A DNA stretch of 64,000 nt, taken from contig JAGLDS010000009.1 in the NCBI GenBank assembly GCA_023145435.1, forward strand, positions 1-64,000, read 5' to 3'. The notes under the pieces are model-generated. The model made no database searches. It worked only from the letters and a program-made list of their open reading frames with translations, and was not told the origin of the DNA. Below are positions 1 to 64,000 of the stretch, one piece after another; within the stretch, counting starts at the first letter, position 1, and each line of letters starts with the position of its first letter. The stretch comes from Clostridiales bacterium (lineage in GTDB: Bacteria; Bacillota; Clostridia; DUPQ01). The position numbers were made by a program, and so were the translations under genes.

Positions 1-557
1 AAATAATCAAAACCAAATTCATTATTTGTTCCATAGCAAATATCTTTTTGATAAGCTTTTTTACGCTCGATCGGATCTATGTCATGAATAACTAGACCTA
101 TACTCATCCCTAAATATTGATAGACTTTACCCATCCATTCACTGTCTCTTTTTGCTAGATAATCATTTACTGTTACAACATGTACACCCTCACCTGATAG
201 GGCATTTAAGTAAACAGGTAAAGTAGCTACTAAGGTTTTACCTTCCCCTGTTTTCATTTCTGCAATTCGTCCTTGATGTAATACTATACCACCAATTAAT
301 TGAACACGATAAGGGGTCATATTAAGAACACGCGTGGCAGCTTCTCTTACAGTTGCAAAAGCTCTTGGTAAAATTTCATCTAAAGTCTTTCCTTGTTTTA
401 ATTGCTCTTTGTATAAATTAGTATGTTCTTTTAACTGAGCATCACTAAGAAGACTAAATTCTTCTTGGTAACTTTCTATTTCATTAACTATTGGCATTAA
501 TCGTTTGATTTCTCTATCACTATATGAGCCAATAATTTTTCTTATTAGTTTTTTCAT
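1..557 (-). CDS. secA: Preprotein translocase ATPase SecA, N-terminal part (gene runs off the left edge)
   Basis: The minus-strand frame starts at an ATG at 557 ([16 protein letters not shown]) and stays open to base 1, giving about 185 residues of the SecA N-terminus. The SecA DEAD-type nucleotide-binding signature is visible: [15 protein letters not shown], the Walker A region [16 protein letters not shown] and the following [13 protein letters not shown] motif. SecA is the cytosolic motor that drives unfolded preproteins through SecYEG. The start codon lies 3 bases after the stop of the upstream yerC-like gene, so secA is the distal gene of the ymdB-lspA-rluD-tcdA-yerC run. The C-terminal scaffold and wing domains lie outside the window. 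Confidence 0.96.
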
Positions 558-560
558 GTA

Positions 561-857
561 CTATTTTCCTTCTTTTTCTATTTTATCTAATATTAATTTA
601 TATCCATCCGCGCCATATTGTAAGCACCTATTAACTCGGCTAATAGTCGCTGTACTAGCACCTGTTTCATTGATTATTTGTGAATATTTCTTACCTTTTT
701 GTAGCATCGCAGCTACCTCAAGTCGTTGTGCTATTGTATTTAATTCTTTCACTGTACAAATATCTTCAAAGAACATATAGCACTCTTTTACTGAATCAAT
801 CGTTAAGAAGGCTTCAAACAATTTGTCAATATGTTCATTTTTTATCTTATTATTCAT
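561..857 (-). CDS. yerC: YerC/TrpR-like DNA-binding protein
   Basis: A 98-residue protein of the YerC/YecD family, which shares the TrpR-type helix-turn-helix fold. The HTH is seen in the middle third: TIAQRLEVAAMLQKGKKYSQ then INETGASTATISRVNRCLQ, where ETGASTATISRVNR is the recognition helix region typical of TrpR and YerC. I chose the ATG at 857 because GGAGG lies 5 bases before it; an upstream in-frame ATG would add 22 residues without such a site. Family members usually have about 100 residues, which fits. It sits between tcdA and secA and is probably cotranscribed. The ligand and targets are unknown; a role in amino-acid or wall-related regulation would be a guess. Confidence 0.85.
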   Translation of the reverse strand: MNNKIKNEHIDKLFEAFLTIDSVKECYMFFEDICTVKELNTIAQRLEVAAMLQKGKKYSQIINETGASTATISRVNRCLQYGADGYKLILDKIEKEGK

Positions 858-888
858 CTTATCCTCCATTTGTACAATGTAAATTATA

Positions 889-1581
889 TCATATCCCAGT
901 AATTTTGTTGATAACATAACCACTAATTAATAACCCTGCAACAGAAGGTACAAACGAGATACTAGCTGGGACAGTTATATCATTTAATTCTCTATGAGGT
1001 ATTTCTGTTGAAAACAAAACATCTACTTTTTTTATATTTAATTTTCTAAGCTCAGTTCTAACTTTTCTAGCTAAAGGGCAAACTGTAGTTTTGAAAATAT
1101 CTTTTATATCAAATAATATTGGATTCACCTTATTACCTGTCCCCATAGATGAAATAATTGGAATGTTTTTTTCTTTAGAATATTTAATAATCGCTATTTT
1201 TGATGAAACGCTATCAATAGCATCAACAATATAATCTATATTCTCGTTTTTTAACAAATCTTCAATGTTTTTTTCATCTATAAAAACTTTAATACCTTTA
1301 ATGTTAACTAGCTTATTAATATCCATTGCTCTATTACAAATGGCATCTATTTTTGCTTGTCCAACTGTGCTATTTAAGGCAATAATTTGTCGATTAAGAT
1401 TTGATTTAGTTATATTTTCACAATCAATTACAATCAATTTACCAATACCTGCTCTAACTAATCCTTCTACAACATAAGAACCAACTCCACCTAATCCAAT
1501 TACACATATGCAACTAGACTGTAGCTTTTGATAAGCTTTAGGACCAATTAATTGAATTGTTCGCGAAGCAAAATCACTCAT
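889..1581 (-). CDS. tcdA: tRNA threonylcarbamoyladenosine dehydratase (TcdA/CsdL, E1-like)
   Basis: A 230-residue ThiF/MoeB/E1-like adenylating enzyme that cyclises t6A37 of ANN-decoding tRNAs to ct6A in an ATP-dependent reaction. The Rossmann nucleotide site GLGGVGSYVVEGLVRAGIG lies near residues 25-45, followed by the acidic VIDCENITKSNLNRQ motif typical of the family, and YIVDAIDSVSSK. The C-terminal FVPSVAGLLISGYVI helix also matches TcdA. The ATG at 1581 overlaps the rluD stop by 8 bases, suggesting translational coupling; a TTG at 1590 is an alternative start. Other E1-like enzymes (MoeB, ThiF) lack this C-terminus and usually sit in cofactor operons. Confidence 0.9.
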   Translation of the reverse strand: MSDFASRTIQLIGPKAYQKLQSSCICVIGLGGVGSYVVEGLVRAGIGKLIVIDCENITKSNLNRQIIALNSTVGQAKIDAICNRAMDINKLVNIKGIKVFIDEKNIEDLLKNENIDYIVDAIDSVSSKIAIIKYSKEKNIPIISSMGTGNKVNPILFDIKDIFKTTVCPLARKVRTELRKLNIKKVDVLFSTEIPHRELNDITVPASISFVPSVAGLLISGYVINKITGI

Positions 1582-2491
1582 ATAATTCAAGCCCTTGTAA
1601 TATTGATTGAAATTCTTTAGGTATGTCAGCTGTAAATTCTATATATTTTTTTGTAATGGGGTGTATAAATCCAAGTTTATTTGCATGAAGCATTTGTCCC
1701 TTAACTCCAAAACTATCTTTCTTATTTGTGTATAGTTCATCGCCCACAAGTGGATGTTTAATATATTTCATATGCACTCTTATCTGATGTGTTCTACCTG
1801 TTTCTAAAGTAGCTCTAATTAATGTATATCCTCGATATCTTATAAGCACTTCAAACGTAGTAAAGGCACGTTTTCCATTTGCTAAATTAACTGCCATTTT
1901 CTTTCTAAACTTAGGATCTCTTCCAATAGGAGCGTTAATGGTTCCACCTTTTTCGTTTATCATTCCATATGATAATGCAGTATATTCCCTAATAATATCA
2001 TGAGTTTTAAATAGTTTTGCTAAAAAATTATGAGCACTATTTGTTTTGGCAACCACTAGTAATCCTGTGGTATCTTTATCAATTCTATGAACAATTCCAG
2101 GTCTAATTAGTCCATTGATGTCTGATAGTTGTTCATTACAATAATGCATCAACCCATTTACTAATGTATGAGAATAATGACCAGGAGCTGGATGAACAAC
2201 TAATCCTTTTTGTTTGTTAATAATTAAGATTGCATCATCTTCATAAACGATATTAAGTGGTATTTTTTCAGCTCTTATATTAGTATCTTGCACATTTTCT
2301 TGTATAACAATAATTTCATCATTTAATTGAACTATGTATTTGGGTTTAACCGATTTACCATTTACTAGTACTTTTTGCTCTATGATACTTTTCTTAATAG
2401 CACTTCTGGAAAAATCAGATAACTCTCGCGCCAAATAAGCATCAATTCGCATCTTTTCATCTTTTACTATTAATGTAATTTTATTATTCAT
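1574..2491 (-). CDS. rluD: RluD/RluA-family 23S rRNA pseudouridine synthase
   Basis: A 305-residue pseudouridine synthase. An N-terminal S4 RNA-binding domain (about residues 10-70, RIDAYLARELSDFSRSAIKKS) precedes the RluA catalytic domain with GIVHRIDKDTTGLLVVAKT, where the Asp of the HRIDKDTTG motif is the catalytic nucleophile. The C-terminal RTHQIRVHMKYIKHPLVGD is the second signature. The start is set at 2491: its ATG overlaps the lspA stop, and an AAGGAGG lies upstream inside lspA. The lspA-rluD pairing is common in Bacillota. Exact target uridines cannot be read from sequence; the RluD-type assignment follows length and the S4 domain. Confidence 0.92.
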   Translation of the reverse strand: MNNKITLIVKDEKMRIDAYLARELSDFSRSAIKKSIIEQKVLVNGKSVKPKYIVQLNDEIIVIQENVQDTNIRAEKIPLNIVYEDDAILIINKQKGLVVHPAPGHYSHTLVNGLMHYCNEQLSDINGLIRPGIVHRIDKDTTGLLVVAKTNSAHNFLAKLFKTHDIIREYTALSYGMINEKGGTINAPIGRDPKFRKKMAVNLANGKRAFTTFEVLIRYRGYTLIRATLETGRTHQIRVHMKYIKHPLVGDELYTNKKDSFGVKGQMLHANKLGFIHPITKKYIEFTADIPKEFQSILQGLELYE

Positions 2492-2972
2492 CCTTTTTTG
2501 GTTCCTCCTTGAATATGAAAAGGACATAGATACTAAGCAGTATGGTTCCAATAACAACACACATATCTGCTACATTAAAAATTGGAAAATCATATGAAAA
2601 TATATAAAAATCCAAGAAATCAGTAACTTCCATAAACATAGCTCGGTCTATAAGATTTCCTATGGCTCCTGCTATAATTACACCTAGTGAAATAACTGCC
2701 ATTTTATGTTCCATACTTAACATGAAAACGATTAATACAATTGTGACAATGCCACTTAAAATTGCTAAAGCAATTGTTGCATCTTGAAACATTCCCCATG
2801 CAGCTCCTGAATTTTTATGATGAGTAATATAGAAAAAATCTGAAATAATTTCACTTTTTTCAAAGTATAAATAATTTGCTTTAATATACCATTTCGACAA
2901 TTGGTCAATCCCAATTAAAATAACGGATAATAGTAACCAACCTATATTTTTTTTATATATTTTCAATTTCAT
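2484..2972 (-). CDS. lspA: Lipoprotein signal peptidase LspA (signal peptidase II)
   Basis: A 162-residue membrane aspartic protease that cleaves the signal peptide of prolipoproteins after lipidation. Four hydrophobic segments are seen, with the catalytic motifs GAIGNLIDRAMFMEVTDFLD and FPIFNVADMCVVIG holding the two conserved Asp residues, and the conserved N-terminal IDQLSKWYI. Its ATG lies 20 bases inside the end of ymdB with an AGAGAG ribosome site, so the two are probably coupled. Substrates in this window include the predicted lipoproteins at 17892-19034 and 34541-34978. Confidence 0.96.
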   Translation of the reverse strand: MKLKIYKKNIGWLLLSVILIGIDQLSKWYIKANYLYFEKSEIISDFFYITHHKNSGAAWGMFQDATIALAILSGIVTIVLIVFMLSMEHKMAVISLGVIIAGAIGNLIDRAMFMEVTDFLDFYIFSYDFPIFNVADMCVVIGTILLSIYVLFIFKEEPKKDE

Positions 2973-3735
2973 AAATTCTCTCTATTCTAGTACATTTCCC
3001 ATTTTCTTCATCTATTTGTACAAAAACACCATTAAGTTGATTAGCTCCTTTTTGTGGTTTGAAGTAATCAGAAATTCCAGTTGTAAATTTATTTATAACA
3101 ATTTCACGATCACTTCCTATAATCCCTTCAAAAGGTCCTGTCATACCTGCATCAGTAATAAATCCAGTTCCATAAGGTAAAATTCTCTCATCCGCTGTCT
3201 GAACATGTGTGTGTGTTCCTAAAACAGCACTTACTCGTCCATCAAAATAATACCCAAAGGCAATTTTTTCACTCGTTGCTTCTCCATGGAAATCAACTAG
3301 CACACACTTAGTTTCCTCTTTAATTTTAGGTAAAGCTTCGTCCAAGGTAATAAATGGATTATTACACGGAATCATCCCTACTTGCCCAGACATATTAATT
3401 ACAGCTAATTTCTTTTTATTTTTTTCAATAATCACTGCTCCTTTACCTGGAGCAAGAGAAGAATAGTTCATTGGTCTAAGAACTGTATCTACAGATTCAA
3501 TGAAATTTAGTACTTCTTTTTTAGACCATATGTGATTACCAGAAGTTATTATGTCACAACCATATGAGAAAATTTCATTTGCTACAGCATAATTAATACC
3601 TTTCCCACCGGCCATGTTTTCTCCATTACACACAACAAAATCAACTTCATATTTTTCTATCAAGTTTTTACTATGTTTCTTAAAAAACAATCTTCCCGCT
3701 TTAAAGCAGATATCTCCAATAAATAGAATATTCAT
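2953..3735 (-). CDS. ymdB: YmdB-family metallophosphoesterase (2',3'-cyclic nucleotide phosphodiesterase)
   Basis: A 260-residue protein of the YmdB family, a dinuclear metal phosphodiesterase active on 2',3'-cyclic nucleotides in Bacillus, with effects on motility and biofilm choice. Metal-binding motifs are in order: MNILFIGDICFKAGR, VCNGENMAGGKGI, SGNHIWSKKE, VDFHGEATSEK and the late LGTHTHVQTADERI. It follows rny after a short gap that holds only an intrinsic terminator, the standard rny-ymdB order. No separate promoter is seen in the 46-base gap, so expression probably depends on readthrough from rny, or on a promoter inside rny. Confidence 0.93.
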   Translation of the reverse strand: MNILFIGDICFKAGRLFFKKHSKNLIEKYEVDFVVCNGENMAGGKGINYAVANEIFSYGCDIITSGNHIWSKKEVLNFIESVDTVLRPMNYSSLAPGKGAVIIEKNKKKLAVINMSGQVGMIPCNNPFITLDEALPKIKEETKCVLVDFHGEATSEKIAFGYYFDGRVSAVLGTHTHVQTADERILPYGTGFITDAGMTGPFEGIIGSDREIVINKFTTGISDYFKPQKGANQLNGVFVQIDEENGKCTRIERIYEIENI

Positions 3736-3753
3736 ATAGGTACTTTCTTACTA

Positions 3754-3780
3754 GAAAAAACGCGGGTTTCCCCGCGTCTT
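3754..3780 (-). terminator. Intrinsic terminator after rny
   Basis: On the minus strand ACGCGGG-GAAA-CCCGCGT forms a 7-bp GC-rich stem with a GNRA tetraloop and runs into six T residues. It begins 2 bases after the rny stop codon and ends about 20 bases before ymdB, so it separates rny from the ymdB-secA operon and probably allows partial readthrough. Confidence 0.9.
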
Positions 3781-3781
3781 C

Positions 3782-5353
3782 TTATTTTGCATAATCAACT
3801 GCTCTTAATTCTCTTATTACATTTACTTTTATCTGTCCTGGATATTCCATTTCATCTTCAATCTTTTCAACAATCTCACGACACTTCAATGTGATATTTT
3901 CATCAGTAACTTCAGTTGGTTTGACCATTACTCTTATTTCTCTACCAGCTTGTACTGCATAAGACTTTTCAACACCATCAAATGAACTTGCAATTTTTTC
4001 TAATTTTTCAATTCTCTTTACATAAGTTTCTAATGTTTCTCTTCTAGCACCTGGTCTAGCTGCTGAAATAGCATCAGCTGCTTGAACTAATACAGAATAT
4101 ACATTATCCGCTTCTTCATCTCCATGATGAGATAACACAGCATTTAGAATAACATCATTTTCTTTATACTTTTTAATAATATCCGCTCCAAGATATACAT
4201 GAGAGCCTTCCATTTCAAAGTCAATTGACTTTCCAATATCATGAAGCATTCCTGCTCTTTTAGCTAATTTAGGGTCTAATCCTAACTCACTTGCCATTAC
4301 TCCTGCTAAATGAGCTACTTCGATTGAATGTTTTAAAATATTTTGCCCATAACTTGTACGATATTTTAAACGTCCAATTAATCTAACTAATTCAGGGTGT
4401 AATCCATGAACACCCATTTCAAAGGTAACTCTGTCGCCTTCTTTCTTAATGGTATTTTCAATGTCTTTTTTAGCTTTATTCACCATTTCTTCTATTCTAG
4501 CTGGATGGATTCTACCATCAACAATTAGTTTTTCAAGAGCGATTCTTGCGATTTCTCTTCTAATCGGGTCAAATCCTGATAGCACTACGGCTTCTGGTGT
4601 ATCATCAATAATTAAATCTATTCCAGTTAATGTTTCAAGTGTTCTAATATTTCGTCCTTCGCGGCCAATAATTCTTCCCTTCATATCATCATTTGGTAGT
4701 GCTACTACAGACACAGTCGATTCAGCAACATACTCAGGTGCACAACTTTGAATAGCCGTTGCAATAATATCTTGGGATATTTGTTCAGAAGCTTCTTTTA
4801 CTTGTGTTTCATGGTTTCGTAAAATAGCTACCTTTTCCATTTTTAGTTTATCTTCAAGTAGACTTAACAGATATTTTTTTGCTTCTTCTTTCGAAAGATT
4901 CGCAACTGTTTCTAGTTTTAGCATCTGCTTTTCAAGTACTTTATCAACTTCTTTTTCTTTATTTTCAACTTCGTTCACTTTACTTTTTAATGATTCTTCT
5001 TTTTGTTCAAAATGATCATTTTTTTTGTCAAGATTTTCTTCCTTTTGAAGAACTCTTCTTTCAAGTCTTGAAACTTCTGTTCTTCTTTCTTTAATGTCTC
5101 TTTCCAGGTTCACTTTCGTCTTGTGGATTTCTTCTTTGGCATCTATCATTATTTCTCTTTTTCTAGCCTCGGCTTTTTTTTCACCTTCTGCTAAAATTCT
5201 ATCTGCCTCAGCTTTCGCCCCACCTATTTGCTTTTCAGCTTTTCTTTTTCTAAACGTTATACCAAGTAGGAACATCATGATTCCTACTAATAATACAAAA
5301 GCTACACCGGAGATAAGAAACATAGTTGTTAGTTTGGTTAATCCGATTGTCAT
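3782..5353 (-). CDS. rny: Ribonuclease Y
   Basis: A 523-residue RNase Y, the membrane-anchored endoribonuclease that starts mRNA decay in many Gram-positive bacteria. Domains in order: one N-terminal transmembrane helix (about 10-30), a long charged coiled coil (about 35-160), a KH RNA-binding domain with [19 protein letters not shown] near 230, and an HD hydrolase domain with [10 protein letters not shown] and AGMLHDIGK. Length matches the family. AAGGAGG lies 7 bases before the ATG. Upstream is a consensus promoter at 5431-5459 and downstream a strong terminator, so it is likely a one-gene unit with readthrough into ymdB. Confidence 0.97.
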
Positions 5354-5430
5354 TACTATACCTCCTTATTAATTTATCAATGTTCAATATAATATAAAAT
5401 GTATTAAATTATTTTCACATTTACTTTATA

Positions 5431-5459
5431 ATTCTATAGGTCAAAAGGGTTACTGTCAA
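5431..5459 (-). promoter_or_regulatory. Promoter of rny
   Basis: On the minus strand a perfect TTGACA (5454-5459) is spaced 17 bases from TAGAAT (5431-5436). It points at rny, leaving a leader of about 70 bases. The rest of the 215-base gap to the ABC permease gene shows only AT-rich sequence. Confidence 0.75.
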
Positions 5460-5568
5460 GATAATTGAGTACTATTATAAAGTTTATAATTCGCGTTTAT
5501 TTCTTTTTTAGATCTTAAGTTCTTGTACTCGCTTTAACATATATAAATAAATTTATTTTATAAAATAC

Positions 5569-7212
5569 TCACTCAATCTTCATGATTTTTCTGTATGCTG
5601 ATTTACATATTAATTGATACAATCCATAATTAACAAGTGCAAATCCCACAATGAAAATTATTATTGATAAACCTATGGAAAATTGAAACATAAATGTCCC
5701 AACTGCTGCTAATGCTGCTATAACCATACTAAGTAACATATTAAACATTAAATTCATATTTTGTTTAGCAGCTTTCACCTCATTATCCCAGTTAAGTTTA
5801 GGGTGAGATAAATCAATTAGTAAACCTGTTAATCTTGTAAGTAAAACACTATTAGCTCCAGCAATTAACAATAAAATTAAGATGAGTATATTTATTTGTA
5901 ATATTACAGTAATTACTAGAAGAGTAATAATCATTCCAAGTAGCGATACTATTAATCCAGATAGTAATTTTGCTTTAATTTGATTATCAATTGTCATTGG
6001 TAAGTACTTCATTATATAGAGTTGTTCACCTTCTCTAGAAATACATGTAGCAGTAATACCATTCATACCACTAATAAAAGCAAAAAAAGCAAAAGAAATA
6101 CCAATCAATAATCCAGCTGATGATAATTGTGAAGTATATTTAATAGCTGCATTAACTAATGTATCCAAATCTCCAGTACTGACAAAGGCAATTATAAAGA
6201 TAAGGGGCATTAAATAGTCCATTAATGCTAAATTCATAAAATATATTGGCGTTCTAAAAATTAATTTAAGTTCTTTAATAGTATAAGCTAAAATATTATT
6301 TTCACTTTTTTTAAAACTAGCACTTGATAGTTTATAATCTCTTTTTGCTACTTGTTGACTGATTCCAAGAACACCTCTAAAATACAAAATTTTTGCCACA
6401 ATCATAAACAATAAAAATGCAACAATAGCAATAACAATAAAAATCAATAATTGAAAGAATTGGCCATTAGTAATGGCCAATGTGGCATTTTTAATACCAG
6501 GAAAATATGAAGCAATCTGATTTACAAGATTTAATGAACCGTCTGACATCATTTGTTCTATGGCTTCTTTTGATTCTAATCTTACAAAAAAAGATTGTAA
6601 GTAAAAATTTAAACCAAGCCCAATTCCCAATCCTAATAAACCAGATATCAATGTAAATCTATCTTTATTAATTGCTTTTTTTGAAAAGCTCATTATCGAA
6701 ACAATAACAATTGAAGAAATTGATAATGGTAATATTGGTAAAAATATAAATACAAGAAGTGAAGCTAAATAATAAACAACTCCAAACCCACCTGCAATAC
6801 CACATCCAATAATCACTGGACCTACAAATATAATTAAGGTCAAATACTCATATAATAATGTTGTTAAGAAACGTGATGCAATAATTTCTTCAGGTTTTAA
6901 AGGTAGTGCTAAATAATGTGGAATATCTTTTGCTAGATAATATGATGATATTGTGTAAAACATTCCAAATAATAATACAACTAAACTTCCACCTGCTAAA
7001 CTTAAAGCAATAACTACATTCCCTTGGCCAATCAGCTCTAATGCTGTGTATAACTCTTTTGATAACAAGACAAATGTACTAACCATAGGAAGAAATGCAA
7101 TTAAAATAAACAAACCAATTAAAGGTTTCTTGAATTTTTGTTTCTTTTTTGTAACATCACCTCTAAAAGCCATAATGAGAGCCACTTTTAAAAGTTTTAC
7201 AGTATTATTCAT
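5569..7212 (-). CDS. ABC transporter permease (ABC-2-like, large)
   Basis: A 547-residue polytopic protein with about twelve hydrophobic segments, for example VVIALSLAGGSLVVLLFGMF and MVIAALAAVGTFMFQFSIGL, and a soluble stretch near the middle. It is the membrane partner of the ATPase immediately upstream; its ATG overlaps that gene by 8 bases. Two-gene ATPase plus large permease units of this sort are common exporters in Clostridia, but the substrate cannot be inferred. The N-terminal RGDVTKKKQKFKKP segment is basic, consistent with a cytoplasmic N-terminus. Confidence 0.85.
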   Translation of the reverse strand: MNNTVKLLKVALIMAFRGDVTKKKQKFKKPLIGLFILIAFLPMVSTFVLLSKELYTALELIGQGNVVIALSLAGGSLVVLLFGMFYTISSYYLAKDIPHYLALPLKPEEIIASRFLTTLLYEYLTLIIFVGPVIIGCGIAGGFGVVYYLASLLVFIFLPILPLSISSIVIVSIMSFSKKAINKDRFTLISGLLGLGIGLGLNFYLQSFFVRLESKEAIEQMMSDGSLNLVNQIASYFPGIKNATLAITNGQFFQLLIFIVIAIVAFLLFMIVAKILYFRGVLGISQQVAKRDYKLSSASFKKSENNILAYTIKELKLIFRTPIYFMNLALMDYLMPLIFIIAFVSTGDLDTLVNAAIKYTSQLSSAGLLIGISFAFFAFISGMNGITATCISREGEQLYIMKYLPMTIDNQIKAKLLSGLIVSLLGMIITLLVITVILQINILILILLLIAGANSVLLTRLTGLLIDLSHPKLNWDNEVKAAKQNMNLMFNMLLSMVIAALAAVGTFMFQFSIGLSIIIFIVGFALVNYGLYQLICKSAYRKIMKIE

Positions 7213-7930
7213 TTTCTGTCATCTCCAAGAACATTTTTTCAAGACTTGACTCTAAAGAAACTTGCTTCTTCATTTCCTCTAAAGTCCCAACAAATAATAT
7301 TTTACCATTATTGATAACAGCAATTCGATCACATACTTTCTCAGCTACTTCCAATACATGAGTAGAAAACATAACCGTTTTATTATTTTTTGCATGTTTT
7401 TTCATCATCTCTTTTAAAACAAATGATGATTTTGGATCTAATCCTGTTAGTGGTTCATCAAGTATCCATACATCAGGATTATGTAGTAAGACTCCCATGA
7501 CAACAATTTTTTGTCTCATTCCATGAGAATAACTCTGGATTTTATCATCAAGGGCTTGAATCATTTCAAATTGTTCACCTAACTCTTCAATTTTAGTTTT
7601 TCGTTGTTCCTTTGATACTTGATAAATATCTGCCATAAAATTTAAATATTCAATTCCTTTTAGTCTCTCAAAAATATTAGGATTATCAGAAACATACCCC
7701 ATTACTCTTTTTGCTTCAATTGGTTTTTTTGCAATATCTAAATCATTAATAACAATTGTTCCTTCATCAATTGGTAATATCCCTGTTATCATTTTTATAG
7801 TTGTTGTCTTTCCAGCACCATTCGGTCCTAAAAATCCAAATATTTCTCCGTCTTTAATAGAAAGTGTAATGTCGTCAACAGCCTTTATATCATTTCCATA
7901 AACTTTTGTTACATTGCTTATTTGAATCAT
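7205..7930 (-). CDS. ABC transporter ATP-binding protein
   Basis: A 241-residue nucleotide-binding subunit. Walker A is FLGPNGAGKTTTIKM, the Q-loop lies at GYVSDN, the signature is SYSHGMRQKIVV and Walker B is DVWILDEPLTGLDP, followed by the H-loop FSTHVLEVAEK. The layout matches the CcmA/NatA-like exporter subfamily that pairs with ABC-2 permeases. AGGAGG lies upstream of the ATG at 7930. Its promoter region is shared with abrB, which runs the other way; an extended -10 (TGATAGAAT on the minus strand, about 7953-7961) is a candidate start site. Confidence 0.92.
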   Translation of the reverse strand: MIQISNVTKVYGNDIKAVDDITLSIKDGEIFGFLGPNGAGKTTTIKMITGILPIDEGTIVINDLDIAKKPIEAKRVMGYVSDNPNIFERLKGIEYLNFMADIYQVSKEQRKTKIEELGEQFEMIQALDDKIQSYSHGMRQKIVVMGVLLHNPDVWILDEPLTGLDPKSSFVLKEMMKKHAKNNKTVMFSTHVLEVAEKVCDRIAVINNGKILFVGTLEEMKKQVSLESSLEKMFLEMTENE

Positions 7931-7959
7931 TTAATTACCCTCCTAGTATCTATTCTATC

Positions 7960-7979
7960 AAAAAACACCTTATTGGTGT
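7960..7979 (-). terminator. Intrinsic terminator in the abrB/ABC divergent region
   Basis: On the minus strand ACACC-AATAA-GGTGT is followed by six T. The stem is only 5 bp. The only minus-strand transcripts that can reach it come from rsmI, which would first run antisense through abrB. It lies just upstream of the abrB -35 box. Confidence 0.5.
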
Positions 7980-7981
7980 AC

Positions 7982-8010
7982 TTGTTTTACCAGAAAAATA
8001 GTGCTATGAT
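7982..8010 (+). promoter_or_regulatory. Promoter of abrB
   Basis: TTGTTT (7982-7987), a 17-base spacer and TATGAT (8005-8010) lie about 38 bases before the TTG start codon of abrB. Confidence 0.55.
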
Positions 8011-8047
8011 AAAAATAGGAAAAAGCTTAAAATCTGGAGGTAATATT

Positions 8048-8299
8048 TTGAAAAATGTTGGAATCGTAAGAAAGGTTGACGAACTTGGTAGAATTGTTGT
8101 TCCAATTGAACTACGAAGATCATTAGGTATTGGTGACAGAGCTGAAGTAGAAATCTATCTTGATGATGATAATAAGCGAATCATCTTACGTAAACATCAG
8201 CCAATGTGTGCATTTTGTCAAAGTGAAGAAAATATCATTTCTTACAAAAATCAACTAATCTGTAAAACTTGTGTTAATGAAATTGGAGAAGATAAATAA
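8048..8299 (+). CDS. abrB: AbrB-family transition-state regulator with C-terminal zinc ribbon
   Basis: An 83-residue DNA-binding protein. The N-terminal swapped-hairpin AbrB domain is clear (GIVRKVDELGRIVVPIELRR, then GDRAEVEIYLDDDN). The C-terminus has four cysteines, CAFCQSEEN and LICKTCV, the zinc-ribbon form found in clostridial AbrB/Abh proteins. The start is TTG at 8048, preceded by GGAGG with a 7-base spacer; a longer frame from 7922 runs through the promoter and is unlikely. AbrB regulators control post-exponential genes, but targets cannot be named here. The gene stops 3 bases short of the end of the convergent rsmI. Confidence 0.92.
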   Translation: MKNVGIVRKVDELGRIVVPIELRRSLGIGDRAEVEIYLDDDNKRIILRKHQPMCAFCQSEENIISYKNQLICKTCVNEIGEDK

Positions 8300-8302
8300 T
8301 TA

Positions 8303-9136
8303 TTATTTATTAATAATTGAATAAACATCACGTCTTGACATGTTTTTTTCTTTTGTAATTATTCTCATTGCATCTTTTCTTGAATAATTTTGTTCTAACA
8401 ACTGTTGATATCTTATATCAACTGGTATATTGCTATTTACATTCACAACATTAGAAATACCACCTTTGATTATTATAACAAATTCTCCCTTAGGTGTTTT
8501 GCTCTCATAATTATCAATCATACTTTTTAGTGTTCCCCTAATAACCTCTTCATATATTTTTGTTATTTCTCTAACAATTGAAATTTCACGCTCTTCTTCA
8601 ATATATTCTGCTAGGTAATTTAATGTTTTTAGCAATCTATGAGGAGCTTCATATAAAATTATTGTTTTTTCTTCATTTGCTAATTTTTCTAATTCGCTTT
8701 TTCTCTTTTTATTATCTATAGGTAAAAATCCATAAAAAGCAAATTGACTAGTTGGCAATCCTGAAATCATTAATGCAGAAATCGCAGCTGATGGTCCTGG
8801 AATAACGCTAACAGTTAATAAAGCTTCATAAAATCCCTTCACAAGTTCTTCCCCTGGGTCAGAAATACCTGGACACCCTGCATCAGATACAAGGGCAATA
8901 ATCTTGCCTTCTTTTGCAAAATTAATTAGTTCTTCACCGCGACTTATTTTATTGTGTTCATGGTAACTTATCATTTTCTTTTTAATTTTAAAATGATGTA
9001 ACAACTTACCAGTTTGTCTTGTATCTTCACATGCAACGATATCACAACTTTCTAGTATTTCTAATGCTCTACTTGAAATATCGCCTAGATTACCAATAGG
9101 TGTAGCTATTAAATATAACATTATTTTATCGCTCAT
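8303..9136 (-). CDS. rsmI: 16S rRNA (cytidine1402-2'-O)-methyltransferase RsmI
   Basis: A 277-residue tetrapyrrole-methylase-fold enzyme that 2'-O-methylates C1402 in the ribosomal decoding centre using SAM. Signatures in order: LYLIATPIGNLGDISSRALE, CEDTRQTGKLLHH, LVSDAGCPGISDPGEE, IPGPSAAISALMISGLPTS, FYGFLPIDNKKRKSEL and YEAPHRLLKTL. The C-terminal extension fits family length. Its ATG overlaps the upstream methyltransferase stop by 4 bases, a coupled pair that is commonly seen. It converges with abrB with a 3-base gap. Confidence 0.95.
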   Translation of the reverse strand: MSDKIMLYLIATPIGNLGDISSRALEILESCDIVACEDTRQTGKLLHHFKIKKKMISYHEHNKISRGEELINFAKEGKIIALVSDAGCPGISDPGEELVKGFYEALLTVSVIPGPSAAISALMISGLPTSQFAFYGFLPIDNKKRKSELEKLANEEKTIILYEAPHRLLKTLNYLAEYIEEEREISIVREITKIYEEVIRGTLKSMIDNYESKTPKGEFVIIIKGGISNVVNVNSNIPVDIRYQQLLEQNYSRKDAMRIITKEKNMSRRDVYSIINK

Positions 9137-9858
9137 TTATACATCTCCAATAACTCTTTTGTGTATTCACCATTCTTCTCTCTTATAACCAGATTTTTTT
9201 CAACTGATAAAAAAGGTTTTCCATGTTTTCTACCAGTTATTAGAAAAAGATTAGGTTTTTGATCATGATAAGGAAGTACAAATGTAATTTTTTTAGGTTC
9301 AATCTGATATTGTCTCATTAGCATAACTGTATCAACTAATCTCTCTGGTCTATTAATCATATGCACTTGTCCATTATCATTCAATATATAAGAAGCGGCT
9401 TTAATAAAATCTTCTAATGCCCCATTCAATTCGTGTTTAGCAATAGCTTTTTCAGCTTGTTCATTAATCATTCCAGATTTAGCTTTTTTATATGGAGGAT
9501 TACAAATTACAATTTGAGCTGATTGTGGCTTTAAAAAACTTTTTATGTCTCTAACATCCCCTTCTATAATACTAATCTGTTTTTCTAGGTTATTTAATGT
9601 AACATTACGATTGGCTAATGAAGCGCTTTTTACTTGTAATTCAATTCCAACAACTTGTTTAGGTTGATATTTTCCACATAAAAGCACAGGTATTATTCCA
9701 TTACCTGTACCTAAATCAACAACTTTTACACCTTTTTTGATTTTTGCATACGATGCTAACAATACAGCATCCATCCCAAAACAAAATAGTGATGGATTTT
9801 GTATCAATTGCAGTCCTTTTATCTGTAAATCATCAATTCTCTCATGCTCATAAATCAT
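9133..9858 (-). CDS. TrmN6-like N6-adenine methyltransferase
   Basis: About 241 residues of the YfiC/TrmN6 class (tRNA1(Val) A37 N6-methyltransferase-like). It begins with the family ERIDDLQIKGLQLIQNPSLF, then the SAM motif VVDLGTGNGIIPVLL and the N6-amino methylase motif IVICNPPYKK. The ATG at 9858 gives MIYEHERID, like other family N-termini; an ATG at 9876 would add six residues. A promoter-like pair (9865-9894) lies directly upstream, inside the tail of the preceding gene. Cotranscription with rsmI is likely. The exact tRNA substrate in Bacillota is inferred from the family only. Confidence 0.85.
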   Translation of the reverse strand: MIYEHERIDDLQIKGLQLIQNPSLFCFGMDAVLLASYAKIKKGVKVVDLGTGNGIIPVLLCGKYQPKQVVGIELQVKSASLANRNVTLNNLEKQISIIEGDVRDIKSFLKPQSAQIVICNPPYKKAKSGMINEQAEKAIAKHELNGALEDFIKAASYILNDNGQVHMINRPERLVDTVMLMRQYQIEPKKITFVLPYHDQKPNLFLITGRKHGKPFLSVEKNLVIREKNGEYTKELLEMYK

Positions 9859-9864
9859 GCCAAA

Positions 9865-9894
9865 ATTATACCACATAAAGTATTTACTTGTTAA
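9865..9894 (-). promoter_or_regulatory. Possible promoter of the TrmN6-like gene and rsmI
   Basis: On the minus strand TTAACA (9889-9894) and TATAAT (9865-9870) are separated by 18 bases. The pair overlaps the stop codon of the CpaB-like gene and would give a very short leader before 9858. AT-rich sequence makes chance matches possible. Confidence 0.4.
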
Positions 9895-10519
9895 TTTTTA
9901 TAAACTCATATGTAGCCACTTGCTGGAGAAAACTAATAATCCTATCAATAGGTTCTGTTGTTTTTATACTAACAAATTGTGCCGACTGATTAACTTTATC
10001 AATGTATGCTAATTGTATATTTTCAATTAATATTCCCACATCTTTTTCTAATTGAAAAGATATTTCTTCTTCATCTAATAAGTTTTGTAACCAATCTAAT
10101 TGATATTTTTCAAATTTACCTAAATCAAGAATGAAATATAAATTTGCATAATCATTTACTGAAAAATCATTTGCATTGAAATTATCACCTGTAATCTTTA
10201 AAGACAAAAACGTAAAATCCTTACTTGATGATTCTTTTGTTACATCATTTCTTGTTAACATTTCACCTTGTTCTATTTCGGTTATACTTATTGAACCAAT
10301 AAGTTCATCTTTTGTTAACACAGTTACTGGTTCTTTAGAGTAAATTGTTTTTTCAATAAAACTGTTATTTGTAATAACTGATTGTCTCGCAATATTTGTT
10401 GATGCAATATAAATAATTTGCATTTCTTCTTTATTCCTACTATTTATTAAAAGACTTTGAAAAACAGTAATGACTAAAGATATTACTATGGCTAAGATTA
10501 AATAGATTTTTTTATTCAT
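9884..10519 (-). CDS. cpaB: CpaB/RcpC-like Flp pilus assembly protein (SAF domain)
   Basis: A 211-residue protein with an N-terminal membrane anchor (IYLILAIVISLVITVFQSLL) and a SAF-like domain in the form seen in CpaB: IYIASTNIARQSVITNNSF, then GSISITEIEQGEMLTRNDV. CpaB proteins are extracytoplasmic parts of Tad secretion machines, often thought to interact with peptidoglycan in Gram-positives. It is the last gene of the Tad operon, 4 bases after the preceding pseudopilin-like gene. The remainder is not recognisable. Confidence 0.72.
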   Translation of the reverse strand: MNKKIYLILAIVISLVITVFQSLLINSRNKEEMQIIYIASTNIARQSVITNNSFIEKTIYSKEPVTVLTKDELIGSISITEIEQGEMLTRNDVTKESSSKDFTFLSLKITGDNFNANDFSVNDYANLYFILDLGKFEKYQLDWLQNLLDEEEISFQLEKDVGILIENIQLAYIDKVNQSAQFVSIKTTEPIDRIISFLQQVATYEFIKINK

Positions 10520-10523
10520 ATAA

Positions 10524-10985
10524 TTACCTGTCTATGGGTACTTCCACATCTAAATGGATATGGATAGTACTAACTTGTTGGCTGTTGGCAATACGTTTGT
10601 ATTGAATTGTAAAATATAGATGGAAGTATACATAAGGTGAAGAAAATTGATAAGGACAAATCTCACCATTTTTATAAAAGTTAAAACTATAATTATCTAA
10701 CGAATAAGAACTATCACAATTTTCATTCAACCTATTGTATACAAAATTGTTCACCTGATTTATGTCTTCAATACTAAGATTTCCCTCAGCCAGACTTAAA
10801 GTATCCAATTGGGATACGGCTGATAATACAGCCATATCCCCAACTTCTTCAAAATCATGTATTAGCATTTTAACATGAACTTTTTCGATCATCACCGTGA
10901 AAATTGGAATCAATATAAATAACAACACAGCTGTAAGTAAAATTACTTGATTAACTCCTGTTCCCTTATTTGCTAATTTTTTCAC
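10524..10985 (-). CDS. TadE/TadG-like pseudopilin, membrane-anchored
   Basis: A 153-residue protein with a basic N-terminus, one transmembrane helix (VILLTAVLLFILIPIFTVMI) and an extracytoplasmic remainder. Size, topology and place between the Flp pilin and CpaB genes match the minor pseudopilins of Tad loci. Sequence similarity to a named family cannot be confirmed by eye. Its start codon overlaps the stop of the preceding gene by one base (10985), so expression is tightly coupled. Confidence 0.6.
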   Translation of the reverse strand: MKKLANKGTGVNQVILLTAVLLFILIPIFTVMIEKVHVKMLIHDFEEVGDMAVLSAVSQLDTLSLAEGNLSIEDINQVNNFVYNRLNENCDSSYSLDNYSFNFYKNGEICPYQFSSPYVYFHLYFTIQYKRIANSQQVSTIHIHLDVEVPIDR

Positions 10986-11362
10986 TAGTGAATCACCTTT
11001 CTGGCCACAGCGCTTTTAATGAATTCCATTTCAAATCCTTTTTCTTCACGAGAGAATAATCTTTGAATCGAGTTAAAGGAAAATACAGCAGTAATATGCA
11101 ATTCCATCTCACTACCAAATTTAGCAGAGGATGGAGCACTAATCGAAATATCATGAAATCCTATAGATGTCAGCCTTTCTGTTAATAGAGCATAATCGCT
11201 ACTATTAAAACCTGACTGTATTTCCATTTTCATTAGAAAATTTCTACAAACATCCTTGAATTCCATATTCGCAGATATCGGAACAAACATTTCGACCATA
11301 AATACTACCAAAAAAAGGGTTATCACTAAAATAATTGCTGTAACCACCATTCGTTCTCCCAT
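10985..11362 (-). CDS. TadE-like pseudopilin (short)
   Basis: A 125-residue protein with a single N-terminal helix (VTAIILVITLFLVVFMVEMF) and an extracytoplasmic domain. The pattern of start, helix and roughly 100 outside residues resembles the DUF4320/TadE-like proteins of clostridial Tad loci. It lies 1 base after the Flp-like pilin gene. Function in pilus assembly is inferred from position. Confidence 0.6.
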   Translation of the reverse strand: MGERMVVTAIILVITLFLVVFMVEMFVPISANMEFKDVCRNFLMKMEIQSGFNSSDYALLTERLTSIGFHDISISAPSSAKFGSEMELHITAVFSFNSIQRLFSREEKGFEMEFIKSAVARKVIH

Positions 11363-11363
11363 T

Positions 11364-11570
11364 TTATGCTACAGGGAAAATACTGGTAGAAATAGTTGTA
11401 TCAAACCAGCTTTGCAAATCTGCTAATATCCCTTCAGAAAAACTTCTAAATCCTGGGATAACAACAAAAGCTGCTACCAATAATACTGCAACAATTCCAA
11501 TAACTTCATATAACCCGAAGCCACGATCGTTTGCTAGGTAACCTTTTACCTTTTTAATTATCTTTTTCAT
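11364..11570 (-). CDS. Flp/Tad-type major pilin (prepilin)
   Basis: A 68-residue prepilin. A basic leader (MKKIIKKVKGYLANDRG) is followed by a probable prepilin peptidase site, with cleavage after the Gly of DRG-FGLYE leaving Glu at +5 and then a long hydrophobic helix (VIGIVAVLLVAAFVVIPGF). The ATG at 11570 has AAGGAGG 6 bases upstream; a longer reading would overlap tadC and add a Cys- and Arg-rich extension without support. No prepilin peptidase gene is seen in the window, so it must be encoded elsewhere. Confidence 0.8.
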   Translation of the reverse strand: MKKIIKKVKGYLANDRGFGLYEVIGIVAVLLVAAFVVIPGFRSFSEGILADLQSWFDTTISTSIFPVA

Positions 11571-11583
11571 TTTATACCTCCTT

Positions 11584-12357
11584 CTATGAAAAAATACTTT
11601 GAAGTGCATCTTGCACATCCATGTACATGGGAACTAATATCATAACGACAATGATGGCACATAAAATTATAGTTATAATCATGCTTTTTGTTTTTACACC
11701 ATCTGTCTCGCGTTGTAAATAAGAGAAATATCTGTTAAACATCATTTTTTCAAGACGTCTAGTCATTGATTTATCACGGCTTTCAAATACAATAGTTTCA
11801 ATAAACATAGCAAAGTTACTAGCTTCTTGACTATGGATATACTTTTTCATTACAGAAGCTGCCATAGTTGGATTTAGCGATAATTGATATGCTCCACACA
11901 CCATTACTAATACCTTTTTTAATTCTTTATCTGAAACTACATCATATAAATTTATTAACGCATCCCTTGGTAGAACTCCAGCATCTGTTTGATTTACCAT
12001 ATATTTATATAATTTATATGAATTCTTACTGAATTGTTTTTCTAAAGTTTTTTTCTTAAGTAAAATAACTATAATTAATAATGTATATAATATACTTAAT
12101 ATAAAGAAGCCTTTAAATATCCCTTGTGCAAAAGCAACGTATAAGCAACCTATTGGAATCAAAGTAATCATCACAGAATAAGTGAAAATATCTTCCTTTG
12201 TTACACAACCAAGTTTAGTAAGCAAATGTTCAAAGCGAAGTAACTGCCCAAATGATTGTTGCTGTACTATCTGATATTTAAAGCAAGCTAAGCGTTTTAT
12301 AATGACATAATCTATTAGCCACATGGCAATGAAGATATTAAATAAAAAGCGAACCAT
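11584..12357 (-). CDS. tadC: Tad pilus inner-membrane platform protein TadC
   Basis: A 257-residue type II secretion F-domain protein. Hydrophobic segments flank a cytoplasmic block (NQTDAGVLPRDALINLYDVV, then SQEASNFAMFIETIVFES and MTRRLEKMMFNRYFSYLQRE) and the protein ends in a strong helix (IITIILCAIIVVMILVPMYM). The start at 12357 is placed 8 bases after tadB stops. With TadB it should form the membrane platform that the TadA ATPase drives. Confidence 0.82.
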   Translation of the reverse strand: MVRFLFNIFIAMWLIDYVIIKRLACFKYQIVQQQSFGQLLRFEHLLTKLGCVTKEDIFTYSVMITLIPIGCLYVAFAQGIFKGFFILSILYTLLIIVILLKKKTLEKQFSKNSYKLYKYMVNQTDAGVLPRDALINLYDVVSDKELKKVLVMVCGAYQLSLNPTMAASVMKKYIHSQEASNFAMFIETIVFESRDKSMTRRLEKMMFNRYFSYLQRETDGVKTKSMIITIILCAIIVVMILVPMYMDVQDALQSIFS

Positions 12358-12365
12358 ATATTTAC

Positions 12366-13178
12366 CTACTTTCTTACCACAAGTAATGTTGCTAAAGCGT
12401 ACATTAAACAAAATAGTCCAATAAAATTTTGTCCCATACCTGTTTCTAAATAAAATGTCATTACTCGTTTATCATTACTAATAAACCAAATTGCTAAAAC
12501 GATAACAAATAACATTAAACAATAAATCGTAATTTGATCTCTGAATGAAGAAATTTTTCTTTTAAACAGCTCTTCATCAATGGCAAAGTATTGTTCTTCT
12601 GCACTTTTAAATAATGCTGATAAGTCGCCTCCCTTTTTTGCAGAAAATCGAATATTTTTAACTAAATACTTTAAATTATCTCCAAATGCTTCATCTTCCA
12701 ATAGATTTAACGCTTTATCAATTGTCATTCCTGTATTAATTCTAAGATAAGCTGTCTTAATTTTTCCTTTTACTGGATTTTTCAAGTCACTGAAACTAGC
12801 TTTTTTTAAACAATATATTAAGTCATTTTTTAACAAACTCCATTTTGATAACACCATAACTAATGAAGTTACTTGTTGTTGTTCTTTGTTAGTTTGATAT
12901 TTCTTATAAATATCAAAAATAATAAAAGGGAAAAGAGATGGTAATACACTAATCATTAACGAAGCTAATAAATTCTGTAATAACCAAGTAATAGTCACTA
13001 CACTAATACCATAAACGGTTATACAAATAATACTCAATTGTCTTATTGATGGTATTTTTTTCTTCAGCTTTATGTATGGTATCCAATACTTTGCTAATTC
13101 TTTCCTGAAACTTAACCCATAAAAAACAAAAAACACTGTAGCACTAATTAGAAAATTAACTATACTAATTTTTAGCAT
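12366..13178 (-). CDS. tadB: Tad pilus inner-membrane platform protein TadB
   Basis: A 270-residue membrane protein with N-terminal and C-terminal helices and a central cytoplasmic T2SS-F-like domain (KIKTAYLRINTGMTIDKALN, RFSAKKGGDLSALFKSAEEQ). The order tadA-tadB-tadC is standard. Its start lies 14 bases inside tadA. The C-terminus ends in GLFCLMYALATLLVVRK, a final membrane helix. Confidence 0.82.
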   Translation of the reverse strand: MLKISIVNFLISATVFFVFYGLSFRKELAKYWIPYIKLKKKIPSIRQLSIICITVYGISVVTITWLLQNLLASLMISVLPSLFPFIIFDIYKKYQTNKEQQQVTSLVMVLSKWSLLKNDLIYCLKKASFSDLKNPVKGKIKTAYLRINTGMTIDKALNLLEDEAFGDNLKYLVKNIRFSAKKGGDLSALFKSAEEQYFAIDEELFKRKISSFRDQITIYCLMLFVIVLAIWFISNDKRVMTFYLETGMGQNFIGLFCLMYALATLLVVRK

Positions 13179-14343
13179 ATAACACCTCTAAAGGTTGATC
13201 ATATGTTTTTGCGACTTGACAAATTTGCTTAACTTGAAAATCTTTTAAAAAAACAATAACATCAATTCCTTGCGCCACCATCTTATAAAGAGATTGTTCA
13301 CTTTCAATGGTATAATGTGAAGCTGCAAGAGAAACTAGTCGTTGCAAGCAGTCTTCTGCTTTATCGCTGTGGATTGTAGCAAGAACTCGATGCCCTGTAC
13401 AAGAAGCTTTAATAAAATCATATGCCTCTGATCCAGTTATTTCTCCGATACAGTAAGTATCTAAAGACATGGTTAATCCATCTTTAATTAGCATTTCTAA
13501 TGTAATACTATTTCCTCCTTCTGAATCCCTTTTTACTCTTTGTTCAATGCAGAATTTTTTGTCAGGATATATTTCTGCATCTGACTCTACAATTAGAACA
13601 CGCTCCATATCATCAATTTGATTTATTAATGCTCGCATTAAAGTAGTTTTACCAGAGGCACCTTTACCACAAAATACAACTGACTTATTCGTTTTAATAG
13701 CATGAGTTAGGATTTCTAAAGCTTCTTTTGTTATCATATTTTCTTCAACTAATTGTTCCATGGTATAACTTGTTTTTCGATGTTTTCTAATACTAATAGC
13801 TGGACCATTAATATTTCTAGGAGGGATTGACACATTTATTCGTAATCTCATTTTTAAATCTGCTACTCTACAATGAGAATCATTTTCATTTAGAATTCCT
13901 CCATTTCGAATAGCGATTAACTTACAATATGCTAGTAATGCTTCTTTGTGGTGAAAATTAATATTTATTGGTGTCCTAAGTCCTTTTTTCTTTATTGAAA
14001 ACTCGTTAAAGGCTGTTCCATCAATATCTGATATATCCTCATCCTCAATGTATGGTTGTAGTAAGCCATAACCAAACATAGCATCGAAAATTTGTCTTAC
14101 TAATTTTTCGCGACCAATAGATACAAAAATCATATCTCTATCTATTAGTCTAATAATCTCATTCCTAAGTATGCTACTTTTCTCATCATCATGATTAGCA
14201 TTAATAACAATATCTGGTTTCTCAGATAAAATTTCATTAGTAATAGCTACAATCATTTGGCTTACATTTGCACTACCTAATTGATATTCACTAGCTCTGT
14301 CATAAAATGATAATGGATTTTTAAGTGTTGAAACTACAGACAT
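13165..14343 (-). CDS. tadA: Tad pilus assembly ATPase TadA/CpaF
   Basis: A 392-residue VirB11/CpaF-type secretion ATPase. Walker A is FCGKGASGKTTLMRAL, the Asp box is DMERVLIVESDAEIYP, the Walker B region is LDTYCIGEITGSEAYDFIKA and the His box is GHRVLATIHSDKAEDCLQRL. The N-terminal part carries the DAMFGYGLLQPYIEDEDISD motif of CpaF. TadA powers pilin polymerisation on the TadB-TadC platform. The ribosome site is weak and the gene begins 4 bases after the kinase fusion gene, so coupling is likely. Confidence 0.94.
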   Translation of the reverse strand: MSVVSTLKNPLSFYDRASEYQLGSANVSQMIVAITNEILSEKPDIVINANHDDEKSSILRNEIIRLIDRDMIFVSIGREKLVRQIFDAMFGYGLLQPYIEDEDISDIDGTAFNEFSIKKKGLRTPININFHHKEALLAYCKLIAIRNGGILNENDSHCRVADLKMRLRINVSIPPRNINGPAISIRKHRKTSYTMEQLVEENMITKEALEILTHAIKTNKSVVFCGKGASGKTTLMRALINQIDDMERVLIVESDAEIYPDKKFCIEQRVKRDSEGGNSITLEMLIKDGLTMSLDTYCIGEITGSEAYDFIKASCTGHRVLATIHSDKAEDCLQRLVSLAASHYTIESEQSLYKMVAQGIDVIVFLKDFQVKQICQVAKTYDQPLEVLYAKN

Positions 14344-14347
14344 ATAT

Positions 14348-15775
14348 TTATATTGCCAATTGTTTGATCAGCTTGACATATTTCCTCCTTACATTTTTTT
14401 CAATCTTTTTAGCATAGTTATTAGCAGTTGCTGTGAGCATACTTCTTTTCTTGCTAAAGGGAATAACTCCTAACCAGGTACCTTCTACAGCCTTGCTAGT
14501 AAGTGATTTTCTAATATGTGAATGATAACTATTAAATTGCACTACAAAAAAACGATTACGAGATAATTGCTGTCTTCTACATAAAAAATCAATAATAGCA
14601 TTGTTTTTTCTAATGTCATTTATTCCATATTGTATAGAAAAAATAACATAATCAGCTAGATATATAGATTTGATATTCATACTGTCATAAATATAATCTG
14701 TACAACTAATAATAATTACTTCATAATCACCTAAATGTTTTGAAATCAATGTATCAAGAAATGACTGATTAAAATTTTCATAACCATCAATATCCACACG
14801 ACATGGTAATATACTTAAATTTCCCTTTGGGTACGGTTTATACAGTTGCTCATTATAATCAAACAAATAATCTTGTAAATATAGTTTGCAATTTTTATGA
14901 TTAACTAAGTTACCTAATTCACCTGAAAATATATTAGTATCAATTAGTAAAGTTTTCTTTTTAAAATGTTTTGCTAAAACATAAGCCAACTCACTTGCTA
15001 ACATGGCATTTCCTTGTATTGAAATAATTTTATTTGAATGCCTTGATATATTTTCTTGTTTTCTAGAAGTTAATTTATCTAACTCACTAATAATTTGATT
15101 AGTTTCAGAATATCTCTCTAGTATGTTTTTTTTACTACATTTTTCAATAATTGAAAGAAGGTCACGGTACTCATGCGAAATTTGCATTTTCTCAAATACT
15201 TTTTTTATTTTTCCTGTCAACATATAATATGCTACTAATCCAATAGAATAAATATCAGACTGAATATTTTTTTTACTACCTAATAATCTTTCTGGAGCAA
15301 TAAAACTACTAGTTCCTTTTTGATTTGTTACAGAAGCAAAGTCTATTAAATATACTCCATTATCATTAACAATGATATTTTCAGGTTTCACATCTCCATG
15401 TATAACAGCATTAGGTTGTATTGTGTGAAGATATTGTAATATATAAAGAATTTTTTTTAATAATGCAGTTGCTTCTTCTACTGTAAAAATATAATTAGAT
15501 TCAACAAGCTCCTTTATAGTTTTTCCTTCAATTAATTCAAGTACAATATAGTGACTTTCCATATCTTCAAAAACATCATATACATGAGGTAAACCTGGGT
15601 GTTGTAAATTTTTAAGTACTTCAAATTCTCCTAAATCTTTATTTTTATTTTTTTTAATTTCTTTTATTACTTTATGATTACCAATTACTTGATCATGGCA
15701 TAGAGAAACTACACTGTTAGTTGTTGCTTTTAAAATGCTAATAATCTTGTATCTTTCATTAATAATTTTGATAAT
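14348..15775 (-). CDS. Ser/Thr protein kinase fused to a TadZ/CpaE-like domain
   Basis: About 475 residues. The N-terminal part is a complete Hanks-type kinase: INERYKIISIL, subdomain II Lys in KVIKEIKK, subdomain III Glu in EFEVLKNLQHPG, catalytic loop VIHGDVKPENIIV, DFG-equivalent LIDFASV and IAPE. The C-terminal half (from about 265) has the MinD/CpaE layout with TLLIDTNIFSGELGNL, YEVIIISCTDY and an end rich in basic residues, but the Walker A Lys is missing. TadZ proteins position Tad machines at the cell pole. The frame is closed by TGA at 15784; the first ATG (15562) would remove the kinase N-lobe. The start must therefore be ATT (15775) or ATC (15772), preceded by GAGGTGAT, an exact anti-SD match. 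Confidence 0.75.
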   Translation of the reverse strand: MIKIINERYKIISILKATTNSVVSLCHDQVIGNHKVIKEIKKNKNKDLGEFEVLKNLQHPGLPHVYDVFEDMESHYIVLELIEGKTIKELVESNYIFTVEEATALLKKILYILQYLHTIQPNAVIHGDVKPENIIVNDNGVYLIDFASVTNQKGTSSFIAPERLLGSKKNIQSDIYSIGLVAYYMLTGKIKKVFEKMQISHEYRDLLSIIEKCSKKNILERYSETNQIISELDKLTSRKQENISRHSNKIISIQGNAMLASELAYVLAKHFKKKTLLIDTNIFSGELGNLVNHKNCKLYLQDYLFDYNEQLYKPYPKGNLSILPCRVDIDGYENFNQSFLDTLISKHLGDYEVIIISCTDYIYDSMNIKSIYLADYVIFSIQYGINDIRKNNAIIDFLCRRQQLSRNRFFVVQFNSYHSHIRKSLTSKAVEGTWLGVIPFSKKRSMLTATANNYAKKIEKNVRRKYVKLIKQLAI

Positions 15776-15791
15776 ATCACCTCACAAAACA

Positions 15792-15820
15792 ATATTAACA
15801 TTTATTGTCATATTTATCAA
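15792..15820 (-). promoter_or_regulatory. Candidate promoter of the Tad operon
   Basis: On the minus strand TTGATA (15815-15820), a 17-base spacer and TAATAT (15792-15797) precede the kinase-TadZ gene, leaving a leader of about 10 bases before the ribosome site. The boxes are imperfect and the region is very AT-rich. Confidence 0.4.
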
Positions 15821-15914
15821 GCAATATTTACATTTTATGTAATTTTTGTCATACAAATACTATTACACCTAAAAAAAGTGGAAAAATCTTGTTATCTATA
15901 TTAAAAAAATTATA

Positions 15915-16610
15915 TTAATTATCGTAAGTAATTTCACTATTACCAGTGATTGGAATTTGCTCTCCTAGATAAGTTGGATCTGGTTTTAAGATATGTATAT
16001 AGATATAGTCCTTTACACGGGCTAAATATTCCCTTAATTGTAATCGCATCATTTCACTTTGTGGATATCGTCTTATATCTGCTTTTATGCCATATGCATT
16101 AATTCCCATTTTTCTTGCGATGTAGACAGAACGAGCTAAGTGAAATTCTTGAGTAACAATAACAGCACTTTTAACTTGGTATATTTCATTCGCACGAAAC
16201 ATGGATTCATAAGTAGAAAATCCTGCATGATCTAAAAATACAACTGATTTATCCACTCCCTTATTTAGTACATAATCTTTCATTCCGTTTACTTCATCAT
16301 ACTCATTTTGTCCATGGTCCCCTGTTAATAGCAAAGTATCTACACACTTATTTTCAAATAGTAATATACCTACATCTAATCTATCCTGTAACATAGGACA
16401 TGGTTTTGAATTTTCATAAACAGCGGCACCTAAGATAATTGTTGTTTGAAAAATACCATTTAATTCATCTTTTTCAATTATATATTGTTTTGTATATGCT
16501 AATATACTAACATTAGCATATACGCTAAAAGAAATTAGCAATAAAAATATTATCATTAAGATAGAAAAAAGCCGGATTAACCAGCTTTTATAATTATAAT
16601 ATTGTTCCAT
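15915..16610 (-). CDS. SanA/YdcF-like DUF218 membrane protein
   Basis: A 231-residue protein with one N-terminal transmembrane helix (LFSILMIIFLLLISFSVYAN) and a DUF218 domain: TTIILGAAVYENSKPCPML, LLLTGDHGQNEYDEVNGM and AVIVTQEFHLARSVYIARKM. The family includes E. coli SanA, linked to envelope barrier function and vancomycin exclusion at high temperature. The start lies 17 bases inside the end of the upstream dehydrogenase gene, and codons 8-16 contain a terminator hairpin for that gene, so translation here depends on readthrough. Confidence 0.85.
   Translation of the reverse strand: MEQYYNYKSWLIRLFSILMIIFLLLISFSVYANVSILAYTKQYIIEKDELNGIFQTTIILGAAVYENSKPCPMLQDRLDVGILLFENKCVDTLLLTGDHGQNEYDEVNGMKDYVLNKGVDKSVVFLDHAGFSTYESMFRANEIYQVKSAVIVTQEFHLARSVYIARKMGINAYGIKADIRRYPQSEMMRLQLREYLARVKDYIYIHILKPDPTYLGEQIPITGNSEITYDN
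16565..16589 (-). terminator. Intrinsic terminator inside the first codons of the SanA-like gene
   Basis: On the minus strand AAAAGCTGG-TTAAT-CCGGCTTTT forms a 9-bp stem with one G-U pair and is followed by more T. It begins 5 bases after the dehydrogenase stop codon and lies wholly within the translated 5' end of the SanA-like gene. Confidence 0.65.
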
Positions 16611-17844
16611 GTTCTAATAAATAATCTTCCGCTTCTTTACTCCATAGACCATGATATTTATCACAAATATCTGCTAATTCGCCATAACCTTTTTCTCTAA
16701 AATCTGAAATAGCAATCAATGGCATTTTTATACCTGTATATATTAATTTTTTCCCCCCTGGAATATTTGGTAAGTTAATTGTAGTTTCTGCTGCTGAATC
16801 TAATCCTCCAACATGTGTTACCATAGTTGCTGGATTTAATTTATCTACTGCAACCATATCTAAACATTCTTTCATATCATCCGTGTTTCCACCTGATGTT
16901 CCAACAATATGATGAGCTGCATAATGTACATCATAAAAATTAAACATAGCTTGAAATTGTTTATCAGTTGGTCCTGCAAAGAAATTTAAACAACCGTCTT
17001 GTCCTAATATTTTATCTCCTTGTTCTACTACAGGTTTAACAGGAACAAAAACAAATACATCGTCATAACCTAAACCATCTGTTAAATCTAATAACGTTTT
17101 AACAGGATTTTCTACATTCCCTGTATTAACATAAATAAGCTCTACACCTTTTTCACTAGCCCATTCTTTAGATAGTAATTGCTCAGCTCTATTTAATCTA
17201 TCTTGATTAATATCAGTAACAACTAATTTACTTGGTTTAATTGGCTGATTAACTGCATAATCAATTGCACCTAATCCCATTGGTCCAACACCTGCTAAAA
17301 TAGCCATGTTTCCACCTTGCTTTATTTCCATTGTATGTTTATAACTACCCAAAGTTGTATGATACATGGCATGAAAAGCTCCAATAATACAAGAAACTGG
17401 CTCAGCTAATGAACCTTGAAAAAATGAATCCCCTTTATATATTAATAAACAGTCCATTTCTAATACTTCTTTTGGAATAATAATATATTGAGCAGCTCCA
17501 CCTGTGTATGCAAATGAATAACCAGGTGCTGCATAAGGATTGCTTGGATAATTTAAATTTGTCTGCATAGTGAATTTATCTCCCACTTGGAATTTATCTT
17601 TATAATCACTACCTATTTCTATTAGTTCTCCACACATTTCGTGGCCAATAATAATTGGATTTTTAGCAACATCGTCAGGAACTCTTTTATGGTTCGGTCC
17701 TAAAGAAGCTGCTTTATATGATGACATACAAACTGAATCAGTTACTACTTTAGCTAAAATTTCATTATCCTTAATAGCTGGTAATTCAAATTCTTCTAAT
17801 CGTAAATCTTTTACTCCATACATTCTAAGTGCTTTTGTTTTCAT
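16594..17844 (-). CDS. Zinc-binding dehydrogenase, SorE (L-sorbose-1-phosphate reductase)-like
   Basis: A 416-residue medium-chain dehydrogenase. The catalytic zinc ligand region is SVCMSSYKAA with the later IIGHEMCGELIEIG, and the NAD site is MAILAGVGPMGLGAIDYA followed by the acidic VVTDIN. The LGPNHKRVPDDVAKNP insert and the long C-terminal end resemble SorE-type sugar-phosphate dehydrogenases. AAGGAG precedes the ATG at 17844. No sorbose PTS genes are seen nearby, so the substrate is open. It fits the sugar-acid metabolism theme of the 20-26 kb operon but lies outside it. Confidence 0.75.
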   Translation of the reverse strand: MKTKALRMYGVKDLRLEEFELPAIKDNEILAKVVTDSVCMSSYKAASLGPNHKRVPDDVAKNPIIIGHEMCGELIEIGSDYKDKFQVGDKFTMQTNLNYPSNPYAAPGYSFAYTGGAAQYIIIPKEVLEMDCLLIYKGDSFFQGSLAEPVSCIIGAFHAMYHTTLGSYKHTMEIKQGGNMAILAGVGPMGLGAIDYAVNQPIKPSKLVVTDINQDRLNRAEQLLSKEWASEKGVELIYVNTGNVENPVKTLLDLTDGLGYDDVFVFVPVKPVVEQGDKILGQDGCLNFFAGPTDKQFQAMFNFYDVHYAAHHIVGTSGGNTDDMKECLDMVAVDKLNPATMVTHVGGLDSAAETTINLPNIPGGKKLIYTGIKMPLIAISDFREKGYGELADICDKYHGLWSKEAEDYLLEHGTIL

Positions 17845-17891
17845 TTTGTTCTCCTTAATTTTTTCAAGTTAATTATATCTTACTTAATATA

Positions 17892-19034
17892 TTAGTCAAC
17901 CATAATTAGAAATCCTCCTGCTAGAGGTCTCTCTTCTTGCTTATATGACAAACTGTTGACAATTTTTTCATTAACAATCATTTCAGCTGATGCTCCTCCA
18001 TCTAACATGGCAACATTAATTAATCCTAAATCTATACAAATATCTGCTAATTCTTTTCCAGTTACTCCAGATGAGTATTCTCCTTGTCGTCCGTCTACCA
18101 CAACAAACATCAATTGTCCCTTTTTATCAACACCCACACAAGTTCGCGGGTCATATTGATTTAATGTACCAATCCATGGATCATAATCGGTTGCAATATT
18201 TAGCCCATCTTCCACAATCATTAATGAACATTCATAACCACTTGTAATATTACTAAATTTAGGTTCAATAGTAAGTGTTAACTGATCATATTTATTAATC
18301 ATTGAATATGCAGGTAAGTTTCTAAAACAAAGAATTACACCTTCATCTGGTATATCATATGGACTGTCTGTTTTTGTAATAGACATAATTGTATTATCAA
18401 GTAAATGAACTACTGTGTGTGAAAAGTCAAGTCTGTCAGTTTTCCCATAATACTGATTGTATAGAGCAGACTGGATAGCACCTTCTATTGGTGCATTTAC
18501 GGTATCGATTGATAACACTTCATTTGTTGTTGTTTTTGCATAAATAACAGTATTTATAGTTTCAAAGTGAGCTTCATCTTTGTTGATAATAAGACTTTTA
18601 AATCTACCTGTCCCAGAAGATAACAATAATCCATTATTAACAACTAACCCAGACGGTCTGCCATAAAGGTAGAAAAACCCTGCTGTGATTCCAGCATAAG
18701 CATTGTTTTTTTTAACCATTTCACTTAATGTTTCAAATCCATATATTCTATCAAAAGATAAATAAGTGGTGACTTTAATATTTTCATACGATAAATCAAT
18801 AATTAATTTATGTATTTGATTATTTCTACCATTAACTTTAATTTCTTCGTTAGAATAAGTAATTCCTTTAACTTCATTATTAGGTTTTTCTGTAACAACT
18901 GGTAATGGGGTAATTGTAATCAAAGGCATTATAGTATTTATTGTTCTAGGCACCTTATTTTCTTGACAAGAAACAAGTAAACTTAAAAGCACTAAAAAAA
19001 TAATGAAAAAAAAACGAGAATTTCTTCCCGTCAA
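17892..19034 (-). CDS. Phosphodiester glycosidase (NAGPA-like) lipoprotein
   Basis: About 380 residues. A signal peptide with lipobox LLSLLVSC precedes a NAGPA domain, seen as YAGITAGFFYLYGRPSGLVV, DPRTCVGVDKKGQLMFVVVD, GKELADICIDLGLINVAML and the diagnostic DGGASAEMIVN. These enzymes hydrolyse sugar phosphodiester links and occur in Gram-positive wall or exopolysaccharide modification. I place the start at the TTG at 19034, 4 bases after mreB; an ATG at 19100 would add 22 residues inside mreB. In either case the 5' codons overlap the mreB terminator. It is probably lipid-anchored outside the membrane. Confidence 0.82.
   Translation of the reverse strand: MTGRNSRFFFIIFLVLLSLLVSCQENKVPRTINTIMPLITITPLPVVTEKPNNEVKGITYSNEEIKVNGRNNQIHKLIIDLSYENIKVTTYLSFDRIYGFETLSEMVKKNNAYAGITAGFFYLYGRPSGLVVNNGLLLSSGTGRFKSLIINKDEAHFETINTVIYAKTTTNEVLSIDTVNAPIEGAIQSALYNQYYGKTDRLDFSHTVVHLLDNTIMSITKTDSPYDIPDEGVILCFRNLPAYSMINKYDQLTLTIEPKFSNITSGYECSLMIVEDGLNIATDYDPWIGTLNQYDPRTCVGVDKKGQLMFVVVDGRQGEYSSGVTGKELADICIDLGLINVAMLDGGASAEMIVNEKIVNSLSYKQEERPLAGGFLIMVD
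19006..19031 (-). terminator. Intrinsic terminator of mreB, overlapping the next gene's signal peptide
   Basis: On the minus strand ACGGGAA-GAAA-TTCTCGT is a 7-bp stem with a GAAA tetraloop and one G-U pair, followed by eight T. It starts about 8 bases after the mreB stop and its T tract encodes the Phe-rich signal peptide of the next gene. Confidence 0.7.
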
Positions 19035-19038
19035 TTTG

Positions 19039-20067
19039 CTATTTCTTTCGTCGTTCTTCAACCTTAACAATCTTTGCCTTAATAATTTTATCAATATCAT
19101 TTATGGCTTCTCCTGTACCAAGTGCTACACATGATATGGCATCGTCAGCCACCATAACATCTAATCCAGTTCTTTCAGATAGTAGTTTGTCTAATCCATC
19201 AATTAAACTACCACCTCCGGTTAATACAACCCCTCTATCACCTATGTCCGCTGCTAATTCTGGTGGGGTTTTTTCTAATACATTTCTTATGGCATCTTCA
19301 ATTGTTAAAGCTGCTTCTTCAAAAGCTTCCATTAATTCAGTTGAAGTGATTTCTATGGTTCTTGGTAAACCTAATACTAAGTTTCGTCCACGGACTTTCA
19401 TGGAATTCTCTTCATCTTTTGGATATACACAACCAATTCTCATTTTCATTTCTTCTGCCATACGCTCACCAATAAGCATACTATGTTTTTTTCTCATGAA
19501 ACGAATAATTGCTTCATCAAGTTTATCTCCAGCAGTCTTTATCGATTTACTAGTAACAACTCCACCTAGTGACATAACAGCGATATCTGCTGTTCCACCA
19601 CCTATATCAACAATCATGCTACCATAGGGTTTAGAAATATCTAATCCTGCACCAATTGCAGCAGCAATTGGTTCTTCTATAATATATACTTCTTTTGCTC
19701 CAATATTATCAGCTGCATCTTTTACTGCCATTCTCTCAACTTCAGTAATCCCACTTGGAACACAAATCATTACTCTTGGTTTAAAAAAGATATTACGTTT
19801 ACCACACACTTTATTAATAAAGTGCTTAAGCATTTTTTCTGTTGTTTCATAATCAGATATAACACCATCCCTAAGAGGTCTGATTGCTGTAATATTACTA
19901 GGAGTTCGTCCTAGCATCATTCTAGCATCTTCGCCAACTGCTAATACTTTTCCCTCTTCATCTAATGCTACAACTGAAGGTTCATTTAAAACAATTCCCT
20001 TACCCTTTATATATAACAGGACAGTTGAAGTCCCTAAATCAATTCCAATATCTAGACCAAAACCCAT
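19039..20067 (-). CDS. mreB: Rod-shape determining protein of the MreB/Mbl family
   Basis: A 342-residue bacterial actin that organises lateral wall synthesis. The actin-fold phosphate loops are LDIGIDLGTSTVLLYIKGKG and SMIVDIGGGTADIAVMSLGG, with ITAIRPLRDGVISDYE and GVVLTGGGSLIDGLDKLLSE in the expected order and spacing. AAGGAGA precedes the ATG at 20067. It stands apart from mreC/mreD, which are absent here, so it may be one of several MreB paralogues (Mbl or MreBH). Confidence 0.96.
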   Translation of the reverse strand: MGFGLDIGIDLGTSTVLLYIKGKGIVLNEPSVVALDEEGKVLAVGEDARMMLGRTPSNITAIRPLRDGVISDYETTEKMLKHFINKVCGKRNIFFKPRVMICVPSGITEVERMAVKDAADNIGAKEVYIIEEPIAAAIGAGLDISKPYGSMIVDIGGGTADIAVMSLGGVVTSKSIKTAGDKLDEAIIRFMRKKHSMLIGERMAEEMKMRIGCVYPKDEENSMKVRGRNLVLGLPRTIEITSTELMEAFEEAALTIEDAIRNVLEKTPPELAADIGDRGVVLTGGGSLIDGLDKLLSERTGLDVMVADDAISCVALGTGEAINDIDKIIKAKIVKVEERRKK

Positions 20068-20108
20068 TAATTATTCTCCTTAAAATTAATTATTGTTTAT
20101 CTTTTTTT

Positions 20109-20117
20109 ATTATATCA
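20109..20117 (-). promoter_or_regulatory. Extended -10 element upstream of mreB
   Basis: On the minus strand TGATATAAT, an extended -10, lies about 40 bases before the mreB start. A weak -35 (TGTGAC, 18 bases further up) is possible. Confidence 0.4.
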
Positions 20118-20189
20118 AATGGAACTTAAATAGTCACACAATTATTTTAGTTCTCAAAATGTACAATAGTAATTTGGTTATAGTGACAT

Positions 20190-21461
20190 TTAGAAGAATT
20201 TTTTTCTCTCAGCCCACAAACCAAGTGCAGGATTTGAAATATAAAATATTTCTTCTCCATCATCCATAATATTAATACCATCAACTAGTGTTTTAGGGTT
20301 ATATCGCTTAATAGTTTCAAAGTAATTTGCATATTTATACCCTACACCTTCGATTTCTTCTCTTGTCATTTTATCAACAGCATAAGTTATGGTAAATCTT
20401 CCATCAGAAGATCCATGAATTAAATGAGCTGCCACAGATAAATTTTCTTTTATGTCTTTTTTAGTATCAACTAACTCAAGAGCTTTTTCTCTTCCAATAT
20501 AGCCATATTTTCTAATTAATCTATCAATTTCTAAGTCTTCACCAAACTTTTTAACAGAAGGAGCTAAAATAATAAGCTCACCTTCATCTGCAATTGCCAT
20601 TCGCGTTCTATATACCGCTTTATTTCCAAGCCAAGTGCTTTTAAATTCCTTTTCATCTAAGTAAACCACTACTTTTTTTGGAGCTTTATCTAGATATGTA
20701 AGATTTTTCTCTTGTGATAATCTAACAGCCTTTGAAAACGCTTCCCTAGTATTACCAATATATAGTCCATGAATATCTGCACTGTCTTGATTCTGTGTAG
20801 TTACAGTTAACACATAAAACAACGGCATATTACCTAAAAAATGAGTCTGTGCATAATCAAATACTTTTCTAACTGGAGTATAATCTTTTCCCATCATTCG
20901 CTCCATACCATATAAAGCTCCTAACATGTGGGACTGATTAATCATATTGCTTCCACCGCACCCTACTATAATATTTTTAGAGTAGTTTGCCATACCAACA
21001 ACTTCATGGGGAACAACCTGTCCAATAGAAATGATTAAATCATAACTTTTATCAATTAATAATTTATTTATTTCCACATCAAATGCTTTATTTACCAGAC
21101 CTTTTGAAACTTCAAATACATAATCTGCAGGTACTTCTCCAATTTTAACTACATCATTTTTCCAATCATGAACAATAAATTTTTCATATGGAATGTCACC
21201 AAACATTATTGTACATTCTTCTTTTGTCATTTTTTCATGTGTTCCTAATGCTGGTAGTATATCAACAACACAATCATTTATTAATAAATCATAATATATT
21301 TTGGTTATTTTCCCAGCCATTGAATAAAATCTAGTTAAATCAGGAGGAACTAGTAATACTTTTTTAAGCGTTAATTTACTAATACTTTTTTGAATTGCCT
21401 GTTCTAATTGCTCATCTGTTATAGGTGTTTTGTTTTTATTAACTATTTCTATAGTATGCAT
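20190..21461 (-). CDS. LarA-family nickel-pincer hydroxyacid racemase/epimerase
   Basis: A 423-residue LarA homologue. Residues equivalent to the known LarA site can be placed: Arg in DLTRF, His in ALGTHEKMT, then His of VVPHEVVG followed at +10 by Lys (YSK) and at +26 by His (NQSH), the exact spacing of His174, Lys184 and His200 in the L. plantarum enzyme that hold the nickel-pincer nucleotide. The family includes lactate and malate racemases and a D-gluconate 2-epimerase. It lies 3 bases after the SDR gene, last in a sugar-acid operon. No larB, larC or larE cofactor genes are in the window. Confidence 0.85.
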   Translation of the reverse strand: MHTIEIVNKNKTPITDEQLEQAIQKSISKLTLKKVLLVPPDLTRFYSMAGKITKIYYDLLINDCVVDILPALGTHEKMTKEECTIMFGDIPYEKFIVHDWKNDVVKIGEVPADYVFEVSKGLVNKAFDVEINKLLIDKSYDLIISIGQVVPHEVVGMANYSKNIIVGCGGSNMINQSHMLGALYGMERMMGKDYTPVRKVFDYAQTHFLGNMPLFYVLTVTTQNQDSADIHGLYIGNTREAFSKAVRLSQEKNLTYLDKAPKKVVVYLDEKEFKSTWLGNKAVYRTRMAIADEGELIILAPSVKKFGEDLEIDRLIRKYGYIGREKALELVDTKKDIKENLSVAAHLIHGSSDGRFTITYAVDKMTREEIEGVGYKYANYFETIKRYNPKTLVDGINIMDDGEEIFYISNPALGLWAERKKFF

Positions 21462-21464
21462 TAT

Positions 21465-22316
21465 CTATACTCCTGAAAAGGCCGAAAAGCCTCCATCAAC
21501 AGGGATAACAGTTCCATTAACAAATCCTGATGCCCCTTCATCTATTAACCACAATAGTGTGCCAATTAATTCGCTTGGTTCACCAAAACGATTCATAGGT
21601 GTTTGTGCTAAAATTTTTCCTGCTCTTTCAGTATAAGAACCATCTTCATTTGTTAACAAACTTCTATTTTGGTCTGTTAAGAAAAATCCTGGAGCAATTG
21701 CATTTACTCTAATATTTACTTTTGACATATGAACAGCTAACCATTTAGTAAAATTGGATACAGCAGCTTTAGCTCCACTATATGCTGGAATTTTTGTTAG
21801 TGGTGTAAATGCATTCATAGATGAAACATTAATAATACTTGTTCCTTTTTTACCAATCATATCTTTTGAAAAAACTTGTGAAGGCAGCAATGTACCAATA
21901 AAATTTAAGTTAAAAACAAATTCTATACCTTTAGGATCTAGATCGAAAAATGTAATTAAATCGCTATTATCAATATCTTCTTTAAATAGATATTCTTTAG
22001 TAGTAGTTCCTTTTGGATGATTCCCTCCCGCACCATTTAATAAAATATCACAAGTGCCAAATGTATCTAAAATTTCTTTTCTAGCATTTTCTAAGCTCTC
22101 CTTAATAAGTACATTAGCTTCAACCCCAATTGCTTGACCTCCAGCTTTAGTGATTTCATTGGCTACTTTTTTAGCATTTTCTACTCGTAAATCTAAAATA
22201 GCAACTTTGGCTCCACATTCTGCTAATGCTTTAGCAAAAGCTGAACACAGTACTCCTCCACCTCCAGTTACTACACATACTTTATTTTGTAAATTAATTT
22301 TTATTGGAACGCTCAT
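21465..22316 (-). CDS. SDR-family D-mannonate oxidoreductase-like (fructuronate reductase type)
   Basis: A 283-residue short-chain dehydrogenase. NAD binding is at VCVVTGGGGVLCSAFAKAL, then ILLNGAGGNHP, catalytic Ser in INVSSMNAF and the YSGAK catalytic Tyr/Lys. The long insert DLDPKGIEFVFNLNFIGTLL is the trait of the SDR D-mannonate/fructuronate oxidoreductases of Bacillota. It lies 17 bases after gnd and 3 bases before the LarA homologue; that context supports a sugar-acid substrate. Gluconate 5-dehydrogenase is an alternative. Confidence 0.82.
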   Translation of the reverse strand: MSVPIKINLQNKVCVVTGGGGVLCSAFAKALAECGAKVAILDLRVENAKKVANEITKAGGQAIGVEANVLIKESLENARKEILDTFGTCDILLNGAGGNHPKGTTTKEYLFKEDIDNSDLITFFDLDPKGIEFVFNLNFIGTLLPSQVFSKDMIGKKGTSIINVSSMNAFTPLTKIPAYSGAKAAVSNFTKWLAVHMSKVNIRVNAIAPGFFLTDQNRSLLTNEDGSYTERAGKILAQTPMNRFGEPSELIGTLLWLIDEGASGFVNGTVIPVDGGFSAFSGV

Positions 22317-22333
22317 AAAATTTTTCCTTTCTT

Positions 22334-23785
22334 TTATACATTATAGGTAGAAGCAGCTGTATCGCCACCTCGGCCTGTCCAATTAGTATGATGAAAATTT
22401 CCTCTTTCATCATCTAAGCGCTCGTAAGTATGAGCGCCAAAATAGTCTCGTTGTGCCTGCAATAGATTAGCAGGTAATCTCTCTGTACGATACCCATCAT
22501 AATATGCTAATGCAGCTGATAATGATGGAATTGATATCCCATTCATAACTGCATATGAAACAACTTTTCTAAGACTCATTTGGCACTTGTCAGCTTTCTC
22601 TTTAAAGAATGAGTCTAATAGTAAATTATTTAATGATGGGTTATTATCAAATGCTTCTTTTATTTTTCCTAAGAAACGTGATCTGATAATACATCCTCCA
22701 CGCCACATTAAGGCAATCTCTCCATATTGTAAATTCCAATCATATGTTGTAGCTGCAGCTTTTAGTAATGTATAACCTTGAGCATAAGAAACAACTTTAG
22801 CTAAATATAAGGCGTTTTCTAAATCATTTATAAACTCTTTTTCATCTAAGTCAAATGAAACAACTGGACCTGTTAATATTTTAGAAGCTATAACTCTCTC
22901 GTCTTTTACACTACTTAAACATCTAGCAAATACAGCTTCTGCAATTAATGTTAAAGGAATTCCCTCATTTAAAGCAGAAATACCAGTCCATTTACCTGTT
23001 CCTTTTTGACCAGCTGTATCCAAAATCTTTTCAACTAATGGACTTCCATCCTCATCTTTATATGCTAAAATATCTCTAGTAATCTCAATTAAATATGAAT
23101 CTAATTCTCCTTCATTCCAAGTAGAAAACGTCTCATGCATCTTATCATGATTTAATCCAACAAGTACTTTCATTAATTGATATGTTTCACTAATTAATTG
23201 CATATCACCATATTCGATTCCATTATGAACCATTTTCACATAATGACCTGCACCATTTTTACCAACCCAGTCACAACAAGGAGTTCCATCTTCAACTTTT
23301 GCACTTATTGCTTGAAATATATCTTTTACATATGGCCAAGCTTTATTTGAACCACCAGGCATTATTGAAGGTCCTTTTAGTGCACCTTCTTCACCACCTG
23401 ATACTCCTGTACCAATGTATAACAATCCTTTATCTTCAACTTTTGCACATCGTCTAATAGTATCATTATAATTTGAGTTACCACCATCAATTATAATATC
23501 CCCTTTATCTAATAAAGTAATTAAACTATCAATAATAGAATCAACAGGTTTACCCGCTTTAACCATTATCATAACTTTTCTAGGTTTTTGTAATTTACTA
23601 ACTAGTTCTTGTAATGAACTTGATCCAGTAATATTCTTTCCATTAGCTCTACCCTCTATAAACTTTATTACTTTTTCTGTAGTTCTATTATATACCGCTA
23701 CATGAAAACCTTTGCTTTCCATATTAAGCACTAAATTCTCACCCATTACGGCTAGTCCAATTAATCCAATGTCTGATTTTTTCAT
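22334..23785 (-). CDS. gnd: 6-phosphogluconate dehydrogenase (decarboxylating)
   Basis: A 483-residue enzyme oxidising 6-phosphogluconate to ribulose-5-phosphate and CO2. The N-terminal dinucleotide fold IGLIGLAVMGENLVLNMESK, the substrate motif IGTGVSGGEEGALKGPSIMP and the catalytic KMVHNGIEYGDMQLI are all present, with the C-terminal FHHTNWTGRGGDTAAS tail. Two tandem ATGs lie at 23788 and 23785; I chose 23785 from the AAAGGAG spacing. The operon position between the HAD and SDR genes suggests it serves a sugar-acid pathway as well as the pentose phosphate route. Confidence 0.96.
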   Translation of the reverse strand: MKKSDIGLIGLAVMGENLVLNMESKGFHVAVYNRTTEKVIKFIEGRANGKNITGSSSLQELVSKLQKPRKVMIMVKAGKPVDSIIDSLITLLDKGDIIIDGGNSNYNDTIRRCAKVEDKGLLYIGTGVSGGEEGALKGPSIMPGGSNKAWPYVKDIFQAISAKVEDGTPCCDWVGKNGAGHYVKMVHNGIEYGDMQLISETYQLMKVLVGLNHDKMHETFSTWNEGELDSYLIEITRDILAYKDEDGSPLVEKILDTAGQKGTGKWTGISALNEGIPLTLIAEAVFARCLSSVKDERVIASKILTGPVVSFDLDEKEFINDLENALYLAKVVSYAQGYTLLKAAATTYDWNLQYGEIALMWRGGCIIRSRFLGKIKEAFDNNPSLNNLLLDSFFKEKADKCQMSLRKVVSYAVMNGISIPSLSAALAYYDGYRTERLPANLLQAQRDYFGAHTYERLDDERGNFHHTNWTGRGGDTAASTYNV

Positions 23786-23796
23786 CATTTTCTCCT

Positions 23797-24681
23797 TTAT
23801 TTGTTCCAAGGTGGTGTGCTTGGTAAGTATGTATCAAACTCAGCAATTAGAGCTTTTTCATATTTTCCCTTATAAGTATTATTAATAAATTTATCATAAG
23901 CCTCATTTACAAAACGCTTCCAAGAATTTTCTTCATCTCCTGGATTAATTGGATAAAATAAGCAACCAGCTTCTCTTGCAGCACGTAAATCTCCAGGTGC
24001 ATCACCAATCATTAACATTTTATCACTGTCATATCCTTTTAAAGCACATGTAACTAAACTTTCCTTTTTTGTTCCTATTTCCTGACCTGCTATTACTTTG
24101 GCATATTTTGCAATATCATGTTCAACCCATTCCCTATTTAAAGCTTCATTTGGAGTAGCCGAAACACAAACAATATCACATTCACTGTTCATTTTTTCCA
24201 ATGATTCACGAAAATATGGAAATGGTGGGACATTTCTAACAATTTTAGTTACTGTTTCATTCACAGCAAGTGACCATTCAAGTGCTTTTTTCATTAAAGG
24301 TGTTGGTTTTTCATCAACTCTCTTAATTAATGCAGGGTTTCCTAATTTAGTTTCTGTAACTACCCATTCTCTTAATTCATCTAAATTTGGAGGTTTATAT
24401 CCTCTTTCAATACACTCTTCTCTAACTGTTAATAAATCAATCACTTCAATTAATGCTGGGAAACGATTAACACCTCTATTTTTTGAATAAAGATTAACAA
24501 ATTCTGCAGCTTCCCTTGCATATTTCGATATTGGTTGTAAATCCCAATAATTAATGGTGTTTGGACAAAAACATTCTTTGTGTTTTATCTCCATTGAATC
24601 AAAGGCACAGCCATCGCTGTCAATCCCAACAAAATAATCATTCTCTTTACTCATATCAAGTAATATTTGGTCTGCTCTCAT
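23797..24681 (-). CDS. HAD-superfamily hydrolase (probable sugar-phosphate phosphatase)
   Basis: A 294-residue HAD protein. Motif I is FVGIDSDGCAFDSM (DSD nucleophile pair), motif II is VCVSATP, the Lys of motif III lies near EIGTKKESL and motif IV is MLMIGDAPGDLRAAREAG. A large helical cap (about residues 45-160) separates motifs I and II. It is the second gene of the sugar-acid operon, between PFK and gnd. The substrate is not evident; a phosphorylated sugar acid is a reasonable guess. Confidence 0.8.
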   Translation of the reverse strand: MRADQILLDMSKENDYFVGIDSDGCAFDSMEIKHKECFCPNTINYWDLQPISKYAREAAEFVNLYSKNRGVNRFPALIEVIDLLTVREECIERGYKPPNLDELREWVVTETKLGNPALIKRVDEKPTPLMKKALEWSLAVNETVTKIVRNVPPFPYFRESLEKMNSECDIVCVSATPNEALNREWVEHDIAKYAKVIAGQEIGTKKESLVTCALKGYDSDKMLMIGDAPGDLRAAREAGCLFYPINPGDEENSWKRFVNEAYDKFINNTYKGKYEKALIAEFDTYLPSTPPWNK

Positions 24682-24699
24682 TTAAAGTCTCCTTGTATA

Positions 24700-25980
24700 T
24701 TAATATGCACACGGTATGTATGCTGGTAATTTTTTTGTTGCAAATATTGGTGCAAATTTTGTAAATCTCATAATCCCATTTTCCATGGGAATACTTACAA
24801 AGTCACCACCAATTAATGGTTTTGCATATTCTACAAATTCATCTGTTACATCAATCTTATTTTTACTTAACCAAGCTTGTGGAAAAGTTCTCTCAGAATT
24901 AGCCACTAAGTCTAGTGAAACTTTATCATAATACACTTCATATCCACTACCTGCCTTACGTTTAATAGTAGACATATATCCACTTCCCTCTTCTAAGGCA
25001 ATAATAGCAGCTTTTTTACCTAATTCATAAGCTTCCTTTAAATCAACTAATGAAACAAAATTAATGGAACCTCTTTGATCTGTTCCTGGCACCTGACATC
25101 TAGCTTTTCCTCTTACAGCTAATCCTTGTTCATTTAAATAATTAGTAACAATCTGTGCAACTGTGGTTTGACTGGCTGAAAAATTCGTGTGTCCAAAGGA
25201 GTCTTTTGCTTGTCCAATGTCTCCAACATCAATTCCTTCACCTACTGCTACAATTGCTCGCCCATGTTTTCTTAAACTGTTATTCACATTCTCATGGAGT
25301 TGTTCCAATGATAGTTTAGCTTCTGTCATATATATTTGTAGTGGCATTTCTCTAAATGGATCTGCTAAACGACAAGCAGCTGGTATAAATCCAATCTTAC
25401 GACCCATAGCTTGTAGAACCAATACAGGGTCAGAAGGACTTGAACCACTATTTTCTTCATTGGCATTTTGGATGTATGAAGTCCAATATTTAGCCACAGA
25501 TCCATATCCTGGAGTATGGTCTATTAACTTAAACTGCTGGTCTCCCACATCGTTATCAATGGTTTTAGGAACACCTGTTGCAATTAAATTCAATCCCTTT
25601 TCTTTAGCCATTATAGCAATCTTATTAGCTGTGTCCATGGAATCATTTCCACCTATATAGAATAAGTATCCAATATCGTGTGCTTTAAACACTTCAATGA
25701 TACGTAAGAAGTCTTCTTGTTGGTTGTTTTTTAGCTTATAACGACAAGATCCAATAGACCCTGCAGTTGGAGTAGTTCTAAGTAAAGAAATTTCTTCATC
25801 CTTTTGGGCACTTATATTAAGTAATTCTTCTTTTAAAATCCCTTCAATACCATGAAAACCTGCATAAATAGTTCCAATTTTATCCCCATAACTTTTTAAT
25901 TTATCAATAACTCCTCTTAATGAATTATTAATAACAGGTGTAGGGCCTCCTGATTGGGATATGATTACATTTTTCAACAA
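24700..25980 (-). CDS. pfp: 6-phosphofructokinase, PPi-dependent type
   Basis: A 426-residue PFK-family kinase. The phosphate-donor motif reads YIGGNDSMDTA and the catalytic motif GVPKTIDNDVG; ATP-PFKs carry GGDGS and no Lys there, so the Lys-containing form suggests pyrophosphate use. Further conserved blocks are VLQAMGRKIGFIPAACRLA and the C-terminal GGDFVSIPMENG. The start is a TTG at 25980 preceded by AAAAGGAG. It is the first gene of the operon and could also act on other sugar phosphates such as sedoheptulose-7-phosphate. Confidence 0.85.
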   Translation of the reverse strand: MLKNVIISQSGGPTPVINNSLRGVIDKLKSYGDKIGTIYAGFHGIEGILKEELLNISAQKDEEISLLRTTPTAGSIGSCRYKLKNNQQEDFLRIIEVFKAHDIGYLFYIGGNDSMDTANKIAIMAKEKGLNLIATGVPKTIDNDVGDQQFKLIDHTPGYGSVAKYWTSYIQNANEENSGSSPSDPVLVLQAMGRKIGFIPAACRLADPFREMPLQIYMTEAKLSLEQLHENVNNSLRKHGRAIVAVGEGIDVGDIGQAKDSFGHTNFSASQTTVAQIVTNYLNEQGLAVRGKARCQVPGTDQRGSINFVSLVDLKEAYELGKKAAIIALEEGSGYMSTIKRKAGSGYEVYYDKVSLDLVANSERTFPQAWLSKNKIDVTDEFVEYAKPLIGGDFVSIPMENGIMRFTKFAPIFATKKLPAYIPCAY

Positions 25981-26015
25981 TTGTTTGACTCCTTTTATAT
26001 GTTAAAATATATCGT

Positions 26016-26035
26016 GTTATATTCTACCATATAAC
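26016..26035. promoter_or_regulatory. Inverted repeat upstream of the pfp operon (candidate operator)
   Basis: GTTATAT-N6-ATATAAC, two perfect 7-base arms, lies 36-55 bases before the pfp start codon. No regulator gene is adjacent. Confidence 0.4.
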
Positions 26036-26087
26036 ATCAACTATTCTTAACATATTTGCTTATTTTTTATCCATTTTTGTTTGTTAA

Positions 26088-26402
26088 TTACATTTCGAAC
26101 TTAACAGCTGTACCATAAACCATTACTTCAGCTGCACCTTGTGCAATATTACTTGTAGCATAACGGATATTTATGACTGCATCTGCACCTAAAGAAGTGG
26201 CTTCATCTACCATTCTTTTAGTAGCAATAGCTCTAGCTTCATTTAACATTTCAGAATATGATGTTAACTCTCCTCCAACTATTGTTTTTAATCCTGCCAT
26301 AAGATCTTTACCTATGTGTTTTGAACGAATTGTTGAGCCTTTTACTATTGATAAGGTTTTTAATTTCTTACCTGTAATAAAATCAGTATTTACTAAGATC
26401 AT
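26088..26402 (-). CDS. YbjQ-family (PF01906) protein
   Basis: A 104-residue protein of the YbjQ/heavy-metal-binding family: ITGKKLKTLSIVKGSTIRS, then MLNEARAIATKRMVDEATSL and the end GADAVINIRYATSNIAQGAAEVMVYGTAV, which match the family pattern. Members form pentameric rings; a metal role has been proposed but is not settled. It overlaps the upstream small membrane protein gene by 20 bases, so the two form a unit. Confidence 0.88.
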   Translation of the reverse strand: MILVNTDFITGKKLKTLSIVKGSTIRSKHIGKDLMAGLKTIVGGELTSYSEMLNEARAIATKRMVDEATSLGADAVINIRYATSNIAQGAAEVMVYGTAVKFEM

Positions 26403-26598
26403 CTTTTTCTTCCTCCTTAAATTCTTTCACTCTTTGAACAAAAATATACACCATTGTTATTGCAATTATACCGATTAGAATTCCAAAACTTATTTTGATA
26501 AACAACGTTACTGGTGCAATTAAAATCGTAATAGCATACATCACTGTTATTGCAATAAATAGCAATGCAAAAATTAAAGGTACAATTAATTTTTTCAT
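26383..26598 (-). CDS. Small membrane protein, two transmembrane helices
   Basis: A 71-residue protein with two hydrophobic segments (LIVPLIFALLFIAITVMYAI and ISFGILIGIIAITMVYIFVQ) and an acidic, charged C-terminus. I placed the start at the ATG at 26598, with GAGGTGG upstream. It overlaps the YbjQ gene by 20 bases. I do not recognise its family. It probably places the C-terminal charged tail in the cytoplasm and may act with YbjQ. Confidence 0.65.
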   Translation of the reverse strand: MKKLIVPLIFALLFIAITVMYAITILIAPVTLFIKISFGILIGIIAITMVYIFVQRVKEFKEEEKDDLSKY

Positions 26599-26636
26599 TT
26601 TTTCCACCTCACATTTTTTCTAAGATTATTATACAT

Positions 26637-26678
26637 CATTTCACAATAAAATTTTCAATAAAATTTTGTTGTGAAATG
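26637..26678. repeat. Long near-perfect hairpin between pepF and the small membrane protein gene
   Basis: A 19-base arm starting CATTTCACAA pairs with the arm ending TTGTGAAATG across a 4-base loop, with one G-U-type mismatch. A second small hairpin (ATGCT/AGCAT, 26679-26698 region) adjoins it. There is no T tract on either strand, so it is not a standard terminator; a promoter-like TATAAT lies next to it on the minus strand. Confidence 0.55.
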
Positions 26679-26715
26679 CAATGCTACCGTGTCAGCATAG
26701 GGTATATATGTTTCA

Positions 26716-28494
26716 TTACAACATTCTCTTAAATTCATCTAATAGTTCATTAAACATTTTCATACCAGCTTCAATAGGCGCTTTTTTACTTAAATCTACA
26801 CCTGCATCTTTTAGTAACTCTAGAGGATATTTGCTACCACCGCTCTTAAGAAAAACAAGATATCTATCAACCGCTACTTGACCTTCTTTTTCAATCATAT
26901 CCACAATGGCTACAGCTGATAGAAAACCAGTAGCATATTTATATACATAAAAATTCATATAAAAATGAGGAATTCTAGCCCACTCTAATTCAATTAATTT
27001 ATCAGGATCACATGCCTCACCATAATAACGTTTATTTATTTCATAATACATATTACATAAATCATCACATGAAAGTGGTTTATTATTATTAAAACTTTCA
27101 TTTGTGTCACGTTCATATTCTGCAAACATGGTTTGTCTAAATACTGTTCCTCTAAAACTTTCAAGGAAGTGATTTAATAAGTATGCTCGTTTATTACTAT
27201 CAGTGGCTTCTTTTAACATATGTTTTAGTAATAATATTTCATTAACAGTTGATGCAACTTCTGCAACAAAAATTTTGTAATGAGAATTAATATATGTTTG
27301 ATTAGCATTTGAATAATATGAATGCATAGAATGTCCTAATTCATGAGCAAGTGTATACATTGCATCCATAGTTCCATTAAAGTTTAATAATATATATGGA
27401 TGGGATAAGTATGTTCCCCAAGAATAAGCTCCTGATGTTTTACCTTCATTTTCATAAACATCAATCCACTTAGATGTCATTGCTTTATCAAGTAATGAAA
27501 CATATTCTTCACCCAATACAGCTAATCCAGATTTAACTGTTTCACATGCTAATTCATATGTATATTTAGTATCATCTTGTTTAACTATAGGTACATATAT
27601 GTCATGCATGCCAACTTTATCAAGACCTAACGCTTTTGCCCTTACTTGCACATATTTATGCATTAAAGGTAAATTTTCATTGATAGTTTTTATTAGATTA
27701 TTTAAAACTTCTTTTGGCACATTATCTTGGTCTAATGAAGATTCTAATGCTGACTCATAATTTCTAGCTTTAGCATAAAATTTTAATTTCTTTATTTGTG
27801 AAGTATATGCAGTTGCTAAGGTATTTTTAACTTTCTTGTATTCTTTGTACATAGTTTCAAAAGCATCTTTTCTTACACGTCTATCTTCGCTTTCCATAAA
27901 AGCAATATAGCGTCCTTTTGTTAATTCAACTTCTTCACCTTTTTCGTTAATAATAGAGGGAAACTTAATATCTGCATTGTTAAATATTGAAAATATATCG
28001 CCTGCTGCTGATGTAGCTTCTTGACTCATGGCAAGTAATCGTTCTTCTTTGTCTGTTAAAGTATGTTCAATTTGTCTGACTATTTCGTATATAAACACTT
28101 TGTATTCACTTAATTTTTCATCAAATAAAACTTTTTCATCAATAGTTACTAGTTCAGGTTCTAGAAATGATGCAGTAGTTTCAGTCGCTACCATTAACTG
28201 TTGTGTTTTACCAACATCAACTTGTGATTTAGAATTCCCATTATCTTCATCATTTTTCATTAACGAGTATACAACTATATTTTCCATTTTACTCATTGTA
28301 ATCACATATAAATCTAGACAAGCTTTAATTGTATCAACACCTTTTGATAACGTCCCTTTATATTCTCCTAATGATTTGGCTAATTTCTCTACTTCTTTAT
28401 AAACAAGCTCAAACTGTTCATCATTACTTATCATTGTTGATAAATCCCATATATAATTAGTATCTACTTCATTACGTTTTTTAAGTTTTTCCAT
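26716..28494 (-). CDS. pepF: Oligoendopeptidase F
   Basis: A 592-residue M3B zinc metallopeptidase that degrades short peptides in the cytosol. The zinc site TLAHELGHSMHSYY, the upstream SHPYILLNFNGTMDAMYTL and the downstream HFLESFRGTVFRQTMFAEYE are typical. The start at 28494 has GAGG 7 bases upstream; a longer reading from 28578 runs into the upstream gene. It overlaps the unrecognised 590-residue gene by 14 bases, so the two are probably cotranscribed. Confidence 0.95.
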   Translation of the reverse strand: MEKLKKRNEVDTNYIWDLSTMISNDEQFELVYKEVEKLAKSLGEYKGTLSKGVDTIKACLDLYVITMSKMENIVVYSLMKNDEDNGNSKSQVDVGKTQQLMVATETTASFLEPELVTIDEKVLFDEKLSEYKVFIYEIVRQIEHTLTDKEERLLAMSQEATSAAGDIFSIFNNADIKFPSIINEKGEEVELTKGRYIAFMESEDRRVRKDAFETMYKEYKKVKNTLATAYTSQIKKLKFYAKARNYESALESSLDQDNVPKEVLNNLIKTINENLPLMHKYVQVRAKALGLDKVGMHDIYVPIVKQDDTKYTYELACETVKSGLAVLGEEYVSLLDKAMTSKWIDVYENEGKTSGAYSWGTYLSHPYILLNFNGTMDAMYTLAHELGHSMHSYYSNANQTYINSHYKIFVAEVASTVNEILLLKHMLKEATDSNKRAYLLNHFLESFRGTVFRQTMFAEYERDTNESFNNNKPLSCDDLCNMYYEINKRYYGEACDPDKLIELEWARIPHFYMNFYVYKYATGFLSAVAIVDMIEKEGQVAVDRYLVFLKSGGSKYPLELLKDAGVDLSKKAPIEAGMKMFNELLDEFKRML

Positions 28495-30253
28495 TATTTT
28501 TCCTCTTTCTCTTAATTGATAATTGTAGTGATATTTGTTTTTTATTTCCATAAATTTTAAAACTTCTATATTGTCCACTTCTATTAAATAATTTATTATC
28601 CTCTAACATAAATTCATATTTTTTTGACCATTTAGAATGATACTCAAAATCACTTAATGAGTGAATAAATCCTTTTTTTGTAATTGATATAGCCATTTTA
28701 TCTTTCCCATTATTAATTAATATTGGAAGATGATAAAATATATTAGTAAAATCACTCTCACATGTAATATGTATACCCTTTTTGTTTAATATATATGTTT
28801 CAATAATTATTCCTTTTTTAATATAATATGTAACTGAAAAACATACGTTTTTTTTACTTTCAGATATTATATGAAGAGAAGCTGGTTTTAACATTTTTTG
28901 TTCGGCTAAATATACTTCTTTTTCATCTTCATTCCATCCTGCTCCCAAAGCCCTTGCAAGGGTTTGTTCATGATTCCCTAATAAAAACTTTGGATGAGAT
29001 GAAAATGGCATTGACAATATTAGCTCAGAAGGAGCTTTGGTTTTATGAACTCGCCCTAATCCTGTACTGTCATAATGATTATCAGCATTAGTATCAATTT
29101 CAATTGAATATCCATTGCTATTTGCAAATATTTTGTGAAAATCATCACTTGTTGCAAAGATATAACCACCAAATTCCAAAGGTGTTTTATATTCACAAAT
29201 CTTATTATTTGAAAATAATATTCCTGGCATTATAAAACAACCAGTAGTTACCATATATCCTTCATAGGTACCATATGAGTCACAACCATACATTGAATGA
29301 TTATCATAGTAATTCTTTATATGTGTATTTGGCCAGCTATTTAAAGCTGCCATACTTTTCCTACCTAATTGTTTAAAAGCACCTGCAATTTTAATTTGCT
29401 TTTTTTTATAAAAACATTGTGCATAATATTCACTTAATGAAGCAAGTAATGCTTCATTCATATGATAACCATTACTACGACCTCCATATGGGAATATATA
29501 ATTTGAAGAAGAATAAAATAACGTAGTCATAGCTGATTTTGATAATATATAACGTATATCTTTTGCTATTTTCCCTTGATAACCAGTTTGTAACATTAAA
29601 GCTAAATGCATTCTTACTGTTAAATCATATAATATAGGGTTGTTAGGATCACGATATAAACCATTAATATCAAACTTTTCTTTTTGAACTATCCAGTTTT
29701 CTTCAATATATATAGAAGTATCTACACCTGTTAAAACTTGTCTTAAATGTTCACCAACAATATTGTAAATAACGAAATTATTCTGTTCTTCTACAGGTTT
29801 ACTTTTGCTATTCACTTTATAATGCTTCCATGGGTCAAGAGTAGCTAATAAGTTAACACATTCAAGGTAAACTTTAGTATCTAAGAATGATTTACTATTA
29901 GTTAGAGCAAAATACAAATCAATTACCATAAAATCTGAACCATATGATTCATTATCGCTTACTAAATCTTTAATTAATACTAATAATAATTTTTCAAGTA
30001 ATGGTAGATATTGCTTTTTTTTATCTTTACTAATTTGATATGATAAAACATTACTTATCCTTACTAGTACAATTCTTCTCATCTCATCTAGATAAGTAAT
30101 ACAACCTTCTTTACTTATGTTTTTTTCAATTTCATATAAATTATAACCATCTAATGAAGACATTAGATAATTTTCATAAACTTTATGATATTTATTCTTT
30201 TTAAAGTATATTCTTTTTGTTTCTCTGTCTACCAGATCAGTTAAATATCCCAT
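28481..30253 (-). CDS. Uncharacterised protein, possible polysaccharide-lyase-like fold
   Basis: A 590-residue protein I do not recognise. It has no signal peptide and no membrane helix. The N-terminal two thirds look helical with aromatic repeats (IVGEHLRQVLTGVD, LTVRMHLALMLQTGYQGKIA, YIFPYGGRSNGYHMNEALLA), and a Tyr/Gly/His-rich segment follows (GCDSYGTYEGYMVTTG). The final third looks like beta strands. This layout resembles heparinase II/III-like or alginate-lyase-like proteins, helical barrel then beta sandwich, but that is a guess. The ribosome site before 30253 is weak. It overlaps pepF by 14 bases. Confidence 0.6.
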   Translation of the reverse strand: MGYLTDLVDRETKRIYFKKNKYHKVYENYLMSSLDGYNLYEIEKNISKEGCITYLDEMRRIVLVRISNVLSYQISKDKKKQYLPLLEKLLLVLIKDLVSDNESYGSDFMVIDLYFALTNSKSFLDTKVYLECVNLLATLDPWKHYKVNSKSKPVEEQNNFVIYNIVGEHLRQVLTGVDTSIYIEENWIVQKEKFDINGLYRDPNNPILYDLTVRMHLALMLQTGYQGKIAKDIRYILSKSAMTTLFYSSSNYIFPYGGRSNGYHMNEALLASLSEYYAQCFYKKKQIKIAGAFKQLGRKSMAALNSWPNTHIKNYYDNHSMYGCDSYGTYEGYMVTTGCFIMPGILFSNNKICEYKTPLEFGGYIFATSDDFHKIFANSNGYSIEIDTNADNHYDSTGLGRVHKTKAPSELILSMPFSSHPKFLLGNHEQTLARALGAGWNEDEKEVYLAEQKMLKPASLHIISESKKNVCFSVTYYIKKGIIIETYILNKKGIHITCESDFTNIFYHLPILINNGKDKMAISITKKGFIHSLSDFEYHSKWSKKYEFMLEDNKLFNRSGQYRSFKIYGNKKQISLQLSIKRKRKNNGKT

Positions 30254-30526
30254 TAGTTAATGATACCATTAAATGATAAATAGATAAATAGGTTGTAATA
30301 TTCTCTTCTACTAGTCCCTTTTTCCGAACAAATATATCTTTAAATCATTTGAATTCTTTAAAACACTTTATAACTGTCTTTTTTCTCTGATTTTTTTTAT
30401 TTTTTGTAATAATTCGTTAGTTAATTTACTTTTGAATATTCTAAAACTTTTACTAGAGAAAGTCCTTCGTATCCAATTAGATTCTTATCTGTCCTAATGC
30501 AACTGCTTTTAAAAGATGCTTTCCTA
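30254..30526. other. Intergenic AT-rich region
   Basis: About 270 bases without a convincing reading frame. It separates the divergent unit at 30253 from the tRNA promoter. I see only T-rich stretches (for example near 30390) and no paired structure with a T tail. Confidence 0.5.
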
Positions 30527-30555
30527 TTGAACATTAATAATGTCAATGCTATAAT
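30527..30555 (+). promoter_or_regulatory. Promoter of tRNA-Arg
   Basis: TTGAAC (30527-30532), a 17-base spacer and TATAAT (30550-30555) end 13 bases before the tRNA. Confidence 0.75.
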
Positions 30556-30568
30556 TTATTCCGTATCT

Positions 30569-30645
30569 GCGCCCATAGCTCAGTAGGATAGAGCAACAGT
30601 TTCCTAAATTGTAGGCCGGAGGTTCGAATCCTCTTGGGCGCACCA
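30569..30645 (+). tRNA. tRNA-Arg (anticodon CCT)
   Basis: A complete cloverleaf. The acceptor stem GCGCCCA pairs with TGGGCGC, the D arm is GCTC/GAGC, the anticodon arm is ACAGT-TTCCTAA-ATTGT with anticodon CCT at 30603-30605 and the T loop is TTCGAAT. CCA is encoded (30643-30645). It reads AGG codons. It stands alone with its own promoter, and the downstream xylA has a separate one. Confidence 0.95.
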
Positions 30646-30682
30646 TCTTTTTCTTAACTAGTAATTAAATATTAAAATATTA

Positions 30683-30711
30683 TTGAAGGAAGAGCGCATA
30701 GAACATATAAT
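30683..30711 (+). promoter_or_regulatory. Promoter of xylA
   Basis: TTGAAG (30683-30688), a 17-base spacer and TATAAT (30706-30711) lie 30 bases before the xylA ATG; AAGGAGG falls between. Confidence 0.65.
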
Positions 30712-30741
30712 AGTAATGAAAATCACAAGGAGGAACTATAC

Positions 30742-32058
30742 ATGAACAAGTATTTTTCAAACATTAATCATATCCCATTTGAAGGAAGTGACTCTACTAA
30801 TCCACTAGCTTTTAAATATTATGATGAAAATAAAATAATTGCTGGTAAAAAAATGAAAGACCATCTTAGGTTTGCTATGAGTTATTGGCATACAATGACA
30901 GGACAGGGACAAGATCCATTTGGTAGTCCTACTATGGAACGACCATATAATGATTTAGATGGTATGGATTTATCTAAAGCTAGAGTAGAAGCAGCTTTTG
31001 AGTTAATGAGTAAATTAAGTATTGGATACTTTTGCTTCCATGATTTAGACATTTCTCCTGAAGGAAAATCACTACAAGAAAAATATGATAATTTAGATAT
31101 TATTGTTGATTTAATTTTAGAAAAAATGAATGAAACTGGAATAAAATGTTTATGGGGAACTACTAATGCATTTTCGCATCCACGTTTTGTACATGGTGCT
31201 TCCACCTCTCCTAATGCAAATGTATTTGCATTCGCAGCTGCACAAGTAAAAAAAGCTATGGAAATCACTAAAAAATTAGGTGGTGAAAATTATGTATTCT
31301 GGGGAGGTCGTGAAGGATATGAAACCTTATTAAATACAGATATGGGTTTAGAACTTGATAATTTAGCTAGATTTTTAACAATGGCAAGAGACTATGCTAA
31401 AAAAATTGGGTTTACAGGTCAATTACTAATTGAACCAAAACCAATGGAACCTACTAAGCATCAATATGACTTTGATGCATCAACTGTATTAAGCTTTTTA
31501 CGTAAATATAACCTACAAGATGATTTTAAATTAAATATTGAAGCTAATCATGCTACATTAGCTGGTCATACTTTTCATCATGAAATTTATACATCAAGAA
31601 TAAATAATGCTTTGGGTTCAATCGATGCTAATCAAGGGGATTTATTATTAGGATGGGATACTGACCAGTTCCCTACTAATATTTATGACTCTACTCTTTG
31701 TATGTATGAAGTATTAAAAAAAGGTGGTATTGCACCAGGTGGATTAAACTTTGATTCTAAAGTTCGTCGTGGATCATTTCAATCAGATGACTTATTCATA
31801 TCATATATTGTGGGAATGGATACATTTGCAAAGGGTTTATTAGTTGCAAACAACTTATTAGTTGATCGTGTACTAGAAGACTTTATTTCAAATAGATATT
31901 CATCATATAATAATGGAATTGGAAAAGAAATCATTGATGGTGTTACTGACTTTGAAAAACTAGCTGACTATGCTCTAGAACATGACCAAATAAAAAATGT
32001 ATCAGGTAGACAAGAACTCCTAGAGGATATTGTTAATAGGTACATCTATAAATCGTAA
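30742..32058 (+). CDS. xylA: Xylose isomerase
   Basis: A 438-residue class II xylose isomerase converting D-xylose to D-xylulose (also glucose to fructose). Visible motifs: [71 protein letters not shown] and [12 protein letters not shown], covering the His/Asp catalytic and metal sites. Length matches the family. It stands without xylulokinase or a transporter, between its own promoter and terminator; how it is regulated cannot be read here. Confidence 0.97.
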
Positions 32059-32077
32059 TAGTAAATTATATAAATAT

Positions 32078-32110
32078 AAAGAGGGTTTAAAAATAAATAG
32101 CCCTCTTTTA
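32078..32110 (+). terminator. Intrinsic terminator of xylA
   Basis: AAAGAGGG and CCCTCTTT form an 8-bp stem across a 15-base loop, ending in TTTA, 20 bases after the xylA stop. Confidence 0.7.
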
Positions 32111-32162
32111 CTCTATAAATAAATATTGTATAATAACTATATCAATTTAAGGGAGTTAAATA

Positions 32163-32411
32163 ATGAGTGAAAACAACCAAGAAGTATCTGTAGGTAATTG
32201 GATTATAACCATGATAGTATTATCAATTCCACTAGTAGGGTTTATTATGTTGTTTGTATGGGGATTTGGAGATGGCACACCTAAAAGCAAGTCAAACTTC
32301 TGTAAAGCATCATTGTTACTTGCTGTAATCGCTATTGGAATATCAATTGTTCTTGCAATAACAAGCGCAGCTTTTCTAGGTGATTTTATTAACAATTTTA
32401 ATATAAATTAG
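32163..32411 (+). CDS. Small membrane protein, two transmembrane helices
   Basis: An 82-residue protein. Two hydrophobic helices (IITMIVLSIPLVGFIMLFVW and ASLLLAVIAIGISIVLAITS) flank a short loop holding GFGDGTPKSKSNFC. GGGAG lies upstream of the ATG. This WGFG...K..NF.KA pattern recurs in small Clostridia membrane proteins without known function. It precedes the glycerate kinase gene by 12 bases and may be cotranscribed with it. Confidence 0.65.
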   Translation: MSENNQEVSVGNWIITMIVLSIPLVGFIMLFVWGFGDGTPKSKSNFCKASLLLAVIAIGISIVLAITSAAFLGDFINNFNIN

Positions 32412-32423
32412 TAGTTTAGAATT

Positions 32424-33551
32424 ATGAAAGTATTAATCTCCCCTGATTCATATAAAGACAGTTTAAGTGCAATAAAAGTTGCAAACTGTATTGAACAGGG
32501 AATTTTACTTGCTAATAAATCAATTAATATTACAAAAGTTCCAATTGCAGATGGTGGTGAAGGAACAATAGATGCCTTTATTCTAGGTAGTGATGGTCAT
32601 ATAATAAAAACAAGAGCTCATGGTCCACTAATGAAATTATTGGATACTTCATATGGTGTTCTTGGAGATAATAAGACTGCAGTTATTGAAATGGCAAAAA
32701 TATCAGGTTTGCAATTATTAGAACAAGTAAATAGAAACCCTTTATTTACCACCACTTATGGTGTGGGTGAGTTGATACTAGATGCCCTTAACAAAGGTTA
32801 TCGTAAATTAATCATTGGTATTGGTGGAAGTGCCACTAACGATGGTGGTGTAGGTATGGCTCAAGCGTTAGGTGCGACCTTTTATGATAAAAATCAACAA
32901 CCCATCTTACAAGGTGGTCAATACCTTTTAGATATCAAATCGATAGATTTATCAACAATTAACCCTGCAATAAGAGAATGTGAAATATTAGTTGCATGTG
33001 ATGTCTCTAACCCATTATATGGTAAAAAAGGTGCAGCACATGTTTACGCTAAACAAAAAGGTGCTAATGATGATGAAATTAATATTTTAGATAACGGGCT
33101 TAGACACTTAGCCGATGCTCTCCAAATCGAAACAGGCTTTGATTACTCTCATTTAAAAGGCGCTGGTGCTGCAGGTGGTTTAGGATTTGGTTTGGTAACT
33201 TTTTTAAATGCAACATTAAAACCTGGTATTGATATTATTATCAAAGCTTGTAATCTAGAAGATAAAATAAAAGAATGCGACTTGTTAATAACTGGTGAAG
33301 GTAGAACTGACGAACAAACTATATATGGTAAAGCACCTGTTGGTTTAGCTAAAATTGCTAAAAAATATAATAAAAAAGTTATTTGTATTTCAGGAAGTTT
33401 AGGCAAAGGATATGAAAAAGTATATGATTATGGTATTGATAGTGTGTTTTCAATTATTCCTGATATTATTCCACTTAAAAAGGCTATACATGACGTAAAG
33501 CCTAATCTTATTAATTTTACATACTCTTTATTTAAAAGTTTTATTGATTAA
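32424..33551 (+). CDS. Glycerate 2-kinase (GlxK/GarK family)
   Basis: A 375-residue class II glycerate kinase, forming 2-phosphoglycerate (or 3-phosphoglycerate in some) from D-glycerate and ATP. Signatures: SPDSYKDSLSAIKVANCI at the N-terminus, PIADGGEGTIDAF, GIGGSATNDGGVGMAQALG and LITGEGRTDEQTIYGKAPVG. Its last 11 bases overlap the end of the convergent D-hydroxyacid dehydrogenase gene, a partner in glycerate metabolism. Confidence 0.93.
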   Translation: MKVLISPDSYKDSLSAIKVANCIEQGILLANKSINITKVPIADGGEGTIDAFILGSDGHIIKTRAHGPLMKLLDTSYGVLGDNKTAVIEMAKISGLQLLEQVNRNPLFTTTYGVGELILDALNKGYRKLIIGIGGSATNDGGVGMAQALGATFYDKNQQPILQGGQYLLDIKSIDLSTINPAIRECEILVACDVSNPLYGKKGAAHVYAKQKGANDDEINILDNGLRHLADALQIETGFDYSHLKGAGAAGGLGFGLVTFLNATLKPGIDIIIKACNLEDKIKECDLLITGEGRTDEQTIYGKAPVGLAKIAKKYNKKVICISGSLGKGYEKVYDYGIDSVFSIIPDIIPLKKAIHDVKPNLINFTYSLFKSFID

Positions 33552-34500
33552 TCACATTTATTGGATTTTCATTCACATAAGCTTTTACATTTTCATAACA
33601 TGTGTCCATTAATCTGCTTCTTGCCTCTATTGTTGCCCAAGCGATGTGTGGTGTAACAAAACAATTTTCAAGTAAAATAAGTGGATTGTTGCTTTTAGGT
33701 GGCTCATTTGATAACACATCCATAACAGCATAAGCTATTTTCCCTGCTTTAAGAGCAGTTGCTACATCAACGTCATTAATAACACCGCCACGGGCTGTAT
33801 TAATTAAAATCACACCATCTTTCATTTTTAAAATAGCTTGCTTATTAATCATTTCACTACTTTCGCTTGTTAGTGGGCAGTGAAGTGAAATAATATCACT
33901 TCTCATGTATAATTCATTTAAATCAACATAACTTACTTGATCATCACTATTTATCTTTTCACTGCTTCTAGTATAAGTAATTACTTTCATACCAAAAGCT
34001 AAAGCAATTTTTGCAGTTGCACGTCCAATTGAACCATAACCTATAACTCCAAATGTTTTACCTACTAATTCAATTAATGGATAATCCCAAAAAGAAAAGT
34101 CAATTGATGATTCCCACTTTCCATCTTTTACCACCTTATTATGTTCTCCAACATGATGACACGCTTCTAATAATAGCGCAAAAACCATTTGCGCTACTGA
34201 ATCAGTACTATATGATGGAATATTAGTTACAATAATTCCTAATTCTTTTGCAGCTATATAATCAACTACATCATAACCTGTTGCCAATACTCCAATATAT
34301 TTTATACTAGGTAATTTTACTAATAATTCTCTTGATAATTTAGTTTTATTAGTGAAAATAGCTTTTGCATCATCCACTCTATTAACCACTTGTAAAGGTG
34401 TTGTTCTATCATAAACTATAACTTGTCCAAATTCTTTTAGTCGATCCCATGATAAATCTCCTGGGTTTAGCGCATAGCCATCTAATATTACCATTTTCAT
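33541..34500 (-). CDS. D-2-hydroxyacid dehydrogenase (glycerate/hydroxypyruvate type)
   Basis: A 319-residue NAD-dependent dehydrogenase. The nucleotide fold is KTFGVIGYGSIGRATAKIAL, the catalytic Arg lies in LINTARGGVINDVDV, Glu in DVLSNEPPKSNNP and the His/Trp pair in FVTPHIAWATIEAR. These match the glycerate dehydrogenase branch, which reduces hydroxypyruvate to D-glycerate. The convergent glycerate kinase could take its product. Other D-hydroxyacids are possible substrates. Confidence 0.88.
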   Translation of the reverse strand: MKMVILDGYALNPGDLSWDRLKEFGQVIVYDRTTPLQVVNRVDDAKAIFTNKTKLSRELLVKLPSIKYIGVLATGYDVVDYIAAKELGIIVTNIPSYSTDSVAQMVFALLLEACHHVGEHNKVVKDGKWESSIDFSFWDYPLIELVGKTFGVIGYGSIGRATAKIALAFGMKVITYTRSSEKINSDDQVSYVDLNELYMRSDIISLHCPLTSESSEMINKQAILKMKDGVILINTARGGVINDVDVATALKAGKIAYAVMDVLSNEPPKSNNPLILLENCFVTPHIAWATIEARSRLMDTCYENVKAYVNENPINVINQ

Positions 34501-34540
34501 TTTTAATACTTCCTTTTATTTTAGTTTTCCATGTTTTATA

Positions 34541-34978
34541 TTATTTATTTTTCTCTATCATTTCATAAAGTATATCTTTATTACTATCAAGTGTGAATAT
34601 TAGGTTATATATCTTAATAGTTTTCCTATCAATAAATATTATTTCTAAGTCATTATTTGGCTTTAATTGTTGATTGTATTTTTTTAAAAAGTTTTGACCT
34701 GAAAAAGAAATAGTACCCTTTTCATTTATATTAACATTCACTACTTCAGACAAAGCTATTCTAACACCACTACCATAAATTAACATATCAACTTTTGGTT
34801 GAATATTATGTTCATGAAAAAATAATCCACATCCAGCAAATGTATCATAATTACTAAATAGTTTGTTATTAATTGATAACCAGCTATATTCATTTATGTC
34901 TTTATTTTTGATTTTACAACTACTTAATGATAATAATAATATAATAATTAGTAATATTACTAGAATTTTCTTTTTCAA
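34541..34978 (-). CDS. Predicted small lipoprotein
   Basis: About 145 residues with a signal peptide (KKKILVILLIIILLLSLSSC) whose lipobox LSSC fits lipidation, then a polar domain with no recognised family (TIKIYNLIFTLDSNKD at the end). The start is probably a TTG at 34978, 7 bases after AAGGGA; it overlaps the stop of the zinc-ribbon gene (TTGA). It forms a unit with the two membrane proteins upstream. Confidence 0.6.
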   Translation of the reverse strand: MKKKILVILLIIILLLSLSSCKIKNKDINEYSWLSINNKLFSNYDTFAGCGLFFHEHNIQPKVDMLIYGSGVRIALSEVVNVNINEKGTISFSGQNFLKKYNQQLKPNNDLEIIFIDRKTIKIYNLIFTLDSNKDILYEMIEKNK

Positions 34979-35394
34979 TCTAGTTCCCTTCCACAATTTG
35001 GACAGTATTTATCATCATTATCTAATTCATGTTTACAATATGGACAAAATGAATAATCATGTTTATTGCTATTTATGTTTGGTTCATTATCACCCATAAC
35101 AGCATCATTAGTAATCCATCTATTGGTTGTATCATCTTCTTCTTTTGAATCTACAATATCATATAGTGAAAAGCGTTCTTTTCCTTTTAGATTTTTCAAG
35201 TGATATATAACTTGGAAAATTCCTATAAAAACAAAGATAACACCAAACAATGGAAAAATATATTTAATAGGTGATGGTGCTCCTGATGTAATAAATACAG
35301 CCATAAAAGTCCATAGAATCCCAAAAGCAACAGCTCCCATTGCACCCATTAATTTTATTCCTGATGGCCCTCTACCTGGTTTTATACTTTTCAT
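34975..35394 (-). CDS. Membrane protein with C-terminal zinc ribbon
   Basis: A 139-residue protein with two transmembrane helices in the first half (AVAFGILWTFMAVFITSGA, FPLFGVIFVFIGIFQVIYHL) and a zinc ribbon at the end, FCPYCKHELDNDD then YCPNCGRELD. Such zinc-ribbon membrane proteins are common in Clostridia with unknown roles. The acidic stretch between them may be a linker. It lies 23 bases after the four-helix protein at 35418. Confidence 0.7.
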   Translation of the reverse strand: MKSIKPGRGPSGIKLMGAMGAVAFGILWTFMAVFITSGAPSPIKYIFPLFGVIFVFIGIFQVIYHLKNLKGKERFSLYDIVDSKEEDDTTNRWITNDAVMGDNEPNINSNKHDYSFCPYCKHELDNDDKYCPNCGRELD

Positions 35395-35417
35395 TTAAAA
35401 CTCCCTAATACAAAGTA

Positions 35418-35774
35418 TTATTTAGTAAATAACACTTTACTACTAACACTAAGGAAAAATAGTAATACCACACTTAATCCTACTGCTATTATATCTATTA
35501 TACCCATTTGCCCACTCATTGACAAAAATGCATTAAATCCAATAAGAATAGTTCCTATAAAAAATATTATCTTAAGTTTTTTTATAATTGCTAGATAAGT
35601 TATAAAATGTATAAATGGTTCAATTAATAATATTATTGCAACATAAATATTAATTGTTACTCCATTTATGATTGTAATAGCATAGTCAATAAATATATAA
35701 GTCCAAAAAGCTATAGCTATTACTAATATCACTTTACAAACAAATAATATTTTTTTACCTTCTAGTTTTTTCAT
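35418..35774 (-). CDS. Uncharacterised membrane protein
   Basis: A 118-residue protein with about four hydrophobic segments (VILVIAIAFWTYIFIDYAIT, NIYVAIILLIEPFIHFITYL, IIFFIGTILIGFNAFLSMS, IIAVGLSVVLLFFLSVSSKV). I recognise no family. It starts 9 bases after the DEAD-box helicase stop and so may be at the end of that transcript. Confidence 0.6.
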   Translation of the reverse strand: MKKLEGKKILFVCKVILVIAIAFWTYIFIDYAITIINGVTINIYVAIILLIEPFIHFITYLAIIKKLKIIFFIGTILIGFNAFLSMSGQMGIIDIIAVGLSVVLLFFLSVSSKVLFTK

Positions 35775-35783
35775 GAAATACTT

Positions 35784-37304
35784 TTATATTCTTTTCTTTT
35801 TTATTATTCCAGTTATTTTACTTAATATGTTTTTTTTCTTTATAGGGACATTTTGGCTTTTGCTTTTTTGATAAGCTTTTTGTGGTCTGTAATTTTTATT
35901 AGCTCTAGGCTTATATTCAGCATTCTTTGTAGTTCCCTTATAAACCTTAGGTTTGTTTTGCTTATTAACAACAGCAACATTTGTAGGGTTTTTTGGTTTT
36001 TCTGTATGGTGTATTTTACTCGGTTTAGATTGATAGTTTGTTTTTGGTGCTGGTGTATGTTTTGTTTGATGTTGTTTTGTTTTATGACTTCCATAAGTAT
36101 TTCTTTTTGCAACATGCTCAGTATATACAGGTGCTTTTTTATTAGCCCATTTACTAGTTGATTTTTCTACACTTAAATTTACTTGTTCATCTGTTGGTAA
36201 TTCTTCTTCATACATTAAAGCGCCAACATGCTCTTCTATTTCATATAGTGACATAATATCTTCTGAAGTAGTTAAAGTTATAGCTTTACCACTTTTACCA
36301 GCTCTACCTGTTCTTCCTATACGATGAACATATGCATCTTTTTCATTTGGTACATCATAATTAATTACATGAGTTAAATCTTCAATATGTAATCCTCTTG
36401 CCGCTACATCAGTAGCTACTACTATTTGAAGTTCTCCTCTTTTTATTCTATCTAATGTTTTTATTCTACTACTTTGGCTATTGGCTCCATGAATCGAACC
36501 AACAAAATATCTTTTTTTTGCTAAATAAGCTTTTACTTTATCAACTTCAAAACGTGTATTACAAAAAATCAAGCAACCATCTGGTTGTTCATACTTTAAT
36601 AATCTATCAAGCTGTGTTCTTTTTTCATTGGCAGCTACTCTATAATACACTTGTTCTGTAGTATCAACTGTTTTTGTGTCAGATTCTAATTCAATAACTA
36701 CAGGTTGTTTCATATATGACTTGCTAAGTACTTTAATTTCTCGTGGCATAGTCGCTGAAAACATCATAGTAACTCTCTGTCTTGGAATTGTTTTAACAAT
36801 TTTAAATACTTGATCAATAAATCCCATGTCTAACATTCTATCCGCTTCATCAAGTACTAAAAATTTAATATTTTTTGTATTTAGTGTTCGTCTTTGAATA
36901 TGATCAAATACACGTCCAGGTGTTCCAGTTACAATAGCAGCTCCTTTTTTTAAAGCTGTTATTTCTGTTTGTATATTATGTTGGCCATAAACTGCAATAG
37001 TAGTTAGTTTCTTATATTTTGACATATTTTTAATATCACTATCTACTTGAACTGCTAACTCACGAGTTGGTGTTAATATTAACGCTTGTGGTCCATCACC
37101 TTCACAATCTATCTTTTGCAACACAGGTATTCCAAAAGCTCCTGTTTTTCCACTTCCTGTTTTTGACATAACTATTACATCTTCACTTGCTAAGATATGT
37201 GGTATTGCTTTATCTTGTACCATTGTAGGTGTTTTAAATCCCATTTCATCTATTGCTTTAACTATTTCTTCTATTACACCTAATTGGCTAAATTCGTTTT
37301 CCAT
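35784..37304 (-). CDS. DEAD-box RNA helicase
   Basis: A 506-residue ATP-dependent RNA helicase. Motifs in order: Q motif GFKTPTMVQDKAIP, Walker A MSKTGSGKTGAFG, TPTRELAVQ, VLDEADRMLDMGF, MFSATMP, ATDVAARGL and HRIGRTGRAGKSG. The last 130 residues are basic and low-complexity (Lys/Pro/Asn/Gln rich), suggesting RNA binding as in CshA-like helicases. The start at 37304 (MENEFSQLGV) has AAGG 4 bases upstream; an upstream ATG at 37319 lacks a ribosome site. Confidence 0.94.
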   Translation of the reverse strand: MENEFSQLGVIEEIVKAIDEMGFKTPTMVQDKAIPHILASEDVIVMSKTGSGKTGAFGIPVLQKIDCEGDGPQALILTPTRELAVQVDSDIKNMSKYKKLTTIAVYGQHNIQTEITALKKGAAIVTGTPGRVFDHIQRRTLNTKNIKFLVLDEADRMLDMGFIDQVFKIVKTIPRQRVTMMFSATMPREIKVLSKSYMKQPVVIELESDTKTVDTTEQVYYRVAANEKRTQLDRLLKYEQPDGCLIFCNTRFEVDKVKAYLAKKRYFVGSIHGANSQSSRIKTLDRIKRGELQIVVATDVAARGLHIEDLTHVINYDVPNEKDAYVHRIGRTGRAGKSGKAITLTTSEDIMSLYEIEEHVGALMYEEELPTDEQVNLSVEKSTSKWANKKAPVYTEHVAKRNTYGSHKTKQHQTKHTPAPKTNYQSKPSKIHHTEKPKNPTNVAVVNKQNKPKVYKGTTKNAEYKPRANKNYRPQKAYQKSKSQNVPIKKKNILSKITGIIKKKRI

Positions 37305-37441
37305 TGTGCCTTCTTTCATTACTAATTTTATCATATCTATTAAAAAATCGCTCACCATATAACTTTATAGTTATTATATTAAATACATATGTGGTGAAAA
37401 CTTTCATAAGTATATTTTTATTCCATTGCATATAATACTAC

Positions 37442-37540
37442 ATTTTTGCATAGTTGACAATTCCTCACTCACATATATTCACTTACTAAAGTAAGAAAGG
37501 AAGCATGAGGTGAGCAGCTTTTTATCAACTATGCAAAAAT
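37442..37540. repeat. Structured repeat, copy 1, with 16-bp terminal inverted repeat
   Basis: Perfect 16-base arms (37442-37457 and 37525-37540, core TTTTTGCATAGTTGA) enclose 67 bases. Inside is a small hairpin CTTAC-TAAA-GTAAG (37482-37495) and the string GAAAGGAAGCATGAGG. A second, diverged copy lies at 51851-51950 and keeps the small hairpin with a compensatory change. It lies between the helicase and AhpD-like genes. It may be a small non-autonomous element or a structured RNA. Confidence 0.55.
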
Positions 37541-37627
37541 CAAATTATTATCTAAATCTACATTCGTCTATTGTCTCATAGATATATTTCATATAAGATA
37601 GTAAACAATACATATAAAGGAGTAGCA

Positions 37628-38227
37628 ATGCCACAGGTATTTTATAAGAAACATTATTCACTAGTAGAATGTTATAACACTGTATTAAAAGGTGTTAGAA
37701 CTAGTAAATATCTAATAAAAAGTAAAAAATCAAAAGAGATTAGCAAAATCTTTATTGAGAAAATCATGCTATCAGTAACTGAAGTTAACGGTTGTGAGAT
37801 GTGCTCCACCGGGCATACTAAAGTAGCACTAGCACAAGGTATTAGTGCTAATGAAATTAATCTTATCCTACTAGGTCAAACAAAAACTATTTCAAACGAT
37901 GAATCTAGCGCAATATTATTTGGTAAACAGTATGCAGGTAATAAAGGAAAAGTACCAAATGAATTATGGCAATCAGTTATAGATTCATATGGCCATTCAA
38001 AAGCACTTGGAATTTTAGGTGCTATTAGAATGATTATGATTGGTAATATTTATGGAATGGCTTTAGGTGCTTTAGAAAATCGTTTTAAAGGAAAAGCAAT
38101 TAAGAATAGTAGTTTTATACACGAAATTGCAATAACCTTAAGTTTAATAGTATTTTTACCTATAGCAATTATACATAGCTTAGTTTTGAACTTAGTTAAA
38201 GTACCTATAATATCTTTCATTAAGTAA
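37628..38227 (+). CDS. Carboxymuconolactone decarboxylase/AhpD-like protein
   Basis: A 199-residue CMD-family protein. The redox motif is EVNGCEMCSTGHTKVALAQG, a CxxC with His three residues on, as in AhpD and related peroxide-linked thiol proteins. The rest matches the helical CMD fold (NEINLILLGQTKTI). A hydrophobic C-terminus (IALTLSLIVFLPIAI-like) suggests a membrane tail, which is unusual for the family. The start is set at 37628 by AAAGGAG. The nitronate monooxygenase-like gene follows with its own promoter. Confidence 0.82.
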   Translation: MPQVFYKKHYSLVECYNTVLKGVRTSKYLIKSKKSKEISKIFIEKIMLSVTEVNGCEMCSTGHTKVALAQGISANEINLILLGQTKTISNDESSAILFGKQYAGNKGKVPNELWQSVIDSYGHSKALGILGAIRMIMIGNIYGMALGALENRFKGKAIKNSSFIHEIAITLSLIVFLPIAIIHSLVLNLVKVPIISFIK

Positions 38228-38237
38228 ATGTTATTTT

Positions 38238-38266
38238 ATTCTATATGTTATAGAATATGGTATACT
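38238..38266 (+). promoter_or_regulatory. Inverted repeat and -10 before the nitronate monooxygenase gene
   Basis: ATTCTATA-TGT-TATAGAAT (38238-38256) sits directly before a -10-like TATACT (38261-38266). A leader hairpin (CTAGGG/CCCTAG, 38304-38332) lies between this and the start codon. Confidence 0.4.
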
Positions 38267-38354
38267 CATACAAAAGAAATAGAAACATTAATTAGTTTTT
38301 CACCTAGGGATATATTGTGTAAGAAGCCCTAGTAGCATATAAGGAGAGTTTTTT

Positions 38355-39440
38355 ATGAACTTACCGTCATTTCAAATTGGTAATAAAAAAGTAAGAGTCC
38401 CTATTATACAAGGTGGTATGGGAGTTGGAGTATCATTAAGCAACTTGGCTGCAGCTGTAGCTAACGCAGGAGGAATTGGTGTAATTTCTGGAGCACAAAT
38501 AGGCTTTAGAGAAAGTGATTTTAAAACTGATAATGATCATGCTAATATCACAGGATTAATTAAAGAAATAAGACGTGCAAGAGAGTTAAGTCCTAATGGA
38601 ATACTTGGAGTTAATTTCTTAGTTGCAACAAACAACTATAAAGAAATGGTTATAACTGCTGTTAAAGAAAAAGTAGATTTAATTATTGCAGGTGCTGGTT
38701 TACCACTTTCACTTCCAAGTTTAGTTAAAGGAAGCAATACTAAAATTGCTCCAATAGTTTCTTCAGGGAAAGCTGCTGCTTTAATTACAAAAATATGGGA
38801 TCGTAAATTCAATTATTTACCTGATGCAATTATTGTTGAAGGTCCTTTAGCTGGAGGACACTTAGGTTTTTCCAAAGATCAACTTAACAGTAAAATCATG
38901 CCAAAACTTCAAGATATTATTAGAGATGTACTTGATGCAACAAAAACCTTTGCAGATAAGTATAAACAAAAAATCCCAATTATTGCAGCAGGTGGCATCT
39001 TTAGTGGTAAAGACATAGCCAATTTTCTAAAAGCAGGTGCAGATGGTGTACAAATGGCAACTAGATTTGTAGCTACTGAAGAATGTGATGCTCATGATAA
39101 TTTTAAGCAAGTATATATTGATGCAACAGCAAATGATATTCAGATTATCGCAAGTCCTGTTGGAATGCCAGGTAGAGCAATTAGCAATGACTTTGTCAAA
39201 AAAGTAACCAAAGAAAACCAACAGGTTTCTAAATGTTACCGTTGTTTAAGAGGATGTAATCCAGCTACAACACCCTACTGTATTACCGATGCTTTAGTAG
39301 CCTCTGTAAATGGAGATGTTAATAACGGATTAGTATTTGTAGGTAGTAATGCTTCAAAAATAACTAGTATTATGAAAGTTAAAGATTTAATGAATGAATT
39401 AGTCAGTGAAGCTGAAAAGTTTTTCAACTTTAAAAAATAG
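38355..39440 (+). CDS. Nitronate monooxygenase/FabK-type FMN oxidoreductase
   Basis: A 361-residue TIM-barrel flavoprotein. The N-terminal PIIQGGMGVGVSLSNLAAAV, VNFLVATNNY, PDAIIVEGPLAGGHLGF and the phosphate-binding AAGGIFSGKDIANFLKAGAD are those of the nitronate monooxygenase family, which also contains FabK enoyl-ACP reductases. An extra Cys-rich C-terminal segment (CYRCLRGCNPATTPYC) could bind metal or a cluster. AGGAG precedes the ATG. The 2-nitropropane substrate assignment is by family only. Confidence 0.88.
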   Translation: MNLPSFQIGNKKVRVPIIQGGMGVGVSLSNLAAAVANAGGIGVISGAQIGFRESDFKTDNDHANITGLIKEIRRARELSPNGILGVNFLVATNNYKEMVITAVKEKVDLIIAGAGLPLSLPSLVKGSNTKIAPIVSSGKAAALITKIWDRKFNYLPDAIIVEGPLAGGHLGFSKDQLNSKIMPKLQDIIRDVLDATKTFADKYKQKIPIIAAGGIFSGKDIANFLKAGADGVQMATRFVATEECDAHDNFKQVYIDATANDIQIIASPVGMPGRAISNDFVKKVTKENQQVSKCYRCLRGCNPATTPYCITDALVASVNGDVNNGLVFVGSNASKITSIMKVKDLMNELVSEAEKFFNFKK

Positions 39441-39462
39441 TTTCAAATTAAATTCAATTAAT

Positions 39463-39503
39463 AAAATGCCCTACTCAAGTTATATCAAGAGTAGGACATT
39501 TTT
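39463..39503 (+). terminator. Intrinsic terminator, partly bidirectional
   Basis: AAAATGCCCTACTC and GAGTAGGACATTTT form a 14-base stem with one mismatch, ending in T on the plus strand and preceded by A on the left, so it may serve both the nitronate monooxygenase gene and the convergent DUF2703 gene. Confidence 0.85.
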
Positions 39504-39524
39504 CTATATTTGTAAGTAATATAC

Positions 39525-40091
39525 TTATACTTTTTGATTTTTTATAAAAGTCATAATATTTTCAGGTATTTTATAGTTCATATTATCAATAACTGGTTTT
39601 GAATTATACAAAGCTTGTAATACTCCTTCAATGATCATTCCCTTTGGAGGAACATCATATGAATTACCTTGATATGTATAAGTTCTACAAGTGGTTTCAT
39701 TACCACAAATATCACTACAAGAGACACATACGTTTTCTGTTATTTTCCCTAATATATCTTGATAGTTAACTAAAATTGTTGGAGTAGCAACAATTTCGAA
39801 TTCTCTTGCTAACTCTTCTGTAGATATTTTAAATCCTTGAACATCAAAGGTATATCCAGCAGCTTCTAGTGGTACTTTTAAATCATCTATTGCTGCAAAT
39901 AAAGTGTTTTTTGTTTCAATACAACGTTTACAATTATCTAAATCTAGAAATAAAAATTCTATTAGAATAATTTTTTCATCATATTCGCTTTCATCACCAC
40001 AACCACACCCTTCTCCATGATGATGATGTTCATGTTCATCATTATTACCTTCGTAACCCTTATCAGCTTTTGCATTCAATTCTATAATCAT
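39525..40091 (-). CDS. DUF2703-like protein with His/Cys-rich N-terminus
   Basis: A 188-residue protein. The core matches DUF2703: LIEFLFLDLDNCKRCIETKN, then VATPTILVNYQDILGKI, NVCVSCSDICGNET and a C-terminal PPKGMIIEGVLQALY. The family has a thioredoxin-like layout with paired Cys and is often found near arsenic or metal genes. The N-terminal extension EHEHHHHGEGCGCGDE adds clustered His and Cys that could bind metal. The gene ends 21 bases from the terminator. No arsenic genes are adjacent. Confidence 0.8.
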   Translation of the reverse strand: MIIELNAKADKGYEGNNDEHEHHHHGEGCGCGDESEYDEKIILIEFLFLDLDNCKRCIETKNTLFAAIDDLKVPLEAAGYTFDVQGFKISTEELAREFEIVATPTILVNYQDILGKITENVCVSCSDICGNETTCRTYTYQGNSYDVPPKGMIIEGVLQALYNSKPVIDNMNYKIPENIMTFIKNQKV

Positions 40092-40172
40092 TAATATTTT
40101 CCTACTTTCCTAACGTACTTATACTATATACTAATTGATTATATATTGTCTAAATAATTATATATTCTATTT

Positions 40173-42869
40173 TTACAACTCAAGAGTAAATAATTCCATT
40201 AATTGTTCATTATTCATTTCTGTTATTTTTGCTTCTTTATTTTCAGAAATTACGTCATTTAATAATTTAGTTTTATCTTTTATCATTAAATCTATTTTTT
40301 CTTCAATGGTTCCTTCAGTTATAAATTTATGGACAATAACATTTTTCTTTTGTCCTATTCTAAAAGCACGATCAGTTGCTTGATTCTCAACAGCTGGATT
40401 CCACCACCTATCAAAATGTATTACATGATTTGCAGCTGTTAAGTTTAATCCTACTCCCCCAGCTTTTATGGAAATAACCATAAACGGTACATAATCATGT
40501 CCTTGAAATTTAGAAATAACATCTTTACGCTTTGAAACTTTTGTTCCTCCATGTAGTACAAGTCCTTCATGTTCAAATACTCCGTCAAGAAATGATTTTA
40601 ACGGTTCTGTCATCTCTTTAAACTGTGTAAAAACTAGAACTCTTTCACGTTTAGCATATATCACTTCACATATCTCTCGTAGCCTTAAGAATTTTCCACT
40701 TTCTTTTTCAGCAAAATATTCTTGGCCAAGATATTGTGAAGGATGATTACAAATCTGTTTAAATTTCATAATTGAAGCAAGTACTATACCTCTTCGCCCT
40801 ATACCCTTTTCATTTATTTCAAGTTTTATTTTAATACTTTTAACAAGTTCACTATAAAGAATTGCTTGTCTTTTAGTAAGGGTTGAATAAGTTTTCATTT
40901 CAATTTTATCTGGCAAATCAGATATTACTTTTTTATCAGTTTTTAACCGCCTAAGTATAAATGGATTTACAGTGTCTTTTAATCTAGCATATCCATCTTT
41001 ACTTTCTTTTAATCGTTTTGTGAAACCACTAAATTCTCTAGAAGTCCCTAGTAATCCTTTATTTAAAAAATCAAAGAGTGACCACAAATCAGATAAACGA
41101 TTTTCAATTGGTGTTCCAGTTAATGCGATTTTATAAAGTGCATCAATTTGTTTAATTGATCTAGATTGCTTTGTTCGTGGATTTTTAATTGCTTGAGCTT
41201 CATCAATTATTAATGTATCCCACGTCATTGCTTTTAACCATTCAATTTTAGTAGACATTGTATATGTTGTAATAAATAATTCATGGTCGTTAATTATTTT
41301 TTTGTCTTCATTGTTAATGTTTTCATTCTCAGATGGGTGAAGTACATAGTATTTAATAAGAGGTGCAAATCGCCTTAATTCATTTACCCAATTTCCAATT
41401 AATGAAGCTGGAATAATAAGTAGTGCTTTTTCTTTTTTGCTTAACTTTATATAATTTAGCAAAGCTATAACTTGTACTGTTTTTCCTAAACCCATGTCAT
41501 CAGCAAGGCATGCCCCAAGACCCATGTTTTTCATATAGTAAAGCCAATTCAATCCCTTTTCTTGATATTCGCGTAATGTTCCATTAAAGCTATTTCCAGG
41601 TGAAATATCGATAATGGAATTAGGGTTTGTTAATTTAGACATTATTGATGTTAACCATTCTCCATTGGTAATTTCTATTTCATCATATTCTTCTGGTAAC
41701 TCTAGTATATGTTTAGCACTCATCTTAAATTTTAATGCTTCAATTATATTCATATTTGTTTGTCTAGATAATATTTGTGCTTGTTCATAAGCTTTAAGCG
41801 TCTCTTTTAATTTTTCATGATTTACTTCTACCCATTTGCCTTTTATATATATAAGACCTTCAACTTCACTAATTAATTTTCTTAACTCTTCATGTGTAAT
41901 AGTTTCACCACTTAATGATAGTGATATATCAAAGTTCACTATTGTATTAAAGTCTAGATGTGATGGTATGTCATTTCCAACCCGAATAGATAACTTAGAA
42001 GATGAGGCTTTATTTTTCCACCAATTTGGAATACGACATAATATCCCAGATTGCTCATATAAAGGGACTTCCTTTAGAAAGATATATGCTTGATCTGCTG
42101 AAAAAGCAACATTATGAAAGATTTCTCCTGATTCAACAAGTTTTTCTATAAGCTCACTGCTTTTTGCAGCTATATAAACAGTAGATAGGAGTCTAAATAG
42201 TTTTTCACTATCTTCACCATATTCAATTAGTGCATTTTCTATTGGTAAATGTTTAGATTGTCCATTAGATGATATGTCTGTTGAATAAGTTGCTAAAAAA
42301 GTAAAAGGATAATCCTTATTTTCACTTTCTACCATGTGAAAAAAAACACGCCCAACAACATGCAATTGAGGGTTAAAAGTTATAAAGTATTCTTCTATAC
42401 TCCCATTGAAGTGTTTTATCTTATTAACAAATACAGTATGTAATTTATCAAAAACATTTTTCATCCACTTAATATTTAAATACTCAACACCATTAAGATA
42501 AGGGCACTTAAGTATTAAGTGTTCTATTTCTTTTAATTCTATATCAACAAAAACTTGTTCTCTTAGTACTTCTATATCAGGATTTTTAGATAAATTCTTA
42601 ATAAATGAAGATGAAATTTTATACAAAAAACGTAGTGATTCTGACATATACATTGTTTTTTCCATAAATCCTAATACCCAAAGAGCTTCATACTTATGCA
42701 CTTTAGAAAGATTATATGCATCTTCTTGTAAATGCATTTGTCTTTGTTCTATCTTAACTTTAGTATTTCGCCAATCCAATTCAAAATCACCATTAGGATA
42801 TAGTATTACTATAAGTTCTTTATATGCTTTTTTATTATCTTTTCTTTTTTTCTTGTAAGTCAAATTCAT
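40173..42869 (-). CDS. SNF2-family helicase-like ATPase
   Basis: An 898-residue Swi2/Snf2 protein of the bacterial RapA/HepA-like type. The C-terminal half holds the motifs: ACLADDMGLGKTVQVIALL, TLIIDEAQAIKNPRTKQS, ALTGTPIENRLSDLWSLFDF, VFTQFKEMTEPLKSFLDG, SIKAGGVGLNLTAANHVIHF and QATDRAFRIGQKK. The first 400 residues are not recognised (SNF2-associated type domain). The start at 42869 follows AAAGGAAT; upstream in-frame ATG codons lack a ribosome site. Role: dsDNA translocase in transcription or repair. It stands alone and no methylase or nuclease is nearby. Confidence 0.92.
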   Translation of the reverse strand: MNLTYKKKRKDNKKAYKELIVILYPNGDFELDWRNTKVKIEQRQMHLQEDAYNLSKVHKYEALWVLGFMEKTMYMSESLRFLYKISSSFIKNLSKNPDIEVLREQVFVDIELKEIEHLILKCPYLNGVEYLNIKWMKNVFDKLHTVFVNKIKHFNGSIEEYFITFNPQLHVVGRVFFHMVESENKDYPFTFLATYSTDISSNGQSKHLPIENALIEYGEDSEKLFRLLSTVYIAAKSSELIEKLVESGEIFHNVAFSADQAYIFLKEVPLYEQSGILCRIPNWWKNKASSSKLSIRVGNDIPSHLDFNTIVNFDISLSLSGETITHEELRKLISEVEGLIYIKGKWVEVNHEKLKETLKAYEQAQILSRQTNMNIIEALKFKMSAKHILELPEEYDEIEITNGEWLTSIMSKLTNPNSIIDISPGNSFNGTLREYQEKGLNWLYYMKNMGLGACLADDMGLGKTVQVIALLNYIKLSKKEKALLIIPASLIGNWVNELRRFAPLIKYYVLHPSENENINNEDKKIINDHELFITTYTMSTKIEWLKAMTWDTLIIDEAQAIKNPRTKQSRSIKQIDALYKIALTGTPIENRLSDLWSLFDFLNKGLLGTSREFSGFTKRLKESKDGYARLKDTVNPFILRRLKTDKKVISDLPDKIEMKTYSTLTKRQAILYSELVKSIKIKLEINEKGIGRRGIVLASIMKFKQICNHPSQYLGQEYFAEKESGKFLRLREICEVIYAKRERVLVFTQFKEMTEPLKSFLDGVFEHEGLVLHGGTKVSKRKDVISKFQGHDYVPFMVISIKAGGVGLNLTAANHVIHFDRWWNPAVENQATDRAFRIGQKKNVIVHKFITEGTIEEKIDLMIKDKTKLLNDVISENKEAKITEMNNEQLMELFTLEL

Positions 42870-42980
42870 ATTCCTTTCAAGGGTACTTATTAATAGCATC
42901 ATATATTATATCAGATATGTTGTTGAAATTTGCAAAAATAACTATAAATATTAATTTATATTATGAATTTTTATATTAAG

Positions 42981-43014
42981 TTGCGCGTGGTAACAACATA
43001 AGCTACTATAGTAG
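42981..43014 (+). promoter_or_regulatory. Promoter and palindrome before the URO-D gene
   Basis: TTGCGC (42981-42986), a 17-base spacer and TACTAT (43004-43009). A perfect 12-base palindrome CTACTATAGTAG (43003-43014) covers the -10 and could be an operator. Confidence 0.5.
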
Positions 43015-43056
43015 TGACATTTATTAGAATAATTATAAAAACAATCTGGAGGGTTT

Positions 43057-44034
43057 ATGAATAGTAAAGAAATTATAAAACGAACATTAGATTATGATAA
43101 TCCCATAAGGGTAGCACATTCCTATGGGGATTCTGATTTTTCATGGATTCGTAATAATGTAAAAACACATTCAACTGATTGGGAAAAGATAGGACCATCT
43201 ACCTATGAACGTTATGATGAATGGGGAAACCTTTGGGGTAGAATAGATGACACTTCAAAAGGTGAAGTGTTAAAAGGTGTATTAACTGATACAAAAAATG
43301 TTGATAGCTATGAATTCCCAGATTATTCTAATTTTGCTGATTATGAAATCGCAGATAAAAATTCTGATAAATGGATTGTTGGAAGTATGCCTGGGTTTAC
43401 TTTTAATATTGCTAGAAAACTATTTAAATTAGAAGATTATTTAGTAAAATTATTAATAGAAGAAGATTTAGTTCGAAAAGTCCATGATAAACTTGATGTA
43501 ATACTTATGGATATGATAAAAAACTATGCCAAAGCAGGAGTTGATAGTATTATGTTTCCAGAAGATTGGGGTACTCAAACACAAACTATGATAAGCCCCA
43601 CACTATGGAGAGAAGAGTTTTTCCCTAGAACTAAAAAACTATGTGATTTTGCACATAAAAATAAAATCAAAGTATTTATGCACTCATGTGGTAAAATAAG
43701 CGAAATTGTTCCTGGATTAATGGAGGCTGGAATTGATTTATTGCAATTTGATCAACCCACATTACATGGTATTGATATTCTAGCTAGCCATCAAAAAAGA
43801 GGTAAAATAACTTTTTGGTGTCCAGTTGATATCCAAAAAACATTACAAACAAAAGATGAAGCAATTATTAGAAGCGGAGCTAAAGAAATGCTAGATAAAT
43901 TGTGGCAAGGCAAAGGTGGCTTTGTAGCAGGTTTTTATGGAGATAATGCCTCAATTGGTCTTGAACCTAAATGGCAAGAAATTGCCAGTGACGAATTTGC
44001 CAAAGTAGGAAAAAGAGACAATTATATAAAGTAA
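43057..44034 (+). CDS. Uroporphyrinogen decarboxylase (URO-D)-family protein, methyltransferase-like
   Basis: A 325-residue URO-D-fold protein. The C-terminal part has VFMHSCGKISEIVPGLMEAG, where HSCG is the metal motif of the MtaA/CmuA corrinoid methyltransferase branch, then DLLQFDQPTLHG and GKITFWCPVDIQKTL. It lacks the N-terminal Arg residues of the haem enzyme HemE. GGAGG precedes the ATG. Family members transfer methyl groups between cofactors. It is followed by a terminator and may act on a small methylated compound. Confidence 0.82.
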   Translation: MNSKEIIKRTLDYDNPIRVAHSYGDSDFSWIRNNVKTHSTDWEKIGPSTYERYDEWGNLWGRIDDTSKGEVLKGVLTDTKNVDSYEFPDYSNFADYEIADKNSDKWIVGSMPGFTFNIARKLFKLEDYLVKLLIEEDLVRKVHDKLDVILMDMIKNYAKAGVDSIMFPEDWGTQTQTMISPTLWREEFFPRTKKLCDFAHKNKIKVFMHSCGKISEIVPGLMEAGIDLLQFDQPTLHGIDILASHQKRGKITFWCPVDIQKTLQTKDEAIIRSGAKEMLDKLWQGKGGFVAGFYGDNASIGLEPKWQEIASDEFAKVGKRDNYIK

Positions 44035-44042
44035 AACTTAAA

Positions 44043-44068
44043 GGAAAGCACAAGTTGCTTTTCTTTTT
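44043..44068 (+). terminator. Intrinsic terminator after the URO-D gene
   Basis: GGAAAGCA-CAAGT-TGCTTTTC makes a stem of 6 or more pairs and runs into TTTTTT, 9 bases after the stop. Confidence 0.75.
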
Positions 44069-44374
44069 TATTTATTATCTTGATATGTTTTCAACTCTTT
44101 TTGATTGAAAAATAAACAAGTGCTCCTATTACATTCCATAACTAAAATCAGGTATCTGGCACTAATGTAGAGAGTACAATATTTGCAAGTATTGAACCTA
44201 TGAAATAGTGAAATAGAAAATACTTTATTACACTTACTGCTCTTTTAGAAAATTTTCAAAGTTTCATTTTAAATATCACTATAGATATTGATATACTCTC
44301 TACTTATATATCTTTTACCACTTTATACAATTATTACTCAAACTATAGTGATTATAATTCTCTAAAATTACACA
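44069..44374. other. Intergenic region upstream of the chr module
   Basis: About 300 AT-rich bases with no convincing gene on either strand. The only clear feature is the promoter and dyad that follow at 44375. No terminator or repeated unit is seen. Confidence 0.5.
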
Positions 44375-44420
44375 TTGAATATGTTTTAACCTTATGCTAC
44401 AATGTAACGACAGTTACATT
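44375..44420 (+). promoter_or_regulatory. Promoter and operator-like dyad of the chr module
   Basis: TTGAAT (44375-44380), a 17-base spacer and TACAAT (44398-44403). A perfect inverted repeat AATGTAAC-GACA-GTTACATT (44401-44420) begins within the -10 and covers the expected start of transcription, an ideal place for repressor binding. Confidence 0.65.
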
Positions 44421-44438
44421 TGACCATGGAGATTAATT

Positions 44439-44897
44439 ATGAAATGGATACTTCTTCAATACGAATTACCCAATGAACCTAGTAAATACAGGGTAGGAAT
44501 ATGGAGACGACTTAAAAAGCAAAATGCATATAAACTACTTGATGGTTTATATTGTTTACCTTATACAGATAGTTCATTAGAACGTTTTAATTGGATAAGT
44601 GCTGATATCGAAAAAATGGGCGGTAAAGCAATGCTTTGGGCATCTGATGCATTGCTTCAAGGACAAGAAGCAGAAATAATTAAAAAGAAAACTAAAGCTA
44701 TTAAAATGCAATATGAAAAACTTTATGAAAAAATAAATGAAATAAGTAAAGATGAAATTACAATGTCTATGTTTAAAGAGTTTTCTCGTCAATGGGCAGA
44801 TATTAAATGGCATGACCCAGTAGGAGATCCTTTAGGGGAAAGTATTAAAGACTTATTAACCAAAATAAGAATCATGATAAGGAGGAATGAAAAATGA
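44439..44897 (+). CDS. ChrB N-terminal-domain protein
   Basis: A 152-residue protein resembling the N-terminal part of ChrB: KWILLQYELPNEPSKYRVGI then WRRLKKQNAYKLLDGLYCLP match the family start. The C-terminal half is a charged helix. In ChrB regulators this part carries the PaaX-like DNA-binding side and acts as a chromate-responsive repressor; here it is a separate protein. It is the first gene after a promoter with a dyad and overlaps the next gene by 4 bases (ATGA). An autorepressor role is plausible but inferred. Confidence 0.78.
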   Translation: MKWILLQYELPNEPSKYRVGIWRRLKKQNAYKLLDGLYCLPYTDSSLERFNWISADIEKMGGKAMLWASDALLQGQEAEIIKKKTKAIKMQYEKLYEKINEISKDEITMSMFKEFSRQWADIKWHDPVGDPLGESIKDLLTKIRIMIRRNEK

Positions 44898-45307
44898 TAT
44901 GGACAACATGGGAAAATGTAGGAGTAGATAGAATGGCATGTGCTTGGTTTATAAGACGTTATCTAGATGAAAAAGCCACTTTTGACTTTTTACCTTACGG
45001 AACAAAAGCACAAAAATTCGAAAATACCTTCGATATGCCTGGTGCACAATATAGTCATAATAGAGGAAAATGTTCATTTGCAGCAATTGTGAAAAAAAAT
45101 CGTAGCAAAGATAAAGTTCTTAACCTAATGATTGAAATTGTTGATGGCGCTGATGAAGTAAGCGATAGGTTACCTCCACCTGAGAGTTATGGTTTAGAAG
45201 CTCTTTGTGTTGGAACAAGACTTGCAAATAAAACGGATATAAAAGCATTAGATAAAGGAATGGAACTATATGATGCATTATACTTATATATTAAGAATAA
45301 AGGTTAA
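44894..45307 (+). CDS. ChrB C-terminal-domain protein, first copy
   Basis: A 137-residue ChrB C-domain protein. VGVDRMACAWFIRRYLDEKA, FDMPGAQYSHNRGKCSF and IVDGADEVSDRL and YGLEALCVGTRLA give the family outline. The usual HVDR...CPW motif reads GVDR...CAW, so one His and the Pro are missing compared with the second copy at 48867. The split of ChrB into two coupled genes (44439 and 44894) is unusual. The domain probably senses or binds an oxyanion or metal; substrate unknown here. Confidence 0.82.
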   Translation: MIWTTWENVGVDRMACAWFIRRYLDEKATFDFLPYGTKAQKFENTFDMPGAQYSHNRGKCSFAAIVKKNRSKDKVLNLMIEIVDGADEVSDRLPPPESYGLEALCVGTRLANKTDIKALDKGMELYDALYLYIKNKG

Positions 45308-45316
45308 AATTTAATA

Positions 45317-47086
45317 ATGAAAAAAACAACTAATTTTGCACCACCAGAAAAAAAATTAAAGCTACGTGCATATATATTTAAATATCCCAAAGAATTTTGG
45401 CTTCAAGCAGGCGGTGGCATTCTATATAATACACTAATAGTTTCAGGTCCAATATTCTTAGGTAAAGCTATTGATGCAGCCGCAAATGTAAAAAACTTAG
45501 GTGCATCATATTCCCCTTTCTATTTATATCTAATTCTATTTGTTATCAGTACAGCACTATTTCAAGTTGCACGCTATTTTAAAAGATGGTATATGCGTGA
45601 TATAGCTAATAGGATGAAATGTGATATGCGTGCTGGATTATTAGAAACAGCATTTAATCGTAAAATGAGTGAACTTGATACTGAAAAAGTCGGAGACATG
45701 ATGAGTAGAATGATAGGTGATGTAGATCAAGTATGTAGAGTAGTTCAAATCACCATAACAGAAATATGGGATGCTTGTCTTTTAATGATTTCATATTTTG
45801 TAGCTTGTATGATCTATACTCCGTCAATAACCCTTTTAGCAATAATTCCTATTCCTTTAACAATTCTTGCTGCTCAATTAATAAGACACCCTCTATATAG
45901 ATTATCTTTACATTCACGTGAATCAGCATCTAATGTCAATGTGCATTTACAACATACTATATCAAGTATAACCTTACTTCGTTTATTCGGCCGTGAAGAA
46001 AGTGAACATAAAAAACTTACACAACTTATGAAAAAACAATTAAAATGGGGAATTCTAACAACCCTTCTCCAAAATGCAATGATTCCCATATATATTTTAT
46101 CTGCTTCTCTTGGATTAATACTAATTGTAGGTATGGGTGGTAAGTTAGTTATAAATGGCCAGTGGACTATTGGAACATTTACAGCATATTTAACTATGTT
46201 TTCAGCTATGGCAGTAAGAACTAATATGGTTGCTCGTGTATTTAACATGTGGCATGGAGCAAAGGCCTCATGGGATAGAATACTAATAAAACTTTCTACT
46301 AAAAATAATGCAAGTAATCAACCTAATGAATTAAAAGAAGAAAATATTACAGAAATAAAAAATCTTAAAGTAGAAAATTTATCATTTTCATTTACAAATA
46401 GTACAAAGGTATTAGATGATATTTCATTCAATGTTTTAGCTGGCCAAATTATAGGTATTACAGGTCCTGTAGGTTCAGGTAAAAGTGCATTAGCTCAAGC
46501 TTTATCTGGACTTTATCCATATGAAGGTAAAGCACAAATAGATGGTTTAGATATATTTAATAATAGTGAAGTTTCTGGAAAAATAGCATATATGGACTCA
46601 GACCACTTTGTTTTTTCACGTGATGTTCGTTTTAATATAGGACTTGAAAGAAAAAGCGAAGAAGAAATTCTAGTATCATCTAATGACGCTGCTCTTACAA
46701 AAGACATAGAGGAATTTGATGAAGGTCTTTTAACTAAATTAGGTGAAAGAGGTCAGCGCATTTCAGGTGGTCAACGTCAACGTATTTGTCTTGCAAGAGC
46801 ATTGGCTAGTAATGCTAAAATACTAATACTTGATGATCCATTTTCAGCAATTGATATTAACCTTGAAGAACAAATTATGAGTTCCTTAAAAAAAGACATA
46901 GGAAATCGTATTATACTGCTATTTTCTCATCGCCTTATGACGTTTTCATATTGTAACCAAGTTATGGTGTTAGAAAAAGGACGTCTAATACAAAAAGGTC
47001 CCCACGAAACTTTAGTTAATACAAAGGGACTTTATAAGGATATATTTGAAGCACAATGCTTTATGGGTGGTGAGGAAAATGATTAA
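45317..47086 (+). CDS. ABC exporter half-subunit with degenerate Walker B
   Basis: A 589-residue fused membrane-ATPase (type IV/ABCB-like) half transporter. Six helices occupy the first 310 residues. The ATPase has Walker A GITGPVGSGKSALAQAL, signature RISGGQRQRICLARAL and Walker B LILDDPFSAID, where Asp replaces the catalytic Glu. In heterodimeric exporters that marks the subunit of the non-hydrolysing site. It begins 9 bases after the ChrB C-domain gene and overlaps its partner by 8 bases. Confidence 0.9.
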   Translation: MKKTTNFAPPEKKLKLRAYIFKYPKEFWLQAGGGILYNTLIVSGPIFLGKAIDAAANVKNLGASYSPFYLYLILFVISTALFQVARYFKRWYMRDIANRMKCDMRAGLLETAFNRKMSELDTEKVGDMMSRMIGDVDQVCRVVQITITEIWDACLLMISYFVACMIYTPSITLLAIIPIPLTILAAQLIRHPLYRLSLHSRESASNVNVHLQHTISSITLLRLFGREESEHKKLTQLMKKQLKWGILTTLLQNAMIPIYILSASLGLILIVGMGGKLVINGQWTIGTFTAYLTMFSAMAVRTNMVARVFNMWHGAKASWDRILIKLSTKNNASNQPNELKEENITEIKNLKVENLSFSFTNSTKVLDDISFNVLAGQIIGITGPVGSGKSALAQALSGLYPYEGKAQIDGLDIFNNSEVSGKIAYMDSDHFVFSRDVRFNIGLERKSEEEILVSSNDAALTKDIEEFDEGLLTKLGERGQRISGGQRQRICLARALASNAKILILDDPFSAIDINLEEQIMSSLKKDIGNRIILLFSHRLMTFSYCNQVMVLEKGRLIQKGPHETLVNTKGLYKDIFEAQCFMGGEEND

Positions 47087-48827
47087 ATCTGCAGTAACTA
47101 AAGTATTTAAAAAGTTTTGGTGGATATATATTATTTTACTTGTAATGATTATTGCTAGTATGGGCTTACAGCTTCTTCCTGCATTACTATTACGAGATAT
47201 TGTAGATAATCATTTTTCTACTAAATTGTTTGAAGGAGTTTGGCGTCTAGCAATTTATTACCTTGCTGTAATGGCAGTTATTAATATTGCAGAGTTTTTA
47301 AAAACGATTGTAACAACATGGTTAGGTCAACAAACTTTACTTGAAGTACGTAACAATATGGCAGCAAGACTATTAAAATTACCAATTAGCTATTTTGCCA
47401 AAACACCTGTAGGAGAAGTGATGAGTCGCCTAACAACCGATGTAGGGGCTATAAATACTCTATTCTCAGCAGGAATTATCAATGTACTTACTGACATGCT
47501 TAAAATTTTTGGTTTAGTTGGTTCACTATATATTCTTGCACCTCAGTTATTATGGTTAGTAGCTGTGTGTTTTCCTCTAATATTATTTTTATCTAACTTC
47601 TTTAGAAAAAGAATTTTTATGCTTGAAAAGAAAGTACGTATATGTATAGCTGACATATATACTTTTATTCAAGAATGGTTAAAAGGTATACAAACAGTAA
47701 AAGCATATAATATGGAAGAACAAGGTAAAGATGATTTCCAAAAACCATTACACACACATTTAAAAAACATAAATGGTATTTCAAAATATGACAGTTGGTT
47801 TCCATGTGTCATGCAAACATTTAAAGCTCTAATAATAGCATTGGCTGTATTTTTTGCAGCACAAAACGGAACCTCATTTTCCATAGGTTTAAGCATTGGA
47901 ACACTTGTAGCAGTTGCTGATTTAATAGGACGATTATTTTCACCTATTGAGGCACTAGCAAAACAATTTCAAACGATTCAACAAGCTATGGCAGGTATAG
48001 AACGTATAAAGGAATTTAGTAAAATACCAATTGAAATAAGAGAAATTAAATCTCAAAAGCTTAACATGAAAAAAGGCATTGAATTAGAAAATATACATTT
48101 TGCTTATGATAATAAAAAAGTATTACATGGAATAAATTTAATAATAAAACCAGGTAATAAAGAAGTTCTTGTAGGACGAAGTGGAGAAGGTAAAACAACA
48201 CTAATGAATCTTGTGGCAGGATTAACCGTTCCCCTTAAAGGAACCGTTAGAGTATGTGGAATAGATCCATTTGCTTTATCACCTAATGAAAGAAGAAAAT
48301 TATTTGGTATTGTTCCCCAGATGCCACAAGTATTTAACGGAACAGTCCGTGATAATATTACATTGCGAGATAACTCAATATCACAAGATGATGTTATAGA
48401 AGCTGCAAAGCTAGTTGGATTAGATGACACAATAAAAGTCATGCCAAAGGGTTACTTAACACAACTTGGAGAAGGCGAATCATCTTTATCAAGTGGAGAA
48501 ATACAACTTATGTCCCTTGCAAGAGCGGTTGTTTTAAAGCCTAAAGTATTATTGCTTGATGAACCAACATCTGGTATTGATGCTTATACTGAAGCTAAAG
48601 TTTTTAAAGCAATACATCAGATAAGCCAAGGTAGAACCATTCTATCTATTAGTCACCGTATCAGCGGTATAATAGATGCAAGCTGTGTACACATGCTTAC
48701 TAAGGGTAAAATTGTTGAATCAGGTACAGCCAATCAACTAGCCAAAAGTAATGGATGGTATTCCTCATACAAACGTATGGAAGATGCAGGATGGAAATTT
48801 ACAGAAATAACCCCAGAAAGTATATAA
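47079..48827 (+). CDS. ABC exporter half-subunit, catalytic partner
   Basis: A 582-residue half transporter. Walker A is VLVGRSGEGKTTLMNL, Walker B has the catalytic Glu (VLLLDEPTSGIDA), and the signature is LSSGEIQLMSLARAV, departing from LSGGQ. Together with the subunit at 45317 this gives one good ATP site (its own Walker motifs with the partner LSGGQ) and one weak site, as in TM287/288-type exporters. The start ATG at 47079 has GAGGAAA upstream. ChrB C-domain copy 2 follows 39 bases on. Confidence 0.9.
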   Translation: MIKSAVTKVFKKFWWIYIILLVMIIASMGLQLLPALLLRDIVDNHFSTKLFEGVWRLAIYYLAVMAVINIAEFLKTIVTTWLGQQTLLEVRNNMAARLLKLPISYFAKTPVGEVMSRLTTDVGAINTLFSAGIINVLTDMLKIFGLVGSLYILAPQLLWLVAVCFPLILFLSNFFRKRIFMLEKKVRICIADIYTFIQEWLKGIQTVKAYNMEEQGKDDFQKPLHTHLKNINGISKYDSWFPCVMQTFKALIIALAVFFAAQNGTSFSIGLSIGTLVAVADLIGRLFSPIEALAKQFQTIQQAMAGIERIKEFSKIPIEIREIKSQKLNMKKGIELENIHFAYDNKKVLHGINLIIKPGNKEVLVGRSGEGKTTLMNLVAGLTVPLKGTVRVCGIDPFALSPNERRKLFGIVPQMPQVFNGTVRDNITLRDNSISQDDVIEAAKLVGLDDTIKVMPKGYLTQLGEGESSLSSGEIQLMSLARAVVLKPKVLLLDEPTSGIDAYTEAKVFKAIHQISQGRTILSISHRISGIIDASCVHMLTKGKIVESGTANQLAKSNGWYSSYKRMEDAGWKFTEITPESI

Positions 48828-48866
48828 ATATATTTTATATATATTAAATTAAAGGAGAATAAAATT

Positions 48867-49301
48867 ATGAAATGGGTAACAAGATCAAGAGTTCATGTGG
48901 ATAGAGTAGCATGTCCATGGCTAATTAAAAGATTCGTAGATACGAAAGCAGAAATTATTTTTGTTGCAAGGGACTTAGTTCCAGAGATTGCAAAAAAAGA
49001 AGGTGCAATACCTTTTGATACCGGCCCCGTTGAATTAGGACATAAAGATGGCCATTGTACATTTGTTACAATAATAAATGCATACAATTTAGGTGGAGAT
49101 CCAGCTTTAAAAATGCTAGCAGATGTAGTTAATGCTGCTGATACATACAAGTTAGATGATAATCCCTATGCCCATGGTCTTGAAGCAATAGCAGTAGGAT
49201 TTGGTATGTTATTTCCAGATGACTATGAAAATCTAGAATATCAATTTTTAGTATATGACGCTATGTATAACTATTTTAGATTGCAAGCTAGTAAAAAGTA
49301 A
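48867..49301 (+). CDS. ChrB C-terminal-domain protein, second copy
   Basis: A 144-residue ChrB C-domain protein that keeps the full motif: RSRVHVDRVACPWLIKRFVD, then IPFDTGPVELGHKDGHCTF, VVNAADTYKLDD and HGLEAIAVGFGM. AAAGGAG precedes the ATG. It is the last gene of the module and is followed by a terminator. The intact His/Cys set suggests this copy is the active binder or enzyme, while the first may be structural or divergent. Confidence 0.86.
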   Translation: MKWVTRSRVHVDRVACPWLIKRFVDTKAEIIFVARDLVPEIAKKEGAIPFDTGPVELGHKDGHCTFVTIINAYNLGGDPALKMLADVVNAADTYKLDDNPYAHGLEAIAVGFGMLFPDDYENLEYQFLVYDAMYNYFRLQASKK

Positions 49302-49330
49302 TTTAATAAGTTCAAAGTATAATTAAAAAA

Positions 49331-49367
49331 CAAAAAGCAAGAATCAACTAAGGTTCTTGTTTTTTTA
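49331..49367 (+). terminator. Intrinsic terminator of the chr module
   Basis: CAAGAA (49338-49343) pairs with TTCTTG (49354-49359), extended by A-T pairs, and leads into seven T. It lies 30 bases after the last ChrB-domain gene. Confidence 0.8.
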
Positions 49368-49530
49368 TGTTTTCATCTCCAATTACAATCATAAAATTAT
49401 TAACTTTAATATATATTTTCTCCTAAAACTGCAAAACCCTATCCTCTAGTGTGAATTCTATTGATTTTTATACTTTACATGTCCTAAAACTACTTATATA
49501 ATTTACTTATATAAGATAAGAAAGTAGCAA

Positions 49531-50934
49531 ATGAAACCAATTGAAATAAAAGTAGTTAATAATAAAAATTTTCCACCAGTTATAGAAAGTTCTATGACTG
49601 AATTATCTGGAAATTATGATTTCAAACCTCACATAGGGTTACTACCTAGTAAAAAACTAGTCATGTTTGTGGCTCATGCTCATGCTGAAGAACTATCAAC
49701 TACTGAGTATATGGATTCTCCTAGAGCCCTATCTTCTCATGTTGTTATGTATACCTCAATAGATTCTGGAATAACATGGTCTAGAGGAAAACATGTTAAA
49801 GAACTAAATAGTGGTCATGAACCTTCAGTATCTGTTATTGATGGTATTCTTTATGTAAAAATACACGCTTTTGGTAGTGGTGGTTATCCTGATCCCTATG
49901 CCAAAAGAGATTACCCATATTTAGTTGTTGCTCGTTCCATTGATGAAGGTAAAACTTTTACTACTACTATTTTCGATTATGATAATTGCTACGTTACTAA
50001 TAAAGAACGAATACAAGATAGTAGAAATATTATAAAGCGATCTGATGGTAGTTTGTACTTTGGAATCGGAGTTGGTAATTCTCATAGACAAGTTATATCT
50101 AATGATAATGGTATGACTTGGAAAGTTTTAAAAGCTACTGTTTTACATTGTTCTTACCCTAATGTATCAAGATCATTTTTCGCAGAAGGTGTGTTCTTTT
50201 ACTCTACTAGCAATCGGTTCTTATTGTTAAGCAGAGTTGATTATGCTTATGCGAATTTTACAAAAAAGTTACCTGGTAACAAAGGAACAATGAATGAAAC
50301 TTTTTTAGATAATTTTGATGGCGAATTATTACTAGAATCACTAGATAACGGAAAAACGTGGCAACCATTACAAGCTGTAGGTTTCCCCGCTTTAATGTAC
50401 CCAAGTGTTGTTAACTTAGAAGATAATAATCATTTATTAACCTATACAGTTAGAGAAATCCCACCTAAAGGCTCAGGGTGCATCCATCGTAAAGTAGGTG
50501 TTCAAGCAATTATATTTAAAGAACTACCAAATGGTAATTTCTTTTTTGATTTTTCTAATGATGTCATAATACTAGACGATTGTACACCTGATTCAATGAG
50601 AAATGCTGGATGTTTTGGTAATACACTTATGTTAGACGATAACACTTTAATTACACCATTTTCTTATCCAAAAATTGATCAAGACATTTTAAAAATAGCT
50701 AATAATAAAGGATACTTACAACAAGAAGTATTTGATTACTATGCAAATGCACAAACTACTTATGATTGGCGATATAAGGATTTTATAAGAAAATCTAAAG
50801 AATTAATGGAACTTCATTTGAGACGTAGTTTTTCTGCTCTTTTCTTGTATGCTGGCTGTATGAATAAAGGTGGTATTGGTACAAGAATAATAAAATGGAA
50901 ACTACCTAAAAATAAAATCACTAAAAATCTATAA
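49531..50934 (+). CDS. Sialidase/BNR-repeat beta-propeller protein
   Basis: A 467-residue protein with four Asp-box repeats (SxDxGxTW type): SIDSGITWSRG, SIDEGKTFTT, SNDNGMTWKVL and SLDNGKTWQPL. The layout fits a six-blade propeller as in sialidases and related GH families. The likely catalytic Arg triad and Tyr/Glu cannot be placed with confidence. No signal peptide is seen, so the product may be cytosolic, acting on imported glycans. The ribosome site is weak. It stands between the chr module and a GNAT gene. Confidence 0.78.
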   Translation: MKPIEIKVVNNKNFPPVIESSMTELSGNYDFKPHIGLLPSKKLVMFVAHAHAEELSTTEYMDSPRALSSHVVMYTSIDSGITWSRGKHVKELNSGHEPSVSVIDGILYVKIHAFGSGGYPDPYAKRDYPYLVVARSIDEGKTFTTTIFDYDNCYVTNKERIQDSRNIIKRSDGSLYFGIGVGNSHRQVISNDNGMTWKVLKATVLHCSYPNVSRSFFAEGVFFYSTSNRFLLLSRVDYAYANFTKKLPGNKGTMNETFLDNFDGELLLESLDNGKTWQPLQAVGFPALMYPSVVNLEDNNHLLTYTVREIPPKGSGCIHRKVGVQAIIFKELPNGNFFFDFSNDVIILDDCTPDSMRNAGCFGNTLMLDDNTLITPFSYPKIDQDILKIANNKGYLQQEVFDYYANAQTTYDWRYKDFIRKSKELMELHLRRSFSALFLYAGCMNKGGIGTRIIKWKLPKNKITKNL

Positions 50935-51057
50935 TAAATTTACCAATTTTTTATAGATCAGTACTTAGGTTCGCTTTACTATTATAAATAACTCTTCAGC
51001 GATTATGTCACCTCTATAAAAACCACTAGTAATCATTGGTTTAGATAATAAAAAAAT

Positions 51058-51501
51058 TTACTTATCCAATTGAGTATAAGTTAGTCTCAGCATTTCTTGA
51101 CCACTACCTTTGTGTAGAAATCGGCTTTTTTGAGTAAACCCATATCGTTCATAAAATACCCGACCAATTGTGTTTTCATTAAAAACCTCAACAACTAAAT
51201 CTCCGTGGAGTTTTTTAGCTATATTCATTAAGGAGTAGCCAATACCAAGTTTATGAAAAAAAGTATTTACGAATAATCCCGCAACCTCATTTCCTATAAG
51301 TGATATAAAACCAACAACTTTACTATCAACTTCTGCAATCCATGTATCTGCAGCTAGGATATAAACATTGGATAGGTTGTATCGCTCCTGATCCATAAAC
51401 TCTTCAGATAAAAAAGAGTGAGCCAATTGTGAAGCTTTTTCCCATATAGATATTATTGCAGTTAAGTCCTCATCTTTATATCTTCTTATTTGATGTGACA
51501 T
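51058..51501 (-). CDS. GNAT-family N-acetyltransferase (YjaB-like)
   Basis: A 147-residue acetyltransferase using acetyl-CoA. IRRYKDEDLTAIISIWEKAS starts the fold, IAEVDSKVVGFISLIGNEVA follows, and the CoA-binding loop is HKLGIGYSLMNIAKKL (a Q/R-x-x-G-x-G/A variant), then FYERYGFTQKSRF near the end. Its best-known relatives are YjaB/ElaA-like. The small basic gene at 51525 lies 23 bases upstream on the same strand. The substrate is unknown. Confidence 0.82.
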   Translation of the reverse strand: MSHQIRRYKDEDLTAIISIWEKASQLAHSFLSEEFMDQERYNLSNVYILAADTWIAEVDSKVVGFISLIGNEVAGLFVNTFFHKLGIGYSLMNIAKKLHGDLVVEVFNENTIGRVFYERYGFTQKSRFLHKGSGQEMLRLTYTQLDK

Positions 51502-51524
51502 TTAACATCCTTTAGAACATCATG

Positions 51525-51650
51525 TTATTTTTTAGATTTCTTCTCTATTTTTATAGGTTCTTGAACTGGTGTTACTATTTTTTGTACACCTTTCTTTTTA
51601 TCCGCTTTCTTTTTCTTTATCTCTCTACCTTTAGGACTTTTATTTCCCAT
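51525..51650 (-). CDS. Small Lys-rich protein (41 residues)
   Basis: A short gene: ATG at 51650 preceded by GGAGGCAATATT, stop TAA at 51525-51527. The product begins MGNKSPKGREIKKKKADKKK and continues with a Pro/Val-rich tail, GVQKIVTPVQEPIKIEKKSK. Short MGNKSPK-type basic proteins with a similar N-terminus occur widely in bacteria without known function. The strong ribosome site and position before the GNAT gene support a real gene. Confidence 0.65.
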   Translation of the reverse strand: MGNKSPKGREIKKKKADKKKGVQKIVTPVQEPIKIEKKSKK

Positions 51651-51850
51651 AATATTGCCTCCAATCACTTTTGCATTAAGTATACTATAGCCAACAATTT
51701 ATTTCTAATGAATAGCACCACTTTTCTAAATAATTTTTACCAGCACTTCTTCCTTTACTCAATAGTTTATTGATTACTTATATGTTAGTGTAAAGTAGTT
51801 TTGGGATTTTTGATAAAAATTTAAGAAATTTTGTTTTATTATTCATAATT

Positions 51851-51950
51851 GTTGATAATAGTTGTCTAAAATCATTCTGTAATCTATACCTTCACTAAAG
51901 TGAGAAAGAAAGCATTGCGGTGGGCGACTTAATGTCAACTATGTTAAATC
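51851..51950. repeat. Structured repeat, copy 2 (diverged)
   Basis: It repeats the core of the element at 37442-37540: TTCAC-TAAA-GTGAG hairpin (51891-51904), GAAAGAAAGCATTGCGG, and GTCAACTATG at the end. The outer arms are weaker (ATAGTTG 51858-51864 and CAACTAT 51936-51942). The right end overlaps the stop codon of the adjacent ABC gene. The hairpin T-A to C-G change keeps pairing. Confidence 0.5.
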
Positions 51951-53650
51951 CCAAACTCTTTATAATATAGCTCAGCATATAACCCTTTTTGTAAGAGTAG
52001 CTCACTATGAGTTCCATCTTCAACAACCGTTCCATCTTTGATATAAAATATATTATCAGCATTCTCTATAGTTGATAGACGATGTGCTACTACAATACTG
52101 GTTTTTCCTACCATTAATTTTAAAAGAGCCTCTTGTATTAATTGCTCAGATTCACTATCTAAACTGGATGTAGCCTCATCTAATAAAAGAATTGGTGCAT
52201 TCTTAAGTATTGCTCTGGCAATAGCTACTCGCTGTCTCTGCCCACCTGAGAGTTTTATACCTCTTTCTCCAACTTTTGTATCATATCCATCTTTTAGAGA
52301 GGAAATAAAATCATGTGCATTAGCTTTTTTACATGCTTCTACTATTTCATCCATATTTGCATCGTTTTTCCCATATAAAACATTTTCATATACTGTTCCA
52401 TTGAAAATGTACGCATCTTGAGGTACATAAGCAATAATATTACGTAGCTCATCAAGTGAATATTCATTGATTGGTTTAGCGTTAATAGTCATCATACCAG
52501 AATTAGCTTCATAAAGACCCATTAGTAACTTTATAATAGTGCTTTTTCCACCACCACTATTTCCAACAAGTGCTACTACTTGTCCAACTTTAACATTAAT
52601 ATTTACATCATTTAAAACCGCTATATCTTCTATGTAATTAAAACTTAAGTTTTCAAGGTATACTCCTGATAAGTAATTACTACTTGTAATTGAATATTTT
52701 TCAGGCTCTATATCTTCTGCAAATAATTCAACAAGCCTATCAAGACCTGCCAGCGGTTTTTGTAATTCAGTATTTGTACTAAACATTCTCATAAAATTTC
52801 CTGCCATATTTCCTGAAATCATAGTCCCACCTACAAGTACACTTGCTTCCATTGAACCATTGATTACAAAATATATACCAGATACAGCTAGACCACCTTG
52901 ACTTATCCACCACATTAAAGCATTTATTGAATACAGTTTTGCACGGAGCATATTCTCTTGCATTTTAAGTCCATATATATTATCAATTCGTTCATCAAAC
53001 TTAGAAAGAAACCAAGGTTTAAGCAAGAATAATTTTATAACTCTAAACCCTGTGACATTCTCTGTAATTGCTTCTGCTAAAATTGCAGTTTCCTTATGAA
53101 TCTCTTTTGATTTATTCCTCATAGGTTTAATAAACTTAATATTTATTATGGCCATTATTATACTTATTACTATTGCAATCACTGCAAATCGCAAATCAAG
53201 GTATATAAAGTAGGGAATCATAAAAAGTAATGCAATAAATGCTATGATAAAATGTTCAACTCCCCTAATTACATCTTTTGTAGATTCAATATCTTTATTC
53301 ATTCTAGATATTAAATCACCACTATGATGATTATCAAAATATGCAACTGGTAATTTTCTAACATGATTATATGATTTAATTCTTAGGTGTTGCATGCACT
53401 CTTCAATAATAGCTGCTTTTTTAATCACTAGTATTGGCTCTAAAATAACAATAAGAGCTGTTACTAAACCTACTTCAATTAAAACTCTTGTTAGCATTTC
53501 CTTTTCAAAATTAATAAAGTAATCTATTAATGATTTAAAAGAATCGGAGAATAGAACCATAATAAAACCTTGAAACATCCCAAGAATGATCATAAAGATA
53601 AGAACTTTTTTTATTTTATTATCAGTTAATTTTAATATTTTTTTAATCAT
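51944..53650 (-). CDS. ABC exporter half-subunit
   Basis: A 568-residue ABCB-type half transporter. About six helices occupy the first 310 residues; Walker A is ALVGNSGGGKSTIIKL, the signature KLSGGQRQRVAIARA and Walker B ILLLDEATSSLD, all canonical. It follows the partner gene with no gap (stop TAA next to ATG). A homo- or heterodimer with both sites intact is expected. Substrate unknown; multidrug and peptide exporters share this form. Confidence 0.92.
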   Translation of the reverse strand: MIKKILKLTDNKIKKVLIFMIILGMFQGFIMVLFSDSFKSLIDYFINFEKEMLTRVLIEVGLVTALIVILEPILVIKKAAIIEECMQHLRIKSYNHVRKLPVAYFDNHHSGDLISRMNKDIESTKDVIRGVEHFIIAFIALLFMIPYFIYLDLRFAVIAIVISIIMAIINIKFIKPMRNKSKEIHKETAILAEAITENVTGFRVIKLFLLKPWFLSKFDERIDNIYGLKMQENMLRAKLYSINALMWWISQGGLAVSGIYFVINGSMEASVLVGGTMISGNMAGNFMRMFSTNTELQKPLAGLDRLVELFAEDIEPEKYSITSSNYLSGVYLENLSFNYIEDIAVLNDVNINVKVGQVVALVGNSGGGKSTIIKLLMGLYEANSGMMTINAKPINEYSLDELRNIIAYVPQDAYIFNGTVYENVLYGKNDANMDEIVEACKKANAHDFISSLKDGYDTKVGERGIKLSGGQRQRVAIARAILKNAPILLLDEATSSLDSESEQLIQEALLKLMVGKTSIVVAHRLSTIENADNIFYIKDGTVVEDGTHSELLLQKGLYAELYYKEFGI

Positions 53651-55417
53651 TTAAGCCTCCTGCAAAGTAACTTGTTTTAAATATATTTCACTATATCTAC
53701 CACCAGCTTTAATCAATGTATTATGATTACCTTCTTCTATTACTTTTCCGTTTTCAATTAGAACTATCTTATCTGAATTTTCAATAGTAGAAAGTCTGTG
53801 TGCAATAACAAATACAGTTTTGCCCTCTTCTAACTTTTCTAAAGCTAGTTTTACATAATGCTCAGCTTTTGTATCTAGTGCACTAGTTGGTTCATCTAAC
53901 AATAATATTGGTGCATCTTTTAACATAGCACGTGCAATTGCTATCCTTTGTCTTTGCCCACCTGATAGACTCATTCCTCGTTCTCCAAGTATAGTTTCAT
54001 ATCCTTCTTTTGTTTCCATAATGAATTCATCTGCATATGCATTCTTAGCAGCGATTATTACTTGCTCATCACTAGCTTCAATATCTCCATATCTTATGTT
54101 TTCCATTATGGAGCTATTAAATAAATATACTTCTTGATTAACCACGCTTATATGTTTTCTTAAATCTTCAAGTTTCCACTTATTAAGATTGTGATTACAT
54201 ATTTTTATTGATCCTTTGTAATTTTCATAGAATCCTAGAAAAAGTTTATTTATGGTAGTTTTTCCACTTCCACTAACTCCAACAAGTGCTACCTTGCTTC
54301 CCTTTTTCACATTGAAAGTAATATCAGACAAAATAGAAATATCTTTAACATAGTTAAATTTCACATTTTCCATAGATAATACGCTTTGTTGATTACTATC
54401 ATAAAGATTCTCACCATCTTGTCTCTCATCAGGTGTATCTAACACTTCTAGTACTCTTTTTGCAATTCCCATGTCAACTAACAATTGCGAATAATCACTT
54501 GGAAGTCTTCTTATAATGCCTCTCACTCTCCCAAATATATATGAGAATGCATATACCTCTCCAATAGTCATTTTACCTTGTACAATGAAAATACCTCCAA
54601 AGCAATATACAACTATTTCTGGTAAGAAAAATCCTAGAAAACCAAGTACATCAGAAAAAGCTCTTTTTTTACTGATTTTTATGTTCTCTTTGTTTATCAT
54701 TCCACATGATTGTTCAAACTTTTTACCATGTATTTTAGACATGTTAAATGACTTATATGTAATAACACCTTCTGCAAAATCTCTAAGATAAGAATTGTAT
54801 TTTGCAGTTGCTTCTTGAACATTACTTGAAGCTTCCTTAATTGGTTTTGCTACTTTCATCATGATCCAGCCAATTAGTGGAACAATAGCTGAAGCAATTA
54901 ATGTAAGCTCCCATGACATCCTAAGTGATAACACTAACCCAAAGATAAACATAGTTGGCATAAAACTTACACTACCTGCAAGAAAGTTAGGGAAAAAACT
55001 TGAAAGTTTTTCTATATCACTAACTAAAACACTAATTGAATCTCCTGTATGTTTATCTTCATAATAATTAATCTTAAGATTATTAATCTTTGATATACAT
55101 AATCTAGATAAATGATTACCAGCTTTCACAGAAAATTTGCTTCCAAAATATGGATTAATAAAGTTTATTACTCCTCTAGCTATGATAAAGACTGCAACAT
55201 ATATTAAAAATTGATAGAATCTGTCCATGTCGCCACTTAGTGCCACATCTAATGTCTGCCCCATTACCCATCCACTAATAACTCCAATAGAAGCACTTGC
55301 TATGCCACCAGCCCAACGGATCATTCCATATGGCATATGCTTTCTTACTAAACTATAGAGTTTTATTAATGTCTTTATTATTTCAATAAAAGATATTTTA
55401 CTACTTTTTTTATTCAT
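53651..55417 (-). CDS. ABC exporter half-subunit, partner
   Basis: A 588-residue ABCB-type half transporter. Helices fill the first 320 residues; Walker A is ALVGVSGSGKTTINKL, signature SLSGGQRQRIAIARAML and Walker B ILLLDEPTSALD, all canonical. It is the first gene of a two-gene operon with the subunit at 51944. Upstream is a promoter overlapped by a palindrome (55469-55497). Compared with the chr-module pair, both ATP sites are standard. Confidence 0.92.
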   Translation of the reverse strand: MNKKSSKISFIEIIKTLIKLYSLVRKHMPYGMIRWAGGIASASIGVISGWVMGQTLDVALSGDMDRFYQFLIYVAVFIIARGVINFINPYFGSKFSVKAGNHLSRLCISKINNLKINYYEDKHTGDSISVLVSDIEKLSSFFPNFLAGSVSFMPTMFIFGLVLSLRMSWELTLIASAIVPLIGWIMMKVAKPIKEASSNVQEATAKYNSYLRDFAEGVITYKSFNMSKIHGKKFEQSCGMINKENIKISKKRAFSDVLGFLGFFLPEIVVYCFGGIFIVQGKMTIGEVYAFSYIFGRVRGIIRRLPSDYSQLLVDMGIAKRVLEVLDTPDERQDGENLYDSNQQSVLSMENVKFNYVKDISILSDITFNVKKGSKVALVGVSGSGKTTINKLFLGFYENYKGSIKICNHNLNKWKLEDLRKHISVVNQEVYLFNSSIMENIRYGDIEASDEQVIIAAKNAYADEFIMETKEGYETILGERGMSLSGGQRQRIAIARAMLKDAPILLLDEPTSALDTKAEHYVKLALEKLEEGKTVFVIAHRLSTIENSDKIVLIENGKVIEEGNHNTLIKAGGRYSEIYLKQVTLQEA

Positions 55418-55468
55418 ATTTACCTATAATTTCCCTAAAAATAAATCTAATTTATTACTATTATACAA

Positions 55469-55497
55469 ATATTAACATACAAACATATGTTTGACAA
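55469..55497 (-). promoter_or_regulatory. Promoter with central palindrome before the second ABC pair
   Basis: On the minus strand TTGTCA (55492-55497), a 17-base spacer and TAATAT (55469-55474). The perfect 14-base palindrome CAAACATATGTTTG (55480-55493) lies in the spacer, a typical operator position. No regulator gene is adjacent. Confidence 0.55.
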
Positions 55498-55759
55498 GTT
55501 AACAAACTACTCTAATCGTTTTTTAGCAACTAACAAAATTTTCGCGATATTTTACTTTTAAAACTAACTCCAAAAAAACAAAAGATTTTATATTCCTTGA
55601 TATTTCTTCACAGTATTACCCCCTAATTAAATGTCGTGCTTAAATAATAGCAATAAAAAAGTGTAATTAACAGTCTATTAATTTTGTGCTAAATTTGATA
55701 TAATATATATAGAAAAAGACACTTCTCAAAGTACCATTCAATTCAATTTACACCTATCA
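55498..55759. other. Intergenic region before the fic gene
   Basis: About 260 AT-rich bases between the second ABC pair promoter and the 3' end of fic. I see no gene and no clear terminator. Confidence 0.45.
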
Positions 55760-57271
55760 TTAATTTTTATTAATATATCCATCTTTAACAACTTGTTCCA
55801 TTTCTACAAGTTCAGTATCTGTTAAAAACTTAAAATGTGAAGACTTTTTTTTAACAGAAAGTTCGCCATTGTTTTGAAGACAAAGGTGTATAAATAAATC
55901 AATTAATCGATCAGGCATATCAATGATGTTCTGAATTGCTTTTTTGGTTTTATCATAATTCATAAGGAAGTTAAGCTCATTTACAAGTTCCTCTGATATG
56001 GTTTTATTTATAAAATCAAACAGAGTTTCAACCTGTACTGTCATATCAATATATTGATACCAAAAAGCAGTTTTATTATGTACAGTCATTTTTCCTAATG
56101 AATCTAGTTTATATTCAATTAAATGTAATAATGGACGCGAAAAGGATTCTAAAGAAGCATCATATTTAGATGGATTCTTAAGCATAGCTGCTGAAACTGG
56201 GAACATTAATCCTTTTGGTACCATACCTTGAATCGAAAGAATATTGTGTATGAGAAATCGATGAATTCGTCCATTACCATCTTCAAAAGGATGCATAAAA
56301 ACAAAACCATAAGATATTATTGCAGCGTGAACAACAGGTGATACACCTCCACTAGCCATGCGTTTATGTGATGCTAATAATCCTTCCATTAAGTCAGATA
56401 GATCACCAGGTTTTGGACAAATATAGTGAATAATTTCTTTTTGATAAGAAACAGATTGACCAACATAGTTTTGTGTATTTCTATAATGGCTATCTTTAAA
56501 TCTTGGATCAACAATTCTATTTTGCAGTTCAATAAGTAAGGGTTTATCACAAAAGTCTTTTTTTTCAGCAAGTTCTAGTAATGCAATGAATTTTTCAGTT
56601 CGTGAAGTATTTGGTTTTATATTTTCAATTTCAAAAGATGATTTAGTTTCCTTATTGTATAGGTAACCTAATGCTCTACGAAGTAAATCCTTAGGATATT
56701 CCATTATGATATTTTCGCATTTTTCCTTCCAATTAATCGTATCCATTCTTTTTAGCTTATCTGTTTTTCTGATTATTGGACAGAATTCTTTTGGGCCAAG
56801 AAGATTGTCAACAACACGATGTCGTTTTGAATTCATACCAGACTTAATAGTGTAGTATTTATCAGGTTCTAAAGCTTTGATATAGTTTCCCTTAGCAATA
56901 TCATCAATAGGAAGTTGTTTTTCCATAAGAAATTCATAGAAGAACCAAATTCTACGCGTGTATTTACCTATTGGTTTTGATTTAATAAAATCTATGATAT
57001 CAGCTTGAGAGATGCATTCAAATATACGTTTTAGAGTGCTTAAATTTACACCATCATACTTCAACGCAAATTCCAGATGATCTCCAAGCTTTTCTCCTGG
57101 CCAGTATTTTGCAGGATAAACCTCCTCAATAAGAATATCGCTAATTGTAATTTTGTGAGTTCCAGTTAATGAGATTAACGATTTATGCCAGTTTGGTATT
57201 ATTGAAATACCTAATTTGTTTAGCAAATAAGAATACCCAGCTAATCTAAATTCTAAAATGTTTATTTCCAT
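55760..57271 (-). CDS. Fic-domain protein (AMP-transferase family), class II-like
   Basis: A 503-residue Fic protein. The active-site loop is VFMHPFEDGNGRIHRFLIHN, the exact HxFx(D/E)GNGRxxR motif. An inhibitory motif SSFEIEN lies N-terminal of it, placing it in the class with an N-terminal self-inhibitory helix. The C-terminal part (IIDMPDRLIDLFIHLCLQNN, then a likely winged helix) is typical of larger Fic proteins. Fic enzymes transfer AMP or other nucleotidyl groups to target proteins. The start at 57271 has GAGAGG upstream. No partner antitoxin gene adjoins. Confidence 0.9.
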   Translation of the reverse strand: MEINILEFRLAGYSYLLNKLGISIIPNWHKSLISLTGTHKITISDILIEEVYPAKYWPGEKLGDHLEFALKYDGVNLSTLKRIFECISQADIIDFIKSKPIGKYTRRIWFFYEFLMEKQLPIDDIAKGNYIKALEPDKYYTIKSGMNSKRHRVVDNLLGPKEFCPIIRKTDKLKRMDTINWKEKCENIIMEYPKDLLRRALGYLYNKETKSSFEIENIKPNTSRTEKFIALLELAEKKDFCDKPLLIELQNRIVDPRFKDSHYRNTQNYVGQSVSYQKEIIHYICPKPGDLSDLMEGLLASHKRMASGGVSPVVHAAIISYGFVFMHPFEDGNGRIHRFLIHNILSIQGMVPKGLMFPVSAAMLKNPSKYDASLESFSRPLLHLIEYKLDSLGKMTVHNKTAFWYQYIDMTVQVETLFDFINKTISEELVNELNFLMNYDKTKKAIQNIIDMPDRLIDLFIHLCLQNNGELSVKKKSSHFKFLTDTELVEMEQVVKDGYINKN

Positions 57272-57418
57272 TGTGTAACCTCTCAAAACTATTATTACAA
57301 TAGAAATATACTTAATTTTTAGCATTATGTCAAATTTTTAGTTATATTTTGCTATATTTATGGAAAAACAGTTACATTTATGGGTTTAAAGTTAATAAAA
57401 GAACTTTTGCCTAGAAAT

Positions 57419-57502
57419 ATGATTAAACTTCAAAAAAAACACTTATAAAATAGCAATTGATTAGAAAAACAGTTGCATTGTTATATTATATTCTATGTAC
57501 TG
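57419..57502. repeat. Diverged repeat, left half of a split copy
   Basis: About 80 bases resembling 61137-61210: both read TTAAACTTCAA, AACACTTAT, AATAGCAATT, TAGAAAAACAGTT and CATTG in the same order. It ends in TGTACTG (57496-57502), where the match to the intact copy continues at 58265-58290. Confidence 0.6.
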
Positions 57503-57634
57503 TTGGTTGTACCCATTCTTTGGCTCATGATCTAAGTCGTTCATCCAACCACTCAACCAATACCGTCTGTGGTGTTAGTGGACCGATTTTCAGTTGAGAA
57601 ACACAACAAGTTTATCTATAGCTTAATGGATATT

Positions 57635-57862
57635 TCAAATACCATCTGAAAAAAGATTAGCAAGTATTTCTGCGTCGTTTACTTTGCCCTGTTCTGGAAA
57701 CTGATAATATCCATGTTTGAACCTTGATAGTTTTCCAGCATTACACACTCTAATGATTTCAGACTATGTCATTTTTTGCTTAACAAACTCAGATGCTTTT
57801 GCAACACCATTACCATCCAATATGATTTTTTTTACTAATTTATATAATTTATAATATTCCAT
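57635..57862 (-). pseudogene. Decayed AbiEi-type antitoxin gene fragment
   Basis: On the minus strand from an ATG at 57862: about 75 residues with an internal TAG and a closing TGA. CNAGKLSRFKHGYYQFPE, then NDAEILANLFSDGI resembles the winged-helix start of AbiEi-type antitoxins and related DUF6088 proteins. Further stops follow and no AbiEii toxin gene adjoins. The segment lies in the insert that splits the repeat. Confidence 0.5.
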
Positions 57863-57889
57863 ACCTTCACCCAAAATGTAAACATAAAT

Positions 57890-58171
57890 TCAACACACAA
57901 ATACCTCTAATTGTGCATCCATTGACGGTGGTCTGAATACAAAAAAATTATCGCCTTCTTGTTCCATTTTATTAACTAATTCTACATAATACTGATCGTT
58001 TAATCTCCAGTTGTCTATATCACTATAACCATGAAAAGCACCTGGTATAAAGTGATTGTTTTGTAGTGCAAATGGGATTAGGGTATATACAGGAATTTTA
58101 TCAACTGTTTTTCCACTTAATACATCTAATAGTCTATTTTTAGCATGATTATTGTTTTTATTTATGGACAT
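57890..58171 (-). pseudogene. N-terminal fragment of a URO-D-family methyltransferase
   Basis: A 93-residue frame that begins NAKNRLLDVLSGKTVDKIP-like (AKNRLLDVLSGKTVDKIPV), the usual start of MtaA/CmuA-type URO-D proteins, and stops at 57890 before any fold core or HCCG motif. The full-length relatives at 58547 and 59749 lie nearby, so this looks like a truncated copy. Confidence 0.65.
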
Positions 58172-58264
58172 AAGTGAATTATATCATAGAAGCTTAAGCA
58201 GTTAATGATTTAGCAAATGAATAGTCGATTAATTTTTCGCTATATAATCACCATATGTATCATT

Positions 58265-58290
58265 TGTACTGAGTCGAAAATTGTGGGTAC
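58265..58290. repeat. Right half of the split repeat copy
   Basis: TGTACTGAGTCGAAAATTGT here matches TGTACTGAGTTGAAAATTGT at 61204. TGTACTG also ends the left half at 57496-57502, so it flanks the 762-base insert as a direct repeat. Confidence 0.6.
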
Positions 58291-58383
58291 AAATTCTTAA
58301 ATAAATATTGGTACAAAACCTTCTAATCTACCTGTTTTATTATTTCAACTATTGATTTTTTTTCACCCAAGGCAAATATCGCA

Positions 58384-58442
58384 CTGTGTATTAGCAATAA
58401 ACATCTCTTCTAAGTCCAATTTCCACAAACAGTGCTATAACT
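58384..58442 (-). pseudogene. 3' remnant of a RelE-type toxin gene
   Basis: On the minus strand this reads VEIGLRRDVYC and a stop, compared with VEIGHRKDVYR of the intact RelE gene at 62719. The nucleotide match covers about 50 bases (for example ATAAACATCTCTTCT against ATAAACATCTTTTCT). No reading frame for the rest of the toxin remains upstream. Confidence 0.65.
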
Positions 58443-58546
58443 GTTTATCTATAAATTATATATGATGAAATAATGCAATTTTTACATAGATAATCAAATT
58501 GTTTGTTGATATAATATCCTTAATAGAACATACACGGGAGAAATAA

Positions 58547-59692
58547 ATGATGAATTCAAAACAAAGCGTTTTTGCGGTATTAAACAAACAGACCCCTGAT
58601 TATATTCCCATAGGAATGTACGCAATTGACTGTGATACAGTTGAAAAGATACTCGGTCATAAAACTTATGTACGTAACAAAGCTGGAATAACTCTCGCCC
58701 TGTGGGAAGGTCGCAGAGACGAAGTAGTACAGAGTTTAAAAGAAGATTCAGTCGAATTGTTTAAAAAACTAGACATTATTGATCTGATTATTCCTTATAA
58801 AGAGGCTTCCATTCTTCCTCCAAGAGATTATGTTCCTGAAAAAGTTAAAAAACTTGAAGACAATGTCTGGGAAGGTGAAAATGGAACTATATACAAACTT
58901 TCTACAATAACAAACGAAATTGCTCCAATAAAAATAGAAATACCAAATTTTACAAAAGCTGATTTTGAAGAACAACCAAAAGGAGTTAAACCCGACGACA
59001 GTATATTTGAAGCATATAATCATCTTGTAGATGCTTATAAAGATACAAAGTTTTTAGCAGGAAAAGCTGCAGATTTTGAACCATTACTCATCTTTGGTGG
59101 CCTTTTAGGAATGGACCGTGGACTTATGGACTACATTCTACGCCCTGAATTGATCAAAATGGCAATCGACTATACTACAGAAGTGCAGAATCAATCTGAT
59201 CAATACTATGTAAGAGACGATATAGATGCTGTATTCATAGAACAGGATATGGCTGGTAGCAATGGTCCTTTAATCTCTCCTACCATGTTTGAACAATTCT
59301 GCTATGATTCAATGAAAAGTCGCGTTAAAAGTATAAAAAGATATACTGACAAAGTTATTTTTCACTGCTGCGGTAATACATGGGAATATATGGACATGTT
59401 TAGAGATTCAGGAATAGATGCATACCAGTCACTTCAGACAGGTGCAGGTATGGATATAGTCAAACTTAAAAAGCAATATGGACATAAAATTGCTTATTGG
59501 GGCGGCGTAACTGTTGAAAATCTTGTCGGTGGTACCTCTGAGCAAATTCGCCAAGAAGTCAGAAGAACATTTGAGCATTGTAGGACTGAAGGTGGCTTCA
59601 TCCTCGGTCCTAGTCATTCAATAGCATTCGGAACGAAATATGATAACTTTATGGCTATGTTGGATGAATATGATAAATTAAAATACAAATAA
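58547..59692 (+). CDS. URO-D-family methyltransferase (MtaA/CmuA-like)
   Basis: A 381-residue URO-D-fold protein. The metal motif is VIFHCCGNTWEYMDMFRDSG and the following IAYWGGVTVENLVGGTSEQI matches the C-terminal part of corrinoid methyltransferases. GGGAG lies 6 bases before the ATG. Codon use is richer in G and C ending codons than its neighbours, which hints at transfer. The gene converges with the relative at 59749; no corrinoid protein gene lies nearby. Confidence 0.83.
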   Translation: MMNSKQSVFAVLNKQTPDYIPIGMYAIDCDTVEKILGHKTYVRNKAGITLALWEGRRDEVVQSLKEDSVELFKKLDIIDLIIPYKEASILPPRDYVPEKVKKLEDNVWEGENGTIYKLSTITNEIAPIKIEIPNFTKADFEEQPKGVKPDDSIFEAYNHLVDAYKDTKFLAGKAADFEPLLIFGGLLGMDRGLMDYILRPELIKMAIDYTTEVQNQSDQYYVRDDIDAVFIEQDMAGSNGPLISPTMFEQFCYDSMKSRVKSIKRYTDKVIFHCCGNTWEYMDMFRDSGIDAYQSLQTGAGMDIVKLKKQYGHKIAYWGGVTVENLVGGTSEQIRQEVRRTFEHCRTEGGFILGPSHSIAFGTKYDNFMAMLDEYDKLKYK

Positions 59693-59748
59693 TATATATT
59701 TGACATGGTATATCCTCAAATTCTAAGCATTCTCGAATTATGTGCTTC

Positions 59749-60966
59749 CTATTTTAAGGCATTAAACATCGCTAAAATATTTTCAGGAGGTACATCTGCC
59801 AATATATTATGAACTTGCTGAAACACAAAGCCACCACCTTTTGAAAATATCTCAACGTTATTTTTGACATGTTCTTCAATTTGTCTAGGAGTGCCACGGG
59901 AAAGCATATTGCTTGTGTCGCAACCACCTCCCCAGAAAACTACTTTATCACCAAAATCTTTTTTCAATCTTACAGGTTCCATATTGTAACATGATATCTG
60001 TACTGGATTAAATGAGTCCATCCCTGCATTGATTAACGAAGGAAGTAAGTTATGTATTGATCCACAGCAGTGTAGACATATTTTTAAATGTGGTACCTTT
60101 TCCTTTACCATTCTCCACATTTTTTCATATCTTGGTTTGAACATTGCTTCAAACATTTCAGGAGATATCTGCGACCCGGTTTGCATACCAAGGTCATCAC
60201 CGAATCCGATAACATCTAAATATGGTCCTACATGTTCAAGATATTGCTCAAGATTTTTCATGTGAAATGCCATCAACTTATCCAAGAATCTTTCACATCT
60301 ATCAGGATTTGCCGCCAATTCCATAAGAAAGTTATCCATTCTAAACGCTTGTTGTCCTGGCTCTAGCAATCCCCCACCGAAAATCCCGTATACAGCTCTG
60401 TCGGTTTCGGATTGCAGTTTCTTTGCTATTCTTCCTTGTTCTTCAACCGTCTTTGGATTAGGTGGGCACTGGATATGCCACCACATGATCTCATTCATCT
60501 CTTTTTCTATAGTTGCAAAATCCTCATCATTGCTTTCCATGTATGGAAACAAAATCTGCTCAAAGTACAAGCAGTCCTTCTTTTGAATACAGCTAGGTTT
60601 ACCTTTGGGACTTAAGATATAGTAGTTCCCGTCTGCATTTGTGCGAATATCAATTGTTTTTGGTATTTTAACTTCGGTTCCATCATGTAGCTTCCATTCT
60701 TTCCAGAATGTGGCTTCTTTATATAGTTCGGACCCGAGCATGATAACGTCTGTTCCAATAATATCCAGCACATCATCTTCAATCACTGTCAGCTGCTGTA
60801 CAACGTCATAGATATATAGTTCACTTGGTTTTAGTCCTAGATATTCTCTTAATCTCTTGTATGCCTGTACAGCTATACCACTGGACCTATGTCCGCCGAA
60901 GTCAAGTGGAACTTTGTCTGATTGCTTAAAATTAAAAGCTTGGGTTATTCTTTGCCTGTGAGTCAT
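59749..60966 (-). CDS. URO-D-family methyltransferase, second full copy
   Basis: A 405-residue URO-D-fold protein. KVPLDFGGHRSSGIAVQAYK near the start, ICLHCCGSIHNLLPSLINAG as metal motif, and VVFWGGGCDTSNMLSRGTPR then FVFQQVHNILADVPPENILA at the end are typical of the MtaA-like group. The ATG at 60966 follows AAGGAG by 9 bases; a GTG at 60984 would add 6 residues. It faces the copy at 58547 with 56 bases between stops. Substrate unknown. Confidence 0.83.
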   Translation of the reverse strand: MTHRQRITQAFNFKQSDKVPLDFGGHRSSGIAVQAYKRLREYLGLKPSELYIYDVVQQLTVIEDDVLDIIGTDVIMLGSELYKEATFWKEWKLHDGTEVKIPKTIDIRTNADGNYYILSPKGKPSCIQKKDCLYFEQILFPYMESNDEDFATIEKEMNEIMWWHIQCPPNPKTVEEQGRIAKKLQSETDRAVYGIFGGGLLEPGQQAFRMDNFLMELAANPDRCERFLDKLMAFHMKNLEQYLEHVGPYLDVIGFGDDLGMQTGSQISPEMFEAMFKPRYEKMWRMVKEKVPHLKICLHCCGSIHNLLPSLINAGMDSFNPVQISCYNMEPVRLKKDFGDKVVFWGGGCDTSNMLSRGTPRQIEEHVKNNVEIFSKGGGFVFQQVHNILADVPPENILAMFNALK

Positions 60967-61136
60967 TCTCTTTCTCTCCTTCACAACTATTATATTTTAT
61001 AATACTAACATTATGTTTGGACCAGTTTATTGGGGGAAGGTCACAATCATGATTAGCCTTAACACTTAATTCGTATTTATTATAATTGTACCATATTATA
61101 GGGTTTAGCGATTACTGTTAGAAGATATAGTAAAAC

Positions 61137-61232
61137 TATTAAACTTCAAGAAAAACACTTATTAAATAGCAATTATATAGAAAAACAGTTACATTGCTAT
61201 TTGTGTACTGAGTTGAAAATTGTAGACACCAT
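61137..61232. repeat. Diverged repeat, uninterrupted copy
   Basis: The unbroken counterpart of 57419-57502 plus 58265-58290: TTAAACTTCAAGAAAAACAC, then TAGAAAAACAGTTACATTG and TGTACTGAGTTGAAAATTGT. It lies 8 bases before the 3' end of the DUF4143 ATPase gene. No coding sequence is seen in it. Confidence 0.6.
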
Positions 61233-61239
61233 TTTCGTA

Positions 61240-62547
61240 TTATATATACTTAATCAACCTTGAAAGTTCACTTGTTAAAGCCAATGGAATATTAAAAATT
61301 TTACCATCATAAGCTAAGTTTTTAGTTGAAAATCTTATACCTAAATCTAATTTTTCCAGTACTTTGGTCATACTCTTAGATTTTACATTTTGTCCTGCTT
61401 TAACTTCAATCGGAATAACAGTATTATCAAATTGGGTGATAAAATCGATTTCATAGTTATCATTAGCCCAATAAAATATATTCCCTATATAGGTTGCAGT
61501 TAGTTCCTGTAAAACATAATTTTCAGCTATTGCACCTTTGAATGGAATATTATCATTTTTCGCAAAGTTTAAAAGTGATGATGGAGGGTATTCCGCCATT
61601 TTTCTAAGTAGTCCAATGTCAGGCATATATATTTTAAAGTGGTTATTGTTTTCGTAGCTTTTCAATGGTATTAAATATTTGTTTACCATTGTAGTTTTAA
61701 TCAGATAATTGCCATTTATCAGCCATTGAAGTGCACTTTCATATTCACGTGCTCTTGCACTTTTCTTTATCCCACTGTACATAAATTTCCTATTCTCACG
61801 TGACAACTGAGATACGATTGAGTTCCATACTCCTATAATCTTTGGAATCATGATGGAAGGGGGATATTTTGAGAAGTCTCTAAAATAGGCATTTATAATA
61901 TTATTCTGTACATTAGATATAATATTAACATCCTTTAATTCCGTCCATGTCTTAACGACTTCAGGCATACCTCCTACAACAAAATACTCACGAACTAAAT
62001 TATTCAACTTATCTAATATTGGCTCAGCTATAGGCTCAATAGAATTTATGCTACTTATATAGTCAACCAACATATCCTGATTGTACGCCAATAGAAATTC
62101 TTTGAATGTCATAGGTTTAAGTTCAAGTAATTCTACATTACCAACAGGAAATGACGCTCCCTTTGATAGTGTTATTCCCAAATATGAACCAGCTCCAATG
62201 ATAAAATAGTCTTTAGAGTCTTCATTAAAATATTTGAGTGAATTTAAAGCGTCATTACTTTCTTGTATTTCATCAAAGAAAATTAGAGTGTTTGATATAT
62301 CTGTTTTTTTTTCCAGTAAAACAGATAATTCAAAAAGTATTTTAGCTGGTTCTTTTGATCTTTTGAATATTTCGCCATACTTTGGTTCCACATCAAAATT
62401 AATATAGATTAAATTATCAAAATATCTTTCACCAAAATGCTTGATACTCCATGTTTTACCAACCTGTCGTATACCATTCAAAAGCAAAGGTTTTCTACTA
62501 TCCTTGTTCTTCCATTCTAGTAATTTTTCCTCGATTAATCTTTTCAT
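61240..62547 (-). CDS. AAA-type ATPase with C-terminal DUF4143
   Basis: A 435-residue AAA_14/DUF4143 protein. Walker A is GIRQVGKTWSIKHF, Walker B is TLIFFDEIQESNDALNS, then IGAGSYLGITLSKG and VVGGMPEVVKTW. The C-terminus holds NDNYEIDFITQFD then VIPIEVKAGQN, a PD-(D/E)xK-like pattern. The start at 62547 follows GAGG. These proteins are common in accessory regions of anaerobes and their function is unclear. They vary in number and often lie near toxin-antitoxin genes, as here. Confidence 0.87.
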   Translation of the reverse strand: MKRLIEEKLLEWKNKDSRKPLLLNGIRQVGKTWSIKHFGERYFDNLIYINFDVEPKYGEIFKRSKEPAKILFELSVLLEKKTDISNTLIFFDEIQESNDALNSLKYFNEDSKDYFIIGAGSYLGITLSKGASFPVGNVELLELKPMTFKEFLLAYNQDMLVDYISSINSIEPIAEPILDKLNNLVREYFVVGGMPEVVKTWTELKDVNIISNVQNNIINAYFRDFSKYPPSIMIPKIIGVWNSIVSQLSRENRKFMYSGIKKSARAREYESALQWLINGNYLIKTTMVNKYLIPLKSYENNNHFKIYMPDIGLLRKMAEYPPSSLLNFAKNDNIPFKGAIAENYVLQELTATYIGNIFYWANDNYEIDFITQFDNTVIPIEVKAGQNVKSKSMTKVLEKLDLGIRFSTKNLAYDGKIFNIPLALTSELSRLIKYI

Positions 62548-62718
62548 ATAATACCTCAACACTATTATATAACAATTTTCGTGATTTTTCCACGTTATGT
62601 ATCGGTTTTTACGCTATATTCCCACGTTTTTACTTTTTTTTATTCATCATCATCATTATAGCGGTTCTATTGAAAATAATTATTAATATTTAAACCAATG
62701 ATATAATTATACTGTGTA

Positions 62719-62985
62719 CTAGCGATAAACATCTTTTCTGTGTCCAATTTCTACAACAGTGATAACCACTTTCTCATCTTTTATTTTAGCAAGTATACGA
62801 TAGTCTCCTACTCTATATCTCCATTTATCTCTATGATTTCCTTGTAAGGGCTTACCATATACTCTAGGATCACTACAATCTACAAGTTTTTCTTCTACAT
62901 AAGAAAGTATAAACACAGCAATCTTCTTGTCCATCTTTTTAAGTTGCTTCACTGCTGTTTTGGTATATTCAACCTTATAGCTCAT
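62719..62985 (-). CDS. relE: RelE/ParE-type toxin
   Basis: An 88-residue RelE-superfamily toxin: YKVEYTKTAVKQLKKMDKKI, GKPLQGNHRDKWRYRVGDYR and ILAKIKDEKVVITVVEIGHR. The basic residues needed for ribosome-dependent mRNA cleavage are retained (KW-R-RVGDYR). Its ATG overlaps the antitoxin stop by 4 bases. A decayed relative of the last 50 bases lies at 58384. Confidence 0.9.
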   Translation of the reverse strand: MSYKVEYTKTAVKQLKKMDKKIAVFILSYVEEKLVDCSDPRVYGKPLQGNHRDKWRYRVGDYRILAKIKDEKVVITVVEIGHRKDVYR

Positions 62986-63200
62986 AGTCCAAGTTCCTTT
63001 TTAAGGTTCTCATGACTAATTTTTTCTTGATTTTTTTCTTCTTTCCAAACTTTATCAAAGAGAGTCAAATCATATTCATCTTCAATCTTTTCAATAACTG
63101 CTTGCCTAATAAATGTAGATAAGTCTACTTGATGTAACTCTGCATATTTTCTTATAAGTGTATCGTCTTTATCATTTAATCTTAACGAAATTGTGCTCAT
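62982..63200 (-). CDS. relB: RelB/DUF6290-type antitoxin (ribbon-helix-helix)
   Basis: A 72-residue protein. STISLRLNDKDDTLIRKYAE then QVDLSTFIRQAVIEKIEDEY is a ribbon-helix-helix DNA-binding domain; the charged C-terminus (KVWKEEKNQEKISHENLKKE) should wrap the toxin. GGAGG precedes the ATG. The operator at 63219-63245 suits autorepression. Confidence 0.9.
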   Translation of the reverse strand: MSTISLRLNDKDDTLIRKYAELHQVDLSTFIRQAVIEKIEDEYDLTLFDKVWKEEKNQEKISHENLKKELGL

Positions 63201-63218
63201 CTTTGCACCTCCATAATT

Positions 63219-63275
63219 ATTGCGTAATACATTGTATTACGCAATAACTATAGCACTACAATATTTTAATGTCAA
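63219..63275 (-). promoter_or_regulatory. Promoter and operator of the RelBE pair
   Basis: On the minus strand TTGACA (63270-63275), a 17-base spacer and TATAGT (63247-63252). A perfect inverted repeat ATTGCGTAATAC-N3-GTATTACGCAAT (63219-63245) lies directly downstream of the -10, covering the start site. Confidence 0.85.
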
Positions 63276-63327
63276 ACTTGAAAATTTGTTATGTTTAATA
63301 CAGTCCTCGTCACAACTGGAAATTGTG

Positions 63328-63370
63328 TTATGTAGAAATACATATGCGGATTCGAATCTCTCTGTCTCAT
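63328..63370 (+). other. tRNA-like 3' remnant
   Basis: TATGT-AGAAA-TACATA forms a small arm (like a tRNA long variable arm) followed by GCGGA-TTCGAAT-CTCTC, a degenerate T arm, and a short 3' tail CTGTCTCA. The T stem has two mismatches. It may be an old attachment-site duplication of a Ser- or Leu-type tRNA end. Confidence 0.3.
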
Positions 63371-63404
63371 ATAAAATAAGCATTGAATTCAACGCTTATT
63401 TGTA
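63371..63404 (-). terminator. Possible terminator of the MBL-fold gene
   Basis: A near-perfect palindrome, AAATAAGC ... GCTTATTT with a TTGAATTCAA centre, lies after the MBL-fold gene; on the minus strand it ends in TTTTAT. The T run is short. Confidence 0.4.
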
Positions 63405-63466
63405 TAAACATCTAACCCCTAAACTGTCCGTTTCTTATGCTAGAAACAATATAAAAGACTATACAC

Positions 63467-64000
63467 TTATATTACTATCTCTTTTCCGTCTTCAGCAAGT
63501 GTAACCTTATCAGAATATTCAAGAAACATTTCTGGGAAAAATGTGTGGATTGGTATAATTCTTTTTGGTTCTATTTTTGCTATTAAATCCTTCAAAGTCG
63601 ATAAAACTGCATGCCCACTAGTATGAATATGAACACTTTCTGCGCCTTTATTCTTTAAGAACTCCTCAAATCGCACCTGGCTGGCCTGCTCTCTATATCC
63701 TGACCATAGTGAGTATATAAATAGACTATTTTTCAGTTCACTTACTTCCTGGAAATCAGACATCATTGAAGGTCGTACAATCATTACAATCTCTTTTTGC
63801 TTGTATTGGATGAATTTTAGGTTTGCAGAGAACTTGAAAAACTTCTCCAAATACTCATATCCTAACATTTTATATATCCTTCTTTTTATTCCTGTAGGGT
63901 AAAATACCTTTATATTTTTATAATCATCAGATGGATGTGGTAGGTTGTTTCCCAATTCTTTGAGTCCTGAAAGTATATGTGCTGTATATATATCAATAAT
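63467..64000 (-). CDS. MBL-fold metallohydrolase, C-terminal part (gene runs off the right edge)
   Basis: The frame is open from 64000 down to the stop at 63467, about 177 residues. It begins IIDIYTAHILSGLKELG and continues with VMIVRPSMMSDFQEV and the end HIHTSGHAVLSTLKDLIAKI, then PKRIIPIHTFFPEMFLEYSD. HTSGHA and IPIHT are the late motifs of MBL-fold beta-CASP/RMMBL-type enzymes, as in RNase J-like nucleases. The metal-binding HxHxDH part lies outside the window. Whether it is a nuclease cannot be told from this part. Confidence 0.78.
   Translation of the reverse strand: MIDIYTAHILSGLKELGNNLPHPSDDYKNIKVFYPTGIKRRIYKMLGYEYLEKFFKFSANLKFIQYKQKEIVMIVRPSMMSDFQEVSELKNSLFIYSLWSGYREQASQVRFEEFLKNKGAESVHIHTSGHAVLSTLKDLIAKIEPKRIIPIHTFFPEMFLEYSDKVTLAEDGKEIVI

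Follow-up and report, generated by a model that had tools for sequence, protein, structure and literature searches.

In the stretch of DNA analysed here, 64,000 nucleotides from a Clostridiales bacterium (the window), five consecutive genes probably constitute an efflux operon of the chr type, with ChrA replaced by an ABC heterodimer, a split ChrB as regulator and relief of repression by an oxyanion-type toxicant. ChrB is a well-studied chromate sensor. A full-text search of a partial literature set yielded no description of a ChrB/ABC operon, and neither the placement of an ABC pair in the ChrA position nor a conserved operator of ChrB_N was found described there.

Gene content and organization of the operon

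The locus comprises the following features:

44375-44403, plus strand: promoter TTGAAT-17-TACAAT with TG before the -10 box (consensus match)
44403-44418, plus strand: predicted operator TGTAAC-GACA-GTTACA, a perfect inverted repeat and predicted ChrB_N site
44439-44897, plus strand: ChrB_N protein, 152 aa (PF20229), predicted operator-binding half of the split ChrB
44894-45307, plus strand: ChrB_C1, 137 aa (PF09828, E 5.9e-36), predicted sensor half of the split ChrB
45317-47086, plus strand: ABC half-exporter A, 589 aa (PF00664+PF00005, ABC_membrane + ABC_tran)
47079-48827, plus strand: ABC half-exporter B, 582 aa, ATG at 47079 (PF00664+PF00005, ABC_membrane + ABC_tran)
48867-49301, plus strand: ChrB_C2, a ChrF-type protein, 144 aa (PF09828, E 2.5e-41)
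49332-49365, plus strand: intrinsic terminator-like hairpin with a T run (-14.9 kcal/mol)

All five reading frames and their domains, proposed as one operon in a preceding sequence-only reading, were confirmed by Pfam, with the ChrB_N protein scoring 24.1 bits against PF20229 (cut-off 23, E 3.7e-5). The genes are tightly packed: ChrB_N and ChrB_C1 overlap by 4 nt, 9 nt separate ChrB_C1 from ABC A, the two ABC genes overlap by 8 nt, and 39 nt precede ChrB_C2. The promoter and terminator which that reading assigned to the operon are both present, though consensus matches of either type are no more frequent in the region than in shuffled sequence; the promoter is convincing because the operator begins at the final base of its -10 box. 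A sequencing error splitting a single ChrB gene was ruled out, since two relatives from the same family (L095, L096) and Arthrobacter FB24 share the split and the overlap.

The genome (1.44 Mb, 69 % complete) harbours one copy of ChrB_N and three of ChrB_C; the third ChrB_C gene (C1:68520-68930), not mentioned in the preceding reading, has an MFS transporter gene downstream. A profile search for ChrA (PF02417), positive in 9 of 14 control genomes, gave no match in the whole 1.44-Mb, 69 %-complete genome, which bears out, and extends beyond the window, the earlier statement that ChrA is missing. The CHR-family transporter (ChrA) by which a chr operon is recognized was thus not found in this 69 %-complete genome. 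Curated NCBIfam names were not obtained for the ChrB proteins.

The two half-exporters display the hallmarks of a heterodimeric type IV exporter: ABC A combines a degenerate, E-to-D Walker B motif (ILILDDP) with the canonical signature ISGGQ, and ABC B the canonical Walker B motif LLLDEP with the degenerate signature LSSGE. TM287/288 and YheIH (BmrCD) likewise pair two half-exporters and contain a single degenerate ATP site, but are not linked to ChrB and only distantly related in sequence to the present pair. ABC exporters of this type are not known to transport free oxyanions, a point against the scheme proposed below.

The two halves of ChrB and the second ChrB_C protein

The ChrB_N protein contains R18 and R23, which are needed for operator control by O. 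tritici ChrB (PMC3817168) and are invariant, at the same positions, in an alignment of 19 ChrB_N domains. The nearest solved folds of its structural model (pLDDT 90.2) according to Foldseek are Cas2 and PaaX, the latter a repressor (probability 0.99-1.00, E 0.006-0.009, TM only 0.36-0.48 by query length), a tentative resemblance in keeping with a DNA-binding role; ChrB was not found described as PaaX-like in the partial literature set searched by full text.

Phylogenetic analysis of 107 ChrB_C domains by maximum likelihood resolves three sets, i.e., the C-domains of fused ChrB, those of split ChrB and stand-alone proteins. ChrB_C1 belongs to the split-ChrB set (12 members, support 100/92), and ChrB_C2 to the stand-alone set (support 94/92), together with MFS-linked ChrB_C and the genes that occupy the chrF position in classical operons. 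Chromate induction requires R180, R187 and H229 in O. tritici ChrB (PMC3817168). Residue numbering was checked on a TnOtChr-type ChrB from an Enterobacter plasmid, in which R18, R23, R175, R180, R182, R187, R195, R196, C213, H229 and H258 all occupy the published positions (PMC3817168) and upstream of whose gene the published O. tritici repeat is present. ChrB_C1 retains R13 (equivalent to R187) and H55 (H229) and has W6 in place of R180; tryptophan occupies this position in 11 of the 12 split-set members. Judged by sequence, ChrB_C1 is a member of the ChrB_C domain family falling outside the subset with all chromate-sensing residues, so that chromate is not to be assumed as its inducer.

ChrB_C2, in turn, possesses all three residues (R6, R13 and H59, equivalent to R180, R187 and H229). 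It is a stand-alone ChrB_C protein encoded by the last gene of a ChrB-controlled operon and groups in the tree with genes in the chrF position; by gene position and size, it is regarded as ChrF-type. Its nearest relatives are the C2 genes of the same family, mostly paired with MFS transporters, and thus it looks like a local duplicate. ChrB_C proteins have no relatives in the PDB, neither by sequence nor, for the ChrB_C2 model (pLDDT 96.8), by fold (Foldseek best E 0.54, TM <0.3); a superoxide dismutase or rhodanese fold found no support either.

Distribution of the operon and of its predicted operator

The palindrome at 44403-44418, which had escaped the sequence-only reading, is lengthened by its flanks to ATGTAAC...GTTACAT and occurs as a single exact copy in the 1.44-Mb genome (0.12 expected). 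The pattern TGTAAY-N4-RTTACA was sought in all neighbourhood loci, with an automatic test covering up to 300 bp upstream of ChrB-domain genes. It was present in 21 of 26 ChrB_N loci but in only 1 of the 72 that lack ChrB_N (Fisher 1e-15). This value overstates independence since the loci are related, although they span several phyla. The lone positive locus without ChrB_N (L097) belongs to a genome carrying ChrB_N elsewhere. The sole two further matches in the 1.31 Mb of neighbourhood loci are situated at operon promoters, one preceding a P-type ATPase gene (L153) and one an ORF (L160), each upstream of chrBN. Altogether, 23 of 26 ChrB_N loci from several phyla have the operator at their promoter; by chance, 0.28 matches are expected in 1.33 Mb. 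The arms are constant across loci and the inner four bases free to vary. One-mismatch copies are located just upstream of the split chrB of Arthrobacter FB24, Dietzia, Tsukamurella and Streptomyces and of Deinococcus chrB; no operator is present at the third ChrB_C gene (C1:68520) or at L098 and L099. The position of the palindrome, at the -10 box, agrees with ChrB binding its own promoter, and TGTAAC-N4-GTTACA is predicted to be the conserved ChrB_N binding site. In O. tritici, mutation of the proposed repeat did not abolish ChrB binding (PMC3817168).

Relatives of chrBC1 with more than 75 % identity are confined to the same family (G007, G010). The complete five-gene order recurs in a second genus (G007, L005/L095; ABC A 83 %, C2 94 % identity), while G010 (L096) has chrBN-chrBC1 followed by a rhodanese gene, a MarR-like ORF and the contig end. 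No other case of the order with the ABC pair was encountered among the 391 class and 399 phylum genomes drawn, and the groups near G533 and G422 yielded nothing further when searched; the order is thus not unique, but rare. The earlier proposal of an ABC heterodimer coupled to a ChrB-type regulator, with ChrA lacking, is supported.

The supposition that the ABC genes would not be found without ChrB-domain genes fared less well. The seven nearest ABC-pair relatives outside the family (35-37 % identity, 323-343 bits; all others at most 261 bits) are without an adjoining ChrB_C gene, and only three of them, all in other Clostridia (L131-L133), adjoin a ChrB_N gene; the remaining four pairs have no ChrB genes next to them, one being MarR-linked. 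The same ABC type is moreover encoded at loci devoid of ChrB domains (L130, L134-L138). Still, ChrB_N is enriched in the genomes of the nearest ABC relatives (3/7 vs 4/373, p 1.3e-4, with two of the three from one genus).

ChrB_N was found in 10 of the 391 class genomes. The seven outside the family all lack ChrB_C at the ChrB_N locus, their exporters being MFS proteins (L149-L152), P2-type ATPases (L132, L153) or ABC pairs (L131, L132, L133). These units share with the present operon a ChrB_N gene and the same operator beside an exporter, which in L131-L133 is of the same ABC type, and differ from it by the missing ChrB_C gene. Among 85 stand-alone ChrB_C genes, the transporter within 3 kb is an MFS protein in 42 cases, ChrA in 8 and an ABC pair on the same strand in 2 (this window and L095), leaving 33 with none, some of them at contig ends. 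The premise that known ChrB proteins accompany ChrA was therefore too narrow, since most transporter-linked stand-alone ChrB_C genes adjoin MFS genes. DHVE2 archaea even have a ChrB_C gene between dnaK and dnaJ.

Nor are a split ChrB and a doubled C-domain as unusual as was assumed: both are known from Arthrobacter FB24 (2009; PMC2751784), a further ChrB_C gene also from the classical chrBAC(E)F operons, and sets of chrBN, chrBC1 and chrBC2 also occur in loci of Alicyclobacillus, Sulfobacillus, Acididesulfobacillus, Chloroflexi and Spirochaetes, in Alicyclobacillus (L077) as a single run of chrBC2, a beta-propeller gene, an MFS gene, chrBN and chrBC1. The FB24 determinant (ChrB-Nterm, ChrB-Cterm, ChrB-Cterm2, ChrA6; PMC2751784) resembles the present operon in the split ChrB with 4-nt overlap, the second ChrB C-terminal gene and a one-mismatch copy of the palindrome directly upstream, but has a ChrA exporter, retains R180 in C1 and is distributed over several transcription units. 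Chromate induces its chrB-Nterm, chrB-Cterm and chrA, whereas lead, arsenate and H2O2 have a far smaller effect or none (PMC2751784). Further along the FB24 plasmid, 2.6 kb downstream, lies an ABC half-exporter pair with about 30 % identity to the present one. Plasmids of Dietzia, Tsukamurella and Streptomyces (chrBN-chrBC-chrA) share the first two genes, the 4-nt overlap and the operator class, with chrA in the position taken here by the ABC pair. The classical chrBA(C)(E)F operons (O. tritici TnOtChr, Cupriavidus metallidurans pMOL28) likewise begin with the ChrB regulator and end with a ChrB_C-only gene (chrF), but have a fused ChrB, a ChrA exporter, a superoxide dismutase gene and another operator sequence, that of pMOL28 (TGTAGA-GATC-TCTACA) displaying the same 6-4-6 spacing.

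Proposed function and alternative interpretations

ChrB_N, with its putative PaaX/Cas2-like fold, would bind TGTAAC-N4-GTTACA at the -10 box and thereby block transcription, and ChrB_C1, produced from the overlapping frame, would act as its non-covalent sensor partner. Neither half of O. tritici ChrB regulated by itself (PMC3817168), which speaks against this scheme; a working split would thus need the halves to associate. Once chromate or a chemically related toxic oxyanion, or its product, is inside the cell, ChrB_C1 may change state and ChrB_N be released. The ABC exporter and ChrB_C2 would then be formed, the former removing the toxicant or a conjugate, the latter presumably playing an accessory role like that of ChrF in classical operons. 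Evidence against this scheme is provided by the tryptophan at the R180 position of ChrB_C1, by the occurrence of the ABC type without ChrB and by the MFS-adjacent third ChrB_C gene devoid of the operator. The substrate is possibly different from chromate.

One may speculate more broadly, though we would not quite favour it, that ChrB_N and TGTAAC-N4-GTTACA represent a general, phylum-crossing repressor module governing exporters that can replace one another (ChrA, several MFS families, P2-type ATPases, ABC heterodimers), ChrB_C being a sensor that can be detached or dispensed with and its W180 subclass, to which ChrB_C1 belongs, sensing a non-chromate ligand.

An operon for export of organic toxicants or multiple drugs, in which ChrB_N is merely the local regulator and ChrB_C senses redox or thiol stress with no oxyanion involved, is considered rather unlikely. 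In their motifs the ABC proteins do match heterodimeric exporters of the kind of TM287/288 and YheIH/BmrCD, the ABC relatives are linked to MarR in L130 and L138 as well as to ChrB_N in L131-L133, ChrB_N also precedes MFS and P-type ATPase genes, and ChrB_C is flanked by dnaK and dnaJ in DHVE2 archaea. However, the sole experimentally induced relatives respond specifically to chromate (PMC2751784).

That response also bears on a narrower form of the main reading, which appears improbable, namely a true chromate-resistance operon whose ABC heterodimer exports chromate or a Cr-thiol product in place of ChrA. ChrB_C2 conserves the equivalents of R180, R187 and H229, the same operator class precedes the chromate-inducible split-chrB operon of FB24, and ChrA is one of the transporters that take this place in operons of other genomes. 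Against it stand the tryptophan in ChrB_C1, the general heterodimeric multidrug type of the ABC relatives lacking ChrB domains, and the many ChrB relatives paired with MFS proteins of unassigned substrate. A chance neighbourhood of unrelated ChrB and ABC genes, to which the restriction of the five-gene order to two genomes might point, is largely refuted by the preservation of this order in another genus, the single promoter, the overlapping genes, the conserved operator and the independent ChrB_N/ABC adjacency in other Clostridia, and is thus very improbable.

As the exchange of exporters indicates, ChrA is not an obligatory partner of ChrB-type sensing. With the sensor-repressor naturally split, sensing and DNA binding become separable for study. 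The operator of ChrB has remained unsettled despite extensive work on this sensor, and the palindrome conserved from Clostridia to Actinobacteria represents a directly testable candidate, offering a sequence-based route to ChrB regulons.

Surroundings of the split chrB genes

The neighbourhood of the operon (44375-49367) and two loci from other genomes comprise the following features:

43057-44034, operon's strand, immediately upstream: uroporphyrinogen-decarboxylase-like gene (PF01208)
51944-55417, - strand, ~2.6 kb past the operon: second ABC half-exporter pair
L171:10080-13789 (Arthrobacter FB24 plasmid 3), same strand as chrB-Nterm/-Cterm: ABC half-exporter pair
L096:10637-10957 (sister species in the same family), after split chrB genes: rhodanese-domain gene

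The PF01208 gene, to which the terminator-like site at 44040-44066 belongs, was judged to lie outside the operon. The second ABC pair is no close relative of the one in the operon, scoring 166-178 bits in phmmer. The FB24 pair, located 2.6 kb downstream of chrB-Nterm/-Cterm and not within the published FB24 determinant, shares ~30% identity with the operon's pair, subunit by subunit. In L096, the rhodanese-domain gene, which recalls chrE of Cupriavidus, is followed by a MarR-like ORF truncated at the contig end.

Candidate operators upstream of fused chrB

L177:1756-1771 (C. metallidurans pMOL28), upstream of chrB1: perfect palindrome TGTAGAGATCTCTACA

This palindrome shares the 6-4-6 geometry (6-nt arms, 4-nt spacer) of the operon's predicted operator at 44403-44418. 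The matching place upstream of chrB in O. tritici-type DNA (L170) reads TGTAGTAACATCTACG. These two sequences, rather than the repeat proposed for O. tritici (PMC3817168), may represent the real operators of fused ChrB.

Fold and possible role of ChrB_C

The structure model of ChrB_C2 (48867-49301; mb08b03db3280) has very high predicted confidence, yet no solved structural relative of it was found; ChrB_C may therefore represent a still unsolved fold. For ChrF, the ChrB_C-only protein encoded last in classical chr operons, Mn-superoxide dismutase activity was published (PMC4779226), for which the model provides no structural basis.

In DHVE2/Aciduliprofundum archaea, dnaK and dnaJ flank a stand-alone ChrB_C gene (L061:8120-11539, L078, L080). 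Since ChrB_C is placed between these two genes, a role in stress beyond transport is hinted at.
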